Below are positions 1 through 64,000 of a stretch of 64,000 nt of DNA, one piece after another. The translations under genes and the position numbers were made by a program. This DNA is from Halorussus rarus. GTDB taxonomy: Archaea > Halobacteriota > Halobacteria > Halobacteriales > Haladaptataceae. The stretch covers positions 62,001-126,000 of the forward strand of contig NZ_QPMJ01000005.1 in the NCBI RefSeq assembly GCF_003369835.1. Direction: 5' to 3'. The number at the start of each line of letters is the position of its first letter. Position 1 is the stretch's first letter. The notes beneath the pieces are model-generated. The model did no database searches. It was not told the origin of the DNA and was given only the letters and a program-made list of their open reading frames with translations.

Positions 1-185
1 ACGGCGTGGAAGGTCGCGTAGTAGAGGCGGTTGACGACTGCCGCGTCCGAGAGGCCGGCGTCGCGACCCGCGTCGGCGTCGGGGAGCGCCTGCCGGGCCT
101 GCCCGAGTTCCCGTTCGACCGTCGGACCGCCTGGGCAGTCGTCACTGTCCCGGGAGTCACCGTCCCGTGGTTCGCCGTCAGGCAT
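1..185 (-). CDS. HEPN-domain protein, likely toxin of an MNT/HEPN pair (partial, runs off the window)
   Basis: Only the first 61 or so codons are in the window; the gene continues beyond base 1. The translation ends in AAVVNRLYYATFHAV, the first-helix signature of HEPN domains. Its ATG (185-183) overlaps the stop of the nucleotidyltransferase gene by 8 bases, so the two are translationally coupled. Known of the family: HEPN partners of minimal nucleotidyltransferases act as RNase-type toxins or as substrate-binding partners. The catalytic RxxxxH of HEPN would lie outside the window, so toxin activity cannot be judged. An uncharacterised non-toxic HEPN protein is the alternative. Confidence 0.75.
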   Translation of the reverse strand, partial: MPDGEPRDGDSRDSDDCPGGPTVERELGQARQALPDADAGRDAGLSDAAVVNRLYYATFHA

Positions 186-543
186 ACGACCGATCCTCGG
201 CGACGGCGTTGCGGACGAACGGGTTCCCCTCCTCTCGGTACCAGGTGAACGGAGACTCGGTGAGGATGTGGAGTTCGACGACGGGACCGTGTTCGAGCAT
301 CGCGTCGTACGCGGTGTCGCGGAGAGAGTCGGCGATATCGTCTCCGTCAGGGCCGTCCGAGAGGACGACGAGGACGTCGACGTCGCTCGACCGACCGCTC
401 GCTCCGCCGCGGACGGTCGACCCGAAGACGTACAGTCCGGTGATCTCGTCGCCGTGCCGAGACCGCTCCCGGTCGACGAACGCCGCTGCCGCGTCGGCGT
501 GGGCATCCTCCGGGGGAGGATCGGCCGTAGACTCGTCGTTCAT
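178..543 (-). CDS. MNT-type minimal nucleotidyltransferase (antitoxin of HEPN/MNT pair)
   Basis: A 121-residue protein with the nucleotidyltransferase core: GS at residues 41-42, SDVDVLV at 53-59 carrying the two metal-binding aspartates, and a third acidic residue (E90) in VVELHIL. Proteins of this size are the MNT partners of HEPN genes; in MntA-HepT systems the enzyme neutralises the HEPN toxin by nucleotidylation. I prefer the ATG at 543 to the upstream ATG at 570 because a TATA-like AAATATAA (578-571) lies 28 bases before it, as expected for a leaderless haloarchaeal transcript, and would abut the longer start. Overlaps the downstream HEPN gene by 8 bases. Confidence 0.85.
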   Translation of the reverse strand: MNDESTADPPPEDAHADAAAAFVDRERSRHGDEITGLYVFGSTVRGGASGRSSDVDVLVVLSDGPDGDDIADSLRDTAYDAMLEHGPVVELHILTESPFTWYREEGNPFVRNAVAEDRSYA

Positions 544-570
544 GCGCGTCGGTACGTCTGTCGGCGTCAT

Positions 571-578
571 TTATATTT
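571..578 (-). promoter_or_regulatory. TATA-like element for the MNT/HEPN pair
   Basis: AAATATAA on the minus strand, 28 bases from the ATG at 543. The spacing fits an archaeal TATA box driving a leaderless mRNA and decides the choice of start for the nucleotidyltransferase. Confidence 0.55.
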
Positions 579-696
579 CCCCGACGCTGTGCTGGGACGG
601 CCGAGAAGGCCGGTCGCTCGGTGTAGGGGTGATTCGAAGGGCATGGATTTCGCTGGGTAGAGCAATACAGTCAGTTGGTTTAGTGTTTGTGGTGCG

Positions 697-719
697 TGGT
701 TGTCTGCTCTGGACAACCA
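697..719. repeat. 8-bp-stem hairpin in an AT-rich intergenic region
   Basis: TGGTTGTC and GACAACCA flank a 7-base loop and form a perfect stem. It lies in the roughly 380-base gap between the MNT gene and the MFS gene (544-923), which is much more AT-rich than the surrounding coding DNA and has no ORF I can support. The hairpin could be a terminator or an old insertion-sequence end; nothing else in the gap is recognisable. Confidence 0.5.
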
Positions 720-923
720 TACAACACAGAATACAAAGAGAAAACGCTCCGAGAACCATAAATCAAAATATGCGATATAAAATCTGGACGGGCGCTGTCC
801 GGAAGTCAGCATTTTAAAATTGTAATAAGTAACTATTAACTGAAACTGTAGTAGAAATGTTTACTGTCTGATGAACCGGACTCCGCAACTGCTCCGTCGT
901 AACAGCGATTTGAGTCGGTAGAT

Positions 924-2135
924 ATGACATCGAGCGAACGACTGACGATATGGCGCTATTACCTGTATCGTATCTCTCTCAACAACGGGTTCTTCATTCC
1001 GGTCGGTATCCTCTATATGCAGCATCGGGGTCTCGGACTCGACGTTATCGGGTTCACGCAGGGGGCCTTTCTGTTCGCAGTGGTCGCGGCCGAGATCCCG
1101 ACGGGCTATCTCGGAGACCGGATCGGGAGACGCCAGAGCCTCATACTCGGAAACTCGCTCGTCGCGCTGGTAATGGGAATCTATCCGTTTGCGGATTCGT
1201 TCCCCGGATTCGTCGTGCTGTACGTCGTCTGGGCGTTCGGTACGTCGTTCAAGTCCGGCACGTCCGAGGCGTGGCTCTACGAGATGCTCGAACGGCGGTT
1301 GGACGAATCCCAATTCGCCCGAATTAACGGCCGCGGAAGGTCGTTCACGCTCGGTACGTCGGCGCTCGCGGCCGCTTCGGCGGGCGCGCTTTTCGCTATC
1401 AACCCGGTGATTCCGTTCTTCGCTAACGCGGCGCTGAGTGCCCTCGGTATTCCCGTCTTGCTATCGCTTCCGAAAGTCAAAGTTGAAGACGAGGACGAGG
1501 ACCCCTTCGGTCTTCAGGACGCGGTGGCAGCGCTTCACGTCCAAGTCAGCGAACCGAAAATCCGGTGGTTCGTTCTGTACGTCTCGCTGTTCTTCGCGGT
1601 TCTGGAAATCGCGCGCTCCTACGAGCAACCCGCGGCGGTCGAGGTCGGCATGCCCGTAACACTCATCGGCATCATGTACGGCGTCTTCAAACTGCTGTCG
1701 GCGGGGGCCGCCTCGCTCGCCGGGACGGTCGAAGAGCGCCTGGGCATCCGGACGGCGTTCGTGCTACTCGTGCCGCTCGTCGTGGTGGCGTACGCGACCG
1801 TCTATTTCCTCCCGCAGATGATAATCGTCGTGTTCTTCATGTTGCGGGGCTCCCGCTCGATAACTGGTCCGCTCCGGAATCAATACCTCAACGACCGATT
1901 GGAGTCTACTGGCCGAGCGACGGCGCTCTCAGGTATTTCGATGACGATGTCGCTTGCGGGCGGGACCGCGCAGTTCCTTGCCGGAGAAATTGTCACGCAC
2001 ACCGGGGTCATCGATATGCTGATGGTGTCCGGAGTAGGTATCATGGCGCTCGCGGCGCTACTCTGGTTGTCCACATCGCCGATTCGGACGCCGAACCAGT
2101 CCGCCACCGAAACCGAAGCGGCCATGACGGACTGA
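924..2135 (+). CDS. Major facilitator superfamily transporter
   Basis: A 403-residue integral membrane protein with about twelve hydrophobic segments. The first half has the MFS loop 2-3 motif as GYLGDRIGRRQS (around residues 61-72), and an acidic linker (VKVEDEDEDPFG, near 190) separates the two six-helix bundles. The family exports drugs or metabolites by proton antiport; the substrate cannot be read from the sequence. It stands alone between an AT-rich leader and a decayed region. Codon usage is less GC-extreme than in the catabolic genes further right, which fits acquisition with the accessory patch. Start at the ATG at 924; no strong ribosome-binding site is visible. Confidence 0.88.
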   Translation: MTSSERLTIWRYYLYRISLNNGFFIPVGILYMQHRGLGLDVIGFTQGAFLFAVVAAEIPTGYLGDRIGRRQSLILGNSLVALVMGIYPFADSFPGFVVLYVVWAFGTSFKSGTSEAWLYEMLERRLDESQFARINGRGRSFTLGTSALAAASAGALFAINPVIPFFANAALSALGIPVLLSLPKVKVEDEDEDPFGLQDAVAALHVQVSEPKIRWFVLYVSLFFAVLEIARSYEQPAAVEVGMPVTLIGIMYGVFKLLSAGAASLAGTVEERLGIRTAFVLLVPLVVVAYATVYFLPQMIIVVFFMLRGSRSITGPLRNQYLNDRLESTGRATALSGISMTMSLAGGTAQFLAGEIVTHTGVIDMLMVSGVGIMALAALLWLSTSPIRTPNQSATETEAAMTD

Positions 2136-2645
2136 GGGATTCGCTGGCTACCGACGATCCCGAGGAAGAGCTTATCTTCGTCGAGTGTACCAGCGCACGT
2201 TCGCTCAATAGCGAAGAGCCGCTCGGGCTGTCGGGGACTGTCTCGGAGTTGATTTTGTCCCGAATGGGGCGGATCCTGATGTACTCTTGGGAGGTCTTGA
2301 TCTCCTTGATGAACTCCTCTACGTCCCTCTCATCCTCCTCTTCGTTTTGCTCAACGATCTCGAAGACGGTACACGGCTCATCGAGGTAATAGAACACCTT
2401 GAGGGCTTTGCCGGTCAACCGCTCATGGAAGTCGATGTGGGGAGGCTGACGGACTTAGAAGCATCCCGCCCCACAAAGATTTTTTAACGTAGACGGCGTT
2501 TCTCCCGTCATGTGCCACCTCTGTTCCCGTCTTGGTAGCGCAGTGCGGACGGGGAGTGGCATCTTCGTGTTCTCGTAGCTGGTGGCTGGGGCCGAGATTG
2601 GCCTCAGGGCACTGTCCGTCGACTACCATCAACCACCAGCAGCTA
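2136..2645. other. Gene-poor region with an unrecognised minus-strand open frame
   Basis: No convincing gene. On the minus strand a frame stays open from about 2451 down past 2140 and reads as a plausible helical acidic segment (ALKVFYYLDEPCTVFEIVEQ, then a run rich in E, D and R), but it begins right after a stop with only a TTG start and runs into the 3' end of the MFS gene. I do not recognise it; it may be the C-terminal remnant of a lost gene. A T-run followed by AACG at about 2480 could terminate or promote transcription. The 160 bases before the release-factor ATG hold no motif I can name. Confidence 0.35.
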
Positions 2646-3718
2646 ATGTCAGAAGCATACGACCTCCGGGACAAGATCGACCAGCTTGAACCGCTCGAAG
2701 GGGAAGGAACCGAACTCGTCACGATCACGATGCCGTCCTCGAAGTCGATCAGTTCCATCCGTGAGCGTATCGCACAAGAACACGCAGGTGCCGAGAACAT
2801 CAAGTCCGACCAGATACGAAACCGTGTACAGCAAGCACTCAAACGCATCCAGCGCATCCTCCAACGATACCAGGAGACCCCAGAAAACGGTCTCGTCGTG
2901 TACGCGGGTGTGGTAGACGGAGAACTCACGTCCCACGTCTTCGACGATCTCCCGCGACCCGTCACGGAATCTACGTACCGGTGCGACGACCACTTTGATT
3001 TGACGCCGTTAATCGACGTTGTCGCACCGAGCGACACGTTCGGACTCGTAGTAATTGAACGAGGGCGAGCCGCCATCGGACGACTCGTCGGTGAGCGCAT
3101 TATCCCCATCCGTTCATTCGAGAGCCAAGTCATGGGGAAGTCCGAGCAGGCGGTCAATCCGCCCAGCGGTTCGAACGTGAACGGGAGCGGCAAGCCCACG
3201 AGTTCTTCCAGAAAGTCGGGGACATCGCCAACGAAGCACTCATCGGAGACGACGCAGTGACTGGCTTGGTTATCGGCGGAACACTCGCAACCGCTAAGAA
3301 GTTCGTCTCCGGTGACTACCTCGACCATCGATTGAAAGACCGACTTCTCGGAACGTATCCCGTGGAGTATGGGAATACGCAGGGACTCCACCAACTCGTA
3401 GACAAAGCAGAGAGCCGTCTCCTCGATGCCGAACAGCAAGAGGCTCGCGAGCACCTCGACAAGTTCTATTCCCGCCTCCGTGGCGGGGGTACAGTCGCAT
3501 ACGGGAGCACAGAGGTTGAGCAGGCGATCGAATACGGAGCCGTGGAAACAGCATTAGTAGCGTCTTCCGTTCCGCGAGATGAACGAGAGGAACTCGAAAC
3601 CGAAGTCTCCCAACAAGGTGGTGAGTTGTGCGTGACTTCGACCGACACTGAGCGTGGGGCGCAGTTGGCCGACAACTTCGGCGGCATCGGCGCTCTACTC
3701 CGTTTCCCGATTAAGTGA
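2646..3718 (+). pseudogene. Divergent aRF1 (peptide chain release factor 1) paralogue, frameshifted before the GGQ motif
   Basis: Two overlapping frames together encode one release factor of about 357 residues. Frame one (2646-3260) carries domain 1: a GTELVT loop near residue 21, NIKS at 51-54 (stop-codon recognition) and a YRCDDHF segment matching YxCxxxF. Near 3146 one base is missing; reading then continues in the frame that ends at 3718 and gives GGQSAQRF (GGQ codons 3149-3157), the peptidyl-tRNA hydrolysis loop, followed by domains 2 and 3. It lacks the Cys-rich minidomain of the housekeeping haloarchaeal aRF1 (usually about 415 residues), so it is a paralogue. Either a mutation, a sequence error or a recoded -1 shift explains the break; no classic slippery heptamer is seen. 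Confidence 0.8.
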
Positions 3719-4586
3719 GAACGACGATGCGTACACCGCGGACGAGCAAGTCCTCACCTGGGGCGTGTTCGGCGGCGTCCCGTACTACCTCGAAGAGCTC
3801 TCGCCCGACGCGACCCTCCCGGAGAACGTCCGGCAGACGATTCTCTCGCGCCACGGGACCCTCCACGACGAACCGGACTACGTGCTTCGGATGGAGCTTA
3901 CGGAACCGACGCGGTACTTCTCGATCCTGGAGGCCATCGCCGGGGGAAGCACCAGTCGGAACGAGATCGCAGGGACGACGGGTATCGACTACAATCAACT
4001 CTCGAAGTACCTCAATCGACTCTCCCGACTCCGCCTCGTCGATCAGCACGTGCCGATCACCGAACGGAAAGAACGGAGCAAGCGGAGCCGATACCGCATT
4101 CGGGACCCGTTCTTCCGCTTCCGGTTCCACTTCGTCTACGGGACCGGCGAGCAGTACGACGAACTCGGAGCGGACGCGTACGACGCGCTCGTCGAGCCGG
4201 AACTGGCCGATTTCGGGAGCCGGTCGTTCGAGGAGGTATGCTGTTCGGCGCTCCGGTCACTCTACCCGGAGTACACGATCACGAAGACCGGGCAGTGGTG
4301 GTACGGTGAACACGAGGTCGACGTCGTGGGCCTCACTGCGGGCGAAACCCTCATCGCCGGCGAGTGTAAATTCCGGCAGTCGCCGCTCGGCTACGACGCA
4401 CTCTCGAAACTCGAACGACACGTCGAGGAACTCCGGTGGACGCCAAGCGACGGTAGGGGTCGGGTCGAGAAGTACGCGCTGTTCTCGCGGAGCGGATTCA
4501 AACAGTCCGTCGAGGAGGCGGCCGCAGAGCGAGACGATCTTCGGCTCTTCACGGTCGAAGACATCGTGACCGCGTTGAGTACGTAG
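3719..4586 (+). pseudogene. 5'-truncated archaeal ATPase of the DUF234 family
   Basis: The frame after the release-factor stop gives about 288 residues matching the C-terminal half of the archaeal AAA ATPase/DUF234 family: VFGGVPYYLEEL (sensor-2/lid region), a winged-helix stretch (STSRNEIAGTTGIDYNQLSKYLNRL), RYRIRDPFFRFRFHFVYG, then the DUF234 nuclease-like part with GEHEVDVVGL and GECKF. The Walker A and B half is absent; coding similarity begins immediately after the aRF1 stop at 3718. No start codon or promoter belongs to it. It is a remnant left by recombination. Residues D and E-x-K of the DUF234 core remain, as in PD-(D/E)xK-type folds. Confidence 0.82.
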
Positions 4587-4643
4587 CAAAATCAAACACT
4601 CCGCAGTTTTTCGTCGAATCATGATACTGCGGGTCGCCCCCGC

Positions 4644-4930
4644 GGAGCTGGCGCAGTCGGCATCCGAGTGAACGCGGTCGCTCCGGGCATCATCGGGACC
4701 ACGTTCGGAGAGGAGAACCCCTCTAGAGACGCCGACCGCGAGGAGACGTTCATCGTCGGCGAGGCGTCCCGCCCGAGCCCGACCCGGAGGCGCTCGACTG
4801 GAACAGCCCGATAGACCGACTTGGGACTCCCGAAGACCCCGCCGGCGCGTACCTCCTCCTGGCTGGCGACGACGCGTCGTACGTCACCGGCCACATGCTG
4901 TACGTGGACGGCGGCTACCACACGGTCTGA
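4644..4930 (+). pseudogene. C-terminal remnant of a short-chain dehydrogenase, frameshifted
   Basis: One frame reads GIRVNAVAPGIIGTTFGEENP from 4659 and runs into a stop near 4814; another frame resumes with DWNSPIDRLGTPEDPAG and ends in ASYVTGHMLYVDGGYHTV at 4930. These are the last two conserved blocks of classical SDR enzymes (RVNAVAPG and the VTGxxxxVDGG end). The nucleotide-binding and catalytic portions are missing. It sits directly after the DUF234 fragment and converges on the small membrane-protein gene. Confidence 0.8.
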
Positions 4931-5128
4931 CTACTTGGCGACCTCCCCGCCGTCTCCCTCCTCGCGCTCGTCCTCGGAGAAGGCGACTGCGAACGCGATG
5001 CCGAGGGCGACGCCGACTCCGAGGTACGCGAAGCTGTCGAGCGAGACACTGAGGCCGACGCCGATGGAGAGTCCGATACTCAGCCCGAGCGCCAGTCCCT
5101 CGCCGGTGAACGCCGAATCCTCAGCCAT
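4931..5128 (-). CDS. Small glycine-rich two-helix membrane protein
   Basis: A 65-residue protein with two hydrophobic Gly/Ser/Ala-rich segments (roughly residues 10-30 and 34-50) and a very acidic C-terminal tail (SEDEREEGDGGEVAK). The composition is typical of small conserved haloarchaeal membrane proteins of unknown function. Its stop (4931-4933) abuts the convergent SDR remnant. I do not recognise a family or propose a function. Confidence 0.65.
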   Translation of the reverse strand: MAEDSAFTGEGLALGLSIGLSIGVGLSVSLDSFAYLGVGVALGIAFAVAFSEDEREEGDGGEVAK

Positions 5129-5152
5129 ACCGGGCGTAGGACGTTCGAGGAA

Positions 5153-5458
5153 TTAGGCGTACCGGACCGGCGAGGGTTCGCTGTCGCCGGCGACGGCTCG
5201 ATTTCGGTCACGGTCTCCGTCTCCGTGGCGGTCGTCGTTTTGTTTGTCGTCTCGGACCCCGTTTCTACCGCCGAACCCTCGACGGTGGCGCCGACCGGAT
5301 GATGGCGGCACCGAGGCGGCCGAGTTCGTCGCCGGCGACGTCCTGCCGGCGCTGTTCGGTCGGTGGGACGCCGACCCGGGACCCGGGTCGCCGCGCCGCT
5401 GAACGCCAGCCCCGCGGTAGTAGAACGCCGACGACACCGTACCGTTCTCGTCACGCAT
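5153..5458 (-). pseudogene. Possible remnant of a secreted Thr-rich protein
   Basis: A minus-strand frame from ATG 5458 starts MRDENGTVSSAFYYRG but becomes Arg/Pro-rich noise, while a second frame of the same strand gives ETGSETTNKTTTATETETV (near 5290-5200), typical of the Thr/Glu-rich linkers in haloarchaeal surface proteins. The switch of sensible frame suggests a frameshifted gene. I cannot name the family, and chance composition is a real alternative. Confidence 0.3.
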
Positions 5459-5484
5459 CGGACCGCGCCGAAGTGACTACCGTT

Positions 5485-5524
5485 GGTTATATTGGGGCCG
5501 AAAACTATTACTCGCACGAGTAAT
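5485..5524 (+). promoter_or_regulatory. Promoter and 18-bp palindromic operator before the MetE-like gene
   Basis: A TATA-like GTTATATT lies at 5486-5493. Two bases before the start codon at 5527 is a perfect palindrome ATTACTCG-CA-CGAGTAAT (5507-5524). A repressor bound there would sit on the transcription start and the beginning of the mRNA, so it is a strong operator candidate. Confidence 0.6.
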
Positions 5525-5526
5525 CG

Positions 5527-6678
5527 ATGTCCACGAACGACCGGATTCGCACGACGCACGTCGGAAGTCTCCCGCGACCGCCGGAACTGCTCGACCTCCT
5601 CAAACAGCGGCAGGACGGCGAGGACGTCGACCCCGAAGAGTGGGACGCCACCGTCGCCGACGCCACGCGCAGAGTCGTCGAGCGCCAGGCCGACGTCGGC
5701 CTCGACGTCGCCAACAACGGCGAGCAGTCCCGGGTCTCGTTCAACTGGTACGTCGCGGACCGCCTCAGCGGTATCGAGGGCGAGCGCGAGCAGGAGCTCT
5801 GGGCGGACCTCCAGGAGTTCCCCGACTACGCGGAGGAGACGTTCAAGACGGACGTCATCGACCTCTCGATGCAGCCCGTCGTCACCGGCCCCGTCGAGTA
5901 CACCGGCCACGACGAGGCCGAGGCCGAACTCGCACAGTTCCACGACGCGCTGGCGGCCGTCGACGCCGACTTCGAGGAGACGTTCGTGACCTCGGCGTCG
6001 CCCAGCGTCGTGGCCGCGACCCACGTCAACGACTACTACGACTCCTACAAGGAGTTCCTGTTCGCCGTCGCGGACGCGATGGCCGAGGAGTACGAGCTCG
6101 TCGCCGAGGCCGGAGCGACCCTCCAGATCGACGCACCGGAACTGCTCACCATCGGCCAGACGGCAGCCTACGCTGACGAACCCCTCGAGGCGGTCAAGGA
6201 GGCGACGCGCCTCAACGTCGAGGCGCTCAACGAGGCGCTGTCGGGCGTCCCGGCGGAACAGGTCCGACTCCACACCTGCTGGGGGAGCTACGAGGGGCCC
6301 CATCACCTCGACACGGACCTGGTCGAGATGCTCCCGGAGATCTACGAGGCCGACATCTCGGGACTCAGCATCGAGCAGGCCAATCCCCGTCACCAGCACG
6401 AGTACCGGGCGTTCGCCGAGCACCCGCTCCCGGACGGCTGGACGCTGATGCCGGGCGTCGTCGACGTGAAGACGAACGTCATCGACCACCCCGAGACGAT
6501 CGCCGACCGCCTGGAGCGGGTCGACGACGCGGTCGACGACTCGACGCCGCTGGTCGCCGCGCCGGACTGCGGCTTCGGGACGCAGGCCGGACTCGGGATG
6601 GTCGACCCCGAGATCGCGTGGGCGAAGCTGGACGCGCTCGTCGAGGGCGCCGAGATCGCTACCCGGCGAATCCGGTAA
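5527..6678 (+). CDS. Cobalamin-independent methionine synthase (MetE C-domain) family methyltransferase
   Basis: A 383-residue protein equivalent to the C-terminal catalytic half of MetE. HVGSLPRP at 11-18 is the family start motif. The zinc-binding residues of MetE are visible: H249 and C251 in HTCWG, E283 in SIEQAN and C348 in PDCGFG. These enzymes transfer a methyl group to a thiol such as homocysteine; archaeal and catabolic members act alone without the N-terminal folate domain and can use other methyl donors. Archaeal methionine synthases are often shorter and paired, so substrate is uncertain. It is a single gene behind its own promoter and palindrome. Confidence 0.88.
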   Translation: MSTNDRIRTTHVGSLPRPPELLDLLKQRQDGEDVDPEEWDATVADATRRVVERQADVGLDVANNGEQSRVSFNWYVADRLSGIEGEREQELWADLQEFPDYAEETFKTDVIDLSMQPVVTGPVEYTGHDEAEAELAQFHDALAAVDADFEETFVTSASPSVVAATHVNDYYDSYKEFLFAVADAMAEEYELVAEAGATLQIDAPELLTIGQTAAYADEPLEAVKEATRLNVEALNEALSGVPAEQVRLHTCWGSYEGPHHLDTDLVEMLPEIYEADISGLSIEQANPRHQHEYRAFAEHPLPDGWTLMPGVVDVKTNVIDHPETIADRLERVDDAVDDSTPLVAAPDCGFGTQAGLGMVDPEIAWAKLDALVEGAEIATRRIR

Positions 6679-6764
6679 GCTTCGCGGAAATCGTGTATCG
6701 AAACGGGGCGAACGCTGACGCTTCGATGACGGGAAGACATATATGCCCCTGGTGATTATGGGCG

Positions 6765-6875
6765 GCTAAGGGCTAGCGTCGAGCCCTTCCCGAAACGCGA
6801 CAAGCGTTTCACCGCAGCGGTCCCCATTCCCCGCGCGGGCGGTTTTCCCCGGCCGGCCGGCCCGCGCGGCTTTTC
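6765..6875 (+). ncRNA. Candidate structured small RNA with three consecutive hairpins
   Basis: The 325-base gap after the MetE-like gene contains three perfect stems in a row: AAGGGCT/AGCCCTT (6768-6774 with 6782-6788), GAAACGC/GCGTTTC closing a GACAA loop (6792-6798 with 6804-6810) and CCGCGCGGGC/GCCCGCGCGG (6831-6840 with 6860-6869), the last followed by CTTTTC. A TATA-like CATATAT lies at 6738-6744, about 25 bases before the first stem. The layout fits a free-standing transcript with a terminator-like end. I know no Rfam family that it matches. It could instead be a processed 3' UTR of the upstream gene. Confidence 0.45.
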
Positions 6876-7003
6876 AAACTCCGAACTCACCGGTAGCTGT
6901 CAGCGGGGAGACTGGTCGAGAAAGACGTCATGGAAGATCGCGTTCTGCTCGTGAGCAACGTCCAGAGGCGGTGATTTGGCGGACTGGGTTGTGACGGGTC
7001 GCG

Positions 7004-7741
7004 TCACCGCATCGTGAGCCCGCCGTCGACGGACAGCACACTCCCGGTCACGTAGGAGGCCGCCGGACTGCAGAGGAAACGGACGACCTCCGCTACCTCT
7101 TCGGGGTCGCCGACGCGTTCGAGCGGGAGGTCACCCGCGAACGCTTCGAGGTCCGATTCCGTCCAGAGCCCCGAGTCGGTCAGGAGCGGCGTGTCCACCA
7201 CGCCCGGGACGACGCAGTTCACGTTCACCGCCGGCCCTAGTTCCTTGGCCAGCCCCTTCGTGAGACCGAGAACCCCGGCCTTCGACGCCGAGTAGTGGAC
7301 GCCGGCCGACGCGCTCCCGACGAGTCCGGCCGTGCTGGAGACGTTGACGACGAACGCGCGGTCGCGCTCGCGGAGGTGGGGTGCAGCCTCGCGGACGAGC
7401 GTGAAGTAGCTCTTGAGGTTGACGTCGAACAGCCTGTCCCACTCGTCGGCGGTGAGGTCGGCTATCGAGACGTCCCTGGAGACGCCGACGTTGTTTACGA
7501 CCGCGCCGATGCGGGCCTCTCCGGCCACCGTCTCGACCATCTCCCGCAACGCGGCCTCGTCGCGCACGTCGAGTTCGAACGAGGCGAGACGGTTGTCGGG
7601 CGCGTCGGAACCCTCGGGCGGGTCGACGTCGGCGCACGCCACGTACCCGTACCGCGAGTCCGTCGCGAGCGCCGACGCGATCGCCCGGCCGATACCGCTA
7701 CCGGCGCCCGTCACGATAGCCGCCAGTGGGTCGTCGGACAT
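7004..7741 (-). CDS. SDR-family oxidoreductase, last gene of the importer operon
   Basis: A 245-residue classical short-chain dehydrogenase. TGAGSGIG (11-18) binds the cofactor, NNVG (83-86) is the structural motif, and S135/S136, Y150 and K154 (YSASK) form the active site; it ends [15 protein letters not shown]. It probably oxidises or reduces a small alcohol or ketone with NAD(P). The start ATG at 7741 is 2 bases after the stop of the deacetylase gene, so it is the ninth and last gene of the operon that begins near 16974. The exact substrate cannot be read from the sequence. Confidence 0.9.
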
Positions 7742-7743
7742 GG

Positions 7744-8577
7744 TCAGTCGGAGTACCCAGCGACGACCGAGTCGACGGTTTCGAACGCGACGTCGTCGGC
7801 CGCCACCATGTGATCTAACAGCGATTCGAGGTTGGCCAGCCGGTGGCTCTGGCCGACGACCTGCGGATGGACCGTGAGCACGTACACCCCGCCGTCGACG
7901 TGCTCGCGTATCCAGTCGAACTGTCGCCGCCACATGTCGAACACGGCCGTCTCGACGGCGAACCCCCGCTGCCGGCTGAACGCCAGCGCCGGGAAGTCGT
8001 CGCGCTGCCACGACACGGGGACCTCGACCACGTCGGTCGGCTCGCCCCGCTCGTAGGGCGCGTCCGCGGGGGCCCGCCAGCCCTCCCGGAGCCGGTACGG
8101 CTCGAAGTCGTGCGCCATCTGGCTCGAGTCCCACGCGAAGCCCAGTTCCCGGAGTATCCCGAGCGTGTTCGGCGAGAAGTCCCACGACGGCGAGCGGTAC
8201 CCCGCCGGTCGTCGCCCGGTCAGCGACTCGATGGCGTCTATGCCGCGCTCGATATCGGCGCGCTCGCTGGCCCGGTCAGCGTAGTTCGACGGACGGGTGT
8301 GCGACCAGCCGTGGTGTTCGATCTCGTGGCCGCCGGCCCACACCTCCTCGACGACCTCGGGGAAGCTCTCGACGGTGTGGCCCGGGACGAACCACGTCGT
8401 CGAGAGGTCGTACTCGTCGAGCAGTGCGAGCAGTCGCGGCGCGCCCACGTCCGCGCCGAACAGCCCCCGCGAGAGGTTCGTGGGACTGTCGGCCTCGTCG
8501 AACGAGTGGATCCACGCCGAGACGGCGTCGAAGTCGACGGTCAGGCAGACCGTGGCGCCGGAGTCGGCCCCGGTCAT
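7744..8577 (-). CDS. Polysaccharide deacetylase family hydrolase (NodB/CE4 fold)
   Basis: A 277-residue protein with the CE4 fold: the catalytic Asp region is [12 protein letters not shown] (about 11-22), the metal-binding HxxxH-type block is [25 protein letters not shown] is motif 3, and [13 protein letters not shown] is the last active-site block. Members without signal peptides act in the cytoplasm on small molecules; PuuE-type allantoinases belong here. No signal peptide is present, so a cytoplasmic C-N hydrolase fits the amidohydrolase-rich operon better than cell-wall deacetylation. Start ATG 8577 overlaps the creatininase stop by 4 bases. Confidence 0.85.
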
Positions 8578-9317
8578 CGGTCCAGGTCGGCCGCGAGTTT
8601 CCGGAGTATCCTGTCGGTAGTTCGCTCGATGACCGATGCCACGAACTCGGGGTCCGAGTCGGTGGGGTCGCCCAGTCCGCCCTCGACCGTGAGGTCGGTG
8701 AAGTAGCGTTGCTGGGTGGTGTCGCCGTTCTCCTTCATCGTCTGGGGTCGCTTGTTCTCGGTCCGGACGAGTTCCGGGCGGTAGTGCTCGATGACACTGG
8801 TCTCGTGTTCTCCCGCGTGACCCCAGTCGTCGCCGAACTCCGCCTCGAGTTCGTCGCGCGCGAAGTCCGTCCAGTTGACGTAGTGGGTCCTGAGGCCGTG
8901 GTCGCGCTGGAGCCGGTCGATGGCGAGCTTGTGGGGCTCCACGTTGCCGGCGTGGAAGTTGGTGATGAGTAACCGCTCGCCGCCGTGTTCCTTCACCGAT
9001 CGGCCGATGTCGACTATCACGTCCTGGTACGTGTCGGCGTCGAGCGTGATCGTTCCCGAGAACGGCAAATGGTGCTCGGAGTAGCCGTACGGCAGCGGCG
9101 GTAGCACGAGCAGTTCGAGGTCGTGTGCGGGCGCGGCCTCGGCGAGTTCGTGGGTGAGGTGCTTCGAACGCAACGTGTCGACGGAGGTCGGCAGGTGTGT
9201 GGAGTGTTGTTCGGTGCTTCCGCAGGGAAGGACCACGAAGTCGGCGGTCTCGAACTTCGCTTCGGCCTCTTCCCACGTCTTGGTAGCGAGTCGGTAGTCG
9301 TCGGTGTTGTCTGTCAT
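8574..9317 (-). CDS. Creatininase-family amidohydrolase
   Basis: A 247-residue protein of the creatininase family. PCGSTEQHSTHLPTSVDT carries the first metal-binding Glu and His of the usual GSxEqHGpHLPlxTD, ITNFHAGN carries the conserved NxHGGN-like block (Ala instead of the first Gly), and GHAGEHETS provides the later catalytic Glu. Members hydrolyse cyclic or linear amides such as creatinine, formamidopyrimidines or mycofactocin precursors. Within this operon it is likely a second C-N hydrolase acting on the imported compound. The ATG at 9317 is followed by no alternative start. Confidence 0.87.
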   Translation of the reverse strand: MTDNTDDYRLATKTWEEAEAKFETADFVVLPCGSTEQHSTHLPTSVDTLRSKHLTHELAEAAPAHDLELLVLPPLPYGYSEHHLPFSGTITLDADTYQDVIVDIGRSVKEHGGERLLITNFHAGNVEPHKLAIDRLQRDHGLRTHYVNWTDFARDELEAEFGDDWGHAGEHETSVIEHYRPELVRTENKRPQTMKENGDTTQQRYFTDLTVEGGLGDPTDSDPEFVASVIERTTDRILRKLAADLDR

Positions 9318-9328
9318 GTGTGGTGGAG

Positions 9329-9371
9329 TCGTCGTCGGTCGTCGGGTAGTCGAATCGTCGTCGGTCGTCGG
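9329..9371. repeat. 17-bp direct repeat in the gap between amidohydrolase genes
   Basis: TCGTCGTCGGTCGTCGG occurs at 9329-9345 and again at 9355-9371 in the 73-base gap between the M20 gene and the creatininase gene. It looks like simple-sequence expansion in untranslated operon space. Confidence 0.6.
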
Positions 9372-9390
9372 CGAGCGGTTCGTCGATAGA

Positions 9391-10803
9391 TCACCCCGGG
9401 TTCACGTCGAACGGCGGTTCGGCGTCGGGCGGGAGCGGGGTTTCGTAGTCGCGGGGCCGGGTCCGCTGGAACTCCTCCGCGGCCGCCTCGACCAGGGACG
9501 GGTCCGCGAGCAGGTCGAACCCGGTCATCGCGAGCGCCTTCGCCGCGTAGACGGCGGCCTTCGCGCCGAAGTCGCCGTTGGCGGCCACGGCCTGCCACGA
9601 GTGGGAGGGCGTCCCGACCGGCCACGACGCACACCAGAACTGGGCCGTCGGCGCGAGCCAGCTCACGTCGCCCACGTCGGTCGACCCGCTCAGCACGGTT
9701 CCCTCGTCGTACGACTCGAGCGGCTCCGCGTAGAGACTCTGCCCGCGGGCTACCTCGCGGGCGTCCGGCGGGAGCTGGTCGGTCCGGTCGCGTATCGTCT
9801 CCCCGTCGAGGGTCGCCTGTAACTCCGCAGCGAACTCCCGGTCGTCGTCGGAGTAGTCGACCGGGCCGAGTTCCCGCATGTTCGCCAGCAGCCGGTCCGA
9901 GAGCACGTCGTTGGCGAGGTAGTCGTAACAGCCGGTCAGAAAGCGGCGCTCGACCGAGGTCCGGGTCATCTGCGCCGCGCCATCGGCGACGTCGTCGAGC
10001 CACTCCGTGATGCGGTCGACCTCCTCGCGGGTCGGTGCCCGGACGAAGTACCAGACCGACGCGCTCGCCGGCACGACGTTGGGTGCGCCGCCGCCGTTGG
10101 GGATGGTGTAGTGGAGGCGAGCGTCGTCGGAGACGTGCTCGCGCATGAACTCGACGCCCGTGTTCATGAGTTCGACGCCGTCGAGTGCGCTCCGGCCCGA
10201 TTCCGGGGAGTCGGCGGCGTGGGCCGACCGGCCAGAGAACTCGTAGCGCAGGGAGTTCATCGCCAGCGACCGCGACTTCCACGGAGCCGTGAGGTGGCTG
10301 GGGTGCCACGTCAGCGCGGCGTCGAGATCGTCGAAGACGCCGTCGCGAGCCATGTACACTTTCCCGACCAGCGTCTCCTCGGCCGGACAGCCGTAGTACC
10401 GGACCGTGCCGTCGAGTCCGTCGTCGAGTTCCTCCTTGAGCGCGAGCGCCGCGCCGAGGCTCCCGACTCCGAACAGATTGTGCCCGCAGCCGTGGCCGGG
10501 CGCGCCCTCCTCGACCGGTTCGCGCTCGGCGGTCACCGCCTGAGAGAGGTCCGGCAGGGCGTCGTACTCCCCGAGAATGCCGATCCGGGGCGATCCCGAC
10601 CCGTAGGAGGCCACGAACGCGGTCGGCATACCGCCGACGCCGCGCTCGACCTCGAAGCCCGCCGCCTCGAGCCTGTCGGCCAGCAGGGCGGCCGACTCGG
10701 TCTCGTGCAGGCCGAGTTCCGGGCTCTCCCACAGTCGACGGGTCAGGTCGACGAGTTCGTCTCGTTGGTCCTCGATTCGTTCGAGCAGTTTGGCTTTCGT
10801 CAT
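9391..10803 (-). CDS. M20 family amidohydrolase, AbgB/aminoacylase type
   Basis: A 470-residue zinc amidohydrolase. GILGEYDALP and the metal-binding GHGCGHNLFG (about residues 110-130), CPAEE with the catalytic glutamates, and WHPS and SAHA blocks match the AbgB-type members that cleave p-aminobenzoyl-glutamate and other N-acyl amino acids. The dimerisation domain lies between roughly 190 and 310. It follows the ABC ATPase by 64 bases and precedes the creatininase gene, so it is placed to hydrolyse the imported substrate. Whether the substrate is a peptide-like or aromatic amide is not decidable here. Confidence 0.88.
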   Translation of the reverse strand: MTKAKLLERIEDQRDELVDLTRRLWESPELGLHETESAALLADRLEAAGFEVERGVGGMPTAFVASYGSGSPRIGILGEYDALPDLSQAVTAEREPVEEGAPGHGCGHNLFGVGSLGAALALKEELDDGLDGTVRYYGCPAEETLVGKVYMARDGVFDDLDAALTWHPSHLTAPWKSRSLAMNSLRYEFSGRSAHAADSPESGRSALDGVELMNTGVEFMREHVSDDARLHYTIPNGGGAPNVVPASASVWYFVRAPTREEVDRITEWLDDVADGAAQMTRTSVERRFLTGCYDYLANDVLSDRLLANMRELGPVDYSDDDREFAAELQATLDGETIRDRTDQLPPDAREVARGQSLYAEPLESYDEGTVLSGSTDVGDVSWLAPTAQFWCASWPVGTPSHSWQAVAANGDFGAKAAVYAAKALAMTGFDLLADPSLVEAAAEEFQRTRPRDYETPLPPDAEPPFDVNPG

Positions 10804-10867
10804 GCGTGTTTCGTCGGTTTTCGCGTCGAAGTTGGTCGGTAAGCGGTTCCGCGAGAGAAGACAGGAG

Positions 10868-12179
<1,312 letters not shown>

Positions 12180-12187
<8 letters not shown>

Positions 12188-13307
12188 CGTCATCACCCGC
12201 TCCGAGGGCCGCGACCCGTTCGGCGTCCCCCTCGCCCGCGCCGTCCAGCGGCGGGCTCACGTCGTAGTCGGCTTCGAAGGTATCGTGTTTCAGGCACGCT
12301 GCCCGCTGGCCGTCGTCGGTCACCGTCCGGAGGTCCGGGTGCACCTGCGTGCAGACCTCGCGAGCGTCCGGGCACCGGTCGTGGAACCGGCAGCCAGACG
12401 GCGGATCGATGGGCTCGGGCATCGTCCCCCGGAGCGGCCGGAGCTCGTCGACCGTCTCGTCGGGGCGCGGGACCGAGTCGAGCAGCGCCGCCGTGTAGGG
12501 GTGTTGGGGGTCGTAGAACAGGCGCTCGACGTCGGCCCGTTCGATCACCTCGCCGAGGTACATCACGTTGACCCGGTCGCAGATCTCGGCGACGACGCCC
12601 ATGTCGTGGGTCACCCACAGGAAACTGGTGTCGTACCGCGCCTGGAGGTCGTCCACGAGGTCGAGTATCTGGCCCTCGACGGTCACGTCGAGCGCGGTGG
12701 TGGGCTCGTCGGCGATGACGAGCTTCGGCTCGCACGCCAGCGCCATCGCGATGAGCACGCGCTGGCGCATCCCGCCCGAGAACTCGTGGGGGTAATCGTC
12801 GAGCCGCTCGTCCGGCTTCGGGATGCCGACCTCCCGGAGGATCTCGATGGAGCGTTCGCGGGCCGCAGCCCCCGTGAGGTCGCGGTTCAGCTCGATAAAC
12901 TCGCGGAGCTGGTCGCCGACGGTGAACACGGGGTTGAGGCTCTCCATCGGGTCCTGGAAGATGATGGCGATCTGGTTGCCTCGGATCTGCGAGCGCATCG
13001 CCCGCTCGGAGAGCATCTCCTCGCGCGGCGTCGGCTCGTCGGCCTCGTCGGCCTCGTCGTCTTCGAACCCCACGATGGTCTCGCCGTCGAAGGTCACCTC
13101 GCCACCCACGATGCGGCCGGGCGAGTCGACCAGCCGGAGCAAGCTCTGGACGGCGACGCTCTTGCCGGCGCCGGACTCGCCGACGAGGCCGACGATCTCG
13201 CCGCGCTCGACGGTGAACGACACTCCGTCGACAGCCCGGACCGCACCGGTCCTGGTGGGGAACTGCGTCCGCAGGTTCTCGACGCGTAACAGTGGCTCGT
13301 TAGTCAT
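12180..13307 (-). CDS. Peptide-type ABC importer ATPase (OppD/DppD-like)
   Basis: A 375-residue ABC ATPase with Walker A GESGAGKS (43-50), signature [16 protein letters not shown], Walker [13 protein letters not shown] and the C-terminal dipeptide-transporter block [10 protein letters not shown] and [15 protein letters not shown] short acidic insertion ([16 protein letters not shown]) follows the first sheet, a halophile feature. It partners the OppF-like protein downstream, with which it overlaps by 8 bases, to energise the two permeases. The gap to the permease gene upstream is 51 bases. Confidence 0.93.
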
Positions 13308-13358
13308 GGATTGAACAGGGGGTCGTCGGTCGTAGTCCGTATCATATCAGTATTCATC

Positions 13359-14303
13359 TCAGTCGTCGAGTCGAGGGTCGAAGGCGTCGCGCAGGCCGTC
13401 GCCGAGCAGGTTGAACCCGACCACCGTCACGAGGATGGCTATCCCGGGCCAGACGCTGAACCACGGGTCGGGGAGCATGTACGTCCGCGACTGGGCCAGC
13501 ATGGCCCCCCACGACGGGGTGGGCGGCTGTGCGCCGAACCCGAGGAACGACAGGGCCGCGACGATGAGAATATTCACCCCGACCTGGAGAGTGGCCTGCA
13601 CCAGTACGGGCGTGAAGCTGTTCGGGATGACGTGGCGCCGGATGATGTTGCGGTCGCGGACGCCGGCGGCCTTCGCGGCCTCGACGTACTCCTCCTCGCG
13701 CACGCTGAGCACCTCCGAGCGGATGAGCCGGGTGAACACCGGCACCGTGATGATGCTCACCCCGACGATGGCGATCCAGAGGTCGCGCCCGAACGTCGAC
13801 ATGATGGCGATCATCAGCACGAGGAACGGGATCGCGTAGAGGGTCTCGACCATCCGCTGCAGGAGGTCGTCGACCCAGCCGCCGTAGTAGCCCGAGACCG
13901 CCCCGACGACGGTGCCGACGGTCGCGCCCACGCCCGTCGCGATGACGCCGACCTGGATGGCGATGCGCGTGCCGTAGACCAGCCGGACGAGGATGTCCCG
14001 ACCCCGGTCGTCGGTCCCGAGCGGGTGCTCCCACGTCCCGGTGCCGAACTCGTTGGTGACACCGACCGGCGGGAGCAGCGACCGCGAGCCGGGTTCGGCG
14101 CTGATCGGGTTGTGCCAGTAGGTCCGCGCGAAGTGGTAGTCCAACAGGACGCCGTCGACGAACGCCCACAGCGAAACAGCGACGACCACCGTGATGATGT
14201 ACAGCCCCCATCGCGAGGTGGGGTTCCGTCGTAGCTGGGTCGTGACCTCGTCCCAGCTCGACCGCGGCGTGCGTGCCGAGGAGTCGGCATCGGTCTCGCT
14301 CAT
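13359..14303 (-). CDS. Peptide-type ABC importer permease (DppC-like)
   Basis: A 314-residue membrane protein with an N-terminal helix (about 35-55), a periplasmic segment (HPLGTDDRGRDIL) typical of DppC, then five more helices. The EAA loop that contacts the ATPase reads EYVEAAKAAGVRDRNIIRRH. Start ATG 14303 overlaps the stop of the DppB-like gene (ATGA), the classic order of dpp operons. It forms the pore together with the DppB-like partner. Confidence 0.92.
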   Translation of the reverse strand: MSETDADSSARTPRSSWDEVTTQLRRNPTSRWGLYIITVVVAVSLWAFVDGVLLDYHFARTYWHNPISAEPGSRSLLPPVGVTNEFGTGTWEHPLGTDDRGRDILVRLVYGTRIAIQVGVIATGVGATVGTVVGAVSGYYGGWVDDLLQRMVETLYAIPFLVLMIAIMSTFGRDLWIAIVGVSIITVPVFTRLIRSEVLSVREEEYVEAAKAAGVRDRNIIRRHVIPNSFTPVLVQATLQVGVNILIVAALSFLGFGAQPPTPSWGAMLAQSRTYMLPDPWFSVWPGIAILVTVVGFNLLGDGLRDAFDPRLDD

Positions 14304-15304
14304 CAGACATCAGCCTCCCCGTAGGAGATGCGCGGATCGAGATACGCGTACAGCAGGTCGGTCACGAGGACGCCGACGACGAACATGCTGGCGAAGAACA
14401 GCGTCGTCCCGAGCACCAGCGGGTAGTCCCGCGCCCGCACGGCGGTGATTATCAGCGTCCCCATCCCGCCGATGTCGAACACCGTCTCTGTCAGCACCGA
14501 GCCGCCCAGCGCCGTCGTCAACTGCAGTCCGACCACCGTCAACACCGGCAGTTGGGCGTTCCGAAAGGCGTGCTTCCGGAGGATGGTACGCTCGGGGACG
14601 CCGAACGCCCGCGCGAGCTTCACGTACTCCTGGTTGAGCACCTCCAGCATCGACGACCGCTCGATGCGCATGATGGCCGCCATCTGGAGCGTGCCCAGCG
14701 TCAGCGTCGGGAGCACCAGGTGGGTCGCGGCCGTCCGAAGGACCTCGAACCGCGTCGACGCTCCCTCGACGTCGCCGGGCGATTCCCACGGTAGGATGAG
14801 CTCGGTCGCCGGGAACATTCCGAGGTGATACGCGAACACGATGATGAGCAGGAGGCCGATCCAGAAGCTGGGCGTGCTGACCCCGACCAGACCGAGCACG
14901 CGGAACACGTGATCGACGGCCTCGTTGCGGCGCTTGGCGGACAAGATCCCGATGGGGACGGCGGTGGCGATGGCGAACGCGAAGCTGGACGCCACCAACA
15001 GCAGGGTGGTCGGGAACCGTTCGAGTATCTTCTCGACCACCGGTACCCCGTAGTGGATGCTGCGACCGAGGTCGCCGCCCGCGACGTTGAGCAGGTACTT
15101 GGCGTACTGGACGTACAGCGGCTGATTGAGGCCGTATTTGGCGCGGACGGCCTCGATGGTCGAGGCGTCCGCGCTCGGCCCGATCAGGATCCGAATCGGG
15201 TCGCCCGGTGCGGCGTACACCAACAGGAACGTGATGGTGGCTACGCCCCACAGCACGAAGACCGACTGCGTCAGCCGACGAACGACGTACCGAACTAAAC
15301 TCAT
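14303..15304 (-). CDS. Peptide-type ABC importer permease (DppB-like)
   Basis: A 333-residue permease: first helix near residue 10-30 (FVLWGVATITFLLVY), then the DppB hallmark PGDPIRILIGPSAD, and five further helices. The EAA loop is EYVKLARAFGVPERTILRKH. It lies 26 bases downstream of the binding-protein gene and overlaps the DppC-like gene by one base, so it is co-transcribed and translationally coupled. Confidence 0.92.
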   Translation of the reverse strand: MSLVRYVVRRLTQSVFVLWGVATITFLLVYAAPGDPIRILIGPSADASTIEAVRAKYGLNQPLYVQYAKYLLNVAGGDLGRSIHYGVPVVEKILERFPTTLLLVASSFAFAIATAVPIGILSAKRRNEAVDHVFRVLGLVGVSTPSFWIGLLLIIVFAYHLGMFPATELILPWESPGDVEGASTRFEVLRTAATHLVLPTLTLGTLQMAAIMRIERSSMLEVLNQEYVKLARAFGVPERTILRKHAFRNAQLPVLTVVGLQLTTALGGSVLTETVFDIGGMGTLIITAVRARDYPLVLGTTLFFASMFVVGVLVTDLLYAYLDPRISYGEADV

Positions 15305-15330
15305 TAGATTGTGATGGGGGTGGGTGACCG

Positions 15331-16974
15331 CTATCGGTCGACGGAGACGTTCGCGTAGTCGGTGAGCAAACGGGGATTGATGGGCGCGACCGCGTGGACC
15401 CCGAAGTCCTGGACCGACGAGCGGACGCCGAAGGAGTTCTTGTAGTTGAACGCCGGGAGGTGGACCTTGTCCTCCAGTATCGTGGTGATGGCCTGGGTGT
15501 ACAGCTGCTTGCGCTCCTCCCGGTCGATGGACTTGCGGGCCTGCGATATCTGCTGGGCGACCTCCTCGTTCCGGTAGTAGACGCCCTGGTTCGCGCCCTC
15601 GGCGTCGGGATGGAAGAGGTTGAACATGAAGTCGTCGGGGTCGGGGTACCGGACCCAGCCGAGGACGTAGATGTTGTAGTCGTCGGCGTTACCGGTGTAC
15701 GCCTGACTCAGCAGCGTCCCCCAGTCGAGCCGCTGGACGTTGGCGTTGTAGCCGGCCTCCTTGATGCCGTTGGCGATGCTGATGCCGATGTTCTCGCGGT
15801 TGTCGTCCGGCGGGACGATTATCTTGCAGTTCCAGTCGGAGGGGACGTCGGCCTCCGCGAACAGCTGCTTGGCCTGGGCGACGTCCTTGTCGTTGGGAAT
15901 GTCCTGCCACTGTTCGGCCGGGAAACCCCAGTCCTCGACGATGGGACCGGGCATCGGGCAGTACTGGCGGACGCCGGCCGGCTCGATGAACTGCTGAACC
16001 GCGTCGTCCATCGAGAAGGTGTAGTCGATGGCCTCTCGCACCTTCAGGTTCTGGGTCGGTCCCTCGTTCAGGTTGAAGGCGACGTAGAAGTAGCCGATGC
16101 TCTCGACCGCGTCGATACTCGCGTCCTGCATGCTCCCGACCGTGTTCCACAGCTTCGGCGGGATGGTCTCGATGAGGTCCTGGTCGCCGGTTCGGAGTTC
16201 CGTCACACGGGTCGTCGACTCGGTGATGGGCTCGAATCTGACGCCCGACAGGTTGGGAAGTTCGTCGCCCCAGTAGTCGTCCCACCGTTCGAGGCTGACG
16301 TACGAACTCTCCTCCCAGTCGACGAACTGGAACGGTCCCGAACCGACCGGTTGCTCGGTGTTAAACGCCTCCTTGTCGTCCTCGCGAACCGACTTGGGGA
16401 CGATGTGGTGGGTCAGCACGTCGTCGAACATGGCGAACGGGTACTTGAGGTCGAACTGGACCGTGTGCTCGTCGACGACGGTGGCGCTGTCGATGACCTG
16501 GAAGATACCGCTAAGCGGGGTCTCCTCCTCGATGGGCGCCATGAACGAGTACGCCACGTCCTCCGCGGTCAGCGGATCGCCGTTGTGGAACGTGACGTCC
16601 TCGCGCAGCGGAATGACGTACCGGGTGTTGTTGTTCGAGATCTCCGGATCGGACTTCGCGACGTTGGGCACCGTCTCGGTCCCCTCGTTGTAGGTGTACA
16701 GCTTGCTGAACACCCGGTTCCCGATGAGCGCGTCGGGGTTCGAGTACTGGAGGATCGGGTCGAACCGCGACGGCTGGAGGTGCTGGGCCACGTTCAGCGT
16801 ACCCCCGGAGTTGGTCTGGCCCGATTCCCCGCTCGAGTTATCGGTTGTCGTCGTCTCCCCGGTGGTGGTCGCCTGGTCCGAGGAATTACCGCCGGCACAG
16901 CCTGCGAGCGCGACGATACCGGTAGCGCCGGTCGCTTGCAGTATCTGTCGTCGCGGAATCTGTCTGTCTCCCAT
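15331..16974 (-). CDS. ABC importer substrate-binding lipoprotein (SBP family 5)
   Basis: A 547-residue solute-binding protein of the dipeptide/nickel family. The N-terminus has a twin-arginine signal (RRQILQ, residues 9-14) and a lipobox LAGC with C26 as the lipidated residue, followed by a Thr/Ser/Gly-rich linker. LREDVTFHNGDPLTAEDVAYSF is the family signature. It delivers substrate to the DppBC-like permeases encoded just downstream. I use ATG 16974 (MGDRQIPRRQ); a GTG two codons upstream is less likely. It is the first gene of the operon. Confidence 0.93.
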   Translation of the reverse strand: MGDRQIPRRQILQATGATGIVALAGCAGGNSSDQATTTGETTTTDNSSGESGQTNSGGTLNVAQHLQPSRFDPILQYSNPDALIGNRVFSKLYTYNEGTETVPNVAKSDPEISNNNTRYVIPLREDVTFHNGDPLTAEDVAYSFMAPIEEETPLSGIFQVIDSATVVDEHTVQFDLKYPFAMFDDVLTHHIVPKSVREDDKEAFNTEQPVGSGPFQFVDWEESSYVSLERWDDYWGDELPNLSGVRFEPITESTTRVTELRTGDQDLIETIPPKLWNTVGSMQDASIDAVESIGYFYVAFNLNEGPTQNLKVREAIDYTFSMDDAVQQFIEPAGVRQYCPMPGPIVEDWGFPAEQWQDIPNDKDVAQAKQLFAEADVPSDWNCKIIVPPDDNRENIGISIANGIKEAGYNANVQRLDWGTLLSQAYTGNADDYNIYVLGWVRYPDPDDFMFNLFHPDAEGANQGVYYRNEEVAQQISQARKSIDREERKQLYTQAITTILEDKVHLPAFNYKNSFGVRSSVQDFGVHAVAPINPRLLTDYANVSVDR

Positions 16975-17011
16975 TGTCACTTGTTAGCGAAGAACCCGAG
17001 TGACAAGAAGG

Positions 17012-17022
17012 TTTATATTAAT
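17012..17022 (-). promoter_or_regulatory. Promoter of the importer/amidohydrolase operon
   Basis: A TATA-like stretch (minus strand ATTAATATAAA) lies 38-48 bases upstream of the binding-protein ATG. It is the best archaeal TATA box in the 270-base gap to the divergent IclR gene and probably drives all nine genes down to 7004. Confidence 0.55.
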
Positions 17023-17059
17023 AACAATAAGTTCACACAGGTGATGATCGACGAATATC

Positions 17060-17083
17060 CGGGATAGTACCGGGTTTATCCCG
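17060..17083. promoter_or_regulatory. Candidate IclR operator between the divergent genes
   Basis: An inverted repeat CGGGATA (17060-17066) with TATCCCG (17077-17083) sits between the operon promoter and the IclR gene, and further copies of CCGGG/CCCG and GGGAC occur nearby up to 17116. IclR regulators bind short dyads in divergent intergenic regions, so this is a reasonable operator guess. Confidence 0.4.
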
Positions 17084-17244
17084 ATAAGCGGGACATATTC
17101 ATTACGATATGCGGGACCGATTTTCGACGGTTATTAGAGAATGAGACGGAAATCACCCGACAGCAGTGGAACAGACGAAAATCGGTCTTGCTTAACAATT
17201 CCGGAAAACGAGAACTTATGGAGAGCGGTACCGTTTTGCTTTCT

Positions 17245-18009
17245 ATGGATGGTCCTGATAAAGAGAAGTTAAAAACCATAGAAAGAGGGTTTTCGATACT
17301 GGAGTGGATACGCGAGAACGACGGCGGAGAGGTCGCGGAGGTGGCCGCGGCCCTCGACATGAGTACGAGCACCGTCCACCGGTATCTCGACTCGCTGCAC
17401 TCCGAGGGGTATCTCGTGAAGGAGGGCGGGGTCTACCACCTCTCGCTCAACTTCCTGACCCTCGGCGAGCAGGCCCGCACACGCAAGGACGTGTACACCA
17501 ACGCCAAGGATTACACGCGGATGCTGTCGGACGAGAGCGGCTGTCGGTCGAGTTTCGTCGTCGAGGAACACGGCCGGGGCGTGTACCTCTACACCTCGCC
17601 CGGCGACCACGGCGTGTGGACCAGATCCACCATCGGAAAGCGCGTTCCGCTACACGTCACCGCCGCCGGCAAGTCGATACTCGCGTTCCTTCCGGACGAG
17701 CGGGTCGTGGAGATCGTGGACGAACACGGGTTGACCCGCGAGACCGAACACAGCATCACCGACGAAGACGAACTGCACGAGGAGCTAGCGAGGGTCCGGG
17801 AGAACGGGTACGCCTTCAACGACGAGGAGCAGATAGCGGGCGTTATCGCGGTCGGTGCGCCGGTCGAGAACCGGGACGGGGAGGTCATCGGTGCGTTCAG
17901 CGTCTCCGGGCCGGCGAATCGTCTGACCGAGGACTGGTTCCGCGAGGAACTGCCGAGCATCGTACTGGGACTGACCAGCGAGTTCGAACTCCGCCTGACC
18001 CTCTCGTAG
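17245..18009 (+). CDS. IclR-family regulator, divergent to the importer operon
   Basis: A 254-residue regulator. The winged helix-turn-helix occupies about residues 8-65 (TIERGFSILEWIRENDGG, then TSTVHRYLDSLHSEGYL), and the effector domain follows with HVTAAGKSILAFLP and GVIAVGAPVENRDGEVIGAFSVSGPA. I start at ATG 17245 (MDGPDKEK) because the 19 codons upstream are not IclR-like. An interrupted AAAACG...CGTTTT pair (17205-17210 and 17232-17237) lies just before the start. It probably senses the substrate of the neighbouring hydrolase operon. Confidence 0.9.
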   Translation: MDGPDKEKLKTIERGFSILEWIRENDGGEVAEVAAALDMSTSTVHRYLDSLHSEGYLVKEGGVYHLSLNFLTLGEQARTRKDVYTNAKDYTRMLSDESGCRSSFVVEEHGRGVYLYTSPGDHGVWTRSTIGKRVPLHVTAAGKSILAFLPDERVVEIVDEHGLTRETEHSITDEDELHEELARVRENGYAFNDEEQIAGVIAVGAPVENRDGEVIGAFSVSGPANRLTEDWFREELPSIVLGLTSEFELRLTLS

Positions 18010-18226
18010 TCGCCGGTCGGTCGATTGTACGGAACGGGCAGCCTTGGCCGCAGTACTCGTTCACATTCCCCGTTGGAACTCTGCTTGCCGCAAATGACGG
18101 GAGGACGGTCGGGTGGACGCCGAGGACCACGTAGAAACGAGCGTGCGAACCAGCCACACAGTGGCGAGTGCTGTCGGCTTAACCGTCAATCACTTGGTGC
18201 CCTCGGAGGTAGGCAAGAGGTACCCG

Positions 18227-18949
18227 ATGAGCCGAATGTCGCTACTGATTCCCGTGGTTTTTCCCGGGGAATACGGCCTGACGGACACGAACGTGCAGGG
18301 GTTGACCGGTTTCGATATCGTGTTGTTCGGCTACTGGAAGACCCCCGAGGGAGTGGATCCAGCGGTCGTCCGGGAGGAACACGAGGCCGACGCTCAAGCC
18401 GAGCTCTACGAGTTGGCGGCCCAGTTCAGTCGTGCCGGTGCGCCGACGGAGGTCCAATTGCACTTCGGCCCGTCGGGCGAGCAGATGGCCGCCCTCCAGA
18501 CTCGGATCGCCGAAGAGGCCAACGCCGACGCGGTGGTCGTTCCGAGCCGAATCACCCACTGGAGCAACATCCTCGTCCCGCTGCGTGACGACCGGAACGC
18601 CGATCGAATCGTGGAATTTCTGGAAGCGTTCGACCCGGAGACGATTTTCGCGCTGGAGTTGTTCCACGTCGCGGCCGACGCGAGTGACGTCGAGACCGCA
18701 AACGAGATGCTCGGTGGTGTGGAACGAATGTTGCTTGACCGCGGGTTCACCGAGAGCGACGTCGACGTCACCGTGGAGGTTTCGCCTGACCCGGAGGCAG
18801 CGATCATCGAACGGGCGAGCCGGCACAACGTCGTCGTAATCGGGGAGACCGAGGGACGACAGCGCGCGGATCGGTTCCTCGGACCAGTCTACGAACGCAT
18901 CACCGAGCGCACCAATGTCCCGGTCGTCGTCGTGCGAAATCGACGCTGA
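18227..18949 (+). CDS. Universal stress protein (UspA) family protein
   Basis: About 240 residues made of two Usp-like halves. The second half ends VVVIGETEGRQRADRFLGPVYERITERTNVPVVVVRNRR, a Usp end in which the usual ATP-binding Gly-rich loop is only partly conserved (no G-S pair), so nucleotide binding is doubtful. The first half begins with the characteristic SLLIPVVFP strand. ATG 18227 is chosen; a second in-frame ATG lies at 18236. The role is probably stress-related; a TTAA-containing stretch near 18180 may be its promoter. Confidence 0.75.
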   Translation: MSRMSLLIPVVFPGEYGLTDTNVQGLTGFDIVLFGYWKTPEGVDPAVVREEHEADAQAELYELAAQFSRAGAPTEVQLHFGPSGEQMAALQTRIAEEANADAVVVPSRITHWSNILVPLRDDRNADRIVEFLEAFDPETIFALELFHVAADASDVETANEMLGGVERMLLDRGFTESDVDVTVEVSPDPEAAIIERASRHNVVVIGETEGRQRADRFLGPVYERITERTNVPVVVVRNRR

Positions 18950-19015
18950 CGTGGGTACAGCGCCACTCGTTCCAGGTGGAAGTCGGACAAATCGTCCGAA
19001 TAGTCCGAGACGATC

Positions 19016-19057
19016 TTAACCAACGAAACTACGGACCGTGAGCTCTATGTTGGTTAA
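19016..19057. promoter_or_regulatory. Perfect 9-bp inverted repeat upstream of the small acidic gene
   Basis: TTAACCAAC (19016-19024) is mirrored by GTTGGTTAA (19049-19057) with 24 bases between. The right arm ends 17 bases before the ATG at 19075. Such spacing fits a dimeric repressor or autoregulator site overlapping the promoter. Confidence 0.5.
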
Positions 19058-19074
19058 ACTCGAATCGGATAACT

Positions 19075-19443
19075 ATGTCCGACGAGCCACCGACGCCCCC
19101 TTCGGAACTCCCCGCCGACGTCGTCGAGAGACTCGACGGCTACTCCCCCGAGCATCTTCGTCACATCGCCAGCTACGCCGAGGAACTCGCCGAACACCGT
19201 GAGCGTGAAGCCCGTCTCGCTGCGGAGGCCGGAGCAGACGAGGCCGGAGCAGACGAGGCCGGAGCAGACGAGGCCGAAGCAGACGAGGTCGGAGAGGAGC
19301 CAGAAGACCTCCCTGACGACGTCCCATCGAGAGCGACGATCACGATCAAGGAGATCAACGACAATCGCTACTACTACTGGCAGTGGAGGGAAGGCGACAC
19401 GGTGACCTCCAAATACAAAGGACCGGTCGATTCTGACGGATAG
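19075..19443 (+). CDS. Small acidic protein of the DUF6788 type with internal EAGAD repeats
   Basis: A 122-residue protein. The first 45 residues form a helix-rich block (VVERLDGYSPEHLRHIASYAEELAEHR), residues 50-72 are a low-complexity acidic repeat of the pentamer E-A-G-A-D, and the C-terminus (TITIKEINDNRYYYWQWREGDTVTSKYKGPV) is a conserved small beta-rich domain found in many haloarchaeal DUF6788-like proteins, often near mobile DNA. Its function is unknown. The dyad upstream suggests regulation. The assignment to DUF6788 is from memory of the WREG and KYKGPV motifs. Confidence 0.7.
   Translation: MSDEPPTPPSELPADVVERLDGYSPEHLRHIASYAEELAEHREREARLAAEAGADEAGADEAGADEAEADEVGEEPEDLPDDVPSRATITIKEINDNRYYYWQWREGDTVTSKYKGPVDSDG
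19231..19290 (+). repeat. 15-bp tandem repeat inside the DUF6788-like gene
   Basis: GGAGCAGACGAGGCC is present three times without change (19231-19245, 19246-19260, 19261-19275), followed by a copy with two changes (19276-19290). Each unit adds five residues and keeps the frame, so copy number could vary without breaking the gene. Confidence 0.9.
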
Positions 19444-19575
19444 AGGGTCCGCGATGAGGAGCGACTCTGGCTCCCCGGATGCGAGTCGGAATATTCCAGA
19501 AAACTGTCCGATTCGACGACAAGAACAGTTCTAGAACAGATTCACGCGGACACTCCGTCGATCCGGAAGAGGTAA

Positions 19576-20823
19576 TCACTCCGAGATGTCCACGTACTTC
19601 TCGACGGAGTCGTGGACGCCGACGAAGCCGATCACGTCAGAGAGCGCGTCGATAACGACCGGGAGGTCCTGGGCCAAGTCGTGTTCGCGGTACTGCCCGC
19701 CGTCGAGGCCCTCGTTCTTCTTCTCGACGCTGACGAGGCCCAGCATCGCGAGGTCGTCCATCTGGTCGCGCATCCAGCGACTGGTGAACGAGTCGTCCTT
19801 CGCACGCTCGGAGAGCTTCTTGTATCGCTGGTAGTGACGGCGCGACCGGATGGGCGTCTCGCCCTCGGCGTGGAGCGTGGCGAGCGCGTAGAGCGCGATC
19901 TGTTCGTTCTCGCTCAGGTCCGTGATGCCGCGGTGGACCTCCTCGCGTTCGAGCATCTTCCGGCCCTCCCTGACGTGGTGTTCGGTCACGTTCTCCGGGT
20001 GGTCGTCGTCGGGACGCTGGTCGCGCTCCTCGCGAGCCTTGTCGCCGGCCTTCAGCAGGAGGTCGAGCGCCTTCCGTGCGTCGCCCGACTCCTGGGCGCC
20101 GTAGGCCGCGCACAGCGGGATGACGTCGTCGGTGAGCGCATCGTCCTGGAACGCGACCTCGTGGCGTTGTTCGAGGACCGCCTGCAGTTCGCTGGCGTCG
20201 TAGGTCGAGAACGAGATCTGACGTTCGCACAGCGACGACCGGACCTTGGGCGACAGCGAATCGCGGAACGTGAGGTCGTTGCTGATGCCGATGACGGCGA
20301 CCCGGGCCGACGCGATGTTGTCGTTCTCGCGGGCGCGCGAGAGCTGGTAGAGGATGGAGTCGTCGTTGAGGTGGTCGACCTCGTCGAGGACGATGATGTG
20401 GAGGCCCGCGCGGCCGTCGAGCTCGTTCCAGAGCATGTCGTAGACCTGCGAGCGCGGATAGCCCGACTCGCTGATCTGTTCGTCGGCCGACCGGTAGTTG
20501 TTGACGAGTTCGACCCCGACGCGGTAGGAGGTGTTCAGTCCGTCGCAGTTCAGGAACTCGGTGTGGATGGGGACGTCGTGTTCGTCGGCGTCGGCGGTGA
20601 GCCTGTTGAGCAGGAACTTGGTGCTGGCGGTCTTGCCGACGCCCGCCTTCCCGTAGAGGAAGATGTTGTCTGGTTGTTCCCCGTTGATCGCGGGCAGCAG
20701 GGCGGCGTGGTACTCCTCGAGTTCGTCGTCGCGGCCGACGAGGGTGTCCGGCGTGTAGTCGTCCAGAAGCGCCTCGCGGTTCTCGTACGGGAAGGCCTGC
20801 GGACTGAATTCGTATCCGTTCAT
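19576..20823 (-). CDS. orc1/cdc6: Orc1/Cdc6 replication initiator
   Basis: A 415-residue AAA+ protein. Walker A GKAGVGKT (58-65), Walker B VLDEVD (145-150), sensor 1 VIGISNDLTF, and a C-terminal winged helix (about 320-415, including SRRHYQRYKKLSERAK) match archaeal Orc1/Cdc6. It recognises origin boxes and recruits the MCM helicase. It is transcribed away from an adjacent array of ORB-like repeats, the usual haloarchaeal initiator-origin arrangement. I use the ATG at 20823 (MNGYEF); an in-frame start 12 bases further upstream is possible. Confidence 0.95.
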   Translation of the reverse strand: MNGYEFSPQAFPYENREALLDDYTPDTLVGRDDELEEYHAALLPAINGEQPDNIFLYGKAGVGKTASTKFLLNRLTADADEHDVPIHTEFLNCDGLNTSYRVGVELVNNYRSADEQISESGYPRSQVYDMLWNELDGRAGLHIIVLDEVDHLNDDSILYQLSRARENDNIASARVAVIGISNDLTFRDSLSPKVRSSLCERQISFSTYDASELQAVLEQRHEVAFQDDALTDDVIPLCAAYGAQESGDARKALDLLLKAGDKAREERDQRPDDDHPENVTEHHVREGRKMLEREEVHRGITDLSENEQIALYALATLHAEGETPIRSRRHYQRYKKLSERAKDDSFTSRWMRDQMDDLAMLGLVSVEKKNEGLDGGQYREHDLAQDLPVVIDALSDVIGFVGVHDSVEKYVDISE

Positions 20824-20883
20824 GACGTGTGACACCGTCGGGGTTTCTACTCCATGTGTTCGAATCCACTATCATAAATCCAC

Positions 20884-20960
20884 CGCACCACCCGTTCCAG
20901 TGCTTCCATTGCTCGGGTTCGTTTAAATCACCCCCACACCCCGTCGTTCCAGTGCTTTTG
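20884..20960 (-). repeat. Two inverted ORB-like boxes on the orc1 side of the origin
   Basis: AGCACTGGAAC followed by a G-rich tail occurs on the minus strand at about 20884-20903 (tail degenerate: GGGTGGTG) and 20932-20957 (AGCACTGGAACGACGGGG, full match to the right-hand boxes). They face the boxes beyond the AT-rich stretch. Confidence 0.8.
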
Positions 20961-20999
20961 GTTGGGAGGGTGGGTGGGTGGGCGCCTAACCGGGTTCTA

Positions 21000-21110
21000 T
21001 GTAGCGACAGATTTATGTTCTAATAGCGAAAACAATATCCGCACTGCCGTTTTTAAGGTTATTTCAGTTAGCTATTAGGGTTAGAAGGAGCAAATAGATG
21101 AGTTCTGTCT
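21000..21110. other. AT-rich stretch, likely DNA unwinding element
   Basis: Between the two inverted ORB groups the composition drops to runs such as AGATTTATGTTCTAATAGCG, TTTTTAAGGTTATTTCAG and GCTATTAGGGTTAG. It has no ORF. Its place between opposed initiator boxes is that of the unwinding element in haloarchaeal origins. Confidence 0.65.
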
Positions 21111-21244
21111 GGTATTATTGGGGTTTTTGGTGGGAACCGCGGGAGAAATGCGGCGAAATGTCGCAAACCATTCTCAATAATATACTCCCAGTTCGGCCCA
21201 GTAACTATGACACCTCTCGCTCCGAGTTCACCACTGTTTCTTCC

Positions 21245-21697
21245 GATAGCACTGGAACGACGGGGTGTGAGGGTCCGTGGTTTCGAGGAGATAGCCACCG
21301 CGAAAGCAGAACGGATAACGGCTCACTCAGCGAAGGGTGACTGGCACAGCTGGGCGATCAACTGAGCGAGGGGATGGCGGTGCGGTGAGAGGACGACTAA
21401 TTCGGTCAGGGAGCGAACCACCCGTGACACTCTGTCCAGAGAAAGCACTGGAACAGCGGGGTCTCTCTCCCGTGAATGTACGCGTTCGTAACGCGATAGC
21501 ACTGGAACGACGGGGTGTGTGGGAGGGAGTCGAGTATCCGTTCAGCCGACGAACCCCTCCGATGAACGAATCTATCCGCCTGACTTTCCGGCAACGATAG
21601 CACTGGAACGACGGGGTGAGAGTGTCCGACCGTCTACCGGTGGTCGGTTTCCGTCCGTAAACGATAGCACTGGAACGACGGGGTGTGTGGGAGGGAG
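21245..21697 (+). repeat. Five plus-strand ORB-like boxes
   Basis: Boxes begin at 21245, 21442, 21495, 21596 and 21663. Four read GATAGCACTGGAACGACGG then GGTG; the one at 21442 is a variant, GAAAGCACTGGAACAGCGG then GGTCTCTCTCCC. Spacing ranges from about 53 to 197 bases, and two boxes (21495, 21663) share the extended tail GTGTGGGAGGGAG. Confidence 0.85.
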
Positions 21698-21931
21698 GCC
21701 GGAGTCGTGGGATTTCATCCGGTTGTCCGAGTTGAGAGGGCCGATTCCCGCGAACTATCCCGAGAGCTTCGGAAATGACGAGAAAATCAGAGACGGTGAG
21801 TGAAGAACCCAGTGATAAGACGGCGACGAGTGAAGACCCAGTGGAAGGTCGAATCGGTCTCGTGGTGGACCACGGAACCGTGGTGAAGCACGAGACGCTG
21901 TCTCTCCCCAGTAGATTGTCGGTCCTGGACG

Positions 21932-21960
21932 AAAGCACTGGAACAGCGGGGTCTCTCTCC
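21932..21960 (+). repeat. Distal variant ORB-like box
   Basis: A second copy of the variant box: AGCACTGGAACAGCGGGG plus the TCTCTCTCCC tail, identical to the one at 21442. It lies 235 bases from the nearest box and closes the origin array. Confidence 0.8.
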
Positions 21961-22048
21961 CCCGTTCGAAATTACCCCCTGTCTCCATGAGAACGACTGC
22001 CTCGGCAGAACCCCTGCCTCGTTCGAGAACTCCTTCGGCGAGGGCTCG

Positions 22049-22111
22049 TCACTGCCCTCTACGGGCCCATCACTGCCCTCCACGGGCCCGTCACTGCTCT
22101 CGACAAAATTC
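22049..22111. repeat. 21-bp tandem repeat
   Basis: TCACTGCCCTCTACGGGCCC plus one base (22049-22069) is followed by a near-identical unit (22070-22090) and a third that keeps only TCACTGCTCTC (22091 on). On the minus strand it reads in frame as G-P-V-E-G-S-D repeats within a dubious 119-residue frame, for which I see no gene-like support. Confidence 0.65.
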
Positions 22112-22197
22112 TCGTTCGCGTATCGCTTTACGGATTTGAACTGCAAGGCTCAAACCAACGCCAAGTTTTATTGCTACTGTGGGTCATCTGAAAAAGG

Positions 22198-23688
22198 ATG
22201 TCACCCGACCTCTCAATCGAGGCAGACTGGAGTGCACTGTACCTGGACGGCGAGTGGGTACCCTCGGAGAGCGGCGAGGAGATCGCCGTCGAGGACCCGT
22301 CCACGCGCGAGGAGATCGCCCGCGTGCCGGCCGGCGTGGAGGCAGACGTCGACGCCGCGTACGCGGCCGCCGCGGAAGCCCAGACGGAGTGGGCTCAACA
22401 GCCGCCCGCCGCGCGGAGCGAGGTCATCCAGGGCGTGCTGCAGGGCCTGGAGGAACACGGCGACGAGATCGTCGACCTGCTGGTCCACGAGGCCGGCGGG
22501 TCGCGCATCATGGGCGAGACGTCGGTCCACCTCGCTTCGGACCAGACCGCCGAGGCCCAGACGCTTCCCCGCCGGATGAAGGGCGAACACGCCGAGTCCA
22601 ACATCCCCGGCAAGGAGAACATCGTCCAGCGGGAGCCCGAGGGTGTCGTGACCGTCATCTCGCCGTGGAACTTCCCGTTGAACCTCTCGATGCGGGCGGT
22701 CGCGCCGGCCATCGCCGCCGGCAACAGCGTCGTCCTCAAGCCCGCGACCAACACGCCCATCGTCGGCGGCCTCCTCATCGCCAAACTGTTCGAGGAAGCG
22801 GGCCTGCCCGACGGCGTCCTGAACGTCGTCACCGGCCGAGGCTCGGAGATCGGCGACCGGGTCGCGAGCCACCCCGAGAGCGACGTCGTCGCCTTCACGG
22901 GCTCGACCGAGGTCGGCCGGCGCGTCGCGGCCGCGGCCGGCGAGAACCTCGCGGTGCCGGCGATGGAACTGGGCGGGAACAACGCCCACATCGTGACTGC
23001 GGACGCCGACGTCGACGCGGCGGTCGACGCCGCGGTCTTCGGCTCGTTCGTCCACCAGGGCCAGGTCTGCATCTCCATCAACCGCCACCTGGTCCACGAG
23101 GACGTCTACGACGAGTACGTCCAGAAGCTGACCGACCGCGCCGAGAACCTCCCCGCCGGGAGCGTCCACGACCCCGACACCGTCGTCGGGCCCATCATCG
23201 ACGAGTCCCAGCGCGACGAGATGCTCGACTACGTCGAGCGCACCGTCGACGCCGGCGCCACCCTGGAGACCGGCGGAGACACGGTCGACATCGACGGATT
23301 GGACGACTCGCTGGTCGTCGCACCGACCGTCCTCTCGGACGCGACCAACGACATGGCCGCCGCGTGCAACGAGCACTTCGGCCCCATCGCGCCGGTCATC
23401 CCGTTCTCGGACGTCGACGAGGCGGTCGAGATGGCGAACGACACCGAGTACGGCCTCTCGGGGTCGGTCCATGCCGGCGACGTCGGCGCGGGCAAGCGCA
23501 TCGCCGAGCGCATCGAGACCGGGATGATCCACGTGAACGACCAGCCCATCAACGACGAGGCCCACGTCCCGTTCAGCGGCACCGGCGCCTCCGGCGTCGG
23601 CGGGTACAACGCCGAGGACTTCCTCGACGAGGTCACCGAGAAGAAGTGGATCTCGCTCCAGCACGAGCCCCGGGAATTCCCCTTCTGA
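22198..23688 (+). CDS. NAD(P)-dependent aldehyde dehydrogenase
   Basis: A 496-residue ALDH. N158 in PWNFP, the general base E257 in MELGGNNAH and the nucleophile C291 in HQGQVCISINR are all in place; GSTEVGRR is the Rossmann loop. The form (HQGQVC, ISINR) resembles benzaldehyde/vanillin dehydrogenases rather than semialdehyde enzymes. It likely oxidises an aromatic or aliphatic aldehyde to the acid, which fits the aromatic-acid genes further right. Start ATG 22198 follows an A-rich stretch, and GTTTTATT near 22164 may be its TATA box. Confidence 0.92.
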   Translation: MSPDLSIEADWSALYLDGEWVPSESGEEIAVEDPSTREEIARVPAGVEADVDAAYAAAAEAQTEWAQQPPAARSEVIQGVLQGLEEHGDEIVDLLVHEAGGSRIMGETSVHLASDQTAEAQTLPRRMKGEHAESNIPGKENIVQREPEGVVTVISPWNFPLNLSMRAVAPAIAAGNSVVLKPATNTPIVGGLLIAKLFEEAGLPDGVLNVVTGRGSEIGDRVASHPESDVVAFTGSTEVGRRVAAAAGENLAVPAMELGGNNAHIVTADADVDAAVDAAVFGSFVHQGQVCISINRHLVHEDVYDEYVQKLTDRAENLPAGSVHDPDTVVGPIIDESQRDEMLDYVERTVDAGATLETGGDTVDIDGLDDSLVVAPTVLSDATNDMAAACNEHFGPIAPVIPFSDVDEAVEMANDTEYGLSGSVHAGDVGAGKRIAERIETGMIHVNDQPINDEAHVPFSGTGASGVGGYNAEDFLDEVTEKKWISLQHEPREFPF

Positions 23689-23710
23689 ACCGGGAGCGAG
23701 GCGGATTCCT

Positions 23711-23768
23711 TTCCTCGCAGGCCGCAAACGCGACGCATCCTTATTCCTCGCTGGTCGCAAACGCGACG
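23711..23768. repeat. Pair of 25-bp direct repeats before the winged-helix gene
   Basis: TTCCTCGC(A/T)GG(C/T)CGCAAACGCGACG occurs at 23711-23735 and 23744-23768, differing at two positions. The 33-base period is three helical turns, so both copies would face the same side of the DNA, as for a tandem regulator site upstream of the gene at 23836. Confidence 0.65.
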
Positions 23769-23835
23769 GACACATAAATCTCGACGGACGCACCCGACCA
23801 ATAGGAATTTCACCACCGACCGTGACTGTCCGTCC

Positions 23836-24393
23836 ATGTCAGAGTTCGGGAGTAAGCAGGACGTGTCCCCCCGGAACATCGCGATTCTGAAGGTTCGCGT
23901 CGCGAACCCGACCGCCTCGACCCGCGAGCTGAGCGACATCCTCGCGGCCGAGTACGGCATCGAACTGTCGCACAACCGGGTCAGCGAGATCCTCCGGGAG
24001 ATGGCCGAGGAGGGGCTCTACCGCGAGACGGTCATCCCCGACCAGAGCATCTTCGACCACTACCTCTTCCGGGTGGCGTTCTACTACCCCAACTTTGAGG
24101 AGTACTGGGAGGAGTGCTACTGGGCTCTCCGGGAGGACCCCCACGTGCTGATGTTCTTCAACGCCGACTCGGAGTACCACTGGCAGTTCATCACCCAGTT
24201 CCGGTCCACCGACAGGATGCAGCGGTGGATCCACGAGTTCTTCAAGGAGTACGGCCCGTTCATCTCCGGGTTCCACAACACCGTCCTCCACCAGGTCCAC
24301 AAGTTCCAGACCGACGCCGAGGTGTTCGACGGCATGCTCCGCGAGACCGAGGAGGGACGCCGGTACCTCGGCGCCAGCTCCGCCGACGATTAG
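23836..24393 (+). CDS. Winged-helix DNA-binding regulator
   Basis: A 185-residue protein. Residues 12-62 are an Lrp-like winged helix (NPTASTRELSDILAAEYGIELSHNRVSEILREM), the rest is an aromatic-rich domain (FYYPNFEEYWEECYWAL, then VLMFFNADSEYHWQF) of a kind known from haloarchaeal regulators next to aldehyde or aromatic catabolic genes. The effector is unknown. It follows the ALDH gene by 147 bases with its own promoter-like ACATAAATC (23770). The last codons lie in the first unit of a 30-bp tandem repeat. Confidence 0.72.
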   Translation: MSEFGSKQDVSPRNIAILKVRVANPTASTRELSDILAAEYGIELSHNRVSEILREMAEEGLYRETVIPDQSIFDHYLFRVAFYYPNFEEYWEECYWALREDPHVLMFFNADSEYHWQFITQFRSTDRMQRWIHEFFKEYGPFISGFHNTVLHQVHKFQTDAEVFDGMLRETEEGRRYLGASSADD

Positions 24394-24453
24394 TACCTCC
24401 GCGCCAGTTCCGCCGACGATTAGTACCTCCGCGCTAGTTCCGCCGACGATTGG
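24364..24453. repeat. Three tandem 30-bp repeats spanning a stop codon
   Basis: Units 24364-24393, 24394-24423 and 24424-24453 each have TACCTC(G/C)GCGC followed by (C/T)AG(C/T)TCCGCCGACGATT. The regulator's stop codon TAG ends unit one; unit two repeats it; unit three has TGG instead. The array therefore grew by duplication of the gene's last ten codons and reaches 5 bases short of the convergent dehydrogenase gene. Confidence 0.9.
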
Positions 24454-24457
24454 AAGA

Positions 24458-27400
24458 CTACGCCTCTAACGCAGCGGCCAGCAGCTCCACCGGCGTCGGC
24501 GGTCCCTCGCGCTCGACCGACGGATGGCTCTCGTGCTCGACGGCGCCGTCGTCGAGGAGGTCCCCGAGCTGCGTCCGGCAGGACGCCCCGGGCGCCGCGA
24601 CGTACTCCGCCGCGCTCTCCTCGACCTGCCCGACCAGGATGTCGCCGATGGCAGTGCTCATGGCGTGGTGCTCGGCCTCGTAGCCGAACGACCCCGCCAT
24701 CCCGCAGCAGGTCGAGTCGAGCGGGTCGACCGCGTAGCCGGCCCGACGGAGGACGCCCACGGCGTGGTGGTCCTTCTTGGTGGCCTTCTGGTGGCAGTGG
24801 CCGTGGTACGCCACCGACGCCTCGGCACCGTCGAACTCCGCGCGCTCGTCGAGGCCGAAGACGTCGAGGTACTCGCAGACGCCGTAGGTGCTCGCGGCCA
24901 GCGTCTCGGCGTCGGTCTCGCGCGATCCCCCACCGAGCAGGTCCAGGTAGTCCGACTGGAACATCACGGCGTCCGATGGCTCGACCAGGATGACGTCCCA
25001 GCCGTCGCGGACGCGCGGGGCGAGCGCGTCGACGTTCCCGCGCGCGGTCTCGCGGGCCTCGTCGAGGAACCCCTTCGAGTGGGCCGGCCGACCGCTGTCG
25101 GTCCGGTCGGCCAGGATGACGCGGACGCCCGCGGCCTCCAGGACGCGGACGGCCGCCCGGCCGATCTCGGGGTGGCTGTAGTTGGTGTAGGTGTCGGGGA
25201 ACAGCACCGCGCGGCGCTCGGCCTCGCTCTCGGGGACCCGCGGGCCGCCGCGGGCCTCGAACCAGTCCCGCAGGGTCTCGCGCTCGAACGCGGGAAGCGA
25301 CCGCTCGCTCGCGATGCCGACGGTCTTCTCCATCACCGCCCGGGCGCCCGGCAGTTCCGGTAGCAGGTTCGACACCGGCGCGAGCGCGCTCCCGACGCGG
25401 GCCAGCGAATCGACGTTGGCGAACAGCCGGTCGCGGAGGCTCGCGCCCTCGCGCTGGTGGCGCTCGTGGACGACCTCGGCCTTGAGCTTGGCCATGTCGA
25501 CCTCGCTCGGGCAGTCCTTCGCGCAGCCCTTGCAGCCGATGCAGAGGTCCAGTACCTCGGTGGCGAACTCGTCGTCGGTGGGGTCGTCCGGGAGATCGCC
25601 GGACATGGCCTGCCGGAGCATGTTGGCCCGGCCCCGGGTGCTGGTGATCTCCTCGTCGGCCGCCCGGTAGGTCGGGCACATCACCCCGCCGGTCGTCTCC
25701 TGGCCGCCGCGACACCCGCCGCAGCCGTGACAGAGCTCGACCATCCCCTGGAAGCCGTTCTCGTTCTCCCACTCGAGTTCGGGGTCAAAGCCCGCGTCGA
25801 ACTCGTAGTCGGGGTCGAACCGCAGATTCTCGGTCAGCGAGACGTCGCCGCAGACCTGGCCGGGGTTGAGCAGCCAGTCGGGGTCGAACGCCGATTTCAG
25901 GTCCCGGAACGCCTCCCAGAGCTCGTCGCCGTAGAGCTTGCGGTTCCACTGGGTCCGGGCCCGGCCGTCGCCGTGCTCGCCGGAGACGCTCCCGCCGAAC
26001 TCCACGACCATGTCGGTCACCGCCTCGCCGATGGCCTCCATCGCCGCCAGGTCGACCTCGGACTTGGTGTTCACGAGCGGGCGGACGTGGAGCACGCCCG
26101 GGCCGGCGTGGGCGTAGAAGCTGGCGAACGTGTCGTGCTCTTCGAGCACCTCCTGGAACCCCTCGACGAACTCGGGGAGGTGCTCGGGCGGGACGGCGCA
26201 GTCCTCGAGGAAGCTGATGTGCTTGGCGTCGCTGGTGCGGGACATCAGGATGGGCATCCCCGACTTCCGGAGCTTCCAGAACCGGGCCCGCTCGTCGGCG
26301 TCGTGGGCCTCCATCCCGTCGAAGGCGTACTGCTCGCTGCTCCCACCTGCACCCTCGGACTCTCCACCGTCGACCCGGTCGGCCAGCAGCCCGGCGGTCT
26401 GCTCGCGGCCGTCTTCGTCGTCCTCGGCGTAGAACTCGACCAGGAGCGCCGCCCGGGTCCCGTCGGGGAGCAGCGCGACGACGTCCTCGAACTCCGCGGT
26501 GTCGGCCGCCAGGTCGATGAGCGTGTCGTCGATGAGCTCGACCGCCGCGGGGTCGTGGTCCAGCACGTACTGGACGTCCGAGACCGCGTCGTAGACGCTC
26601 CCGTAGGTCAGCAGTGCGACCGACTTGGTCTCGGGCACCGGCTCCAGCGACACCGTCGCCTCGGTGACGATTGCCAGCGTGCCCTCGCTGCCGGCGAGGA
26701 GCCGGGCGACGTTGACCGTCCCTGACTCGCTCGCAGTTTCACCGCTCGCATCCGAGGCGCTCCGCGCCTCGCTGGCCTCGTCGACGAGCCTGTCGAGGTT
26801 GTAGCCCGAGACGTTCCGCTTCAGGTCGGGATAGCGCTCTTCGACCTCGTCGGCGTGGTCGTCGAGAATCGAGACGACGCCCGCGTACACGCGCGGAAGG
26901 AGTTCTTCGGCCTCGCTGTCCGCCGCCGCTCGGAGTTCGTCGACGGTCATCTCGCCGAGCGTCGCCACGCTCCCGTCGGCGAGCACGACCTCGCACTCCT
27001 CGACGTAGGCGTCGGTCTTGCCGTACTGCAGCGAGTGGGCGCCCGTCGAGTTGTTGCCGATTGCACCGCCGATGGCACTGCGGTCGCCGGCCGCGGGGTC
27101 GGGCGCGAACTTCAGATCGTGGGGCGCGAGCCGGTCGTTCAGGTCCGCCAGCGTGGTCCCGGCTTCCACGCGGGCGGTCGGGGTCTCTGCGCCGAGTTCC
27201 ACGTCCACGACCCCGTCCATGTACCGGGTGAAGTCGAGGACGACCGCCTCGTTGACGGCCTGCCCCGCGAGGCTGGTGCCGCCGCCCCGGGGGAGCACCG
27301 GAATCTCCCGCTCGGCGCAGTAGGAGACGACGGCCGCGACGTCCGCCGTCGACGTCGGGAAGACGACGCCGACCGGCGTCACCTCGAAGGCCGAGGCGTC

Positions 27401-27580
27401 GGTCGCGTACAGCTGGCGCGTGTACGTGTCGAACCGGACGTCGCCGTCGACTCTCCCGCGCAGGTCGGCCACGAGGCCGGGCCGCTCGACGTCCTCGCCG
27501 GCGTAGTCGTACTCCGAGCGCTCGTCGGTCGCCGGGGCGCGGCCTGCGGCGGCGCGTCCCGTCTCGCCGTTGGATGCCAT
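24458..27580 (-). CDS. Large FAD-binding and 4Fe-4S/CCG-domain dehydrogenase (Dld-2/GlpCD-like)
   Basis: A 1040-residue fusion. An FAD-binding type 4 domain comes first (PVLPRGGGTSLAGQ near 100), then the FAD-oxidase C domain, two ferredoxin-type clusters (CHGCGGCRGG...CPTYR and CIGCKGCAKDCP), and two cysteine-rich CCG segments near the end (YHGHCHQKATKK, STCCGMAGSFGYE). Enzymes built this way oxidise D-2-hydroxy acids such as D-lactate, glycolate or D-2-hydroxyglutarate and pass electrons to a quinone. The C-terminus is acidic. A divergent IclR regulator lies 170 bases away, so substrate-induced control is likely. Confidence 0.9.
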   Translation of the reverse strand: MASNGETGRAAAGRAPATDERSEYDYAGEDVERPGLVADLRGRVDGDVRFDTYTRQLYATDASAFEVTPVGVVFPTSTADVAAVVSYCAEREIPVLPRGGGTSLAGQAVNEAVVLDFTRYMDGVVDVELGAETPTARVEAGTTLADLNDRLAPHDLKFAPDPAAGDRSAIGGAIGNNSTGAHSLQYGKTDAYVEECEVVLADGSVATLGEMTVDELRAAADSEAEELLPRVYAGVVSILDDHADEVEERYPDLKRNVSGYNLDRLVDEASEARSASDASGETASESGTVNVARLLAGSEGTLAIVTEATVSLEPVPETKSVALLTYGSVYDAVSDVQYVLDHDPAAVELIDDTLIDLAADTAEFEDVVALLPDGTRAALLVEFYAEDDEDGREQTAGLLADRVDGGESEGAGGSSEQYAFDGMEAHDADERARFWKLRKSGMPILMSRTSDAKHISFLEDCAVPPEHLPEFVEGFQEVLEEHDTFASFYAHAGPGVLHVRPLVNTKSEVDLAAMEAIGEAVTDMVVEFGGSVSGEHGDGRARTQWNRKLYGDELWEAFRDLKSAFDPDWLLNPGQVCGDVSLTENLRFDPDYEFDAGFDPELEWENENGFQGMVELCHGCGGCRGGQETTGGVMCPTYRAADEEITSTRGRANMLRQAMSGDLPDDPTDDEFATEVLDLCIGCKGCAKDCPSEVDMAKLKAEVVHERHQREGASLRDRLFANVDSLARVGSALAPVSNLLPELPGARAVMEKTVGIASERSLPAFERETLRDWFEARGGPRVPESEAERRAVLFPDTYTNYSHPEIGRAAVRVLEAAGVRVILADRTDSGRPAHSKGFLDEARETARGNVDALAPRVRDGWDVILVEPSDAVMFQSDYLDLLGGGSRETDAETLAASTYGVCEYLDVFGLDERAEFDGAEASVAYHGHCHQKATKKDHHAVGVLRRAGYAVDPLDSTCCGMAGSFGYEAEHHAMSTAIGDILVGQVEESAAEYVAAPGASCRTQLGDLLDDGAVEHESHPSVEREGPPTPVELLAAALEA

Positions 27581-27715
27581 TAGCTACGTAGTGCCTTCGG
27601 GGGGAGTTACGTGTGGTTTTCGGAAGGGGCGAGATGTCCGACCGTCGCTCGGTCGCGACGGGACGGCCGGGACTGTCCGAGCGGAGGTTCCGCCCGTCCG
27701 CCGACGCTCACCCTG

Positions 27716-27725
27716 AAAACGTTTT
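27716..27725 (+). promoter_or_regulatory. AAAACGTTTT palindrome at -26 of an IclR gene
   Basis: A 10-bp palindrome ends 26 bases before the ATG at 27751, where the promoter of a leaderless gene would lie. The same sequence occurs at the same distance from the IclR gene starting at 58723, which suggests a shared operator/promoter, probably autoregulatory. Confidence 0.5.
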
Positions 27726-27750
27726 GTGTCTCCGGGGGACAGGTGTGAGT

Positions 27751-28518
27751 ATGCCGAAGGACCACACGTCGGGACGGGGGGTGAAGTCGGACGAGACGCT
27801 GGTCTCCATCTTCGCGTACCTCCGGGACGCCGACGGGGCGGGCGTCACCGAGCTCGCGACCCAGCTCGACCTGGCCAAGAGCACGGTCCACAACCACCTC
27901 GCGACAATGGCCGACCACGGCTTCGTCGTCAAGCGCGACGGGAAGTACCGGCTCGGCCTGGAGCTGTTCCGGTACGGCCACCACGTCCGGACGGAGTTCG
28001 ACGTCTACGAGGCGGCCAGGCCCGTCGTCGACGATCTGGTCGAGGCCATCGACGAGATGGTCTGGCTGTTCGTCCCCGAGAACGGCCGCGTGATGGCGCT
28101 CTACGGCCGCGCCGGCCAGACCGACCTCAACGTGAGCACCATCCTGGGCACCTGGGAGTACATGCACTGCACCGCCGGCGGGAAGGCGATCCTCGCCCAC
28201 TACGACGACGCCGCTGTCGAGGCCGTCGTCGAGCGCCACGGCCTCCCCGCGCGGACGACGAACACGATAACCGACGCCGAGGCGCTGTTCGAAGAGCTCG
28301 GTGGCATCCGCGAGCGGGGGTACGCGCTGAACCTCGGCGAGGACCTCGAGGGCATCCACGCCGTCGCGGTCCCGATCGTCTTCGAGGACGAGGTCCTCGG
28401 GTCGCTGGCGGTCGCCGGGCCGACCCACCGCGTCAGCCGCGAGCGCTGCGAGACCGACATCGTGGAGCGACTGTTCGCGTCGACCGACGACGTGGAGCTG
28501 AACCTGGCGTACGCCTGA
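27751..28518 (+). CDS. IclR-family regulator beside the FAD/Fe-S dehydrogenase
   Basis: A 255-residue regulator: winged helix at about 13-70 (GVTELATQLDLAKSTVHNHLATMADHGFV) and an effector domain with MHCTAGGKAILAHYD and GIHAVAVPIVFEDEVLGSLAVAGPT. The start is ATG 27751, directly after GTGAGT. It is divergent from the dehydrogenase gene at 27580, its likely target. Effector not deducible; 2-hydroxy acids or their products are natural candidates from context. Confidence 0.9.
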   Translation: MPKDHTSGRGVKSDETLVSIFAYLRDADGAGVTELATQLDLAKSTVHNHLATMADHGFVVKRDGKYRLGLELFRYGHHVRTEFDVYEAARPVVDDLVEAIDEMVWLFVPENGRVMALYGRAGQTDLNVSTILGTWEYMHCTAGGKAILAHYDDAAVEAVVERHGLPARTTNTITDAEALFEELGGIRERGYALNLGEDLEGIHAVAVPIVFEDEVLGSLAVAGPTHRVSRERCETDIVERLFASTDDVELNLAYA

Positions 28519-28556
28519 CCGGACGCAAATCCCTCGACCCGGATTCCTCGACCGCA

Positions 28557-29426
28557 CTACAGCGCGGCCAGCGCGTCGGTCGCGTAACTGCCCAGCGCGC
28601 ATCCCGACGCCCCGCACCGGGCGAGCACCAGTACGCCCGCGAGCGGATAGACCGCGGCTATCTGGACCCCGACTGTCCGCCGCCTGCTCGCGGCGAGGCC
28701 GGCCGCCCCTGCGGCGAGCGGGAATGGAACGGCCCACAGCGCCGGGGACGGCAGGACGCCGGTGGCCACGAACCCCGCCGCGGTCGCCCCCGCGAGGACG
28801 TGGACACCGGCGGAGACGACCGCGGCCCGCCGGTCGCCGACCAGCACCGGAACGGTGCGCTTCCCGACGGCGCGGTCGGCGTCGAAGTCGAGCCGGTCGA
28901 CCGACACCTTCACGCCGGACAGCGCGACCGCGAGGACGGCGGCCATCCCGACCACGCCGACCGGGAGCGCCCCGGTCTGGGTCAGGTAGCCGCCCGCCAG
29001 CGCGAGGCCGATGCCGACCGGGTAGTCGACCGTGACCGGAACCGGGTGGCGGTCCAGCGCCGGCGCGTGGGCCACCGCGAGCGCCCACAGCGGGACGGCC
29101 GCGAGGGCGCCGGCGCGGGCGCCGCCGGCCCACAGCAGCGCGACGAGCAACCAGAACAGCACGCTGGTCGCCGCGACTGCGCGGGTCAGCGTCCCCCGCG
29201 GGACCGAGGGGTCGTCCTCCCCGCGGACGTGGGCGTCGACGTACTCGTCGACGAGGTGGGCGACGTAGAGCGCGGCGCCGACCGCGAGCGCGTGGCCTGC
29301 GGCCGGCAAGGGGGCGACCGCCGGCGCGAGCAGCCCGCCCGCGACCGACGTCGCCACCGCCGGCGCCATGAACGTCGGCTTGACCTGCGTGAGGAGACCG
29401 CGGGAGCGCCCGAGAGCGTCGGTCAT
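28557..29426 (-). CDS. UbiA-family prenyltransferase-like membrane protein
   Basis: A 289-residue membrane protein with about eight helices. The two Asp-rich motifs of UbiA enzymes appear as LVDEYVDAHVRGEDD (about 58-72) and DRLDFDADRAVGKRT (about 178-192), both of which coordinate the diphosphate through magnesium. The first motif deviates from NDxxDxxxD. Members attach prenyl chains to aromatic or lipid acceptors (menaquinone, archaeal lipids). It converges on the IclR gene and has no operon partner, so its acceptor is open. Confidence 0.8.
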   Translation of the reverse strand: MTDALGRSRGLLTQVKPTFMAPAVATSVAGGLLAPAVAPLPAAGHALAVGAALYVAHLVDEYVDAHVRGEDDPSVPRGTLTRAVAATSVLFWLLVALLWAGGARAGALAAVPLWALAVAHAPALDRHPVPVTVDYPVGIGLALAGGYLTQTGALPVGVVGMAAVLAVALSGVKVSVDRLDFDADRAVGKRTVPVLVGDRRAAVVSAGVHVLAGATAAGFVATGVLPSPALWAVPFPLAAGAAGLAASRRRTVGVQIAAVYPLAGVLVLARCGASGCALGSYATDALAAL

Positions 29427-29613
29427 CGTCTCCGCGTTGGGCGACCCGGGTGATAAATCTCGCCGGTCGACGGCGGGGTCGCGGGTTCTCGGCGGTCGGC
29501 GCCCGTGGTGACGTGGGGGTCGCAGTCACACACCCCGGGAGGCCGGAGCGGTCGTATGAATAACCGACATAGTTAATAAGTGCCAACCAGCTTTCTAACA
29601 CACAGCAACCACT

Positions 29614-31155
29614 ATGGAGTACTTGGAAGCGTTCGAGCGGACCGTCCGCGTCCACGGCGACGACCGGGCTATCGTCACCGACGACGGGCGGACGTTCACC
29701 TACCGCGAGTTCGACCGCCGGAGCACCGAGCTGACGAACGCGTTGACCGAACGGGTGGGGGACGCCCCGTGCGCGGTGCTCACCCTGAACTGCCCCGCGG
29801 CGGCCGAGGCGATGATCGCCGGCCACAAGCGCGGGTCGCCCACCGTCCAGCTGCCGTTCCGCGGGAAGCCGGGCGAGCTCCTCGAGATGATCGAGACGGC
29901 CGGCGCGGAGGCGCTGGTGTTCGACGACGCCAACGCCGAGACCGCGCTCGCGGTGCTCGAGGACGCCGACTTCGATGTCGGGTTCCACGCGGGCTCGAAG
30001 GAGCTCGACGCCGAGGGCGTCGAGTCCTACGACTCGGTGCTCGCCGACGCGCCCTCCCGGATGCCGGCCGACCTGCCGGCCGACGGGAAGACCAACGTCT
30101 TCTACACGAGCGGGACCACCTCCCGGCCGAAGGCCGTCCCGTTCGACGGCGAGCAGATGTGGGTCGGCGCCTACCAGGTGGTGATGGAGCACGGCATCGA
30201 CCAGACCGACCGGGCCATCGTCACGTCGCCGTGGTACCACATGGTCACCTCCGACGCGTGGCTCTACCCCCACTGGCTCGCGGGCGCCACCACCATCCTG
30301 CACTCGAGCTTCGAGCCCGACGAGGTGCTCGAACTCATCGAGGGCCACGAGGCGACCGGCCTGCTCGCCGTCCCGACCCAGCTCACCACCCTCAACGAGG
30401 TCCAGGAGGAGGCCCGGTACGACACCGACACGCTGGAGTACATCCGGACCGGCGGCGCGGTCGTGACCGAGGAGCTGGTCGAGCGCACCACGGAGCTGCT
30501 GTCGGACCAGCTGTACAACACCTACGGGATGACCGAGGCCGGCCCGGACCTCACGTTCGCCCACCCGAGCGTCCAGGACGAGCACCCCGGCACCATCGGC
30601 AAGGAGTCGTTCTCCTGGGAGCTGCGGGTCGTCGAGTCGGTCCCCGTCGACGAGCATCCCGACCCCGAGGCGACCGTCGACCCCGGCGAGCAGGGCGAGA
30701 TCATCGCGCGCGGGCCGGGCGTCCCGGACGGCTACATCGACAACCCCGAGGCCGAGGAGAAGAGCTTCTTCGACGAGTGGCTCCGGACCCGCGACGTCGC
30801 CCGGGTCGACGAGGACGGCTTCCTCTACATCGTCGACCGCGTCGACAACATGTTCACCTCCGGCGGCGAGAACATCTACCCCGCCGAGGTCGAGCGCACC
30901 CTCCAGGACCACGACGCGGTCGCGGACGCGCTCGTGTTCGGCCTGGAGGACGACACCTGGGGCAACCGGGTCACCGCGGTCGTCGTCTGCGACGAGGACC
31001 TCGCCCACGACGACCTCGACGAGTTCTGCAAGGACCACGACTCGCTGGCCAACTACAAGCGCCCCCGGAAGTACGCGGTCCGGAAAGACCCGCTGCCGCG
31101 GACCGACACCGGGACGGTCGAGCGCGAGACGGTCGTCGAGGAACACTTCGAGTAA
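29614..31155 (+). CDS. AMP-forming acyl-CoA/aryl-CoA ligase (ANL family)
   Basis: A 513-residue ANL-superfamily protein. The P-loop is FYTSGTTSRPKAVPF (about 164-178), YGMTEAG (about 305-311) the A5 motif, and GFLYIVDRVDNMFTSGGENIYPAEVE the hinge region. The A10 motif reads PRTDTGTVER: the lysine that normally follows TG and completes adenylation is a threonine, although the rest is intact. Related proteins activate benzoate-type or fatty acids; the neighbours favour an aromatic acid. An AT-rich stretch at 29562-29579 is its probable promoter. Confidence 0.88.
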   Translation: MEYLEAFERTVRVHGDDRAIVTDDGRTFTYREFDRRSTELTNALTERVGDAPCAVLTLNCPAAAEAMIAGHKRGSPTVQLPFRGKPGELLEMIETAGAEALVFDDANAETALAVLEDADFDVGFHAGSKELDAEGVESYDSVLADAPSRMPADLPADGKTNVFYTSGTTSRPKAVPFDGEQMWVGAYQVVMEHGIDQTDRAIVTSPWYHMVTSDAWLYPHWLAGATTILHSSFEPDEVLELIEGHEATGLLAVPTQLTTLNEVQEEARYDTDTLEYIRTGGAVVTEELVERTTELLSDQLYNTYGMTEAGPDLTFAHPSVQDEHPGTIGKESFSWELRVVESVPVDEHPDPEATVDPGEQGEIIARGPGVPDGYIDNPEAEEKSFFDEWLRTRDVARVDEDGFLYIVDRVDNMFTSGGENIYPAEVERTLQDHDAVADALVFGLEDDTWGNRVTAVVVCDEDLAHDDLDEFCKDHDSLANYKRPRKYAVRKDPLPRTDTGTVERETVVEEHFE

Positions 31156-31209
31156 CGCCGGCGAGCACTCCGCCTCCGTTTTCTTCTCCTCTCGTCCGCT
31201 GTACTGCCG

Positions 31210-32700
31210 TCAGAACAGCACCGCGAACACGCCGATCTGGATCGGCAGCAGCACGAGCAGCGTCGCGAGCGAGCAGACGGCCGCCATCTTGACGAGCTCG
31301 AGCGGTTCCACCACGTCGAGCCCGAGGATGGCCACCAGCACCGCCGACTGGTACGGGAAGAAGTAGGTGTTGAGCGCGACCGCCTCGGTCATCGCCACCG
31401 GCACGAGCGGCGCCCCGGCGCCCGCGGCGAACGAGACGAAGACGGGAGTGAGCACGCTCGCCACCGCCAGCCCCTCCATCAGGAACGTCAGCGACATGGA
31501 GGCGACCACGACGAACGCGAGCACGACCGGCAGCGAGGCGTCGGCCGGGAGGTACGAGAGGATCTGCTGTGCCGCGGCGTCGGTGAATCCGGTCCGCTGG
31601 AGCCCCTCGGCGATGGCGAAGATGGCCCCGAGGAAGAACACGATGGAGAAGTCCGCGTCCGCGAGCGCGTCCGCGTCGACGACGCCGACGCCGGGAGTGA
31701 ACGCGAGCAGGACCACGACGAGCGCGCCGTACAGCGGGTGGAGCCCGTGGATCACGTCGGTGGCCCAGATGGCGACGCCGACCAGCAGGAACCCGAGCAT
31801 CCGCCGGACCGCCGACCGGTCGATCTCGGGCGCGGACGTCGGTTCGTCGGTCCCCGATGCCGCCCCGTCGGTCGCATCCGTCGCTCCATCGGTCGCGACC
31901 GCATTCTCCGTTTCGCTCGCGCGCGAGGGCTCGATAGCGTCAGCGTCCCGCGGCCGGTAGAGGACGTACGCGATGACCGCGATGACCAGCGCCCGACCGA
32001 GGCCCATGACCGGGCCGAGCCAGACCGCCCACTCGACCCAGCCGATGGAGACGCCGGCGTTCGACTCGATGAGTCCCGTGATGATGATGTTGGCCAGCGA
32101 CCCCGTCAGCACCCCGGTCCCCGCGTAGTAGGTGACGAACAGCGGGCCGAGGAAGAGCCCGACCCGGGGCCGCCGGTCGGCGAACCGCTCGCCCGCGGAG
32201 ATGAGGATGGGCCCGAGGATGAGCACCCGGACCAGCGACGAGGGGACGACAACGATGAGCCCGAGCGCGGCGGCCGAGAACGCGACCAGCATGTAGCGGT
32301 AGGCGACCGTCGCGTCGGTCGCGGCCGCGCCGGGGAGCGCGTCGAGCACCCGGCGCTCGACCGCGGTCCCCAGCCCGCTCCGGTCGGTCGCCTCGCCGAT
32401 GAGGATGCCCAGGACCACCAGCCAGGTGGCCGGCGACCGGAACCCGACCAGCGCGAGGTCGGTCGAGACCGCCGCGCCGATGAGTCCCACCCCGAGCAGG
32501 CCCGTGAACCACGGGTCGACCGGCCCGCCGACCCAGAGGCTGATGCAGAAGACCGTGATGGCGAGCATCGTCGCCATCTCGGACCCGACGGGCGCGTAGC
32601 GGAGGACGCCGGCACCCGCGAGCAGTCCCGCCGGAACCGAGAGCCACGCGCTGTCGTACTCGTCGCCGATCCGGCCGGTGAGTCGCTCGAAGCCCGACAT
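31210..32700 (-). CDS. SLC13/ArsB-type anion permease
   Basis: A 496-residue membrane protein with around eleven helices in two halves joined by a low-complexity acidic loop (residues near 240-285, rich in T, D and A). The conserved segments FLGPLFVTYYAGTGVLTGSLANIIITG and the repeat-like VALNTYFFPYQSAVLVAI carry the divalent-anion symporter (SLC13) pattern of Asn and Pro/Ser turns. It probably takes up an organic or inorganic anion, possibly an aromatic acid given the genes to the right. Start ATG 32700. Confidence 0.8.
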   Translation of the reverse strand: MSGFERLTGRIGDEYDSAWLSVPAGLLAGAGVLRYAPVGSEMATMLAITVFCISLWVGGPVDPWFTGLLGVGLIGAAVSTDLALVGFRSPATWLVVLGILIGEATDRSGLGTAVERRVLDALPGAAATDATVAYRYMLVAFSAAALGLIVVVPSSLVRVLILGPILISAGERFADRRPRVGLFLGPLFVTYYAGTGVLTGSLANIIITGLIESNAGVSIGWVEWAVWLGPVMGLGRALVIAVIAYVLYRPRDADAIEPSRASETENAVATDGATDATDGAASGTDEPTSAPEIDRSAVRRMLGFLLVGVAIWATDVIHGLHPLYGALVVVLLAFTPGVGVVDADALADADFSIVFFLGAIFAIAEGLQRTGFTDAAAQQILSYLPADASLPVVLAFVVVASMSLTFLMEGLAVASVLTPVFVSFAAGAGAPLVPVAMTEAVALNTYFFPYQSAVLVAILGLDVVEPLELVKMAAVCSLATLLVLLPIQIGVFAVLF

Positions 32701-32842
32701 GTACCGTGTCGGCTGTTCCAAGGAGCGGGCCGGTGATAAATACACGGTTGGCGGTAGCGTTCGGGGGACGAACCAAGGGGTCGGCCTCTCGAGGGCGTCG
32801 CCGCGGAAAACGCTAAGGGCGACTCGGTTCGAACTCCACGTG

Positions 32843-33472
32843 ATGATAGACGAGATCGCCACCGACGTCTACGACCTGACGCTCGCCGAGCGCAACGGCG
32901 GTCGCTACCGCGCGTTCCTGTTCGACGGCGAGACGCCCGCGCTTGTCGACGCCGGCCTGCCCGACACGGTCGACGTCCTCGCCGACCGACTCGACGAACT
33001 CGGCGTCGACCCCGAACGACTGATAATCACCCACGGCGACGGCGACCACGTCGGGGGCCTGCCTGGGTTGGTCGAGCGCTACGACGTCGAGACCTGGGTG
33101 CCCGAGGGGCTCGCGCTCGACGACGCGCCGGACCCGGACAACAGGTACGGCGACGGCGACGCCGTCGGTCCGTTCGAGGCGGTCCACGTCCCCGGCCACA
33201 CGCCGGAACACCACGCGCTGGTCGACGAGGACGCCGGCGTCGCGGTGCTGGGCGACGCGGTGTTCGGCGCCGACTCGCGGGGCCTCCCGGCGGGGTACTT
33301 CGTGCTCCCGCCCGGCTACTTCTGCGCGGACCTGAACCGGGCCGACGAGTCGCTCGGGCGACTGGTCGAGTACGACTTCGACGTAGGGCTGGTGTACCAC
33401 GGGTCGAGCGTCACCGACGACGCCGCCGAGACGCTGACGCGGTTCGTCGAGTTCGCGGGCAAGCCCGAGTAA
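32843..33472 (+). CDS. MBL-fold metallo-hydrolase
   Basis: A 209-residue metallo-beta-lactamase-fold hydrolase. The metal motif reads THGDGDHVGG, that is H-x-D-x-D-H rather than H-x-H-x-D-H, a variant common in this branch; further ligands are HVPGHTPEHH, LGDAVFGAD and VYHGSS. Substrate is unknown; thiolester or lactone hydrolysis is typical of the fold. The ATG at 32843 follows a short AT-poor leader, so the promoter is unclear. Its stop is 5 bases from the convergent LivG gene. Confidence 0.85.
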   Translation: MIDEIATDVYDLTLAERNGGRYRAFLFDGETPALVDAGLPDTVDVLADRLDELGVDPERLIITHGDGDHVGGLPGLVERYDVETWVPEGLALDDAPDPDNRYGDGDAVGPFEAVHVPGHTPEHHALVDEDAGVAVLGDAVFGADSRGLPAGYFVLPPGYFCADLNRADESLGRLVEYDFDVGLVYHGSSVTDDAAETLTRFVEFAGKPE

Positions 33473-33477
33473 ATCGG

Positions 33478-34215
33478 TCAGTCGCCGGCCGCGACGCCGC
33501 CGTCGGGCTGCTCGCCGAGGTACGCCTCGATGACCCGCTGGTCGTTCTGTATCTCCTCGGGGGTTCCGGTGGCGATGAGCTCCCCGTTGTCGAGGACGAA
33601 CACGCTGTCGCTGACCGACATCAGCGCCCGCATCACGTGGTCGATGAGGAAGACCGTCTTCCCGCGGTCGCTGATGTCGTTGATGAGCTCGATTATCTCC
33701 TCGGTCTCGTCGGTGTCGAGCCCGCCGGCCACCTCGTCGAACAGCAGGACCTCGGGGTCGGTCGCGAGCACGCGGGCGATCTCGAGTCGCTTGAGCGCTC
33801 CGACGCTGAGTTCGTCGGGCTCGCTCTCCGCGAGGTGGTCGAGGCCGACGAACTCCAGGGCCTCGGCGGCGCGGGCCTCGGGGTCGTCGGCATTCCCGCC
33901 GAACTCCGCGCCGACCGCGGCGTTCTCGAGCAGCGTCAGGTTCTCGAACGGCCGGACGATCTGGTGGGTCTTGACCAGCCCTCGATGGCAGATCTCGTGG
34001 GGCGCGAGTCCGGTGATCTCCTCGCCGTCGAGGAGCACGCGGCCCTCCGTGGGTTCGTGGACGCCCGTGATGAGCCGGAACAGCGTCGACTTCCCGGCCC
34101 CGTTGGGACCGATGAGGCCGACGGTCTCTCCGCGGTCGACCGAGAACGAGACGTCGCTGACGGCGACGATACCGCCGAAGTTCTTGGTGAGTCGCTCGCC
34201 TTCCAATAGCGGCAT
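33478..34215 (-). CDS. Branched-chain-type ABC importer ATPase (LivG-like)
   Basis: A 245-residue ATPase. Walker A is GPNGAGKST (about residues 38-46), the signature LSVGALKRLEIARVLA, and Walker B VLLFDEVAGGLD. LivG members usually have DEPxAGLN; the EV-AGGLD form is atypical but intact for catalysis. HQIVRPFENLTLLENA is the LivG family marker. It lies about 4.3 kb from LivK and on the other strand, and is the only LivG seen, so it must serve the LivKHM/LivF system if that importer is functional. Confidence 0.9.
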   Translation of the reverse strand: MPLLEGERLTKNFGGIVAVSDVSFSVDRGETVGLIGPNGAGKSTLFRLITGVHEPTEGRVLLDGEEITGLAPHEICHRGLVKTHQIVRPFENLTLLENAAVGAEFGGNADDPEARAAEALEFVGLDHLAESEPDELSVGALKRLEIARVLATDPEVLLFDEVAGGLDTDETEEIIELINDISDRGKTVFLIDHVMRALMSVSDSVFVLDNGELIATGTPEEIQNDQRVIEAYLGEQPDGGVAAGD

Positions 34216-34398
34216 TTTCCCGTTGGTTTCGGGCCCGCCAGCATAAAGGTGGTCCTCGAACCGGCGGTTCCGGTCGCGCGTCGGGGCGGAAACCGGGACG
34301 ACCCGTCGCTCGGGCCGGCACAGACCCACTCGGCGCGTCTTCGGACCGCGATTGAGTCAAAGCAAACCATTTTGGTGGCGATAGCTGTAGTAGCCGCC

Positions 34399-35769
34399 GT
34401 GAACCTACAGCGACTCTTCCGGCCCGAGAGTGTCGCCGTCGTCGGCGCCTCGAAGACAGAAGGCAAGATCGGCTACGAAGCGATGGCGAACGCCGTGGCG
34501 TTCGACGGCCGGGTCTACCCGGTGAACCCGTCGGCGGAGGGGACCGTCTTCGGCGAGGAGTTCGTCGAATCGGTCGCCGAGATAGACGAGGCGGTGGACC
34601 TCGCGCTGCTGGCGGTCCCCGCGCCGGTCGTCCCGGACGTCGTCGAGGAGTGCGGCGAGGCCGACGTCGGCGGCGCCGTCATCTACGCCGGCGGCTTCGC
34701 CGAGGCCGGCGAGGAGGGCGAGCAGCTCCAGCGGGAGATCGTCGACATCGCCGACGACCACGACCTCGCGCTGCTCGGCCCGAACACCAGCGGGTTCGTC
34801 GCCCCGGGGCAGAACCTGCTGGCGTCGTTCGCCGGCGGCGTCGAGCGGTTCGAGCCGGGCGAGGTGACTATCCTCGCCCAGAGCGGCGGGGTGGCCCACC
34901 AACTCGCGTTCCACGCGCTCCGGGAGGGCCGGGGCGTCGCGACGATGGTCGGGCTGGGCAACCGGGCGAACGTCGGCTTCGAGGAGGCCATCCCGTACTT
35001 CGACGCCGACCCCGACACCGGGGCTATCGTCCTCCACGTCGAGGGGACCGACGACGGCCGGGCGCTGCTGGAGGTCTGCCGCGACGCCGACACGCCCGTG
35101 GTCGCCTACAAGGTGGGCCAGTCCGACGTCGGCGCGTTCGCCGAGTCCCACACCGGCGCGCTCACCGGCGACCACGAGCTCTACACCGCGGGATTCGCCC
35201 AGTACGGCGTTCCGACCGTCGAGTCGACGACCGAGCTGTTCGACGCGGGCCAGGCGCTCGCGGCGTCGCCGACCCCCGACGGGCCGAACGTCGGCGTCGT
35301 CACCGCCCAGGCCGGCCCGGGCATCATCATCGCCGACCGCCTCCAGCGGATGGGCGGTCGACTTCCGGAGCTGACCGAGGCCACCCAGGACCGGGTCGGC
35401 GAGATCCTGCCGGGCATCACGTACGCCGACAACCCGGTCGACACCGGGCGACCGATGCCCGAGTTCGGCGATGTGGTCGCGGCGGTGGCCGAGGACGACA
35501 ACGTCGACATCGTGCTGGTGTACGAACTGTACGAGGAGGCGCTGGGCTTCCCGCTCGACACGGTCGCGGGACTGGCCGACCGGGTGGACAAGCCGGTGCT
35601 GTTCGCCACCGAGGGGCCGGCCGAGTCGATGGCCGACGACCTCGCCGACCTCCGGGCGGCCGGCGTGCCGACGTTCACCTCGCCCGAGCGCGGCGCCGAC
35701 GCCACCGCGCTGCTGGCCAGATACGCCGACCTCGCCGACGGGGACCGGGAGGTGAGCCCCGATGTCTGA
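34399..35769 (+). CDS. ADP-forming acyl-CoA synthetase, alpha subunit
   Basis: A 456-residue protein with an N-terminal CoA-binding Rossmann domain (MNLQRLFRPESVAVVGASKTEGKIG) and the two following succinyl-CoA-synthetase-like domains. The phosphorylated histidine is in ESHTGALTG (about residue 253). These enzymes convert acyl-CoA, ADP and phosphate to acid, CoA and ATP, or run in reverse to activate acids. I use the GTG at 34399, which gives the family's usual start. It overlaps the beta subunit by 8 bases. Confidence 0.9.
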   Translation: MNLQRLFRPESVAVVGASKTEGKIGYEAMANAVAFDGRVYPVNPSAEGTVFGEEFVESVAEIDEAVDLALLAVPAPVVPDVVEECGEADVGGAVIYAGGFAEAGEEGEQLQREIVDIADDHDLALLGPNTSGFVAPGQNLLASFAGGVERFEPGEVTILAQSGGVAHQLAFHALREGRGVATMVGLGNRANVGFEEAIPYFDADPDTGAIVLHVEGTDDGRALLEVCRDADTPVVAYKVGQSDVGAFAESHTGALTGDHELYTAGFAQYGVPTVESTTELFDAGQALAASPTPDGPNVGVVTAQAGPGIIIADRLQRMGGRLPELTEATQDRVGEILPGITYADNPVDTGRPMPEFGDVVAAVAEDDNVDIVLVYELYEEALGFPLDTVAGLADRVDKPVLFATEGPAESMADDLADLRAAGVPTFTSPERGADATALLARYADLADGDREVSPDV

Positions 35770-36469
35770 TGCCGACGACCCCATCGCGGCCGCCCGCGCG
35801 GACGGCCGGACGACGCTGACCGAGGCCGAGGCGAAGTCGCTGCTCGCCGGCGCGGGCGTCGAGACCCCGGCGTTCCGAGTTGCGACGGACGCCGACGAGG
35901 CGGCCGACGCGGCCGCGGACCTCGGCCTCCCGGTCGTGGTCAAGGTCTCGTCGCCCGCGGTCACCCACAAGAGCGAGTGGGCCGACGGCGCGGGCGTGGC
36001 GGTCGGCCTCGACTCCCGGGAGGCGGTCCGGGAGGCCGCCGACCGCATCTTCGCGGCGGCCGACGAACGGGAGATTGACGCCGACGTGCTCGTCGAGGAG
36101 GCCCGCGACGTTGAGGCGGGGACGGAGGTCATCGTCGGCGGCCTTCGGGACCCCTCGTTCGGTCCGGTCGTCCTCACCGGCCTCGGCGGCGTGTTCACCG
36201 AGGTGTACGAGGACACCAGCCACCGCATCGCGCCCGTCGACCGGGCCGAGGCGCGCGAGGCCGTCGAGGAACTGACCGCGGCCCGCCTCCTTGAGGGGTT
36301 CCGTGGCCGCGAGCCCGCCGACGTCGACGCGCTGGCGGACGTCGTCGTAGCGGTCGGCGACCTCGTGGTCGAGCACGAAGCCATCGCGGAGGTCGACGTC
36401 AACCCCGTGCTGGCGACCGGCGACGGCGCCGTCGCGCTGGACGCGCTGGTCGTCCTGGAGGGCGAGTGA
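35762..36469 (+). CDS. ADP-forming acyl-CoA synthetase, beta subunit (ATP-grasp)
   Basis: A 235-residue ATP-grasp protein. PVVVKVSSPAVTHKSEWADG (about 57-76) is the nucleotide-binding start, VIVGGLRDPSFGPVVLTGLGG follows, and VDVNPVLATGDGAVALDALV ends the domain. It completes the alpha subunit encoded just upstream. In haloarchaea, alpha and beta are usually fused; here they are separate and coupled by overlap. The stop overlaps the thioesterase start (TGATG). Confidence 0.9.
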   Translation: MSDADDPIAAARADGRTTLTEAEAKSLLAGAGVETPAFRVATDADEAADAAADLGLPVVVKVSSPAVTHKSEWADGAGVAVGLDSREAVREAADRIFAAADEREIDADVLVEEARDVEAGTEVIVGGLRDPSFGPVVLTGLGGVFTEVYEDTSHRIAPVDRAEAREAVEELTAARLLEGFRGREPADVDALADVVVAVGDLVVEHEAIAEVDVNPVLATGDGAVALDALVVLEGE

Positions 36470-36870
36470 TGTACGAGCGCGTTTGGACCGTCCGGTTCTC
36501 GGACACCGACCCGTTCGGCATCGCCCACTACCCGCGCATCGTCGACGCCGTCCACGAGACCTCCGACATGTTCATGGAGGAGATCGGCTTCCCGTTCTGG
36601 GAGATCTCCCAGGAGCACGGGTACGGGCTCCCGCTCGTGAAGATGGACTTCGAGTTCGAGAACCCGGTCGAGGCCGGCGACGAGGTGACGGTCGGGCTGA
36701 CGCCGGATCCGGGCGGCCGGAGCGTCCGGTTCGACTACGAGGCCCGCTGCGACGGCGAGGTCGCGTTCTCGGGGTACGAGCAGCGGGTCTGCGCCCGCAC
36801 GGGCGGAGAGGGCGCCATCGAACTCCCCGACGACCTCCGGGCGGCGATGGAGCCGTACGTCGAGGAGTGA
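36469..36870 (+). CDS. 4-hydroxybenzoyl-CoA-type hotdog thioesterase
   Basis: A 133-residue hotdog-fold thioesterase. RFSDTDPFGIAHYPRIVDAV (from residue 9) matches the Pseudomonas 4-hydroxybenzoyl-CoA thioesterase motif FGDCDPAGIVFYP, with D14 in the place of its catalytic aspartate. It hydrolyses an acyl- or aryl-CoA to the free acid. The overlap with the ATP-grasp gene and its place before gentisate dioxygenase suggest it releases gentisate from gentisyl-CoA. Confidence 0.88.
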   Translation: MYERVWTVRFSDTDPFGIAHYPRIVDAVHETSDMFMEEIGFPFWEISQEHGYGLPLVKMDFEFENPVEAGDEVTVGLTPDPGGRSVRFDYEARCDGEVAFSGYEQRVCARTGGEGAIELPDDLRAAMEPYVEE

Positions 36871-36964
36871 CGCCCGATTCCGGGCGGTGAACGCCGATTC
36901 TCGACCTCGGACGCCCGCCGCGGGGGTCGATACGCTTTTGGGGATTCCATCGCCATGTACTGAC

Positions 36965-37135
36965 ATGGCCGAGTTCGAGAACCCCTACGCCGAGGAGAGT
37001 CCGTTCGTCGAGGCGCACTTCGACTGCCTGGACTGCGGCGGGAAGCTCTGGGAGTACGCCATCCAGCGACAGATGGTCTGCGAGGACTGCCGGGCGGTCT
37101 TCACCTCCGCCGAGATTTTCGACGCTCAGGCGTAG
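36965..37135 (+). CDS. Small zinc-ribbon protein
   Basis: A 56-residue protein with C-x2-C pairs CLDC (about 21-24) and CEDC (about 39-42), enough for one zinc-ribbon. Very small zinc-finger proteins of this kind are plentiful in haloarchaea, and a few are regulators. It has a clear start ATG 36965 and stands alone between the thioesterase and the gentisate dioxygenase gene. Confidence 0.72.
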   Translation: MAEFENPYAEESPFVEAHFDCLDCGGKLWEYAIQRQMVCEDCRAVFTSAEIFDAQA

Positions 37136-37244
37136 CGCTCCCCGCGATGTGACCGTCGACTGAGAAGTTGCGCGGCGCCCGAGCGTCGACGGCCGGGTTC
37201 GGCCGTCCAGTACACTTATGCCGAATCTGTGCCACTAGCTACCT

Positions 37245-38351
37245 ATGGCGCAGCAAGAGCCAGACGACCAGGAGTCACAGGACCCCGAGGACCTCCTCGA
37301 ACTGAGCGACGACACGCGGGGGCTCCTCGAGCGGAACAGCCTCCGGCCGCTCTGGGAGGTCGAGGACGACATGGGCCACGTCTACGACGACCTCGAGGCG
37401 GACATCTGGAAGTGGGAGGACATCCAGGCCGCCATCGACGGCATCGAGGACGACGTCCCCATCGCCGACCTGCCGCCGGGGTTCCAGCGCCGGGTCGCGG
37501 TCCCAATCAACACCGCGCTGGGCAACGCCGTCTCGAACACCATCTACGTCGGCGTCCAGACGGTCTCGCCGGGCGAGACCGCGCCCTCGCACCGCCACGG
37601 CGCCAACGCCCTGCGGTTCACCATCGACGGCCACGAGGACATGAAGACCGTCGTCGCGGGCGAGGAGTTCCCGATGAAGGACAACGACCTCGTCACCACG
37701 CCCCAGTGGGAGTGGCACGACCACGTCAACGACTCCGACGAGACCGCCGCCTGGCTCGACGTGCTGGACCTCCCGCTCGTGCTCGACTCGCTGAACGCCC
37801 GCAATACCTTCGAGAACCACGAACTCGAGCGCCAGCCCGTCACGAAGACCCAGGGCTACTGGGACTCCCAGTACGGCCGCGCGCGCGACGCCGACGATGC
37901 GAAGCAGGACGGCATCCCGGGCCCGTTCGAGGGCATCCGGGAGGCGACGCCGCCGTACCGGTTCCGGTGGGAGGACACCCTGGAGACGCTCCGCCAGCGC
38001 GCCGACAACGACAACCCCGACCCCCACGACGGCTACAGCCTCTCGTACGTCAACCCGGCGGCCGGGAAGCCGCCGCTGTTCCCCACGATGTCGTTCCGGG
38101 CCCAGCTCCTCCAGGAGGCGACCGACCCGCACTTCCACAACGCGGTGGAGGTGTACTTCGTCATCGAGGGCGAGGGCGCGACCCACGTCGACGACGAGGC
38201 CCTGGAGTGGAGCCAGTGGGACATCTTCGTGGTGCCGCCGGACGCGACCCACCACCACGAGCCCGACGACGAGGCCATCCTGCTCGGCATGACTGACCGG
38301 CCGGTGTTCGAGGCGTTCAACTTCTACGCCGAGGCCGAGCCGTCGTCGTAA
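37245..38351 (+). CDS. gdoA: Gentisate 1,2-dioxygenase
   Basis: A 368-residue bicupin. The first cupin has SHRHGANALRFTIDG (H116, H118) and a later EWHDH (H158, H160), which supply the iron ligands; the second cupin has DPHFHNAVEVYFVIEGEG. The size and layout match gentisate 1,2-dioxygenases, including one already known from Haloferax. It cleaves gentisate to maleylpyruvate with oxygen. It has its own promoter, ACTTATGCC near 37215, and stands close to the thioesterase. Confidence 0.93.
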   Translation: MAQQEPDDQESQDPEDLLELSDDTRGLLERNSLRPLWEVEDDMGHVYDDLEADIWKWEDIQAAIDGIEDDVPIADLPPGFQRRVAVPINTALGNAVSNTIYVGVQTVSPGETAPSHRHGANALRFTIDGHEDMKTVVAGEEFPMKDNDLVTTPQWEWHDHVNDSDETAAWLDVLDLPLVLDSLNARNTFENHELERQPVTKTQGYWDSQYGRARDADDAKQDGIPGPFEGIREATPPYRFRWEDTLETLRQRADNDNPDPHDGYSLSYVNPAAGKPPLFPTMSFRAQLLQEATDPHFHNAVEVYFVIEGEGATHVDDEALEWSQWDIFVVPPDATHHHEPDDEAILLGMTDRPVFEAFNFYAEAEPSS

Positions 38352-38493
38352 TCGCCGGGGGAGCGCGCCGATAGAATTGCGGATCGCCTCGACCGCTCCG
38401 TCTTCGACATCGATACTGGTTTCGCGGGCGACCCGTCCGGGTAGGGCGTTCGATGATTCCCCGACGCGACGGGCCGTCGTGCGTCGGATTTAA

Positions 38494-38525
38494 TGTAACA
38501 AAAATTACAACTACCGCATCATTTA
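38494..38525 (+). promoter_or_regulatory. Promoter and TGTAA-N6-TTACA dyad before livK
   Basis: TGTAA (38494-38498) and TTACA (38505-38509) form an inverted pair around CAAAAA, and a TATA-like ATTTATCA follows near 38520. The dyad is 48 bases before the ATG at 38557, a plausible regulator site for the import genes. Confidence 0.45.
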
Positions 38526-38556
38526 TCATGGACGTGCAACTGTAAACGTGTAGAAC

Positions 38557-39816
38557 ATGGTGGACAGTAACAGTTCCCACAATAGACGCACGTATCTCAA
38601 GACAGTCGGCGCGCTCGGGGCGGTCGGAACGACGGGGCTCGCGGGATGCACCCGGCTCGGCATGGGCGGCGGGGGCGGCGGGGATTCGACGATCACCGTC
38701 GCAGCAACCGTCCCCGAGTCGGGGCGGTTCTCGTCGCTCGGGACGGACGTCAAGCGCGGCTACGAGCTCGGTGTCAGCAAGATGAACGAACAGCTCGACC
38801 AGGAGGTCGAGCTCCTCATCCAGGACGACGAGAGCAGCGCGGACGTCGTCCGGCAGAACCTCCAGCAGATGGTCAGCAACAACGACGTCGACATGATCTG
38901 GGGGAGCTTCTCCAGTCTGCTGGTGACCGCCGGGAGCGCGTTCGCCGAGAACAACGACCTGCCGTTCCTCGGGGCGTTCTTCGCCTACGAACAGCCCCAC
39001 CGCAACGAGGGCTACGAGTGGACTTACTCGCCGTTCCCGAAGTCCCGCGACGTCGCCCGCTCGACGAAGGGGCTGCTCGAGCTGATCCCGGAGGGCGAGC
39101 GCCCGACGAACGTCGGCATCTGGGAGCCCAACACCGGCTGGGGCAGCGAGCAGGCCGACGCCTGGGAGGAGACGCTGAGCGGCGCCGGCTACGACATCGT
39201 GCTGCGCGAGACGTTCCAGATCGGCTCCGAGGACTTCTCGACGCTCATCTCCCAGTCCGACAGCGCCGACGTGGAGATCCTGCTGTCGAACCCCTCGCCC
39301 CCGGGCGGCATCACGTCGGTCAACCAGATGCAGTCCAACAACTGGACCCCGAAGGTGCTGAAGTACGTCCGCGGGGCCGACCCCAGCGCCTGGTGGTCCG
39401 CGCTCGGCGAGAAGGGCGCCTACGCCTGCATGTGTCCCGGGTGGGTGCCCGGGCTCACCGGCGGCGGCAACGACCAGATGCGGTCGGCCTACGAGGAGGA
39501 GTACGGCCTTGACGAGGGTCAGCTCATCAACACCGCTGTCGGCGGCGCCTACAACGTCGCGCAGGTGGCGAGCCAGACCGTCCAGGCCGCCGACTCGACC
39601 GACCCGAGCGACCTCCAGAGCGCGCTCCGCTCCGAGTCGTTCGAGACCGTCATCGGGAGCTTCAGCTTCGAGAACAACGGACTGCCCGCCGAGGGCGAGC
39701 TGACCGCGCCGACCGGCCAGTGGTGGAACGGCAACCAGCACACCGTCTTCCCGGACGTCGACGGCGAGGCCGCGATCGACTTCAAGTACCCCATCCCGGC
39801 GTGGGGCGAGCGGTAA
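38557..39816 (+). CDS. ABC importer substrate-binding lipoprotein (LivK-like)
   Basis: A 419-residue periplasmic-binding protein of the branched-chain/aromatic group. The twin-arginine motif RRTYLK (10-15) and lipobox LAGC (C31) mark a lipidated Tat substrate. The mature protein has the type-I folding (SGRFSSLGTDVKRGYELGVSK, then DDESSADVVRQNLQQMVSNN). Relatives bind amino acids, amides or aromatic acids. In this context an aromatic acid is favoured. It begins an LivKHM run on the plus strand. Confidence 0.92.
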   Translation: MVDSNSSHNRRTYLKTVGALGAVGTTGLAGCTRLGMGGGGGGDSTITVAATVPESGRFSSLGTDVKRGYELGVSKMNEQLDQEVELLIQDDESSADVVRQNLQQMVSNNDVDMIWGSFSSLLVTAGSAFAENNDLPFLGAFFAYEQPHRNEGYEWTYSPFPKSRDVARSTKGLLELIPEGERPTNVGIWEPNTGWGSEQADAWEETLSGAGYDIVLRETFQIGSEDFSTLISQSDSADVEILLSNPSPPGGITSVNQMQSNNWTPKVLKYVRGADPSAWWSALGEKGAYACMCPGWVPGLTGGGNDQMRSAYEEEYGLDEGQLINTAVGGAYNVAQVASQTVQAADSTDPSDLQSALRSESFETVIGSFSFENNGLPAEGELTAPTGQWWNGNQHTVFPDVDGEAAIDFKYPIPAWGER

Positions 39817-39861
39817 TTACTTGTCGCGGCTCCCCACTACACTCGTATATCCGTTTCACAC

Positions 39862-40743
39862 ATGGTAGCAACTGACCTCGTGTTCGAGTCGCTGTTAAAC
39901 GGGCTCCTGCTCGGCGGAATCTACGCCGTCGCGGCGCTCGGTCTCTCGCTCGTGTTCGGCATCATGGACATCGTCAACCTCGCCCACGGGCACATGCTCA
40001 TGGTCGGCGCCTACGTCTCCATCCTGCTGTTCACGGCCACCGGCATCACGCCGCTGGTCGGGATGGTGCTGGCCGCGGTCGTGCTGTTCGGCTTCGGCAT
40101 GCTGCTCCAGCGGTTCGTCCTCAAGAACGTCGTCGGCGAGGGCATCGAACAGCCGATCATCGTGCTGTTCGGGCTCGCGCTCGTGTTACAGAGCCTCGGC
40201 CGCATCGTGCTCGGTAGCGACGCCCAGGCGGCCGACATCGGCATCCCCGGCGACGCCATCGCGATCGGATCGGCGACGCTGTCGTTCCCGCGGATGGTCA
40301 CGTTCGTCGTCGCGCTCGTGCTCATCCTCGGGACCTGGGCGTTCCTGAAGTACACCACGACCGGGCTGGCCATCCGGGCGACCGCCCAGAGCACCTCGGC
40401 GGCCCAGTACATGGGCATCGACACCGACAACATCTACGTGCTCACGCTGGGCATCGGGACGGCGCTGGCCGGCGCGGCCGGCGCGCTGCTCTCGATGCTG
40501 TTCCCCATCACGCCGTTCGTCGGCTGGTCGTACCTGCTGAAGGCGTTCGCGGTCGTCGTACTGGGCGGCGTCGGGAGCGTCGCGGGCACGCTCGTCGGCG
40601 GGCTCATCCTCGGGGTCTCCGAGAACGTCGGCGTGCTCTGGCTGGGCGGCGGCTTCCGCGACATCATCAGCTTCAGCATCTTCCTGGGCGTGCTGCTGAT
40701 TCGGCCCCAGGGCCTGTTCGGCAACTCCGGAGGTGGCGAGTGA
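39862..40743 (+). CDS. Branched-chain-type ABC permease (LivH-like)
   Basis: A 293-residue permease with about eight helices. LLNGLLLGGIYAVAALGLSLVFGIMDIVNLAHGHMLM is the LivH start motif, and the loop GLAIRATAQSTSAAQYMGID (EAA-like coupling) is present. It lies 45 bases after the binding-protein gene and overlaps LivM by one base, so the three are one operon. Confidence 0.93.
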   Translation: MVATDLVFESLLNGLLLGGIYAVAALGLSLVFGIMDIVNLAHGHMLMVGAYVSILLFTATGITPLVGMVLAAVVLFGFGMLLQRFVLKNVVGEGIEQPIIVLFGLALVLQSLGRIVLGSDAQAADIGIPGDAIAIGSATLSFPRMVTFVVALVLILGTWAFLKYTTTGLAIRATAQSTSAAQYMGIDTDNIYVLTLGIGTALAGAAGALLSMLFPITPFVGWSYLLKAFAVVVLGGVGSVAGTLVGGLILGVSENVGVLWLGGGFRDIISFSIFLGVLLIRPQGLFGNSGGGE

Positions 40744-41792
40744 TGTCGGAGGTCGAGGACATCTTCACCTCCCGGCGCCGGATGGCGGTGGCGGCCGTCG
40801 TCGTGCTGTACCTGCTGGCCGTCCCGTTCATCACCACCGCCTACGTCACCGAGATCTTCTTCACCGGGCTGGTGTTCGTGATGCTGGGCGTCTCGTGGAA
40901 CCTGCTCGCGGGCTACGCGGGGCAGGTGTCGCTCGGTCACGCCGCCTTCTTCGGCGTCGGCGCGTTCGTCGCGGCGTGGGTGACGACGCCGGCCCGGGCG
41001 AACCTCCCCGAGGCGCTCTCGCTGCCGGGTGCCCCCGCGATAGTCACGGTGCTGTTCGCGCTGGTCGTCGGGACTGCGGTAGCCGCGCTGCTCGCCGCCG
41101 TCACCGGGCCGATAATGTTCCGGCTGACGGGCCACTACTTCGCCATCGGCACGCTGGCGCTGGCCTCCATCATCCAGCTGGTGATGCTCGACCAGCGCCA
41201 ACTGACCGGCGGCTCGACCGGCTACTACGTCAACGAGTACCTCGGGGACGCCGGCATGTTCCTCCTGACGCTGGCCGCGACGCTCGGGATGGTGGCGGTC
41301 GTCTACCGCATCGTCGACAGCCGGTCCGGACTCGGGATGCGGGCCATCCACGACGACGAGGAGGCCGCCAGCAGCCTCGGCGTCAACCCCCTGAAGTACA
41401 AGCTGTACGCCTTCGTGATCTCGTCGGGGATGGCCGGCCTCGCGGGCTCGCTCTACTCCCAGTTCACGCTGTACGTCAACCCCGACGCGACGCTCAACGT
41501 CGTCTGGATGGTCGACACGCTGGTCGTCGTCATCCTCGGCGGGATGGGGACGGTGCTCGGGCCGCTGTTCGGCGCCGGCCTGTTCGTGGGGCTCGACACG
41601 CTGCTCCGGTCGTTCGCGGGCGAGTTCGCGACGACCATCGAGGGCGCGCTCATCATCCTGTTCATGCTGTTCGCCCCGCAGGGCGTCTATGGGTACTTCA
41701 CCGAGCGGTACGGCGACGAGGAGGAGCCGCCGGCCGCGACCGACCCCGAGGCGGCGAGCCTCGACGGCTCGACGCCCGAGCACAACGAGTAG
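40743..41792 (+). CDS. Branched-chain-type ABC permease (LivM-like)
   Basis: A 349-residue permease. The LivM signatures NLLAGYAGQVSLGHAAFFGVGAF and GLGMRAIHDDEEAASSLGVN are both present; the latter contacts the ATPase. I start at ATG 40743, which overlaps the LivH stop; a GTG three bases earlier is possible. Downstream is a convergent LivF gene separated by 88 bases. Confidence 0.93.
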   Translation: MSEVEDIFTSRRRMAVAAVVVLYLLAVPFITTAYVTEIFFTGLVFVMLGVSWNLLAGYAGQVSLGHAAFFGVGAFVAAWVTTPARANLPEALSLPGAPAIVTVLFALVVGTAVAALLAAVTGPIMFRLTGHYFAIGTLALASIIQLVMLDQRQLTGGSTGYYVNEYLGDAGMFLLTLAATLGMVAVVYRIVDSRSGLGMRAIHDDEEAASSLGVNPLKYKLYAFVISSGMAGLAGSLYSQFTLYVNPDATLNVVWMVDTLVVVILGGMGTVLGPLFGAGLFVGLDTLLRSFAGEFATTIEGALIILFMLFAPQGVYGYFTERYGDEEEPPAATDPEAASLDGSTPEHNE

Positions 41793-41880
41793 CGCCGTTC
41801 CGCTCTCTTCTCCGAGCGCCCAATCCGCGACAGTCTTCCGTTCCCGGGCTCGATTGACGAAGGTCTTCCTCCCCGACTCC

Positions 41881-42585
41881 TCAGCCGCCCAGGTACGAGG
41901 CCGCCACGCGCTCGTCGTCGGCCAGTTCCTCGGCGGTGCCCGACAGCGAGATGCGGCCCGACTCGAGGACGTACCCCCTGTCGGCGATCCGGAGCGCGTG
42001 GTTGACGTCCTGCTCGACCAGCAGCACGGTGGTCCCCTCCTCGTTGATGCGCTGGATGGCGTCGAACACGTCCTCGACCAGCACCGGCGCGAGCCCGAGG
42101 CTGGCCTCGTCGAGCAGCAGCAGGTCGGGGTCGCTCATCAGCCCGCGCCCGATGGCGAGCATCTGCTGTTCCCCGCCCGACAGGGTGCCGGCCTGCTGGC
42201 CGGTCCGCTCCTCGAGTCGGGGGAAGATGTCGAAGATCCGGTCCATCCGCTCGCTCATCCCGGTCCGGTTGGCGTACGCGCCCAGCCGCAGGTTCTCCTT
42301 GACCGTGCTCTCGCCGAATATCTCCCGGCCCTCGGGGACGTGGACGATGCCCTTCGGGACGACCTCGTCCTGGTCGAGTTCTCCGATCTCCTCGCCCTCG
42401 AATCGGATGCTGCCGCTTGTCGGCGTCAGCGGGCCGCAGATCGTCTTCAGGATGGTGGTCTTGCCCGCGCCGTTCGCGCCGAGCAGCGCGACCGTCTCGC
42501 CCTCTGTGACCGAGAGGCTGGCGTCCCAGATGACCTGCACGTTCCCGTACGCCACGTCGATTCCGTCGACTTCGAGTAGTGTCAT
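41881..42585 (-). CDS. Branched-chain-type ABC ATPase (LivF-like)
   Basis: A 234-residue ATPase with Walker A GANGAGKTT (34-42), signature LSGGEQQMLAIGRGLM and Walker B LLLLDEASLGL. The length and the HVPEGREIFGESTVKENLRLG block mark LivF. It is convergent with LivHM, so the operon was broken or rearranged; the LivG partner is 7.7 kb away. The start is ATG 42585. Confidence 0.92.
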   Translation of the reverse strand: MTLLEVDGIDVAYGNVQVIWDASLSVTEGETVALLGANGAGKTTILKTICGPLTPTSGSIRFEGEEIGELDQDEVVPKGIVHVPEGREIFGESTVKENLRLGAYANRTGMSERMDRIFDIFPRLEERTGQQAGTLSGGEQQMLAIGRGLMSDPDLLLLDEASLGLAPVLVEDVFDAIQRINEEGTTVLLVEQDVNHALRIADRGYVLESGRISLSGTAEELADDERVAASYLGG

Positions 42586-42758
42586 CGGTTATCGCGGAGT
42601 ACAGACCACTCCGACAAAAGCCTACCCCTGATTCGGCGTCGGGCCGGGGAGAGCCGACCCCGAATGGGCGCCCGGACGGACCGGACCCGCGCTCGATCGC
42701 CTCTCGGGTCCCGCGCCACGTCGCTACTTGTTTAACGCCGCTCGCGAAACAGTCGTCC

Positions 42759-44222
42759 ATGCCATCGGGTGACACCGACGACGCCGCGACGGAGCGCGAG
42801 CTCCGCGATCTGGTCGACCGCCTGCTGACCCGGGACGCCGACGCCCACGCCCGGGCCCTCGAGCGCCTCGCCGAGGTCGGCGACGAGCGCGTGATTCCCC
42901 ACCTGGTCGAGGTCGAGATGATCGACTCCATCGCCAACGACTGGTCGGAGTTCGGGTTCCCCGAAGTGCTCCGGGACCGCGCGCCGCCCCGGTACCTCGA
43001 ACTCCCCGAGGCGTCGTGGCCCGGCGTCGAGGCGGCGCTGGCGGCGATCGCGGAGCCGAACTTCGACTCGCGGTACGCGTGGGTCGAGTGGGAGACCTGG
43101 TACTCGCAGCAGGATAGCGAACCGCTCGCCGGCTTCGACGACTGGAAGCTCCAGCTCTACCGGTCGTTCCTGCCGCCCGTGGGTCGACTGCTCGACGTCG
43201 AACCCCGCGAGTTCGACCTCCAGGACGTCCGGTGGGGCAACTGCGACTCGTCGTTCCTGGCGGCGCTCAACGGCCCCGACTTCGTCCCCGGCGACGCCGT
43301 CGACGCGGCCGGGTCGGGCGGGGAGTCCGAGCGCTACCTCGAAGCCGACGACCGCGTCTTCGGGTTCGAGTTCGACGGACAGGCCTACGCCGTCCCGCGC
43401 TGGGTGCTGTTCCCCCACGAGATGCTGAACGTCGAACTCGACGGGGTGCAGCTCAGCCTCACCTTCTGCACGCTCTGCAACGCGCCCATCCTCTACGACT
43501 GTCGGGTCGGCGACCGCGACCTGACGTTCGGGAGCACGGGCATGCTGCTGGCGGGCAACAAGGTGATGTTCGACGAGGAGACCGAGAGTCTCTGGAGCCA
43601 GCACCGCGGCGTCCCCATCGCCGGCGAGTTCGCCGAAGAGGACGACCTCCGCCTCGACGTCCTGCCGGTCACCCAGACCGACTGGGCCGAGTGGAAGGAC
43701 TCGCACCCCGAAACGCTCGCGCTCGACGTCGACACCGGGTACGACTACGACTACCGGTTCTACGACGGCAACATCGGATTCTTCCGCCACTACTGGGAGG
43801 ACGAGAGCGCCGTCCAGCCCGGCGTGGAGGTCGCGGACGGCGACCTGCCCGAGAAGGAGTCTGTGTACGGCGTCACCGGCGCGGACCCGGACGCGGTCTA
43901 CGTCTTCCCGGTCGAGACGGTCCGCGAGAAGGCTCCCGTCGTCGCCGACCTCGACGGCCGCGCAGTCGTCGCGCTGGCCGACGAGACCGACGACGTGGCC
44001 GTCTACGAGGCGCCGCCCGCGCCCGTAGAGACGGCGGCAGAGGACGGCGGCGACCTCGTCGACGCCGAGGGTCGGCGGTGGACCGTGACCCGCGATGCGC
44101 TGGTCGGCGACGACGGCGACGACCGGCTCGAACGCGTGGCGGGCCGTCACGGCCTCTGGTTCGCCTTCCGGTCGCAGTACGACGACGCCAGGGTCGTCAC
44201 CGGCGAAGAATCGGGGGAGTAA
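42759..44222 (+). CDS. DUF3179-domain protein
   Basis: A 487-residue protein. Residues 1-130 are a helical HEAT-like region (LVDRLLTRDADAHARALERL), and the rest is DUF3179, marked by FCTLCNAPILYD, FGSTGMLLAGNKVMFDEETESLWSQ and VLPVTQTDWAEW. DUF3179 proteins are abundant in haloarchaea and bacteria but uncharacterised; the CxxC suggests a redox or metal site. No signal peptide is present. It stands between LivF and the hydrolase gene on the opposite strand to both. Confidence 0.85.
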   Translation: MPSGDTDDAATERELRDLVDRLLTRDADAHARALERLAEVGDERVIPHLVEVEMIDSIANDWSEFGFPEVLRDRAPPRYLELPEASWPGVEAALAAIAEPNFDSRYAWVEWETWYSQQDSEPLAGFDDWKLQLYRSFLPPVGRLLDVEPREFDLQDVRWGNCDSSFLAALNGPDFVPGDAVDAAGSGGESERYLEADDRVFGFEFDGQAYAVPRWVLFPHEMLNVELDGVQLSLTFCTLCNAPILYDCRVGDRDLTFGSTGMLLAGNKVMFDEETESLWSQHRGVPIAGEFAEEDDLRLDVLPVTQTDWAEWKDSHPETLALDVDTGYDYDYRFYDGNIGFFRHYWEDESAVQPGVEVADGDLPEKESVYGVTGADPDAVYVFPVETVREKAPVVADLDGRAVVALADETDDVAVYEAPPAPVETAAEDGGDLVDAEGRRWTVTRDALVGDDGDDRLERVAGRHGLWFAFRSQYDDARVVTGEESGE

Positions 44223-44237
44223 GCGGCGCGCGGCCGA

Positions 44238-45116
44238 TTACTCCTGGCCGCCCTTCTGGACGTCGACGTCGTCGAAGCGGACGTCCCGCTCGGTCACGTC
44301 GACGGTCATCGAGCCGACGTTCTCGATCTCGGCGTCGATGCTGTCGCCGTCCGAGAGCTCGCTGACGCCCTCGGGCGTGCCCGTGGTGATGACGTCGCCG
44401 GCCTCGATGGTGGCGCCGATGGAGGCGTACTGGACGACGTCCGCGCAGGTGTACACCATGTCGCCGGTGTTCTCCTGCTGGCGGGTCTCGCCGTTGAGCT
44501 GGAGCTCCATCTCGAGGTCCTGGGGCTCGCCGACCTCGTCGGGCGTGACCACGCACGGGCCGACCACCGTGAACGTGTCGTAGGACTTCCGGTTCGAGCG
44601 GTCCTGGTCGCCGCGGACCGAGATGTCGAGCAGGATGGTGTAGCCGAAGATGTGGTCCCACGCCTCGTCGGCGGAGACGTCCTTGACGTCGTCGTCCATC
44701 ACGAACGCGAGCTCGATCTCGTGGTCGGTCCGGCGGTCCGAGAACGGGAGCTCGACGCCGTGGTCCGGGCCGACGACGCTCGAGGGCGCCTTGAGGAAGT
44801 AGCCCTTGTCCTCGATGGTGAACCACTCGTCGGTGGTGATGTCGCGGTCCGAGAGCGCCTCCTCGATGTGGTTCTCGTAGTTGAGCGGCGCGGCGATGAC
44901 CTTCCCCGGCCGGCGGACCGGCGCGCCGAGTTCGACGTCCGCGCGGTCGTGGTCGGGGTCGGCGTCTTCGTACTCGCTCGCGTCGTAGTCGCCCCGGATG
45001 TACTCGCGCAGCGGGTCGCGGGCGTCGATGCCGAGTCGGTCGGTCAGGTCGACGACGCCGCTGCCGTCGTCGGTCAGGAGTCCCAGTCGGTCCTCGTTGT
45101 AGCGGACGAATCGCAT
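44238..45116 (-). CDS. Fumarylacetoacetate hydrolase family protein (candidate fumarylpyruvate/maleylpyruvate hydrolase)
   Basis: A 292-residue FAH-family protein. GKVIAAPLNYENHIEEA is the family block, EIELAFVMDD and FGYTILLDISVRGDQDR carry the metal ligands (E, E, D), and ITTGTPEGV ends the core. These enzymes split beta-diketo acids such as fumarylpyruvate into fumarate and pyruvate, the last step of the gentisate route; maleylpyruvate hydrolysis is the alternative since I see no isomerase gene. ATG 45116 (MRFVRY) is preferred over an ATG 27 bases upstream. Confidence 0.87.
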   Translation of the reverse strand: MRFVRYNEDRLGLLTDDGSGVVDLTDRLGIDARDPLREYIRGDYDASEYEDADPDHDRADVELGAPVRRPGKVIAAPLNYENHIEEALSDRDITTDEWFTIEDKGYFLKAPSSVVGPDHGVELPFSDRRTDHEIELAFVMDDDVKDVSADEAWDHIFGYTILLDISVRGDQDRSNRKSYDTFTVVGPCVVTPDEVGEPQDLEMELQLNGETRQQENTGDMVYTCADVVQYASIGATIEAGDVITTGTPEGVSELSDGDSIDAEIENVGSMTVDVTERDVRFDDVDVQKGGQE

Positions 45117-45275
45117 GGTCGTTCCTGCGACCAGCGTACCCATAAAACATCGCCTTCCGCGACCGGCGCCGTCGGGCAAGGATTGCCGCGTCTCGCTTTG
45201 ATTCGCACGAGCGCGAATTTCATTTCCGAGAACGAGCCGAACTATTAATACCGTTGGGGGGAAACGCGTCTGTCA

Positions 45276-46640
45276 ATGACATCACAACCTCCGACCGCCG
45301 AACCCGGCGGCGAACGCGCCGGGCTGTACGACCCGCCGGACGACGCCGACGAGATCGAACGGCTCAGGCACGAACGGGACTTCTGGCGCCACCTCTTCGA
45401 CGACCTCGCCGAGCGGTTCCCCGAGCCCGTCCTGGTCGTCAACGACGACGGTCGGGTCACCCACTGGAACACCGAGCAGGCCGAGATGCTCGGCACGCCG
45501 GCCGACGAGGCGGTCGGGCAGGCCGCCCACGACGTCGTCGGGACCGAGGCGGTCACCGAGACGCTGGCCGAGGAGGTCGTCCGGACCGAGGAGACGGTCA
45601 AGGAGGACGAGGTCCGGTCGGGGGTCGACGACGACGGCGAGCGCTGGCACGTCCGGGCGGCGGCCCAGCCGATGTACGGCCCGGACGGCGAGGTTGTCGG
45701 CTCCTTCGAGTTCGTCTCGCGCGTGACCGAGCTCGTCGAGCAGCGCCGCGCGGTCAGGGAGGCCCAGGAGCAGGTCAGCGAGGAGGTCGACGCCACCGTC
45801 GAGGAACTGCTCGACTCCTCGCAGTCGGTCGCCGACGAGAGCCAGTTCATCGGCGAGACCGCCAGCGAGCAGGTCGACGCGCTGGCGACCATCCACGGCG
45901 AGGTCGAATCGCTGAGCGCGACCGTCGAGGAGATCGCCGCGCAGGCCGACGAGGTCGACGCGCGGGCGACCGCGGTCGCCGACAACGCCGCCGAGTCGCT
46001 CGACGCGACCGACGAGGCCGTCGGGGTGCTCGGCGACGTCGAGGACGCGGCCGGCGACCTCGACCGGACGAGCGAGGAGCTCGACGAGCAGGTCGAGGAG
46101 ATCGAGTCGGTCATCGACGTCATCAGCGACATCGTCTCCCAGATCAACCTGCTGGCGCTCAACGCCAACATCGAGGCCGCGCGCAGCGGGGCCGAAAACG
46201 GCGGCTTCGCGGTGGTCGCCGACGAGATCAAGGCGCTCGCCGACCAGTCCCAGGACGAGGTCGACGCCATCGAGCAGACCATCGAGGAGGTCACCGACAC
46301 CGTCGCGCGGACCACCGACGCGGTCGAGCGCACCACCGGCGGTATTTCGGAGACCGCCGACCACATCGAGACGGTCCGCGAGCGCCAGGCCGACATCCAC
46401 GACGCCGCCGAGGACGCCTCCGTCGGCACCCGCGAGATCGCCGAGGCGACCGACGAGCAGGCCTCCGCGACGGAGGAGGTCACGACGATGCTCGACGAGG
46501 TCCTCGACAGCCTCCGGGAGGTGGTCGAGCGGATCGACGAGCTCGGCGACGAGAACGAGCGCCAGGCCGAGTCGGCCCGGCACGTCCGCGAGCGCATCCG
46601 CGAGGTCGAGGCCGACCTCGAGGCGACGATAGACGACTGA
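45276..46640 (+). CDS. Soluble PAS-containing methyl-accepting chemotaxis transducer
   Basis: A 454-residue transducer without membrane helices. Residues about 40-155 are a PAS domain (FPEPVLVVNDDGRVTHWNTEQAEMLG), followed by a coiled coil and the conserved signalling tip (ISDIVSQINLLALNANIEAARSGAENGGFAVVADEIKALADQS). It passes signals to CheA and the archaellum motor. Located in a catabolic cluster, it may report redox or substrate status linked to aromatic breakdown. A TATA-like ATTAATA at 45243-45249 and ATG 45276 fit a short leader. Confidence 0.9.
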   Translation: MTSQPPTAEPGGERAGLYDPPDDADEIERLRHERDFWRHLFDDLAERFPEPVLVVNDDGRVTHWNTEQAEMLGTPADEAVGQAAHDVVGTEAVTETLAEEVVRTEETVKEDEVRSGVDDDGERWHVRAAAQPMYGPDGEVVGSFEFVSRVTELVEQRRAVREAQEQVSEEVDATVEELLDSSQSVADESQFIGETASEQVDALATIHGEVESLSATVEEIAAQADEVDARATAVADNAAESLDATDEAVGVLGDVEDAAGDLDRTSEELDEQVEEIESVIDVISDIVSQINLLALNANIEAARSGAENGGFAVVADEIKALADQSQDEVDAIEQTIEEVTDTVARTTDAVERTTGGISETADHIETVRERQADIHDAAEDASVGTREIAEATDEQASATEEVTTMLDEVLDSLREVVERIDELGDENERQAESARHVRERIREVEADLEATIDD

Positions 46641-46679
46641 ACCGCGCTGTTCTACTCGCTTCTCACGGATTGCGGACGA

Positions 46680-47576
46680 TCAGAAGAAACTGTCCGTCCT
46701 CGTGAGGTCGACGTCGCCGGCGACGTCCTCCCGGAAGTGCTCGGCCAGTTCGTCGAGCGTCCAGCCGCCGGGGCGGACGCCGACCCGGTCGAGCGACGGT
46801 TCCGAGAAGACACCTACGCGGTCGCCGCCCGCGTAGAGCGTACAGCCGGTCACGTCGGACGCCTCGTCGCTCGCGAGGTACGCCGCCAGCGGGGCGACCC
46901 GCTCTGGCGGCATCTCCTCGCGGGTGTAGGGTCGGTGCTCCTCGGGTACGGTCTCGGTCATCCGCGTGTAGCCGCTCGGAACGAGCGCGTTGACCCGGAC
47001 GCCCGAGCGGTGCACCTCCGACGAGACCGTTCGGACCATCCCGAGGATTCCGGCCTTCGCGGCGGCGTAGTTGACCTGCCCGGCGTTGCCACGGGCCGAG
47101 CGGGCCGACACCGCGAGGTACGATCGCTCGCCGTCGAACCCGTCCTCGCCGGCCGCCTCGCGCCAGTGTCTGCAGGCCGCCTGCAGCAGGGTGAACTGGC
47201 CGGTGAGGTTCGTCTCGATGACCGCGCGCCAGTCCTCCTCGCTCAGGTTCGTGGCGAAGTCGTCCCGGAGGATGCCCGCGAAGTTCGCGACGAAGCCGAC
47301 GCGCCCGTACTCCGCGACCGCGTCCGCGATCAGTTCGCGGGCGTACTCGAAGTCGGTCAGGTCGCCGGCGTGAGCGGTCGCCTCGCCGCCCTCGTCGCGG
47401 ATGTCCTCGGCGACCGCCTCGGCCACCGCGGGGTCGCTCCCCTTGCCACGGACCGACGTCCCGAGGTCGTTGACGACCACGCTGGCGCCGTGGTCGGCCA
47501 GTTCCCGGGCGGTCGCCGCGCCGAGACCGTTGCCGCCCCCGCCGACGATGCACACCTTCCCGTCGAGGCCGGTCAT
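46680..47576 (-). CDS. SDR-family oxidoreductase (peroxisomal MFE-like)
   Basis: A 298-residue SDR with GGGGNGLGA (12-20) as cofactor loop, a NDLG-containing second strand (VVVNDLG), NFAGIL in place of NNAG, and the catalytic S-x11-Y-x3-K as SARSARGNAGQVNYAAAKAG. The NDLG feature and long C-terminus are seen in the dehydrogenase parts of multifunctional enzyme 2, which oxidise 3-hydroxyacyl-CoA. It likely acts on a hydroxyacyl-CoA from the catabolic pathways around. Confidence 0.87.
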   Translation of the reverse strand: MTGLDGKVCIVGGGGNGLGAATARELADHGASVVVNDLGTSVRGKGSDPAVAEAVAEDIRDEGGEATAHAGDLTDFEYARELIADAVAEYGRVGFVANFAGILRDDFATNLSEEDWRAVIETNLTGQFTLLQAACRHWREAAGEDGFDGERSYLAVSARSARGNAGQVNYAAAKAGILGMVRTVSSEVHRSGVRVNALVPSGYTRMTETVPEEHRPYTREEMPPERVAPLAAYLASDEASDVTGCTLYAGGDRVGVFSEPSLDRVGVRPGGWTLDELAEHFREDVAGDVDLTRTDSFF

Positions 47577-47761
47577 CGGTCGCCCCGCGGATCGGTCGCG
47601 GTCGTCGTCGCCGCGCTGCCGCCGTGCCGGCAGACTCGGCCGCGCTCGGTAGCAGTCGGTTCGCTCGCTATCTCTGAACTCATGACTCGGGGTTCGGCGA
47701 CGCGGTATTCAAATGTTTGGCCGCAGCCCTGGCGGCGTCGACCCGGAGCGACGGTGTCGGC

Positions 47762-48226
47762 TCAGAGGGTCCGACCCTGCCCCTGCTGGCCGGTCACCTC
47801 CTCGGGTAGCAACTGGTACCGCGTCCGCTCGGTCATCGGTTCGCCCTGCGGGTAGAGGCTGGCGAACTGCGCGTTGTCGAACAGCGCCTCGTCGACCGCC
47901 TCGACGCGCTCGTCGGGGACCGGCTCGATCGGCCCGCGCACGAGGACGCTCCGCCAGCGGTGCTCGTCCTCGAAGTCGTACGCCGCGAACGTCGCAGTCT
48001 CGGTCGCCGCGGCGAAGTCGAGCTTCTCGCTGTCCTCGCCGAACCGCAGGAGGACGAAGTAGAGCCGGTCGCCGTCGTAGCCGAACGACACCGGACAGCC
48101 GTAGGCGTCGCCCCCGTCGGCCAGCGACAGGACGCCGACGCCCTGGTCGCGCAGGAACGCGTCGACGGTCGCCTCGTCCATCGGTTCACCCCGGATCTCG
48201 GAACTGTCTGCGTCTGAGACGTCCAT
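47762..48226 (-). CDS. Pyridoxamine 5'-phosphate oxidase family (flavin-binding) protein
   Basis: A 154-residue split-barrel protein. GVLSLADGGDAYGCPVSFGYDGDRLYFVLLR and SVLVRGPIEPV are typical of haloarchaeal PNPOx-like proteins that bind FMN or F420. The function may be flavin reduction or heme/dye reduction; the closeness to an FAD hydroxylase gene (divergent, 143 bases) may be coincidental. Start ATG 48226. Confidence 0.82.
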   Translation of the reverse strand: MDVSDADSSEIRGEPMDEATVDAFLRDQGVGVLSLADGGDAYGCPVSFGYDGDRLYFVLLRFGEDSEKLDFAAATETATFAAYDFEDEHRWRSVLVRGPIEPVPDERVEAVDEALFDNAQFASLYPQGEPMTERTRYQLLPEEVTGQQGQGRTL

Positions 48227-48369
48227 ACTGACAGGTCGGCCTTCGGACTCCTAATTCGAATCGCGAACATGTTCGTCCCGCCTCCGGATTATCGGCTGTT
48301 GGTCGGCCTCGACAGAAATAGTCGAATGAAAAAATATCTATACCCGGAAGAACATTACGTTGTAATACG

Positions 48370-49605
48370 ATGAGCGACTCCGAGCAGCAAGCCGACGCGC
48401 CAGTCGTGGTGGCCGGGGCCGGGCCGGTCGGGATGACCGCGGCGCTGGCGCTGGACGCCCGCGGAATCGAGTCGACGATCCTCGAGGCCGACCCCGAGGA
48501 CCGGGACCGGCCGGGGAGCCGGGCCATCTACGTCCACAAGGACACGCTCCGGACGCTGGAGCAGTCCTCTCCCGGGCTCGGTCAGCGGCTGGTCGACAAC
48601 GGCATCACGTGGTCGACCCGGCGCACGCTGTTCCGCGGCGAGGAGGTGTTCGAGCGGACCTACCCCGACCGCGGCGGTGACGGTGGCCTACCCCACTTCA
48701 CGAGCCTCCCGCAGGTCTGGACCGAGGAGTACATGCTCGACGCCATCGCGGAGTCCGACGGCATCGACCTCCACTGGGACTCGCCGGTCGAGACGGTCGA
48801 CGCCGACGACGACGGCGTCACGGTCGAGACTGAAGGCGGCGACGTCTGGAACGCCGAGTACGTCGTCGGCGCCGACGGCGCGGGCTCGACGGTCCGCAAG
48901 GAGATCGGCGCCGAGTTCGACGGCACGGAATCGCCCAACTCCTTCATCATCGCCGACGTCGACGAGGACCCGGACGACCCCCGGCGGCAGGAGCGGGTCT
49001 TCCACTACGACCACCCCGAACTCGGCGGGCGCAACGTGCTGTTCGTCCCGTTCCAGGGCGGGTGGCGCGTCGACATCCAGTGCCGCGAGTCCGACGACCC
49101 CGAGCGGATGGCCGAGGACCGCAACATCGGCGAGATGGTGGCGACCATCCTGGGCGAGCGCTACCGCGACCGGGTCACCTGGGTCTCGGAGTACAAGTTC
49201 AAGCAGGTCACCGCAGACCGGATGGTCGACGAGCACAACCGGGTGCTGCTCGCGGGCGAGTCCGGCCACCTGTTCGCCCCGTTCGGCGCCCGCGGGATGA
49301 ACTCGGGCGTCGCGGACGCCGACGATGCCGCCTCGGCCATCAGCGTCGCGCTCAATGCCGGCGTCGCGGAGACTGCGACCGGCGAGATCGCCGAGTACGG
49401 CATCCGGCGCCAGAAGGCCGCCGAGTACAACCGGGCCGCCGCCGGGCAGGCCCTCGAGTACCTCCAGGGCGACAGCATCGTCACCAAGACCAAGAAGCGG
49501 CTGGCCGCCGAGCTCGCCGAGTACTACGAGCCGGCCGGCGAGTGGCTCGACGACGCGCCGTACGGCCCCCACGAGGGGCCGCCGGTGACCATCGGGCAGT
49601 ACTGA
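48370..49605 (+). CDS. FAD-dependent aromatic hydroxylase (group A monooxygenase)
   Basis: A 411-residue flavoprotein. VVAGAGPVGMTAALALDARG is the FAD-binding GxGxxG, VVGADGAGSTVRK is the DG motif, and LLAGESGHLFAPFGARGMNSGVADA is the third motif, with GE instead of the usual GD. Members hydroxylate phenolic acids or their CoA esters with NAD(P)H and oxygen. In the gentisyl-CoA route this would be the 4-hydroxybenzoyl-CoA 1-hydroxylase; 3-hydroxybenzoate 6-hydroxylase is the alternative. An AT-rich run (AAAAAATATCTATA) near 48334 is its promoter. Confidence 0.87.
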   Translation: MSDSEQQADAPVVVAGAGPVGMTAALALDARGIESTILEADPEDRDRPGSRAIYVHKDTLRTLEQSSPGLGQRLVDNGITWSTRRTLFRGEEVFERTYPDRGGDGGLPHFTSLPQVWTEEYMLDAIAESDGIDLHWDSPVETVDADDDGVTVETEGGDVWNAEYVVGADGAGSTVRKEIGAEFDGTESPNSFIIADVDEDPDDPRRQERVFHYDHPELGGRNVLFVPFQGGWRVDIQCRESDDPERMAEDRNIGEMVATILGERYRDRVTWVSEYKFKQVTADRMVDEHNRVLLAGESGHLFAPFGARGMNSGVADADDAASAISVALNAGVAETATGEIAEYGIRRQKAAEYNRAAAGQALEYLQGDSIVTKTKKRLAAELAEYYEPAGEWLDDAPYGPHEGPPVTIGQY

Positions 49606-50568
49606 CGCGGCCGCTCTCGCGACCCGCGCACCCCGGATTTCTCTATCTTCCCGCTGTTCTCCGCACCAGTCGACCCGCTGCTCGACGCCGTTCCTCCGCC
49701 GTTATCCGTGCCGGTCGAACTGACTCACCGTTCGGCGACCGGTCGGACCGACGCGCGGCGTAGACCGCGCTTCAGCCCACGCGGCGGACGAAACTTCCAT
49801 TTCGGTCCGGGTCGCGTTCGGTAGCCGTTCCGAGAAGCGACCGCAAAATGGGTATCTATCGGTTTCTGGTTTTTGAGAGCCAATATTCGGTGATGACGAA
49901 CGTATTGGTCCATGCCCTCGGCCGGCGTGTTGATTGCGGACGGTTCGCGTGGCAATTAGCTGCTCGGGCGGAAGCGTACCGACCCTGACTGTCTACCTTT
50001 TATCTCTGGACCGAATGTGTTCGTTGTCGACGAACAGTCCACTTTACCCCGGCGCCCTCTATCGGTTTCCGGTTTGGAGCTCGCCTTGCAGCCGGACGCC
50101 GTCGCACGGTTCGTCAGCTGCCTCCTTCCCTAGAGACAGCTCGGACGGCCCTCCAGTGCGCCGATCTCCCATTTCTCGTCCCTTGTTCTGGAGTTCATTC
50201 ACAACTCTACTGCCCGTTCTACTTTCACGGGGGCGTTACAGCACTATCTCTGTCACGGGTCTGGGGATACCACCGACAATTATTAAAAGAAAACACGAAA
50301 AATATTATTAAAATACAAACGAGATATCTATATCCGGCGTGTTCGGTGATGACGAACGCCCCTCTCTGTAATTTCTCGCCCGGCTATTATCGTACAACTA
50401 CCGACAATTCGGAGCGAATCGAGTGGTCCGTAAACTTGTGGTTCCGGAGGCGTCGGAATCCCGGTCGGTTCCGACCGCAGAGAGAACTGCTACCCGGACG
50501 ACGTCGGCCGAGCGACCTGCATCTTTAATAAAGAACCGGCACAACCACGGAGTGGCCGATAAGCTCTC
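49606..50568. other. 960-base non-coding region with scattered direct repeats
   Basis: No credible gene. A 17-bp exact direct repeat TTCGGTGATGACGAACG occurs at 49886-49902 and 50342-50358, and CTATCGGTTTC(T/C)GGTTT at 49856-49872 and 50059-50075; a shorter ACCGACAATT pair is near 50272 and 50399. On the minus strand a frame reads AEGMDQYVRHHRILALKN, but it has no recognisable family. The AT-rich part (50270-50340) may be a promoter region for the amidohydrolase. The pattern suggests remnants of an insertion-duplication event. Confidence 0.55.
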
Positions 50569-51534
50569 ATGACAACAATCGACGCGTACACCCACGTTCT
50601 GACCGAGGAGTTCTACGACACGCTGGTGGCGGAGTACGACTTCCAGGGGCTGAGCGGCGACCCGTCGTTCCTCTGGGACCTCGACCGCCGGCTCGACGAC
50701 ATGGACGAGTTCGGCGTGGACAAGCAGGTGCTGACCCTGGCGCTTCCGCCGCTGTGGCGGGGGATGGACGACGAGACCGCGCTCGAACTCACCCAGTTGG
50801 CCAACGACGAGGTCCGGAGCATCGCGGACGAGCATCCCGACCGGTTCGTCCCGGTCGGGACGATCCCGCGGGTCTCCGACGAGTTCATGGCCGAGTTCGA
50901 CCGGTGCGTCGAGGACCTCGACATGGCCGGCGTCCAGATGTTCTCGAACATCGAGGGCGAGCCCATCGACCGTCCGCGGTTCCGCCCGCTGTTCGAGCGG
51001 GCCGAGCGCCACGACGCCCCGCTGTGGATGCACCCCCAGCTCCACGAGTGGTACGACTGGGCGAGCGAGTACATGGAGCACCGGCTGTTCGGCTGGCCGT
51101 TCGACACGACGCTGGCGCTCTCGCGGCTCGTGTTCGGCGGCGTCGTCGACGAGTACGACTTCGACCTCGTCGCCCACCACGGCGGCGGGATGGTCCCGTT
51201 CTACGGCGGCCGCATCGACTCCTTCTACCAGACCCGGCTCGACTACCCCGAGAACTACGCCGACACCGACCTCCCCGACCTCGACCAGCCGGTGAGCGAC
51301 TACTTCCGGGAGTTCCACGTCGACACCGCGGTCAGCGGGTCCGTGCTCGCCCAAGAGTGCGCGACCGGCTTCTTCGGCGACGAGAAGGTGGTCTTCGGGA
51401 CCGACTACCCGTTCGGGCCGGGCCGTGGCCGGGCGTGGATCGAGCAGGGGCTCGACGCCGTCGAGGAGATGGACGCGAGCGAGGAGACCCGCGAGCGCAT
51501 CCTCGGGGGGAACCTCGAGGACCTCTTCGGCTAA
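50569..51534 (+). CDS. Amidohydrolase family 2 decarboxylase/hydrolase (ACMSD-like)
   Basis: A 321-residue TIM-barrel protein. Near the start, IDAYTHVL (residues 4-11) has Y-T-H where ACMSD has H-x-H, so one metal-binding histidine is replaced; later ligands are LWMHPQLHEWY, LVAHHGGGMVPF and FGTDYPFGP (the final Asp). Relatives decarboxylate aminocarboxymuconate semialdehyde or resorcylates, or hydrolyse lactones. The neighbouring dioxygenase suggests an aromatic pathway. A TATA-like TTTAATAAA lies at 50524-50532. Confidence 0.83.
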   Translation: MTTIDAYTHVLTEEFYDTLVAEYDFQGLSGDPSFLWDLDRRLDDMDEFGVDKQVLTLALPPLWRGMDDETALELTQLANDEVRSIADEHPDRFVPVGTIPRVSDEFMAEFDRCVEDLDMAGVQMFSNIEGEPIDRPRFRPLFERAERHDAPLWMHPQLHEWYDWASEYMEHRLFGWPFDTTLALSRLVFGGVVDEYDFDLVAHHGGGMVPFYGGRIDSFYQTRLDYPENYADTDLPDLDQPVSDYFREFHVDTAVSGSVLAQECATGFFGDEKVVFGTDYPFGPGRGRAWIEQGLDAVEEMDASEETRERILGGNLEDLFG

Positions 51535-51590
51535 CGGTTCGCTCGCCGACCGGTCGGACCGCCGGCGCCGCGTTCCGGGAATCTCCCATA

Positions 51591-51598
51591 AACTTAAG
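51591..51598 (+). promoter_or_regulatory. TATA-like element for the small ORF/dioxygenase pair
   Basis: AACTTAAG lies about 37-44 bases before the ATG of the 27-codon ORF at 51635. It is the only AT-rich candidate box in the 100-base gap after the amidohydrolase gene. Confidence 0.35.
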
Positions 51599-51634
51599 TT
51601 ACGTGTTGTGCCATATTCTATCGTGACTCACCCC

Positions 51635-51718
51635 ATGAGCGGGACAATCGACGTCGACGAGACGAGCAGCGCGACCCAGGACGACCGTTCGGCGACTCCC
51701 CCCTGCGCGAAACGATGA
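51635..51718 (+). CDS. Small ORF coupled to the dioxygenase gene
   Basis: An ATG-initiated 27-codon frame (MSGTIDVDETSSATQDDRSA, ending CAKR) stops at TGA 51716-51718, so the dioxygenase ATG (51715) overlaps it as ATGA. The peptide is acidic and has no known relative. The overlap suggests it could act by translational coupling, or it may simply be a chance leader. I do not claim a peptide function. Confidence 0.4.
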   Translation: MSGTIDVDETSSATQDDRSATPPCAKR

Positions 51719-52680
51719 CGTCTCCGACCTCACCCCTGGCGAAACTGGGCCACGTCGCGGCCCACACGCCCGACCTCGACGAGTCGCTCTGGTTCTTCGA
51801 GGACGTGCTCGGGTTCCAGGTGACCGAGCGGGTCGGCGACACCGCGTACCTCCGCGGGATGCGCGACTGGGAGCACCACACGCTCAGCCTCACCGAGTCC
51901 GGGCGGAAGGGCGTCGACCACGTCGCGTTCCGGACCAAGACGCCGGAGGCGGTCGACGAACTGGCCGAGCAGTTCGAGGCGGAGGGCCGGGAGGTCCAGT
52001 ACGTCGAAGCCGGCGAGGAGCGCGGCCAGGGCCGGGCCATCCGCGTCGAGGCGTTCGGCCACCCCTACGAGTTCTACTACGACGTCGAGAAGCCCCAGGC
52101 GCCGGCGGAGAAGCGCTCGAAGCTCCGCAACCGCAACTACAGCGAGGCGGTGGGCAACCGCATCGCGCCCCGCCGCATCGACCACTGCCACGTCCAGGAC
52201 GGCGTGTCGCCCGAACACGCCGCCTGGCTGGTCGACGCGCTCGACTTCCGGACCAACGAGCGCTACCGGAAGTCCGACGGCGAGCTCTGGGGCTGGTGGC
52301 TCTCGGTGACGCCGCTGCCCCACGACATCGCCATCCACCGGGAGCCGGCGGGGTCGCCCTCGGGGTTCCACCACGTCTCGTACCACCTCGACAGCCTCCA
52401 GGACCTCTGGGAGGCGGCCGACGTCCTGGCCGAGCACGGCATCGAACCCGACGGCGGCCCCGGTCGCCACGCCATCACCCGGGCGGACTTCCTCTACGTG
52501 AGCGACCCGGCCAGCGACTTCTGCGTCGAGTTCTTCGCCGGGCCGGGCTACCTGAACTTCGAGCCGGACTGGGAGCCCATCGAGTGGACCGAGGAGGAGA
52601 TCGGCGGCGAGACGAGCCACCAGTGGATCGGGCAGGGCCCCGACTGGGACGGCGTGCCCTACGTGGAGCCGGAGGGTTGA
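51715..52680 (+). CDS. Two-domain VOC-superfamily extradiol dioxygenase (catechol 2,3-dioxygenase type)
   Basis: A 321-residue protein with two glyoxalase/VOC modules. Module one begins LGHVAAHTPDLDESLWFFEDVLGF; module two begins RRIDHCHVQDGVSPEHAAWL, with H157/H159, GFHHVSYHL and SDFCVEFF providing the 2-His-1-carboxylate iron site (Glu in VEFF). This fits extradiol cleavage of a catechol-type ring. Located beside an ACMSD-like gene and upstream of CoA-ester genes, it likely serves a second ring-cleavage route. Confidence 0.85.
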   Translation: MTSPTSPLAKLGHVAAHTPDLDESLWFFEDVLGFQVTERVGDTAYLRGMRDWEHHTLSLTESGRKGVDHVAFRTKTPEAVDELAEQFEAEGREVQYVEAGEERGQGRAIRVEAFGHPYEFYYDVEKPQAPAEKRSKLRNRNYSEAVGNRIAPRRIDHCHVQDGVSPEHAAWLVDALDFRTNERYRKSDGELWGWWLSVTPLPHDIAIHREPAGSPSGFHHVSYHLDSLQDLWEAADVLAEHGIEPDGGPGRHAITRADFLYVSDPASDFCVEFFAGPGYLNFEPDWEPIEWTEEEIGGETSHQWIGQGPDWDGVPYVEPEG

Positions 52681-52698
52681 GCCCACCCGCCCCGACGG

Positions 52699-53955
52699 TC
52701 AGCCGTCCTTCCGCTCGTCGGGAGACGGCGCGACGGCGTCGGCGTCGACCAGCCGCTCTATCTCGTCGGTCGAGTAGCCGAACTCGCCGAGGACGTCGGC
52801 CGTGTGCTCGCCGAGCAGCGGCGGATGCCGGCGGACGTCGGTCGGCGTCCGCGAGAAGTGCATCGGACTGCCGGGCATCTTGACCTCGCCGGCCGTGGGG
52901 TGGTCGACCGACGTTCGCATCCCCCGCGCCTCGACCTGGGGGCTGTCGAACACCTCGGCCATGTCCCGGACGGTGCTGGCGGGCACGTCGTGGTCGCGGA
53001 GGATCTCGATGACCTCGTCGGTCTCGTACGCCGCGAACTCCTCGGCGAGGAGCGCGTCGAGTTCGTCGCGGTTCCGCACCCGGTCGGCGTTCGCCGCGAA
53101 CCGCGGGTCGTCGGCGAGGTCCTCGCGGTCGAGCGCCCGGCAGAAGTTCGGCCAGATGTTCTCGGACGCGACCGCGACCACCACGTAGCCGTCGCTGGTC
53201 TCGAACGCCTGGTACGGGGCGATGGTGGGGTGCTTGCTCCCCATCCGGCCCGGCGACTCGCCGGTGGCGAAGTAGTTCGAGGCCATGTAGGTCATCCAGG
53301 CGACCTGGCCGTCGAGCAGGCTCACGTCGATCTTCTGCCCGCCGCCGTCGCCGAGTTCCCGCTCCAGCAGCGCCGCCAGGATGGCCTGGGTGGCGTACAT
53401 CCCCGCGCCGATGTCGGCGAGCGCGACGCCGACGCGGACCGGCATCCCGTCCTCGACGCCGGTGATGCTCATCAGCCCGCCCTCGGCTTGCATGATGATG
53501 TCGTACGCCGGCCGGTCCTTCTCGGGGCCCCACTCGCCGTACCCCGACAGCGAGCAGTAGACGAGGTCGGGGTTGCGCTCGCGGAGGTCGCCGTAGTCGA
53601 GCCCCCACTCGGCCATCTTGCCGACCCGGAAGTTCTCGACGAGGACGTCGGCCTCGGCCGCCAGGTCCCGGAACACGTCCCGGCCCTCCTCCGAGGCGAG
53701 GTTGAGCGCGACCGACCGCTTGTTCCGATTGACGCTGACGTAGTAGGCGCTCTCGTCGCTGTCGCCGTACGTCGGCGGGTGCCAGTGGCGGGTCTGGTCG
53801 CCGCCGTCCGGGCGCTCGACCTTGATGACGTCGGCGCCCAGGTCGCCCAGCTGCATCGTGCAGAACGGGCCAACCAGGACCCGCGAGGCGTCGAGCACCG
53901 TAACCCCGTCGAGCGGTCCCGCGTCGCCCTCGGAGTCGCGTGCTTCTCCGGTCAT
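52699..53955 (-). CDS. CaiB/BaiF (class III) CoA-transferase
   Basis: A 418-residue CoA-transferase. VLDASRVLVGPFCTMQLGDLGADVIKVE is the family start, and the catalytic aspartate is in RPAYDIIMQAEGGLMSITG. It moves CoA between acids without ATP. It lies 4 bases downstream of the glutaryl-CoA dehydrogenase-like gene on the same strand, so a role in activating glutarate or a similar dicarboxylate with succinyl-CoA or another donor is plausible; alternative acids are possible. Confidence 0.9.
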   Translation of the reverse strand: MTGEARDSEGDAGPLDGVTVLDASRVLVGPFCTMQLGDLGADVIKVERPDGGDQTRHWHPPTYGDSDESAYYVSVNRNKRSVALNLASEEGRDVFRDLAAEADVLVENFRVGKMAEWGLDYGDLRERNPDLVYCSLSGYGEWGPEKDRPAYDIIMQAEGGLMSITGVEDGMPVRVGVALADIGAGMYATQAILAALLERELGDGGGQKIDVSLLDGQVAWMTYMASNYFATGESPGRMGSKHPTIAPYQAFETSDGYVVVAVASENIWPNFCRALDREDLADDPRFAANADRVRNRDELDALLAEEFAAYETDEVIEILRDHDVPASTVRDMAEVFDSPQVEARGMRTSVDHPTAGEVKMPGSPMHFSRTPTDVRRHPPLLGEHTADVLGEFGYSTDEIERLVDADAVAPSPDERKDG

Positions 53956-53959
53956 CGTC

Positions 53960-55120
53960 TCACTGGTAGGCCGGGATGCCCGTCAGGTCCTCGCCGAGGA
54001 TGAGGGTGTGGATGTCGTGGGTGCCCTCGTAGGTGTAGACGGTCTCCATGTTGGCCATGTGGCGCATCGGCGAGTAGTCGGCCGTGATGCCGTTGCCGCC
54101 GAGTATCTCACGGGCGACCCGGGACTGGTCGCGGGCCATCCGGACGTTGTTGCGCTTGGCCATCGAGACGTGCTGCGGGCGCAGCTCGCCGCGCTCCTTC
54201 AGCTCCGCGAGGCGGTGCGCGAGCAGTTGCGCGAGGGTGATCTGGGTCGCCATCTCGGCCAGCTTCTGCTGCTGGAGCTGGAAGCGACCGATGGGACCGC
54301 CGAACTGGTCGCGCTCGGTGGCGTACTCGCGGGCCGTCTCGAAACAGTCCCGCGCGGCGCCCACGGCGCCCCAGGCGATGCCGTACCGGGCCTGCGTCAG
54401 GCACGACAGCGGGCCCTTCATCCCCTCGACGCCCGGTAAGACCGCATCTTCGGGAACGAAGACGTCGTTCAGACCGATCTCGCCGGTGATGGAGGCGCGC
54501 AGCGACAGCTTCTCGTCGATCTTGTTGGTCGTCACGCCGTCCTCGTCGGTCTCCACGAGGAACCCGCGGACGGGGTTATCTTCCGCGGTCTTGTCGCGCG
54601 CCCAGACGACCGCGACGTCCGCGATCGGTGAGTTCGTGATCCACGTCTTCGAGCCGTTCAGCACGTAGCCGCCGTCGGCCGCTTCGGCCCGAGTCTCCAT
54701 GGCCGAGGGGTTCGAGCCGTGCTCGGGCTCGGTGAGCCCGAAGCAGCCGACGGCCTCGCCCGACCCCAGCGCCGGCAGCCAGCGCTCCTTCTGCTCGTCG
54801 CTCCCGTAGGCGTGGATGGGGTACATCACGAGCGCGCCCTGCACGGAGGCCATCGACCGGAGCCCCGAGTCGCAAGCCTCCAGCTCCTGCATCAGCAGGC
54901 CGTAGGCGGTCTCGCTGACGTTCGGCAGGCCGTACCCCTCCAGGTTCGGCGCGTAGAAGCCCATCTCGCCCAGTTCGGGGATGAGCTCGGTCGGGAAGGT
55001 TCCCTCGATCCAGTGCTCGCCGATGTCCTCGACCTCGCCGGCCACGAAGTCGCGGGCCGACTCCAGCACGAGCCTGTCCTCCTCGGACAGTTCCGCCTCC
55101 AGGTTCACGAAGTCTAGCAT
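53960..55120 (-). CDS. Acyl-CoA dehydrogenase, glutaryl-CoA dehydrogenase type
   Basis: A 386-residue flavin enzyme. The block YGLPNVSETAYGLLMQELEACDSGLRS and especially ETVYTYEGTHDIHTLILGEDLTG, with the catalytic Glu in YEGT, are typical of glutaryl-CoA dehydrogenase. GLTEPEHGSNPSAMET binds the flavin. It would oxidise and decarboxylate glutaryl-CoA to crotonyl-CoA, a product of lysine, tryptophan or aromatic degradation. Operon with the CoA-transferase downstream. Confidence 0.9.
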   Translation of the reverse strand: MLDFVNLEAELSEEDRLVLESARDFVAGEVEDIGEHWIEGTFPTELIPELGEMGFYAPNLEGYGLPNVSETAYGLLMQELEACDSGLRSMASVQGALVMYPIHAYGSDEQKERWLPALGSGEAVGCFGLTEPEHGSNPSAMETRAEAADGGYVLNGSKTWITNSPIADVAVVWARDKTAEDNPVRGFLVETDEDGVTTNKIDEKLSLRASITGEIGLNDVFVPEDAVLPGVEGMKGPLSCLTQARYGIAWGAVGAARDCFETAREYATERDQFGGPIGRFQLQQQKLAEMATQITLAQLLAHRLAELKERGELRPQHVSMAKRNNVRMARDQSRVAREILGGNGITADYSPMRHMANMETVYTYEGTHDIHTLILGEDLTGIPAYQ

Positions 55121-55226
55121 CGGGTGAGACGTTGCGTCGGGCGGGTAATAACGATGGGGGTTCCGCCGGTCGGGGTTCGGTCGACGGCGGGAGAAAATCG
55201 GCGGCGAAACGAAAAGGGCGCGGGAG

Positions 55227-56018
55227 CTACAGATTCGACCGGGCGTCGCCGCCGTCGATCATCACCGACTCGCCGTTGATGAAGCTCGCGCGGTCCGACA
55301 GGAGGAACGCGACGACGTTGCCGAACTCGGCCGGCGAGCCGAGGTCGCCCATCGGGATGTCGTCGGTCCAGGCCTCCTCGCTCTCCTCGAAGCTGTCGAA
55401 CCGGCCCTGCTCGACCGCGTTCTCGATGAGGTAGACCATCCGGTCGGTCTCGTGGGCGCCCGGCATCACGGCGTTGACCCGCACGTCGGGGGCGAGCTCG
55501 CGCGACAGCGTCTTCTCCAGTCCGATGACGCCCATGCGGACGGAGTTTGAGAGGACGAGGTCGTCGATGGCCTCCTTGACGCTGTGGGACGTCGAGCTGA
55601 CGATGCTGCCCGCGTCGCTCTCCTCGAGGTGGTCGACCGACTCCCGGACGAGGCGGACGACGCTCATCACCAGCAGGTCGTAGGCCTGGTACCACTCCTC
55701 GTCGGTGGTCTCGCTGAACGGCTTGCTCGGCGGGCCGCCGGCGTTGGTCACGAGGTGGTCGAGGCCGCCGAACTCGTCGACGGTCCGCTGGACCAGCTGT
55801 TCGATGTCGTCGGGGTCGGTGAGGTCGGCGGGCTGGCCCACGACCTCGCCTTCGGCGACCTCCCGGATGTCCTCGACGGCCGCGTCGAGTCGCTCCTCGT
55901 CCCGACCGTTGACGACGACGTTCGCGCCCTCGCGGGCCAGCGCCGTCGCGGCGGCCTTGCCGAGACCGCTGCTCGACGCCGATACCAGTGCCGCGTTGCC
56001 ATCGATTCCGAGGTCCAT
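55227..56018 (-). CDS. SDR-family oxidoreductase lacking the YxxxK motif
   Basis: A 263-residue SDR. ASSSGLGKA (14-22) binds the cofactor, TNAGG (90-94) is the Asn motif, but at the catalytic position it has DDLVLSNSVRMGVIGLEKTL instead of Y-x3-K. This change is shared by a known SDR branch (LALSNxxR), whose activity is unclear. It may be a non-classical reductase or non-enzymatic. It ends FINGESVMIDGGDARSNL, a complete C-terminus. It is 106 bases upstream of the glutaryl-CoA dehydrogenase gene. Confidence 0.82.
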   Translation of the reverse strand: MDLGIDGNAALVSASSSGLGKAAATALAREGANVVVNGRDEERLDAAVEDIREVAEGEVVGQPADLTDPDDIEQLVQRTVDEFGGLDHLVTNAGGPPSKPFSETTDEEWYQAYDLLVMSVVRLVRESVDHLEESDAGSIVSSTSHSVKEAIDDLVLSNSVRMGVIGLEKTLSRELAPDVRVNAVMPGAHETDRMVYLIENAVEQGRFDSFEESEEAWTDDIPMGDLGSPAEFGNVVAFLLSDRASFINGESVMIDGGDARSNL

Positions 56019-56134
56019 AGGTGAAAATCAGAGCCGACCGTCTTAGTCCCACGAATCACGACAATTCTTTCCGGAACATCCGTCCGCTCTCGAAGCTCGC
56101 CCGCGTCCCGCAGCCCGCTCACTCGGGGAGGAAC

Positions 56135-57778
56135 TCACTCGGCCATGAACTGGCTGGCCTGGGGTTCCAGCGGGTCGGTCCGGACCTCGACCAGCGCCGG
56201 GCCGTCGCTCCGGAGCGCGGCGTCGAGGCCGTCGCGGATGTCGGCCGGCGCGTCGGCGCGATACGCGTCGACGCCCATCCCCTCCGCGACCGCCGTGAAG
56301 TCGACGGGCGCGTCGGCCCAGCCGTACTCCTGCTCGGAGAGCCGGTAGCTCCGGCCGGCCTCCTCGCTGATGATGGCGTAGTCGTCGTTGTTGAGGACCA
56401 CGACCGTGACCGGCAGGTCCTCGACCGCTGCGGTGTGGAGTTCGTGGACGCACATCATGAGGCCGCCGTCGCCGGTCAGCGCGACGACTGGCGCGTCGGG
56501 GTTGGCGTACGCCGCGCCGATGGCCGACGGGAGCCCGGTCCCCATCGTCGCCCACGAGCCGGGGTTGACGTACTTCCGCGGCCCGGCGGCGTCGAAGACG
56601 TTGAGCGCCCAGACCCGGAAGCCGCCCGCGTCGACGGCGACGACCGCCTCCTCGGGGAGCGCGTTCCGGATCGCGCGCAGCGCCCGCACCGAGGTGATGG
56701 GGGTCGAATCGCCGAGCAGCGGGTCGAGTCGCTCGTCGGTCGCGTCCCGGACGGCACTCGCGCGCTCCGCGCCCAGGTCGGCGCGGTCGATGCCCGCGTC
56801 GTCAAGGCCCTCGGCGAGCGACGCCAGCACCCCGCGGGCGTCGCCGACGATGCCGACCGTCGGCTCGTAGCCCCGGCCGATGTCGCCCGCGCCCAGCGTC
56901 GCGTGGACGAGCGCGTCGGGCAGTTCGACCGACCACCCGCGGCTCGCGTGGGCGTCGAGGTCGGTCCCGACCGCGAGACAGGCGTCGGCGTCGGCGAGGC
57001 AGGTCAGCAGTTCGGGGCTGGCGCTGCCGCTCAGCGTCCCGGCGCTGAGGTCGTGGCGCTCCGGGACGACGCCCTTGCCCTTGTACGTCGTCACGATCGG
57101 CGCGCCGAGGCGCTCCGCGACGGCGACCAGTTCGTCGGTCGCGCCGGCCGCGCGGACGCCGCCGCCCGCCAGGACCACGGGATCGGCCGCGTCGGCCAGC
57201 AGGTCCCGGGCTTCCGCGACCGCGTCCGCCGGGACGCCGGCGGCGTACTCGGTGTCGAACTCGGGCGGGTCGGCGAGCGCGGCGTCCGCGGCGAGGAAGC
57301 TCTTCGGAATCCCGACCCGGACGGGCCCTTTCGGCGGCGTGCGAGCGACCGCGATGGCCCGCTCGACCTCGGCCACCGTCGCCTCCGGCGTCTCGACCAG
57401 CACGTTCTCCTTCACGACGTTGTCGTAGGTGTCGGGCGGCGTCTCGTGGATGGCGTCGCCGCCGCGGAGGTCGGGGTCGGTCTCGATGGCGAAGTGGACC
57501 AGCGGGACGCAGTCGTTGAGCGCGTTCTTCAGCCCGTTCATCGCGTTCATGTCGCCGGGCCCGGGGACCACCACCGTCGCCGCCATCCGGTCGCCGGTGG
57601 AGGCGTACCCCCACGCCTGGTGGGTCACCGCGGTCTCGTGGCGGGCCACGACGAACCGGATGTCGTCGCGCTCCCCGATGGTCTCGTTCAGCGGGAGCGA
57701 CTGCTTTCCCGGAATCCCGAAGACGGTGTCTACGTCGTTGTCGACGAGGCTGTCGATCACGGCCTGATTGACGGTCAC
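56135..57778 (-). CDS. Thiamin-diphosphate-dependent enzyme (acetolactate synthase/benzoylformate decarboxylase family)
   Basis: A 547-residue ThDP enzyme. The PYR domain has FGIPGKQSLPL and the catalytic Glu in VARHETAVTHQAWG (about residue 49), the middle domain is Rossmann-like (VLAGGGVRAAGATDELVAVA), and TGDGGLMMCVHELHTAAVEDLPVTVVVLNNDDY is the ThDP-binding GDG-x-NN motif. The family includes acetolactate synthase, benzoylformate decarboxylase and oxalyl-CoA decarboxylase; benzoylformate-like activity would fit the aromatic context. TTTAA on the minus strand at 57808-57804, about 26 bases before ATG 57778, supports a leaderless start. Confidence 0.87.
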   Translation of the reverse strand: MTVNQAVIDSLVDNDVDTVFGIPGKQSLPLNETIGERDDIRFVVARHETAVTHQAWGYASTGDRMAATVVVPGPGDMNAMNGLKNALNDCVPLVHFAIETDPDLRGGDAIHETPPDTYDNVVKENVLVETPEATVAEVERAIAVARTPPKGPVRVGIPKSFLAADAALADPPEFDTEYAAGVPADAVAEARDLLADAADPVVLAGGGVRAAGATDELVAVAERLGAPIVTTYKGKGVVPERHDLSAGTLSGSASPELLTCLADADACLAVGTDLDAHASRGWSVELPDALVHATLGAGDIGRGYEPTVGIVGDARGVLASLAEGLDDAGIDRADLGAERASAVRDATDERLDPLLGDSTPITSVRALRAIRNALPEEAVVAVDAGGFRVWALNVFDAAGPRKYVNPGSWATMGTGLPSAIGAAYANPDAPVVALTGDGGLMMCVHELHTAAVEDLPVTVVVLNNDDYAIISEEAGRSYRLSEQEYGWADAPVDFTAVAEGMGVDAYRADAPADIRDGLDAALRSDGPALVEVRTDPLEPQASQFMAE

Positions 57779-57801
57779 GCTCCCAACTCCGACCCGGGGT
57801 C

Positions 57802-57810
57802 ACTTAAACG
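57802..57810 (-). promoter_or_regulatory. Promoter of the ThDP enzyme gene
   Basis: Minus-strand ACGTTTAAG at 57810-57802 lies 24-32 bases before the ATG at 57778. The position fits a TATA box of a leaderless transcript; another AT-rich candidate (CAAATATATAC) is farther, near 57860. Confidence 0.5.
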
Positions 57811-57955
57811 TTCGACGACCGGGCGACCGCGTTGGCGTTCGACAACCTCAAACACGTATATATTTGACTACTGCCCTTTCGCGCCCGCTCACTGCCGTAC
57901 AAGTGTGAGTAAGGTGACTACCGTGCGTTTGAAGGAAACGAACGATCAGGGCCAC

Positions 57956-58723
57956 TCACGAGAGCTCCGCGTTGACCTCGATCACGTTGGCCGTGCGGAG
58001 TAGCTCGTCCTTCAGTTCGGTCTCGATCTTGTCGTCGGTGATGCGGCGCGCCGGGCCGGAGATGCTGATGCCGCCGAGGACGCCGCCCTCGTCGTCGCGG
58101 AGCGGCGCCCCGATGCAGCGCACGCCCCGGACGCGCTCCTCGTCGTCGACGGCGTAGCCCCGCTCGCGGACCTCCTCGAGCCGACGCCGGAGCGTTTCGG
58201 GATCGGTGACGGTGTTCTCGGTCCGCCGGGGGAGCCCCGACTTGTCGACGATCTCCTCGACCCGGCGCTCGGGTAGGTGGGCCATCATCGCGAGGCCGAC
58301 CGAGATGCAGTGGGGGTCGACGTACCGCCCGACGGGCGACGTCGTCTTGATCGCGTTCTCGCCCTCGACGCGGTGGACGACGACGGCCTTCGCCCCCTCG
58401 AGGAGCGCGAACTGCGTGCGCTCGCCCGTCATGTCCGCGAGCTTCTCCAGTTCGCTCGCGACCAGGTCGTAGATCTCGATGCGCTCCTTCACGCGCTCGG
58501 CCAGGCTGATCGGGCGGAGTCCGAGCTGGTACCCCTCGTCGGACTGGGTCACCAGTCCCTCGCGGGACAGGGTGGCCAGGTGGGTGTGGACCGTCCCCTT
58601 GGTTATCCCCAGTTCCTCGGCGAGCTCCGTGATCCCCATCGTCCCCTCCCGTTCGATCGCGCCGATGATCTCGCAGGTGCGCTCGACCGCCTGGATCGAC
58701 CGCGGGGGTTCGTCGCGTTCCAT
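57956..58723 (-). CDS. IclR-family regulator
   Basis: A 255-residue IclR protein with helix-turn-helix TMGITELAEELGITKGTVHTHLATL (about 28-52) and an effector domain containing PHCISVGLAMMAHLPERR and GVRCIGAPLRDDEGGVLGGISISGPARR. It precedes the ThDP enzyme gene on the same strand by 177 bases, so it may control it and the CoA genes further downstream. The start ATG 58723 sits 27 bases after an AAAACGTTTT palindrome. Confidence 0.9.
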   Translation of the reverse strand: MERDEPPRSIQAVERTCEIIGAIEREGTMGITELAEELGITKGTVHTHLATLSREGLVTQSDEGYQLGLRPISLAERVKERIEIYDLVASELEKLADMTGERTQFALLEGAKAVVVHRVEGENAIKTTSPVGRYVDPHCISVGLAMMAHLPERRVEEIVDKSGLPRRTENTVTDPETLRRRLEEVRERGYAVDDEERVRGVRCIGAPLRDDEGGVLGGISISGPARRITDDKIETELKDELLRTANVIEVNAELS

Positions 58724-58749
58724 AGGTCGTGTTGGCGCTCGGCCGGGTA

Positions 58750-58759
58750 AAAACGTTTT
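58750..58759 (-). promoter_or_regulatory. AAAACGTTTT palindrome at -27 of an IclR gene
   Basis: The same 10-bp palindrome as at 27716, 27 bases before an IclR start. A related element TTTTGC...CAAACG follows it, and its inverted form (CGTTTGAGTGTGCAAAAC) lies at 58879-58896, so several regulator half-sites may exist upstream of the gene. Confidence 0.5.
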
Positions 58760-58936
58760 GCTGTGTCAAACGCAAGTGCAGCGAATCCCGCGGGGAACGG
58801 GCTCCATTTACTCGGACTTTCCCGTGCGAACTACCCGGACAGCCGGTCTCATGTCCGCGAATCCTTGCCGAGCATCCCGTTTGAGTGTGCAAAACAGATG
58901 GTCCGGTCGGATACGTGGAACCGGGTTGCCCGGTCC

Positions 58937-59209
58937 TCACAGCTCCCGACGCCGATAGCGGTACGCCGGAATCAGGAAGGGGAACAGCAGTGTCCCGACG
59001 AGGTGGAGGCCGGTGTCGGGTCGCCAGTTAGGACTGACCGAATCGAGGCCGCGGGCGTCCAGATGCATTGCGACGGGCGCGAGCAGGCACCCGACGACCA
59101 TGAGAGCGAGCGACGACCGGATCACCTCGACGACGAGGTGGACGGATCCGAGGTACAGGCCGTAGTGCCACCGGCCCCAGTGGTCCGACTCGCCGTCGTA
59201 CTCGGGCAC
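58937..59209 (-). CDS. Small two-helix membrane protein
   Basis: With a GTG start at 59209 the protein has 90 residues; two hydrophobic segments (LYLGSVHLVVEVIRSSLALMVVGCLLAPVAM and TGLHLVGTLLFPFLIPAYRYRRREL) enclose a short loop ending in a basic tail. The architecture, with W-x-P-D-T in the loop and a YRYRR end, is common in small haloarchaeal membrane proteins of unknown function. A longer frame to an ATG at 59380 adds an Arg-rich, unlikely N-terminus. I do not recognise the function. Confidence 0.5.
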   Translation of the reverse strand: MPEYDGESDHWGRWHYGLYLGSVHLVVEVIRSSLALMVVGCLLAPVAMHLDARGLDSVSPNWRPDTGLHLVGTLLFPFLIPAYRYRRREL

Positions 59210-59582
59210 GGCGGCCTCCGAGCCCCCGCCGTAGGCGAGGGCGATCCCCCAGTCGGGCGTTCTCCGCCGCCTCGCCTCGAGTCCTTTCCTTGAAGGACAT
59301 ACCCTATCAATGAGGCGCGACTGCGATATTCGTTCCGGTGTATCGTTCGGCGTCCCGGCCCGTCTCCCTCCCCGACTCATCCGTTTTCAATCACCAAGCG
59401 GTGACGCCGGACGTGGGCGCGACACTATCTCGTTACCTGCTGCTTCTCGACTATCGTTACAGTTCTAGACTTGTAATGGAAAGGTGCGTTAACAACTCAT
59501 TAACCAAGCCGAACGCGGCGTAAGGTCGCATGTCTGCGAGCCGAATCACGCGAGAGAGCCGTCAGAGGACGACGCCCCGACC

Positions 59583-60382
59583 TCAGTACGACCGGGGCAG
59601 CCCGAGCACGTCTCGCTCACGTAGTTGAGCGCGAGCTGCTGGGTGATCGGGACCAGCCGGGTCAGCCGCGCCTCGCGGAAGTACCGCTCGCGTCGTACTC
59701 GGTGGCGACTCCGAAACCGCCGTGGGTCTGGACCGCGGCGTCCGCGGCCTCGAAGCACGCCTCCGCGGCGAGATACTTCGACATGTTGGCGCGCGCCGAC
59801 GTCGGCGCTCTCCCCGTCTGTCTCGTCGGCGGCGTATGTCATCTGCTTAGCGGCCTGGACGCGGGCGTGAGCCTCCGCGATGGGATGTTGTATGGACTGG
59901 TTGGCGTCGATTGCCCGGCCGACCTTCACCGGGTCGCCGCCCTCCGTCTGGAGGATGAGGTCCAGTTCCTTCTTCTCCTTCGCGGGACCGGTCTCGCCGT
60001 ACCCCTTGATGCTGGCGTAGATTATGCCCTCGTTGAACTCCCGGACGCCGTCGTAGCCGATGCCGAGCTTGTCGGTGACGCCGTAGCCGAAGTTCTCGAC
60101 GAACACGTCTGCGTCGGCGAGCAGGTCGCGGGTCGCCTCCCGGCCGGCGTCGGTCTTCAGGTCGACGGTCACCGACTTCTTGTTCCGGTTGTTCGCCATG
60201 AAGTAGCCCGACTTGCCCGCCGGTCCGTGGCCCTGGTCACGGGCCGAACCGCCGGCACCCGGGCGCTCTATCTTGACGACGTCCGCCCCGAGGTCGGCGA
60301 GCAGCGCCCCGCAGAAGGGGCCGGCTCGGTGGACGGTCATCTCGACGACGGTCAGGTCCGACAGCGGTCCCTGTGACGACAT
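59583..60382 (-). pseudogene. Chimeric pseudogene: CoA-transferase 5' half fused to acyl-CoA dehydrogenase 3' end
   Basis: From ATG 60382 the translation is a class III CoA-transferase (VVEMTVHRAGPFCGALLADL, YGETGPAKEKKELDLILQ) up to about residue 155. It then switches within VGRAID (near 59917) to the C-terminal part of an acyl-CoA dehydrogenase (DANQSIQHPIAEAHARVQA). That part is further broken by three frameshifts: ANMSKYLAAEACFEAADAAV, then QTHGGFGVATEYD, RYFREARLTRLVPITQQ and VLGLPRSY occur in successive frames, ending in a stop at 59583. Neither enzyme can be made whole. The promoter and start of the CoA-transferase are intact. Confidence 0.85.
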
Positions 60383-60450
60383 ATCCTACCAGACCCGGGG
60401 CAGGGACAAAAAATTTGGAAGCGGTTCCGGGCTCGAACCTCGACCGTCGA

Positions 60451-61233
60451 CTATCCCTCGTTGAACTCGTCGACGAGCTCCCGGCGCTCGTCGGTGGCGA
60501 ACTGCTCCCACCAGAGGTCGGCCTCGTACGCCCGCGCGGTCTCGATGTCGGGGGCGTTCGCGGCTTGGTTGATGGCCTTCTTGGAGTTCTTGACCGCCTG
60601 GCGGCCGGTGTCCTGGATGGAGTCGACGATTCCGTCGACCGTCTCGTCGAGCTCTTCGGGGGCGACCGCGTGGTTGACCAGGCCGATGCGCTCGGCCTCG
60701 TCGGCGCCGATGAAGTCCGCCGTCAGGGCGAGCTCCTTGGCCTTGGCCTCGCCGACGAGCTGGATCGCCCGGTAGTTCGACCCGCCGGTCGGGATCTGGC
60801 CGATGTTGCAGGTCGGGACGCCGAACTGCGACTCCTCGGTCGCGACCCGCATGTCGCAGTACATCGCGAGGATCATCCCGCCGCCCGCGCAGTAGCCGTC
60901 GATCTTCGCGATGACGGGCGCGTGGAGGTCGAGCGGCGCGCGGTAGATGTCGTAGAAGAGGTCCTGGCGGTCCTTCTGGCGCGGGTCGTGCTCCTCGACC
61001 GTGCCGGCGTACTGCTCGATGTCCGCCCCGGCGGAGAACGCGTCCTCGCCCTCGCCGGTGACGACCACGGCGTCGACGTCCCGGTCGAGCTGGAGCTCGG
61101 CGAACGCCCGCTGGAGGTCGAGCATCACCTCGGTGTTCAGCGCGTTGTACTTCTCGGGCCGGTGGAACTCGACGGTGGCGACGCCCTCGTCCACGTCCAC
61201 CGTGATGCTCTCGTAGGCGCTGTAGAAGCCCAT
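60451..61233 (-). CDS. Enoyl-CoA hydratase/isomerase (crotonase) family protein
   Basis: A 260-residue crotonase. VEFHRPEKYNALNTEVM and DAFSAGADIEQY form the CoA site and first oxyanion peptide; YCAGGGMILAMYCDMRV and ESQFGVPTCNIGQIPTGG form the second. Compared with rat hydratase, both catalytic glutamates appear replaced (E of GGGxELAM by I, and E of FGQPE by T), so plain hydration is unlikely; isomerase, thioesterase or ring-hydrolase activity is possible. ATG 61233 is preferred to the longer upstream frame, which has no homology. Confidence 0.88.
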   Translation of the reverse strand: MGFYSAYESITVDVDEGVATVEFHRPEKYNALNTEVMLDLQRAFAELQLDRDVDAVVVTGEGEDAFSAGADIEQYAGTVEEHDPRQKDRQDLFYDIYRAPLDLHAPVIAKIDGYCAGGGMILAMYCDMRVATEESQFGVPTCNIGQIPTGGSNYRAIQLVGEAKAKELALTADFIGADEAERIGLVNHAVAPEELDETVDGIVDSIQDTGRQAVKNSKKAINQAANAPDIETARAYEADLWWEQFATDERRELVDEFNEG

Positions 61234-61400
61234 ACACCGAACCGATACACAAGCTGCCGAGAAAGAACTTTGGGTGACATTCACAGCCGACGTCGCTATC
61301 GCCGGCGTCGTCGGTCGCTCCGACCGCGGGCGTCGCAACCCCGAGGCCGACGCGGTCCGCCTCGCAGAGAACTTATCACGGAGTCGGACCCGCAGTGAGT

Positions 61401-61900
61401 ATGGCACCCATCGCCCCGGAGACGCTCCGCGAGGAGACGAAGGTCCTCGCGTTCGACCTCCGGGACACGCTGCTCGACCGCGAATCGACGCTCGTCCCGT
61501 CGCTCGCCGACCTGCTCGACGTCCACGGCAGCGACTACGACGCCGACGTGCTACTCCGGCGCTATCTGGCGATGCATTTCCGGGACTCGATAATCGACTC
61601 GCTGGTTCCGGGCCCGCACACACCGTTCACGGAGATCAGCCGCCGGGCGCTGGCGTACCGACTCGAACAGTTCGGCCTCGACGTCGCGACCAGTCAGGTC
61701 GCCCACGGCAAGATCCGCGAGCGGGCGGCGAGCGGCGACCCCGTCCCGCCGGACTGGACCGTCACTGAGCCGGGCGAGCCCGAGACCGACGCCGCGGCGT
61801 TCGAGGACGGCTCCGGCGCGCTGCTGCCGCTGGGCGGGACTGCGTCGGGGTACGAGGGGTTCGGGCTGGCGGTCGTCGCCGAACTGTTCGCGGACAGACT
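61401..61900 (+). pseudogene. Chimeric pseudogene: HAD-phosphatase 5' part fused to an Ldh2-type dehydrogenase fragment
   Basis: Codons 1-92 read as a haloacid-dehalogenase-type hydrolase (VLAFDLRDTLLDRES, the nucleophile motif). Near 61678, inside FGLDVATSQVAHGKI, the frame continues as malate/L-lactate dehydrogenase of the Ldh2 family (GDPVPPDWTV and LLPLGGTASGYEGFGLAVVAELF). It ends abruptly near 61900 where a third, unrelated minus-strand fragment begins. Normal Ldh2 enzymes are about 350 residues; only some 70 are present here. Confidence 0.78.
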
Positions 61901-62236
61901 GAATACCAGAGGAGCAGCGAGCCGATGCCGGTGAGCACCGTCGCGGCGAGCAGCGACCCGGCGCCGAGCGCCACGACCCACTCGGGGACCCGGGCGAGCT
62001 GCTTCTCCGCCTCCTCCGGTTCGTGCTGGTCCGACCGGTCCTCGACGGCCTCCCGGTCGGCCTCGGGCGTGCTCTCGGCCGTCGCGGTCTCTGCTGTGCT
62101 CTCCTCGGCCGCCGTTGCGTCGCCCGCTGGCGCATCCAGGTCGGTCTCGCCTCCCGCCGCATCGGTGACCTCGCTCTCATCCGCCCCTGTCCGGTAGCGG
62201 TCCGAGGCGTCCTCGTCGCTCGTGGCGACGGCTCCG
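61900..62236 (-). pseudogene. Truncated haloarchaeal acidic membrane protein fragment
   Basis: Right after the CoA-transferase stop, one minus-strand frame, lacking a start codon, gives a long acidic Thr/Ala/Glu-rich stretch (DEDASDRYRTGADESEVTD, DQHEPEEAEKQLARVPEWVV) leading to one membrane helix (LGAGSLLAATVLTGIGSLLLWYS). The coding stops at the junction with the Ldh2 piece near 61900, so the protein has lost its later part and its start. Confidence 0.55.
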
Positions 62237-63508
62237 TCATTCGTCCGGAATCGCCCCGGCCTCTCTGAGCGACTCGATAGCCTCGTCGTCGTAGCCCAGC
62301 TCCCGGAGGGTGGGGACGGTGTCCTCGCCGAGCAGTGGGGGCGCCTTGTCGAACCCCGACTCGGCGTTCGCGAAGTTGAGTGGGTGTTCGACGACCGGAA
62401 TTTCGCCCGCCGCGGGGTGTTCGGCCGACGACACGACGTCCCGGGCGTCGACCTGCTCGTTGTGGAGCGCCTCGTCGACGTTGTACACCGGTCCGACCGG
62501 GAGCCCCCGCTCCTCGGCGAGCAGTTCGACCCACTCGTCGGTCTCGCGCTCCCGGAAGGTCTCGGAGAGTTCTTCCTCGAGTTCGTCCATGTGCTCTACC
62601 CGGTCGGCGTTCGACGCGAACCGCGGGTCGTCGACCAGGTCCGGTCGGTCGACGGCCTCGCAGAGCTCGGACCAGAGCTTCTGGTTGGCCGCGGCGACGC
62701 TGAGGTGGCCGTCGGCAGTGGGGTACACCTGGTAGGGGGCGAGCACGGGGTCCTTCGTCCCCATCCGGGTCGGCTCCTCGCCGACGAACGCCTTGCCCGC
62801 CTGTTTCGTGAGCCACGGCAGTGCGGCGTCGAGCATCCCGAGCTCGACGCGCTCACCCTCGCCGGTCCGCTCGCGCCGGTATAGCGCGCCCATGATGCCG
62901 AACGCGGCCCACATCGCGGTGATGAGGTCGGTCTGGGGCAGTCCGACCTTGACCGGGTCGCCGTTCTCGGGGCCGGTCACGCTCATGATGCCGCTGGTCC
63001 CCTGGACGAGCAGGTCGTAGCCGGGTCGGTCGCTCCACGGGCCAGAGTCGCCGAACGCCGAGATGGAGCAGTAGACGAGTTCGTCGTTGATCTCCCGGAG
63101 GTCGTCGTAGCCGACGCCGAGCCGGTCGGCGGTCCCCGGCCGGTAGTTCTCGACGAACACGTCGGCCTTCTCGACCAGGTCGTAGAGCAGTTCCAGCCCC
63201 TCCTCGGTCTTGAGGTCGATCTCGACGCTCTTCTTGTCGTAGTTGACCGTCCAGAAGTACGGCGACTCGCCGCGGTCGCTGGCGGTCCTCCCCGGTCCGT
63301 CGTAGCCGTCGACGTCGACGAACGGCGGTCCCGAGTGGCGACTGTCGTCGCCGACCTCCGGGCGCTCGACCTTGATGACCTCCGCGCCCTGGTTCGCGAG
63401 CATGAGCGAGCAGAATCCGCCGGTGACGAACGTCGAGAGGTCGAGGACCCGCACGCCGTCGAGGATGCCCGACCCGCCGTCGTCCGTGCCATCGGTTGAC
63501 TGTGACAT
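62237..63508 (-). CDS. CaiB/BaiF (class III) CoA-transferase
   Basis: A 423-residue CoA-transferase. VRVLDLSTFVTGGFCSLMLANQGAEVIKVE is the family start, and GYDLLVQGTSGIMSVTG carries the catalytic aspartate. NADRVEHMDELEEELSETF and PPLLGEDTVPTLRELGYDD form the C-terminal parts. It activates an acid by CoA transfer, partner unknown. A start at ATG 63508 (MSQSTD) is chosen; the longer frame upstream has no sense. The gene downstream is a remnant, so the operon is disrupted. Confidence 0.9.
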   Translation of the reverse strand: MSQSTDGTDDGGSGILDGVRVLDLSTFVTGGFCSLMLANQGAEVIKVERPEVGDDSRHSGPPFVDVDGYDGPGRTASDRGESPYFWTVNYDKKSVEIDLKTEEGLELLYDLVEKADVFVENYRPGTADRLGVGYDDLREINDELVYCSISAFGDSGPWSDRPGYDLLVQGTSGIMSVTGPENGDPVKVGLPQTDLITAMWAAFGIMGALYRRERTGEGERVELGMLDAALPWLTKQAGKAFVGEEPTRMGTKDPVLAPYQVYPTADGHLSVAAANQKLWSELCEAVDRPDLVDDPRFASNADRVEHMDELEEELSETFRERETDEWVELLAEERGLPVGPVYNVDEALHNEQVDARDVVSSAEHPAAGEIPVVEHPLNFANAESGFDKAPPLLGEDTVPTLRELGYDDEAIESLREAGAIPDE

Positions 63509-63599
63509 GACTGTGGAAAGACCGACCGGTCGGATAAGATTTTGCATCGCTACCGACGCATCACCGGATGATTCCAAAACCTGGGGATGAATATAACTG

Positions 63600-63740
63600 T
63601 TACGCTGTCGCGCAATTGAACGGAGGATCACACGGAACAGGGCCTACAAGATCGTCATCCACTTTTTCATCACGATATGGTTCGTCACCTTCGTCGCACG
63701 CAAGGTGACGCTGGAGTCCGTCGGCGATGCGGGTTTCCAT
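63600..63740 (-). CDS. Unrecognised 46-residue ORF
   Basis: A short AT-richer frame (METRIADGLQRHLACDEGDE, ending PFNCATA) lies alone in the 281-base gap between the CoA-transferase and the PPC-domain gene. There are three cysteines but no known motif. It may be a small regulator or chance; the rest of the gap holds nothing I can support. Confidence 0.25.
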   Translation of the reverse strand: METRIADGLQRHLACDEGDEPYRDEKVDDDLVGPVPCDPPFNCATA

Positions 63741-63789
63741 GTAGACGCGTTCTGGGGCCCGAATAATTCGGTAAAAGCAGCTGCCCCGG

Positions 63790-64000
63790 CTAGATGTCGA
63801 ACACGTCGAGGCCGGTCCGCTCGTCGAGCTGGTGGGTCAGCGGTGTCTCGCCGAGCGTCACGATGATCTCGAAGGTGCCCGAGACCCGCGCGCCCGAGCA
63901 GTGGCCGCCCAGCGACTCGAAGGAGTCGTCGGCCACCTGGATGTGGGTGTGGATTTTGTCCGGGCCGATGTTGCCGAGGAAGCTCGTGACCTCGAACTGG
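63790..64000 (-). CDS. PPC/DUF296-domain protein (partial, runs off the window)
   Basis: The last 70 residues of a PPC (DUF296) protein. The fold's markers are visible as HTHIQVADDSFESLGGHC, equivalent to the histidine-containing His-x-His and GGHL elements, followed by VSGTFEIIVTL, ending LDVFDI. Such small proteins bind DNA or act as trimeric metal proteins in bacteria and archaea. The N-terminus lies beyond the window. Confidence 0.75.
   Translation of the reverse strand, partial: QFEVTSFLGNIGPDKIHTHIQVADDSFESLGGHCSGARVSGTFEIIVTLGETPLTHQLDERTGLDVFDI

Follow-up and report, generated by a model that had tools for sequence, protein, structure and literature searches.

The locus at positions 2646 to 3718 of the analysed stretch of Halorussus rarus DNA (64,000 nucleotides in length, hereafter the window) encodes, to judge by its sequence, a class-I release factor: an accessory aRF1 of the type without minidomain, spread over two frames of the same strand. 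We consider it likely that this gene was acquired horizontally and has lately lost its function through a real deletion of one base. The reported 'frameshifted second release factor' thus amounts to damage that is recent and confined to this copy of a mobile accessory gene, or to an error, the most likely explanation for the window copy being the ordinary recent loss of such a gene.

An aRF1 paralogue in two reading frames

The features of the locus, all on the forward strand, are the following:
2543..2645 (+): leader conserved with the Haladaptatus orthologues (blastn homology, leader alignment, RNA fold)
2646..3143 (+): aRF1 paralogue, domain 1 (stop-codon recognition) and start of domain 2, frame 0, 166 codons (PF03463, E 2e-8; TIGR03676 positions 1-167)
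2796..2807 (+): codons of the NIKS motif (sequence)
2976..2996 (+): YRCDDHF, the YxCxxxF motif (sequence)
3143..3144 (+): site of a one-base deletion relative to eight orthologous copies (DNA alignment; the HSPs of the two frames share base 3143)
3143..3718 (+): part in the -1 frame, remainder of domain 2 with GGQ and domain 3 without minidomain, stop TGA 3716-3718 (PF03464, E 2e-20; PF03465, E 7e-19)
3144..3260 (+): out-of-frame tail of frame 0, stop TGA 3258-3260 (open reading frame)
3149..3157 (+): GGQ codons, in the -1 frame only (sequence)
3722..4586 (+): DUF234-type ATPase gene, 5'-truncated, its first ~175 codons missing (PF03008; match to Natrinema versiforme pNVE414)

Translated from the ATG at 2646, frame 0 gives 166 residues, ending in ...FESQVMGKS, before the frame change, and the -1 frame adds 191 residues between 3143 and 3718 (RAGGQSAQRF...LLRFPIK, followed by the stop). 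The two pieces add up to 357 residues, in agreement with the initial annotation, according to which a -1 change would restore a protein of this length. The window copy does not display one continuous frame through GGQ, the frame changing at 3143/3144, and its frame-0 product as deposited is a truncated protein of 204 residues devoid of GGQ. From 3095 onwards the -1 frame is open, which gives an open overlap of the two frames extending to 3257.

Domain eRF1_1 was recognized in the first piece and domains eRF1_2 and eRF1_3 in the second, all three above the Pfam curated cut-offs. The class-I aRF1 motifs NIKS, YxCxxxF and GGQ were all present, GGQ in the second frame only; domains and motifs therefore bear out the earlier identification of an aRF1 paralogue with NIKS and YxCxxxF in its first frame. 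Scored separately against TIGR03676, whose equivalog cut-off is 234.7 bits, the two pieces reached 148 and 153 bits, and a whole orthologue (G020) 303.6 bits. Such strong homology in both frames of a single strand is, on this sequence evidence, not attributable to chance. The minidomain was rightly described as missing: approximately 39 residues are absent in comparison with the canonical aRF1 of the host. Some other aRF1s are also without it (PMC2613156). The start, stop and promoter-side sequence of the window copy were intact and no second lesion was seen.

From their motifs, whole members of this family would most likely bind A-site stop codons and hydrolyse peptidyl-tRNA, in a putative role of spare terminator or rescue factor. 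The known biochemistry of eRF1 and aRF1 suggests that the 204-residue product, a stop-codon-recognition domain without GGQ, should fail to release peptides. Termination in the host would be served by the canonical aRF1 encoded elsewhere in the genome (G000:C3), and since an intact minidomain-less paralogue is also present (G000:C2), loss of the window copy should be tolerated.

Origin and age of the break

The gene differs in composition from its surroundings (GC 0.575 versus 0.673 for the window), lies on a contig of 145 kb, and was without an orthologue in the 17 further genomes of its genus. Its blastn homology to Haladaptatus extends from approximately position 2543 to the aRF1 stop, and within 3 bases of this stop it is joined to the truncated ATPase gene, which shares 83% identity with the ATPase gene of Natrinema versiforme pNVE414 from base 528 of the latter. 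The missing 5' part of the ATPase gene was found neither in the window nor in the 10 kb upstream. Lower GC content, absence of orthologues in the genus and a truncated neighbour indicate that the gene arrived horizontally and that its surroundings are rearranged and in part decayed; the accessory gene was probably acquired by a Halorussus-like haloarchaeon and is probably plasmid-borne. Near the start of the window, a small gene with a nucleotidyltransferase domain (NTP_transf_2) occupies positions 178-570 of the reverse strand and, together with a frame running off the window, possibly forms an MNT/HEPN-like pair.

The nearest orthologues belong to a second genus of the same family, Haladaptatus, with amino acid identities of 75-77% in the N-terminal half and 65-71% in the C-terminal half. 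DNA alignment with eight orthologous copies showed the window to be one base short at the junction 3143/3144, two codons ahead of GGQ. The initial annotation had correctly placed the break just before GGQ, but its position (around 3146) lies 2-3 bases downstream of the actual one, and its description as 'one base before' the motif was inaccurate. In the same alignment no orthologue was broken at base 3143/3144; a -1 shift conserved among relatives, which the annotation had proposed to look for, was thus not found, the outcome it had associated with a mutation.

Both sides of the break are well preserved, as previously stated, with dN/dS values of 0.06-0.10 between the window copy and its orthologues (pairwise values, only where dS was unsaturated). 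Among the sites invariant in other lineages, the window copy deviates at 12 of 139 and the intact G196 copy at 14 of 140, a similarity which suggests that the break is young. Low dN/dS and few deviations imply that the whole frame was under constraint until recently, the break being either young or an artefact. Published criteria for assigning a frame transition to a pseudogene or an error are a non-conserved site, occurrence in few genera and homology on both sides (PMC3711429). All three were observed here, and the break is accordingly to be regarded as one or the other.

The main rival to a real deletion is a sequencing or assembly error, in which case the gene would be whole in the organism and encode a working accessory release factor of 357 residues. 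This has a modest, though by no means negligible, probability in our estimation: one isolated indel in a gene otherwise fully constrained and free of other lesions looks like an error, and in a survey of frameshifted genes in prokaryotes, errors were the expected cause of most singletons confirmed by homology (PMC3711429). However, the site has at most two or three C in a row and no long homopolymer, the assembly, in 7 contigs, has a completeness of 99.98%, and the other likely coding frames of the window are mostly long and open. Moreover, one-base deletions of the same gene occur in independent assemblies, one of them identically at two places of one genome.

These deletions were found in Haladaptatus. 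The gene is whole in four species of this genus (G020, G021, G022 and G026), while one base is missing near the C-terminus in H. litoreus (G025), after GGQ in the identical chromosomal copies of H. pallidirubidus (G027a/b), and further on in the plasmid copy of the latter (G027c). Three further independent one-base deletions point to a recurrent loss of the gene; with the window included, four such deletions are known from eight distinct copies, each time at another position. This recurrence supports a real deletion in the window copy, which would have lost one base between 3143 and 3144 in recent times.

On the chromosome of H. pallidirubidus (G027 C1; L042, L043) the region is present twice, identical over 10,850 bases. 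The plasmid copy (C2, L044) is nearly identical to the chromosomal copies in its N-terminal half (dS 0.025) but not in its C-terminal half (dS 0.26), a contrast which suggests gene conversion.

Recoding and split-protein readings

Of the readings put forward earlier, a recent lesion and a sequence error are both still live, whereas deliberate recoding received no support, the break being unique to this copy and accompanied by neither a heptamer nor an unusual fold. Programmed -1 frameshifting, in which a slip at the break would yield the second release factor in a controlled quantity as in bacterial prfB (+1) or Sulfolobus fucA1 (-1), is in our view very improbable. The frames do overlap over 3095-3257, and slipping by -1 gives back exactly the family sequence; at the P site, the codon GGG (3135-3137) could pair anew after moving back by one base, and a GGCGG/CCGCC hairpin starts six bases past the break. 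Nevertheless, no X XXY YYZ heptamer was present among the codons around the site (ATG GGG AAG TCC GAG CAG), the half-slippery GGGGAAG also occurs in intact orthologues, the hairpin is a product of the GGQS codons themselves, and the downstream fold (z = -0.57 and -0.37) was no stronger than that of shuffled sequences. With the orthologues whole or broken elsewhere, the site is not conserved. The lack of heptamer, unusual downstream structure and conservation together make programmed frameshifting unlikely.

The archaeal case of fucA1 calls for some caution. This Sulfolobus gene undergoes a programmed -1 frameshift at A AAA AAT with a stem-loop, although it is whole in most related species (PMC8211752), and a -1 programmed site may hence go unconserved between species. 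Non-conservation alone is therefore insufficient against recoding, and a small residual probability is retained. It is scarcely to be expected, however, that in this lineage a non-canonical -1 event at GGG AAG TCC supplies the second release factor in small and regulated quantity, as happens with fucA1 for a sugar hydrolase in Sulfolobus.

The two frames could alternatively encode two functional proteins, a domain-1 decoy binding stop codons and a separately initiated GGQ protein. Both halves are conserved, and a GTG at 3257 is the only start found in the -1 frame after GGQ, but the vicinity of the GGQ codons holds no conserved start, none of the orthologues is divided at 3143/3144, and the pattern of constraint is that of intact copies; we attach hardly any weight to this arrangement. 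The preferred reading continues to be a recent real deletion in an acquired accessory gene.

The wider family and comparison with known systems

The family as a whole is more interesting than the window copy. A GGQ-bearing, minidomain-less aRF1 moves on haloarchaeal plasmids and is repeatedly lost in Haladaptatus. Haloarchaea commonly have accessory release factors: of 391 Halobacteria-class genomes, 63 yielded a copy belonging broadly to this type (E<=1e-30), contrary to the earlier view that release-factor duplicates are unusual in archaea, and most copies in these 63 genomes had frames long enough for the whole gene. Such was the case for 46 of 47 copies in the Natrialbaceae (125 genomes searched), which indicates no programmed pattern. 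Closely related paralogues were located on large plasmids in at least four haloarchaeal families (L060-L069; NZ_CP039142.1, that is pHME132, and other plasmids), and the plasmid-borne aRF1 paralogue is a mobile release-factor gene. The suggested link with host-virus conflict received no backing: the paralogue had no viral match in 50,697 phage records and none in IMG/VR, the latter screened with exact peptide patterns that reach close relatives only.

A class-wide search for a break at the same place yielded three other short frames, all rejected as the same lesion: G314 has a 28-base tandem duplication near the same place, the copy of G370 has diverged (DGQ) and its break lies approximately 15 codons upstream, and that of G069 is an N-terminally truncated remnant (EGQ). 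The G314 copy (C2; L096 around 2771-2800) is plasmid-borne and broken just ahead of GGQ, with a second, intact copy in the same genome.

The leader of the window gene contains an inverted repeat with arms GCTGGTGG (2578-2585) and CCACCAGC (2633-2640), ending 5 bases upstream of the ATG, and its RNA fold has a z-score of -3.07. Leaders were compared between the window (2570-2645) and L014-L017, L020, L024, L026, L034 and L045, and several subgroups of the minidomain-less family displayed an inverted repeat just 5' of the start codon, with letters differing per subgroup. For the leader of the Halorussus-type paralogue, a stem of 9 bp was paired in 96% of cells and had two compensatory positions, though 55 of 500 shuffles did equally well; as the arms were paired by eye and then counted, this count leans towards structure. 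The repeat may represent a leader RNA or an operator.

A pair of genes encoding an HTH protein and a VapC-type PIN protein, annotated as a type II toxin family, was observed upstream of the Haladaptatus paralogue (L037:7211-7995, L038:6590-7374, L041:7100-7884 and L044:3360-4144). This pair is complete in G020, G021, G026 and the plasmid copy of G027, and truncated, broken or reduced to a remnant in G025, G027a/b and G022, which suggests that the pair and the release factor tend to decay together. A search of the host genome for a PIN partner elsewhere returned a weak partial match only. According to a published proposal, paralogues of release factors are recruited to free ribosomes jammed by toxins that target translation (PMC6514570). 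Plasmid travel, repeated loss and a VapC-type PIN neighbourhood in one genus would fit this proposal, and rescue of toxin-jammed ribosomes by the aRF1 paralogue may be envisaged, the PIN link being confined to that genus.

Among known systems, the bacterial RF2 gene prfB is likewise a release-factor gene with a frame change, but its protein is non-homologous and its +1 frameshift takes place at an in-frame stop codon and is conserved and signal-driven (PMC12421855), with no counterpart at the window locus. The canonical haloarchaeal aRF1 (TIGR03676), exemplified by the host copy, shares the three eRF1 domains and the NIKS, YxCxxxF and GGQ motifs; it differs by the presence of the minidomain insertion, a length of 396-413 residues and an identity of only 34-37%. 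The pHME132-type plasmid aRF1 of Haloferax mediterranei, Halobellus, Natrinema and others is closer, being minidomain-less, plasmid-borne and endowed with the same motifs as the window family, with 55-56% identity to the Haladaptatus protein, but its frame is intact, its neighbours are other ones and its leader inverted repeat has other letters. The closest counterpart is the Haladaptatus prf1, annotated 'peptide chain release factor aRF-1' on plasmids and chromosomes (e.g. NZ_CP111042.1, NZ_CP085329.1). It is preceded by the HTH and PIN pair or its remnants, which are absent from the window locus, and is either whole, as in four species, or broken at other bases, as in H. litoreus and H. pallidirubidus; it is nonetheless the same gene end to end, sharing with the window copy the leader of approximately 100 bases, the motifs and the missing minidomain.
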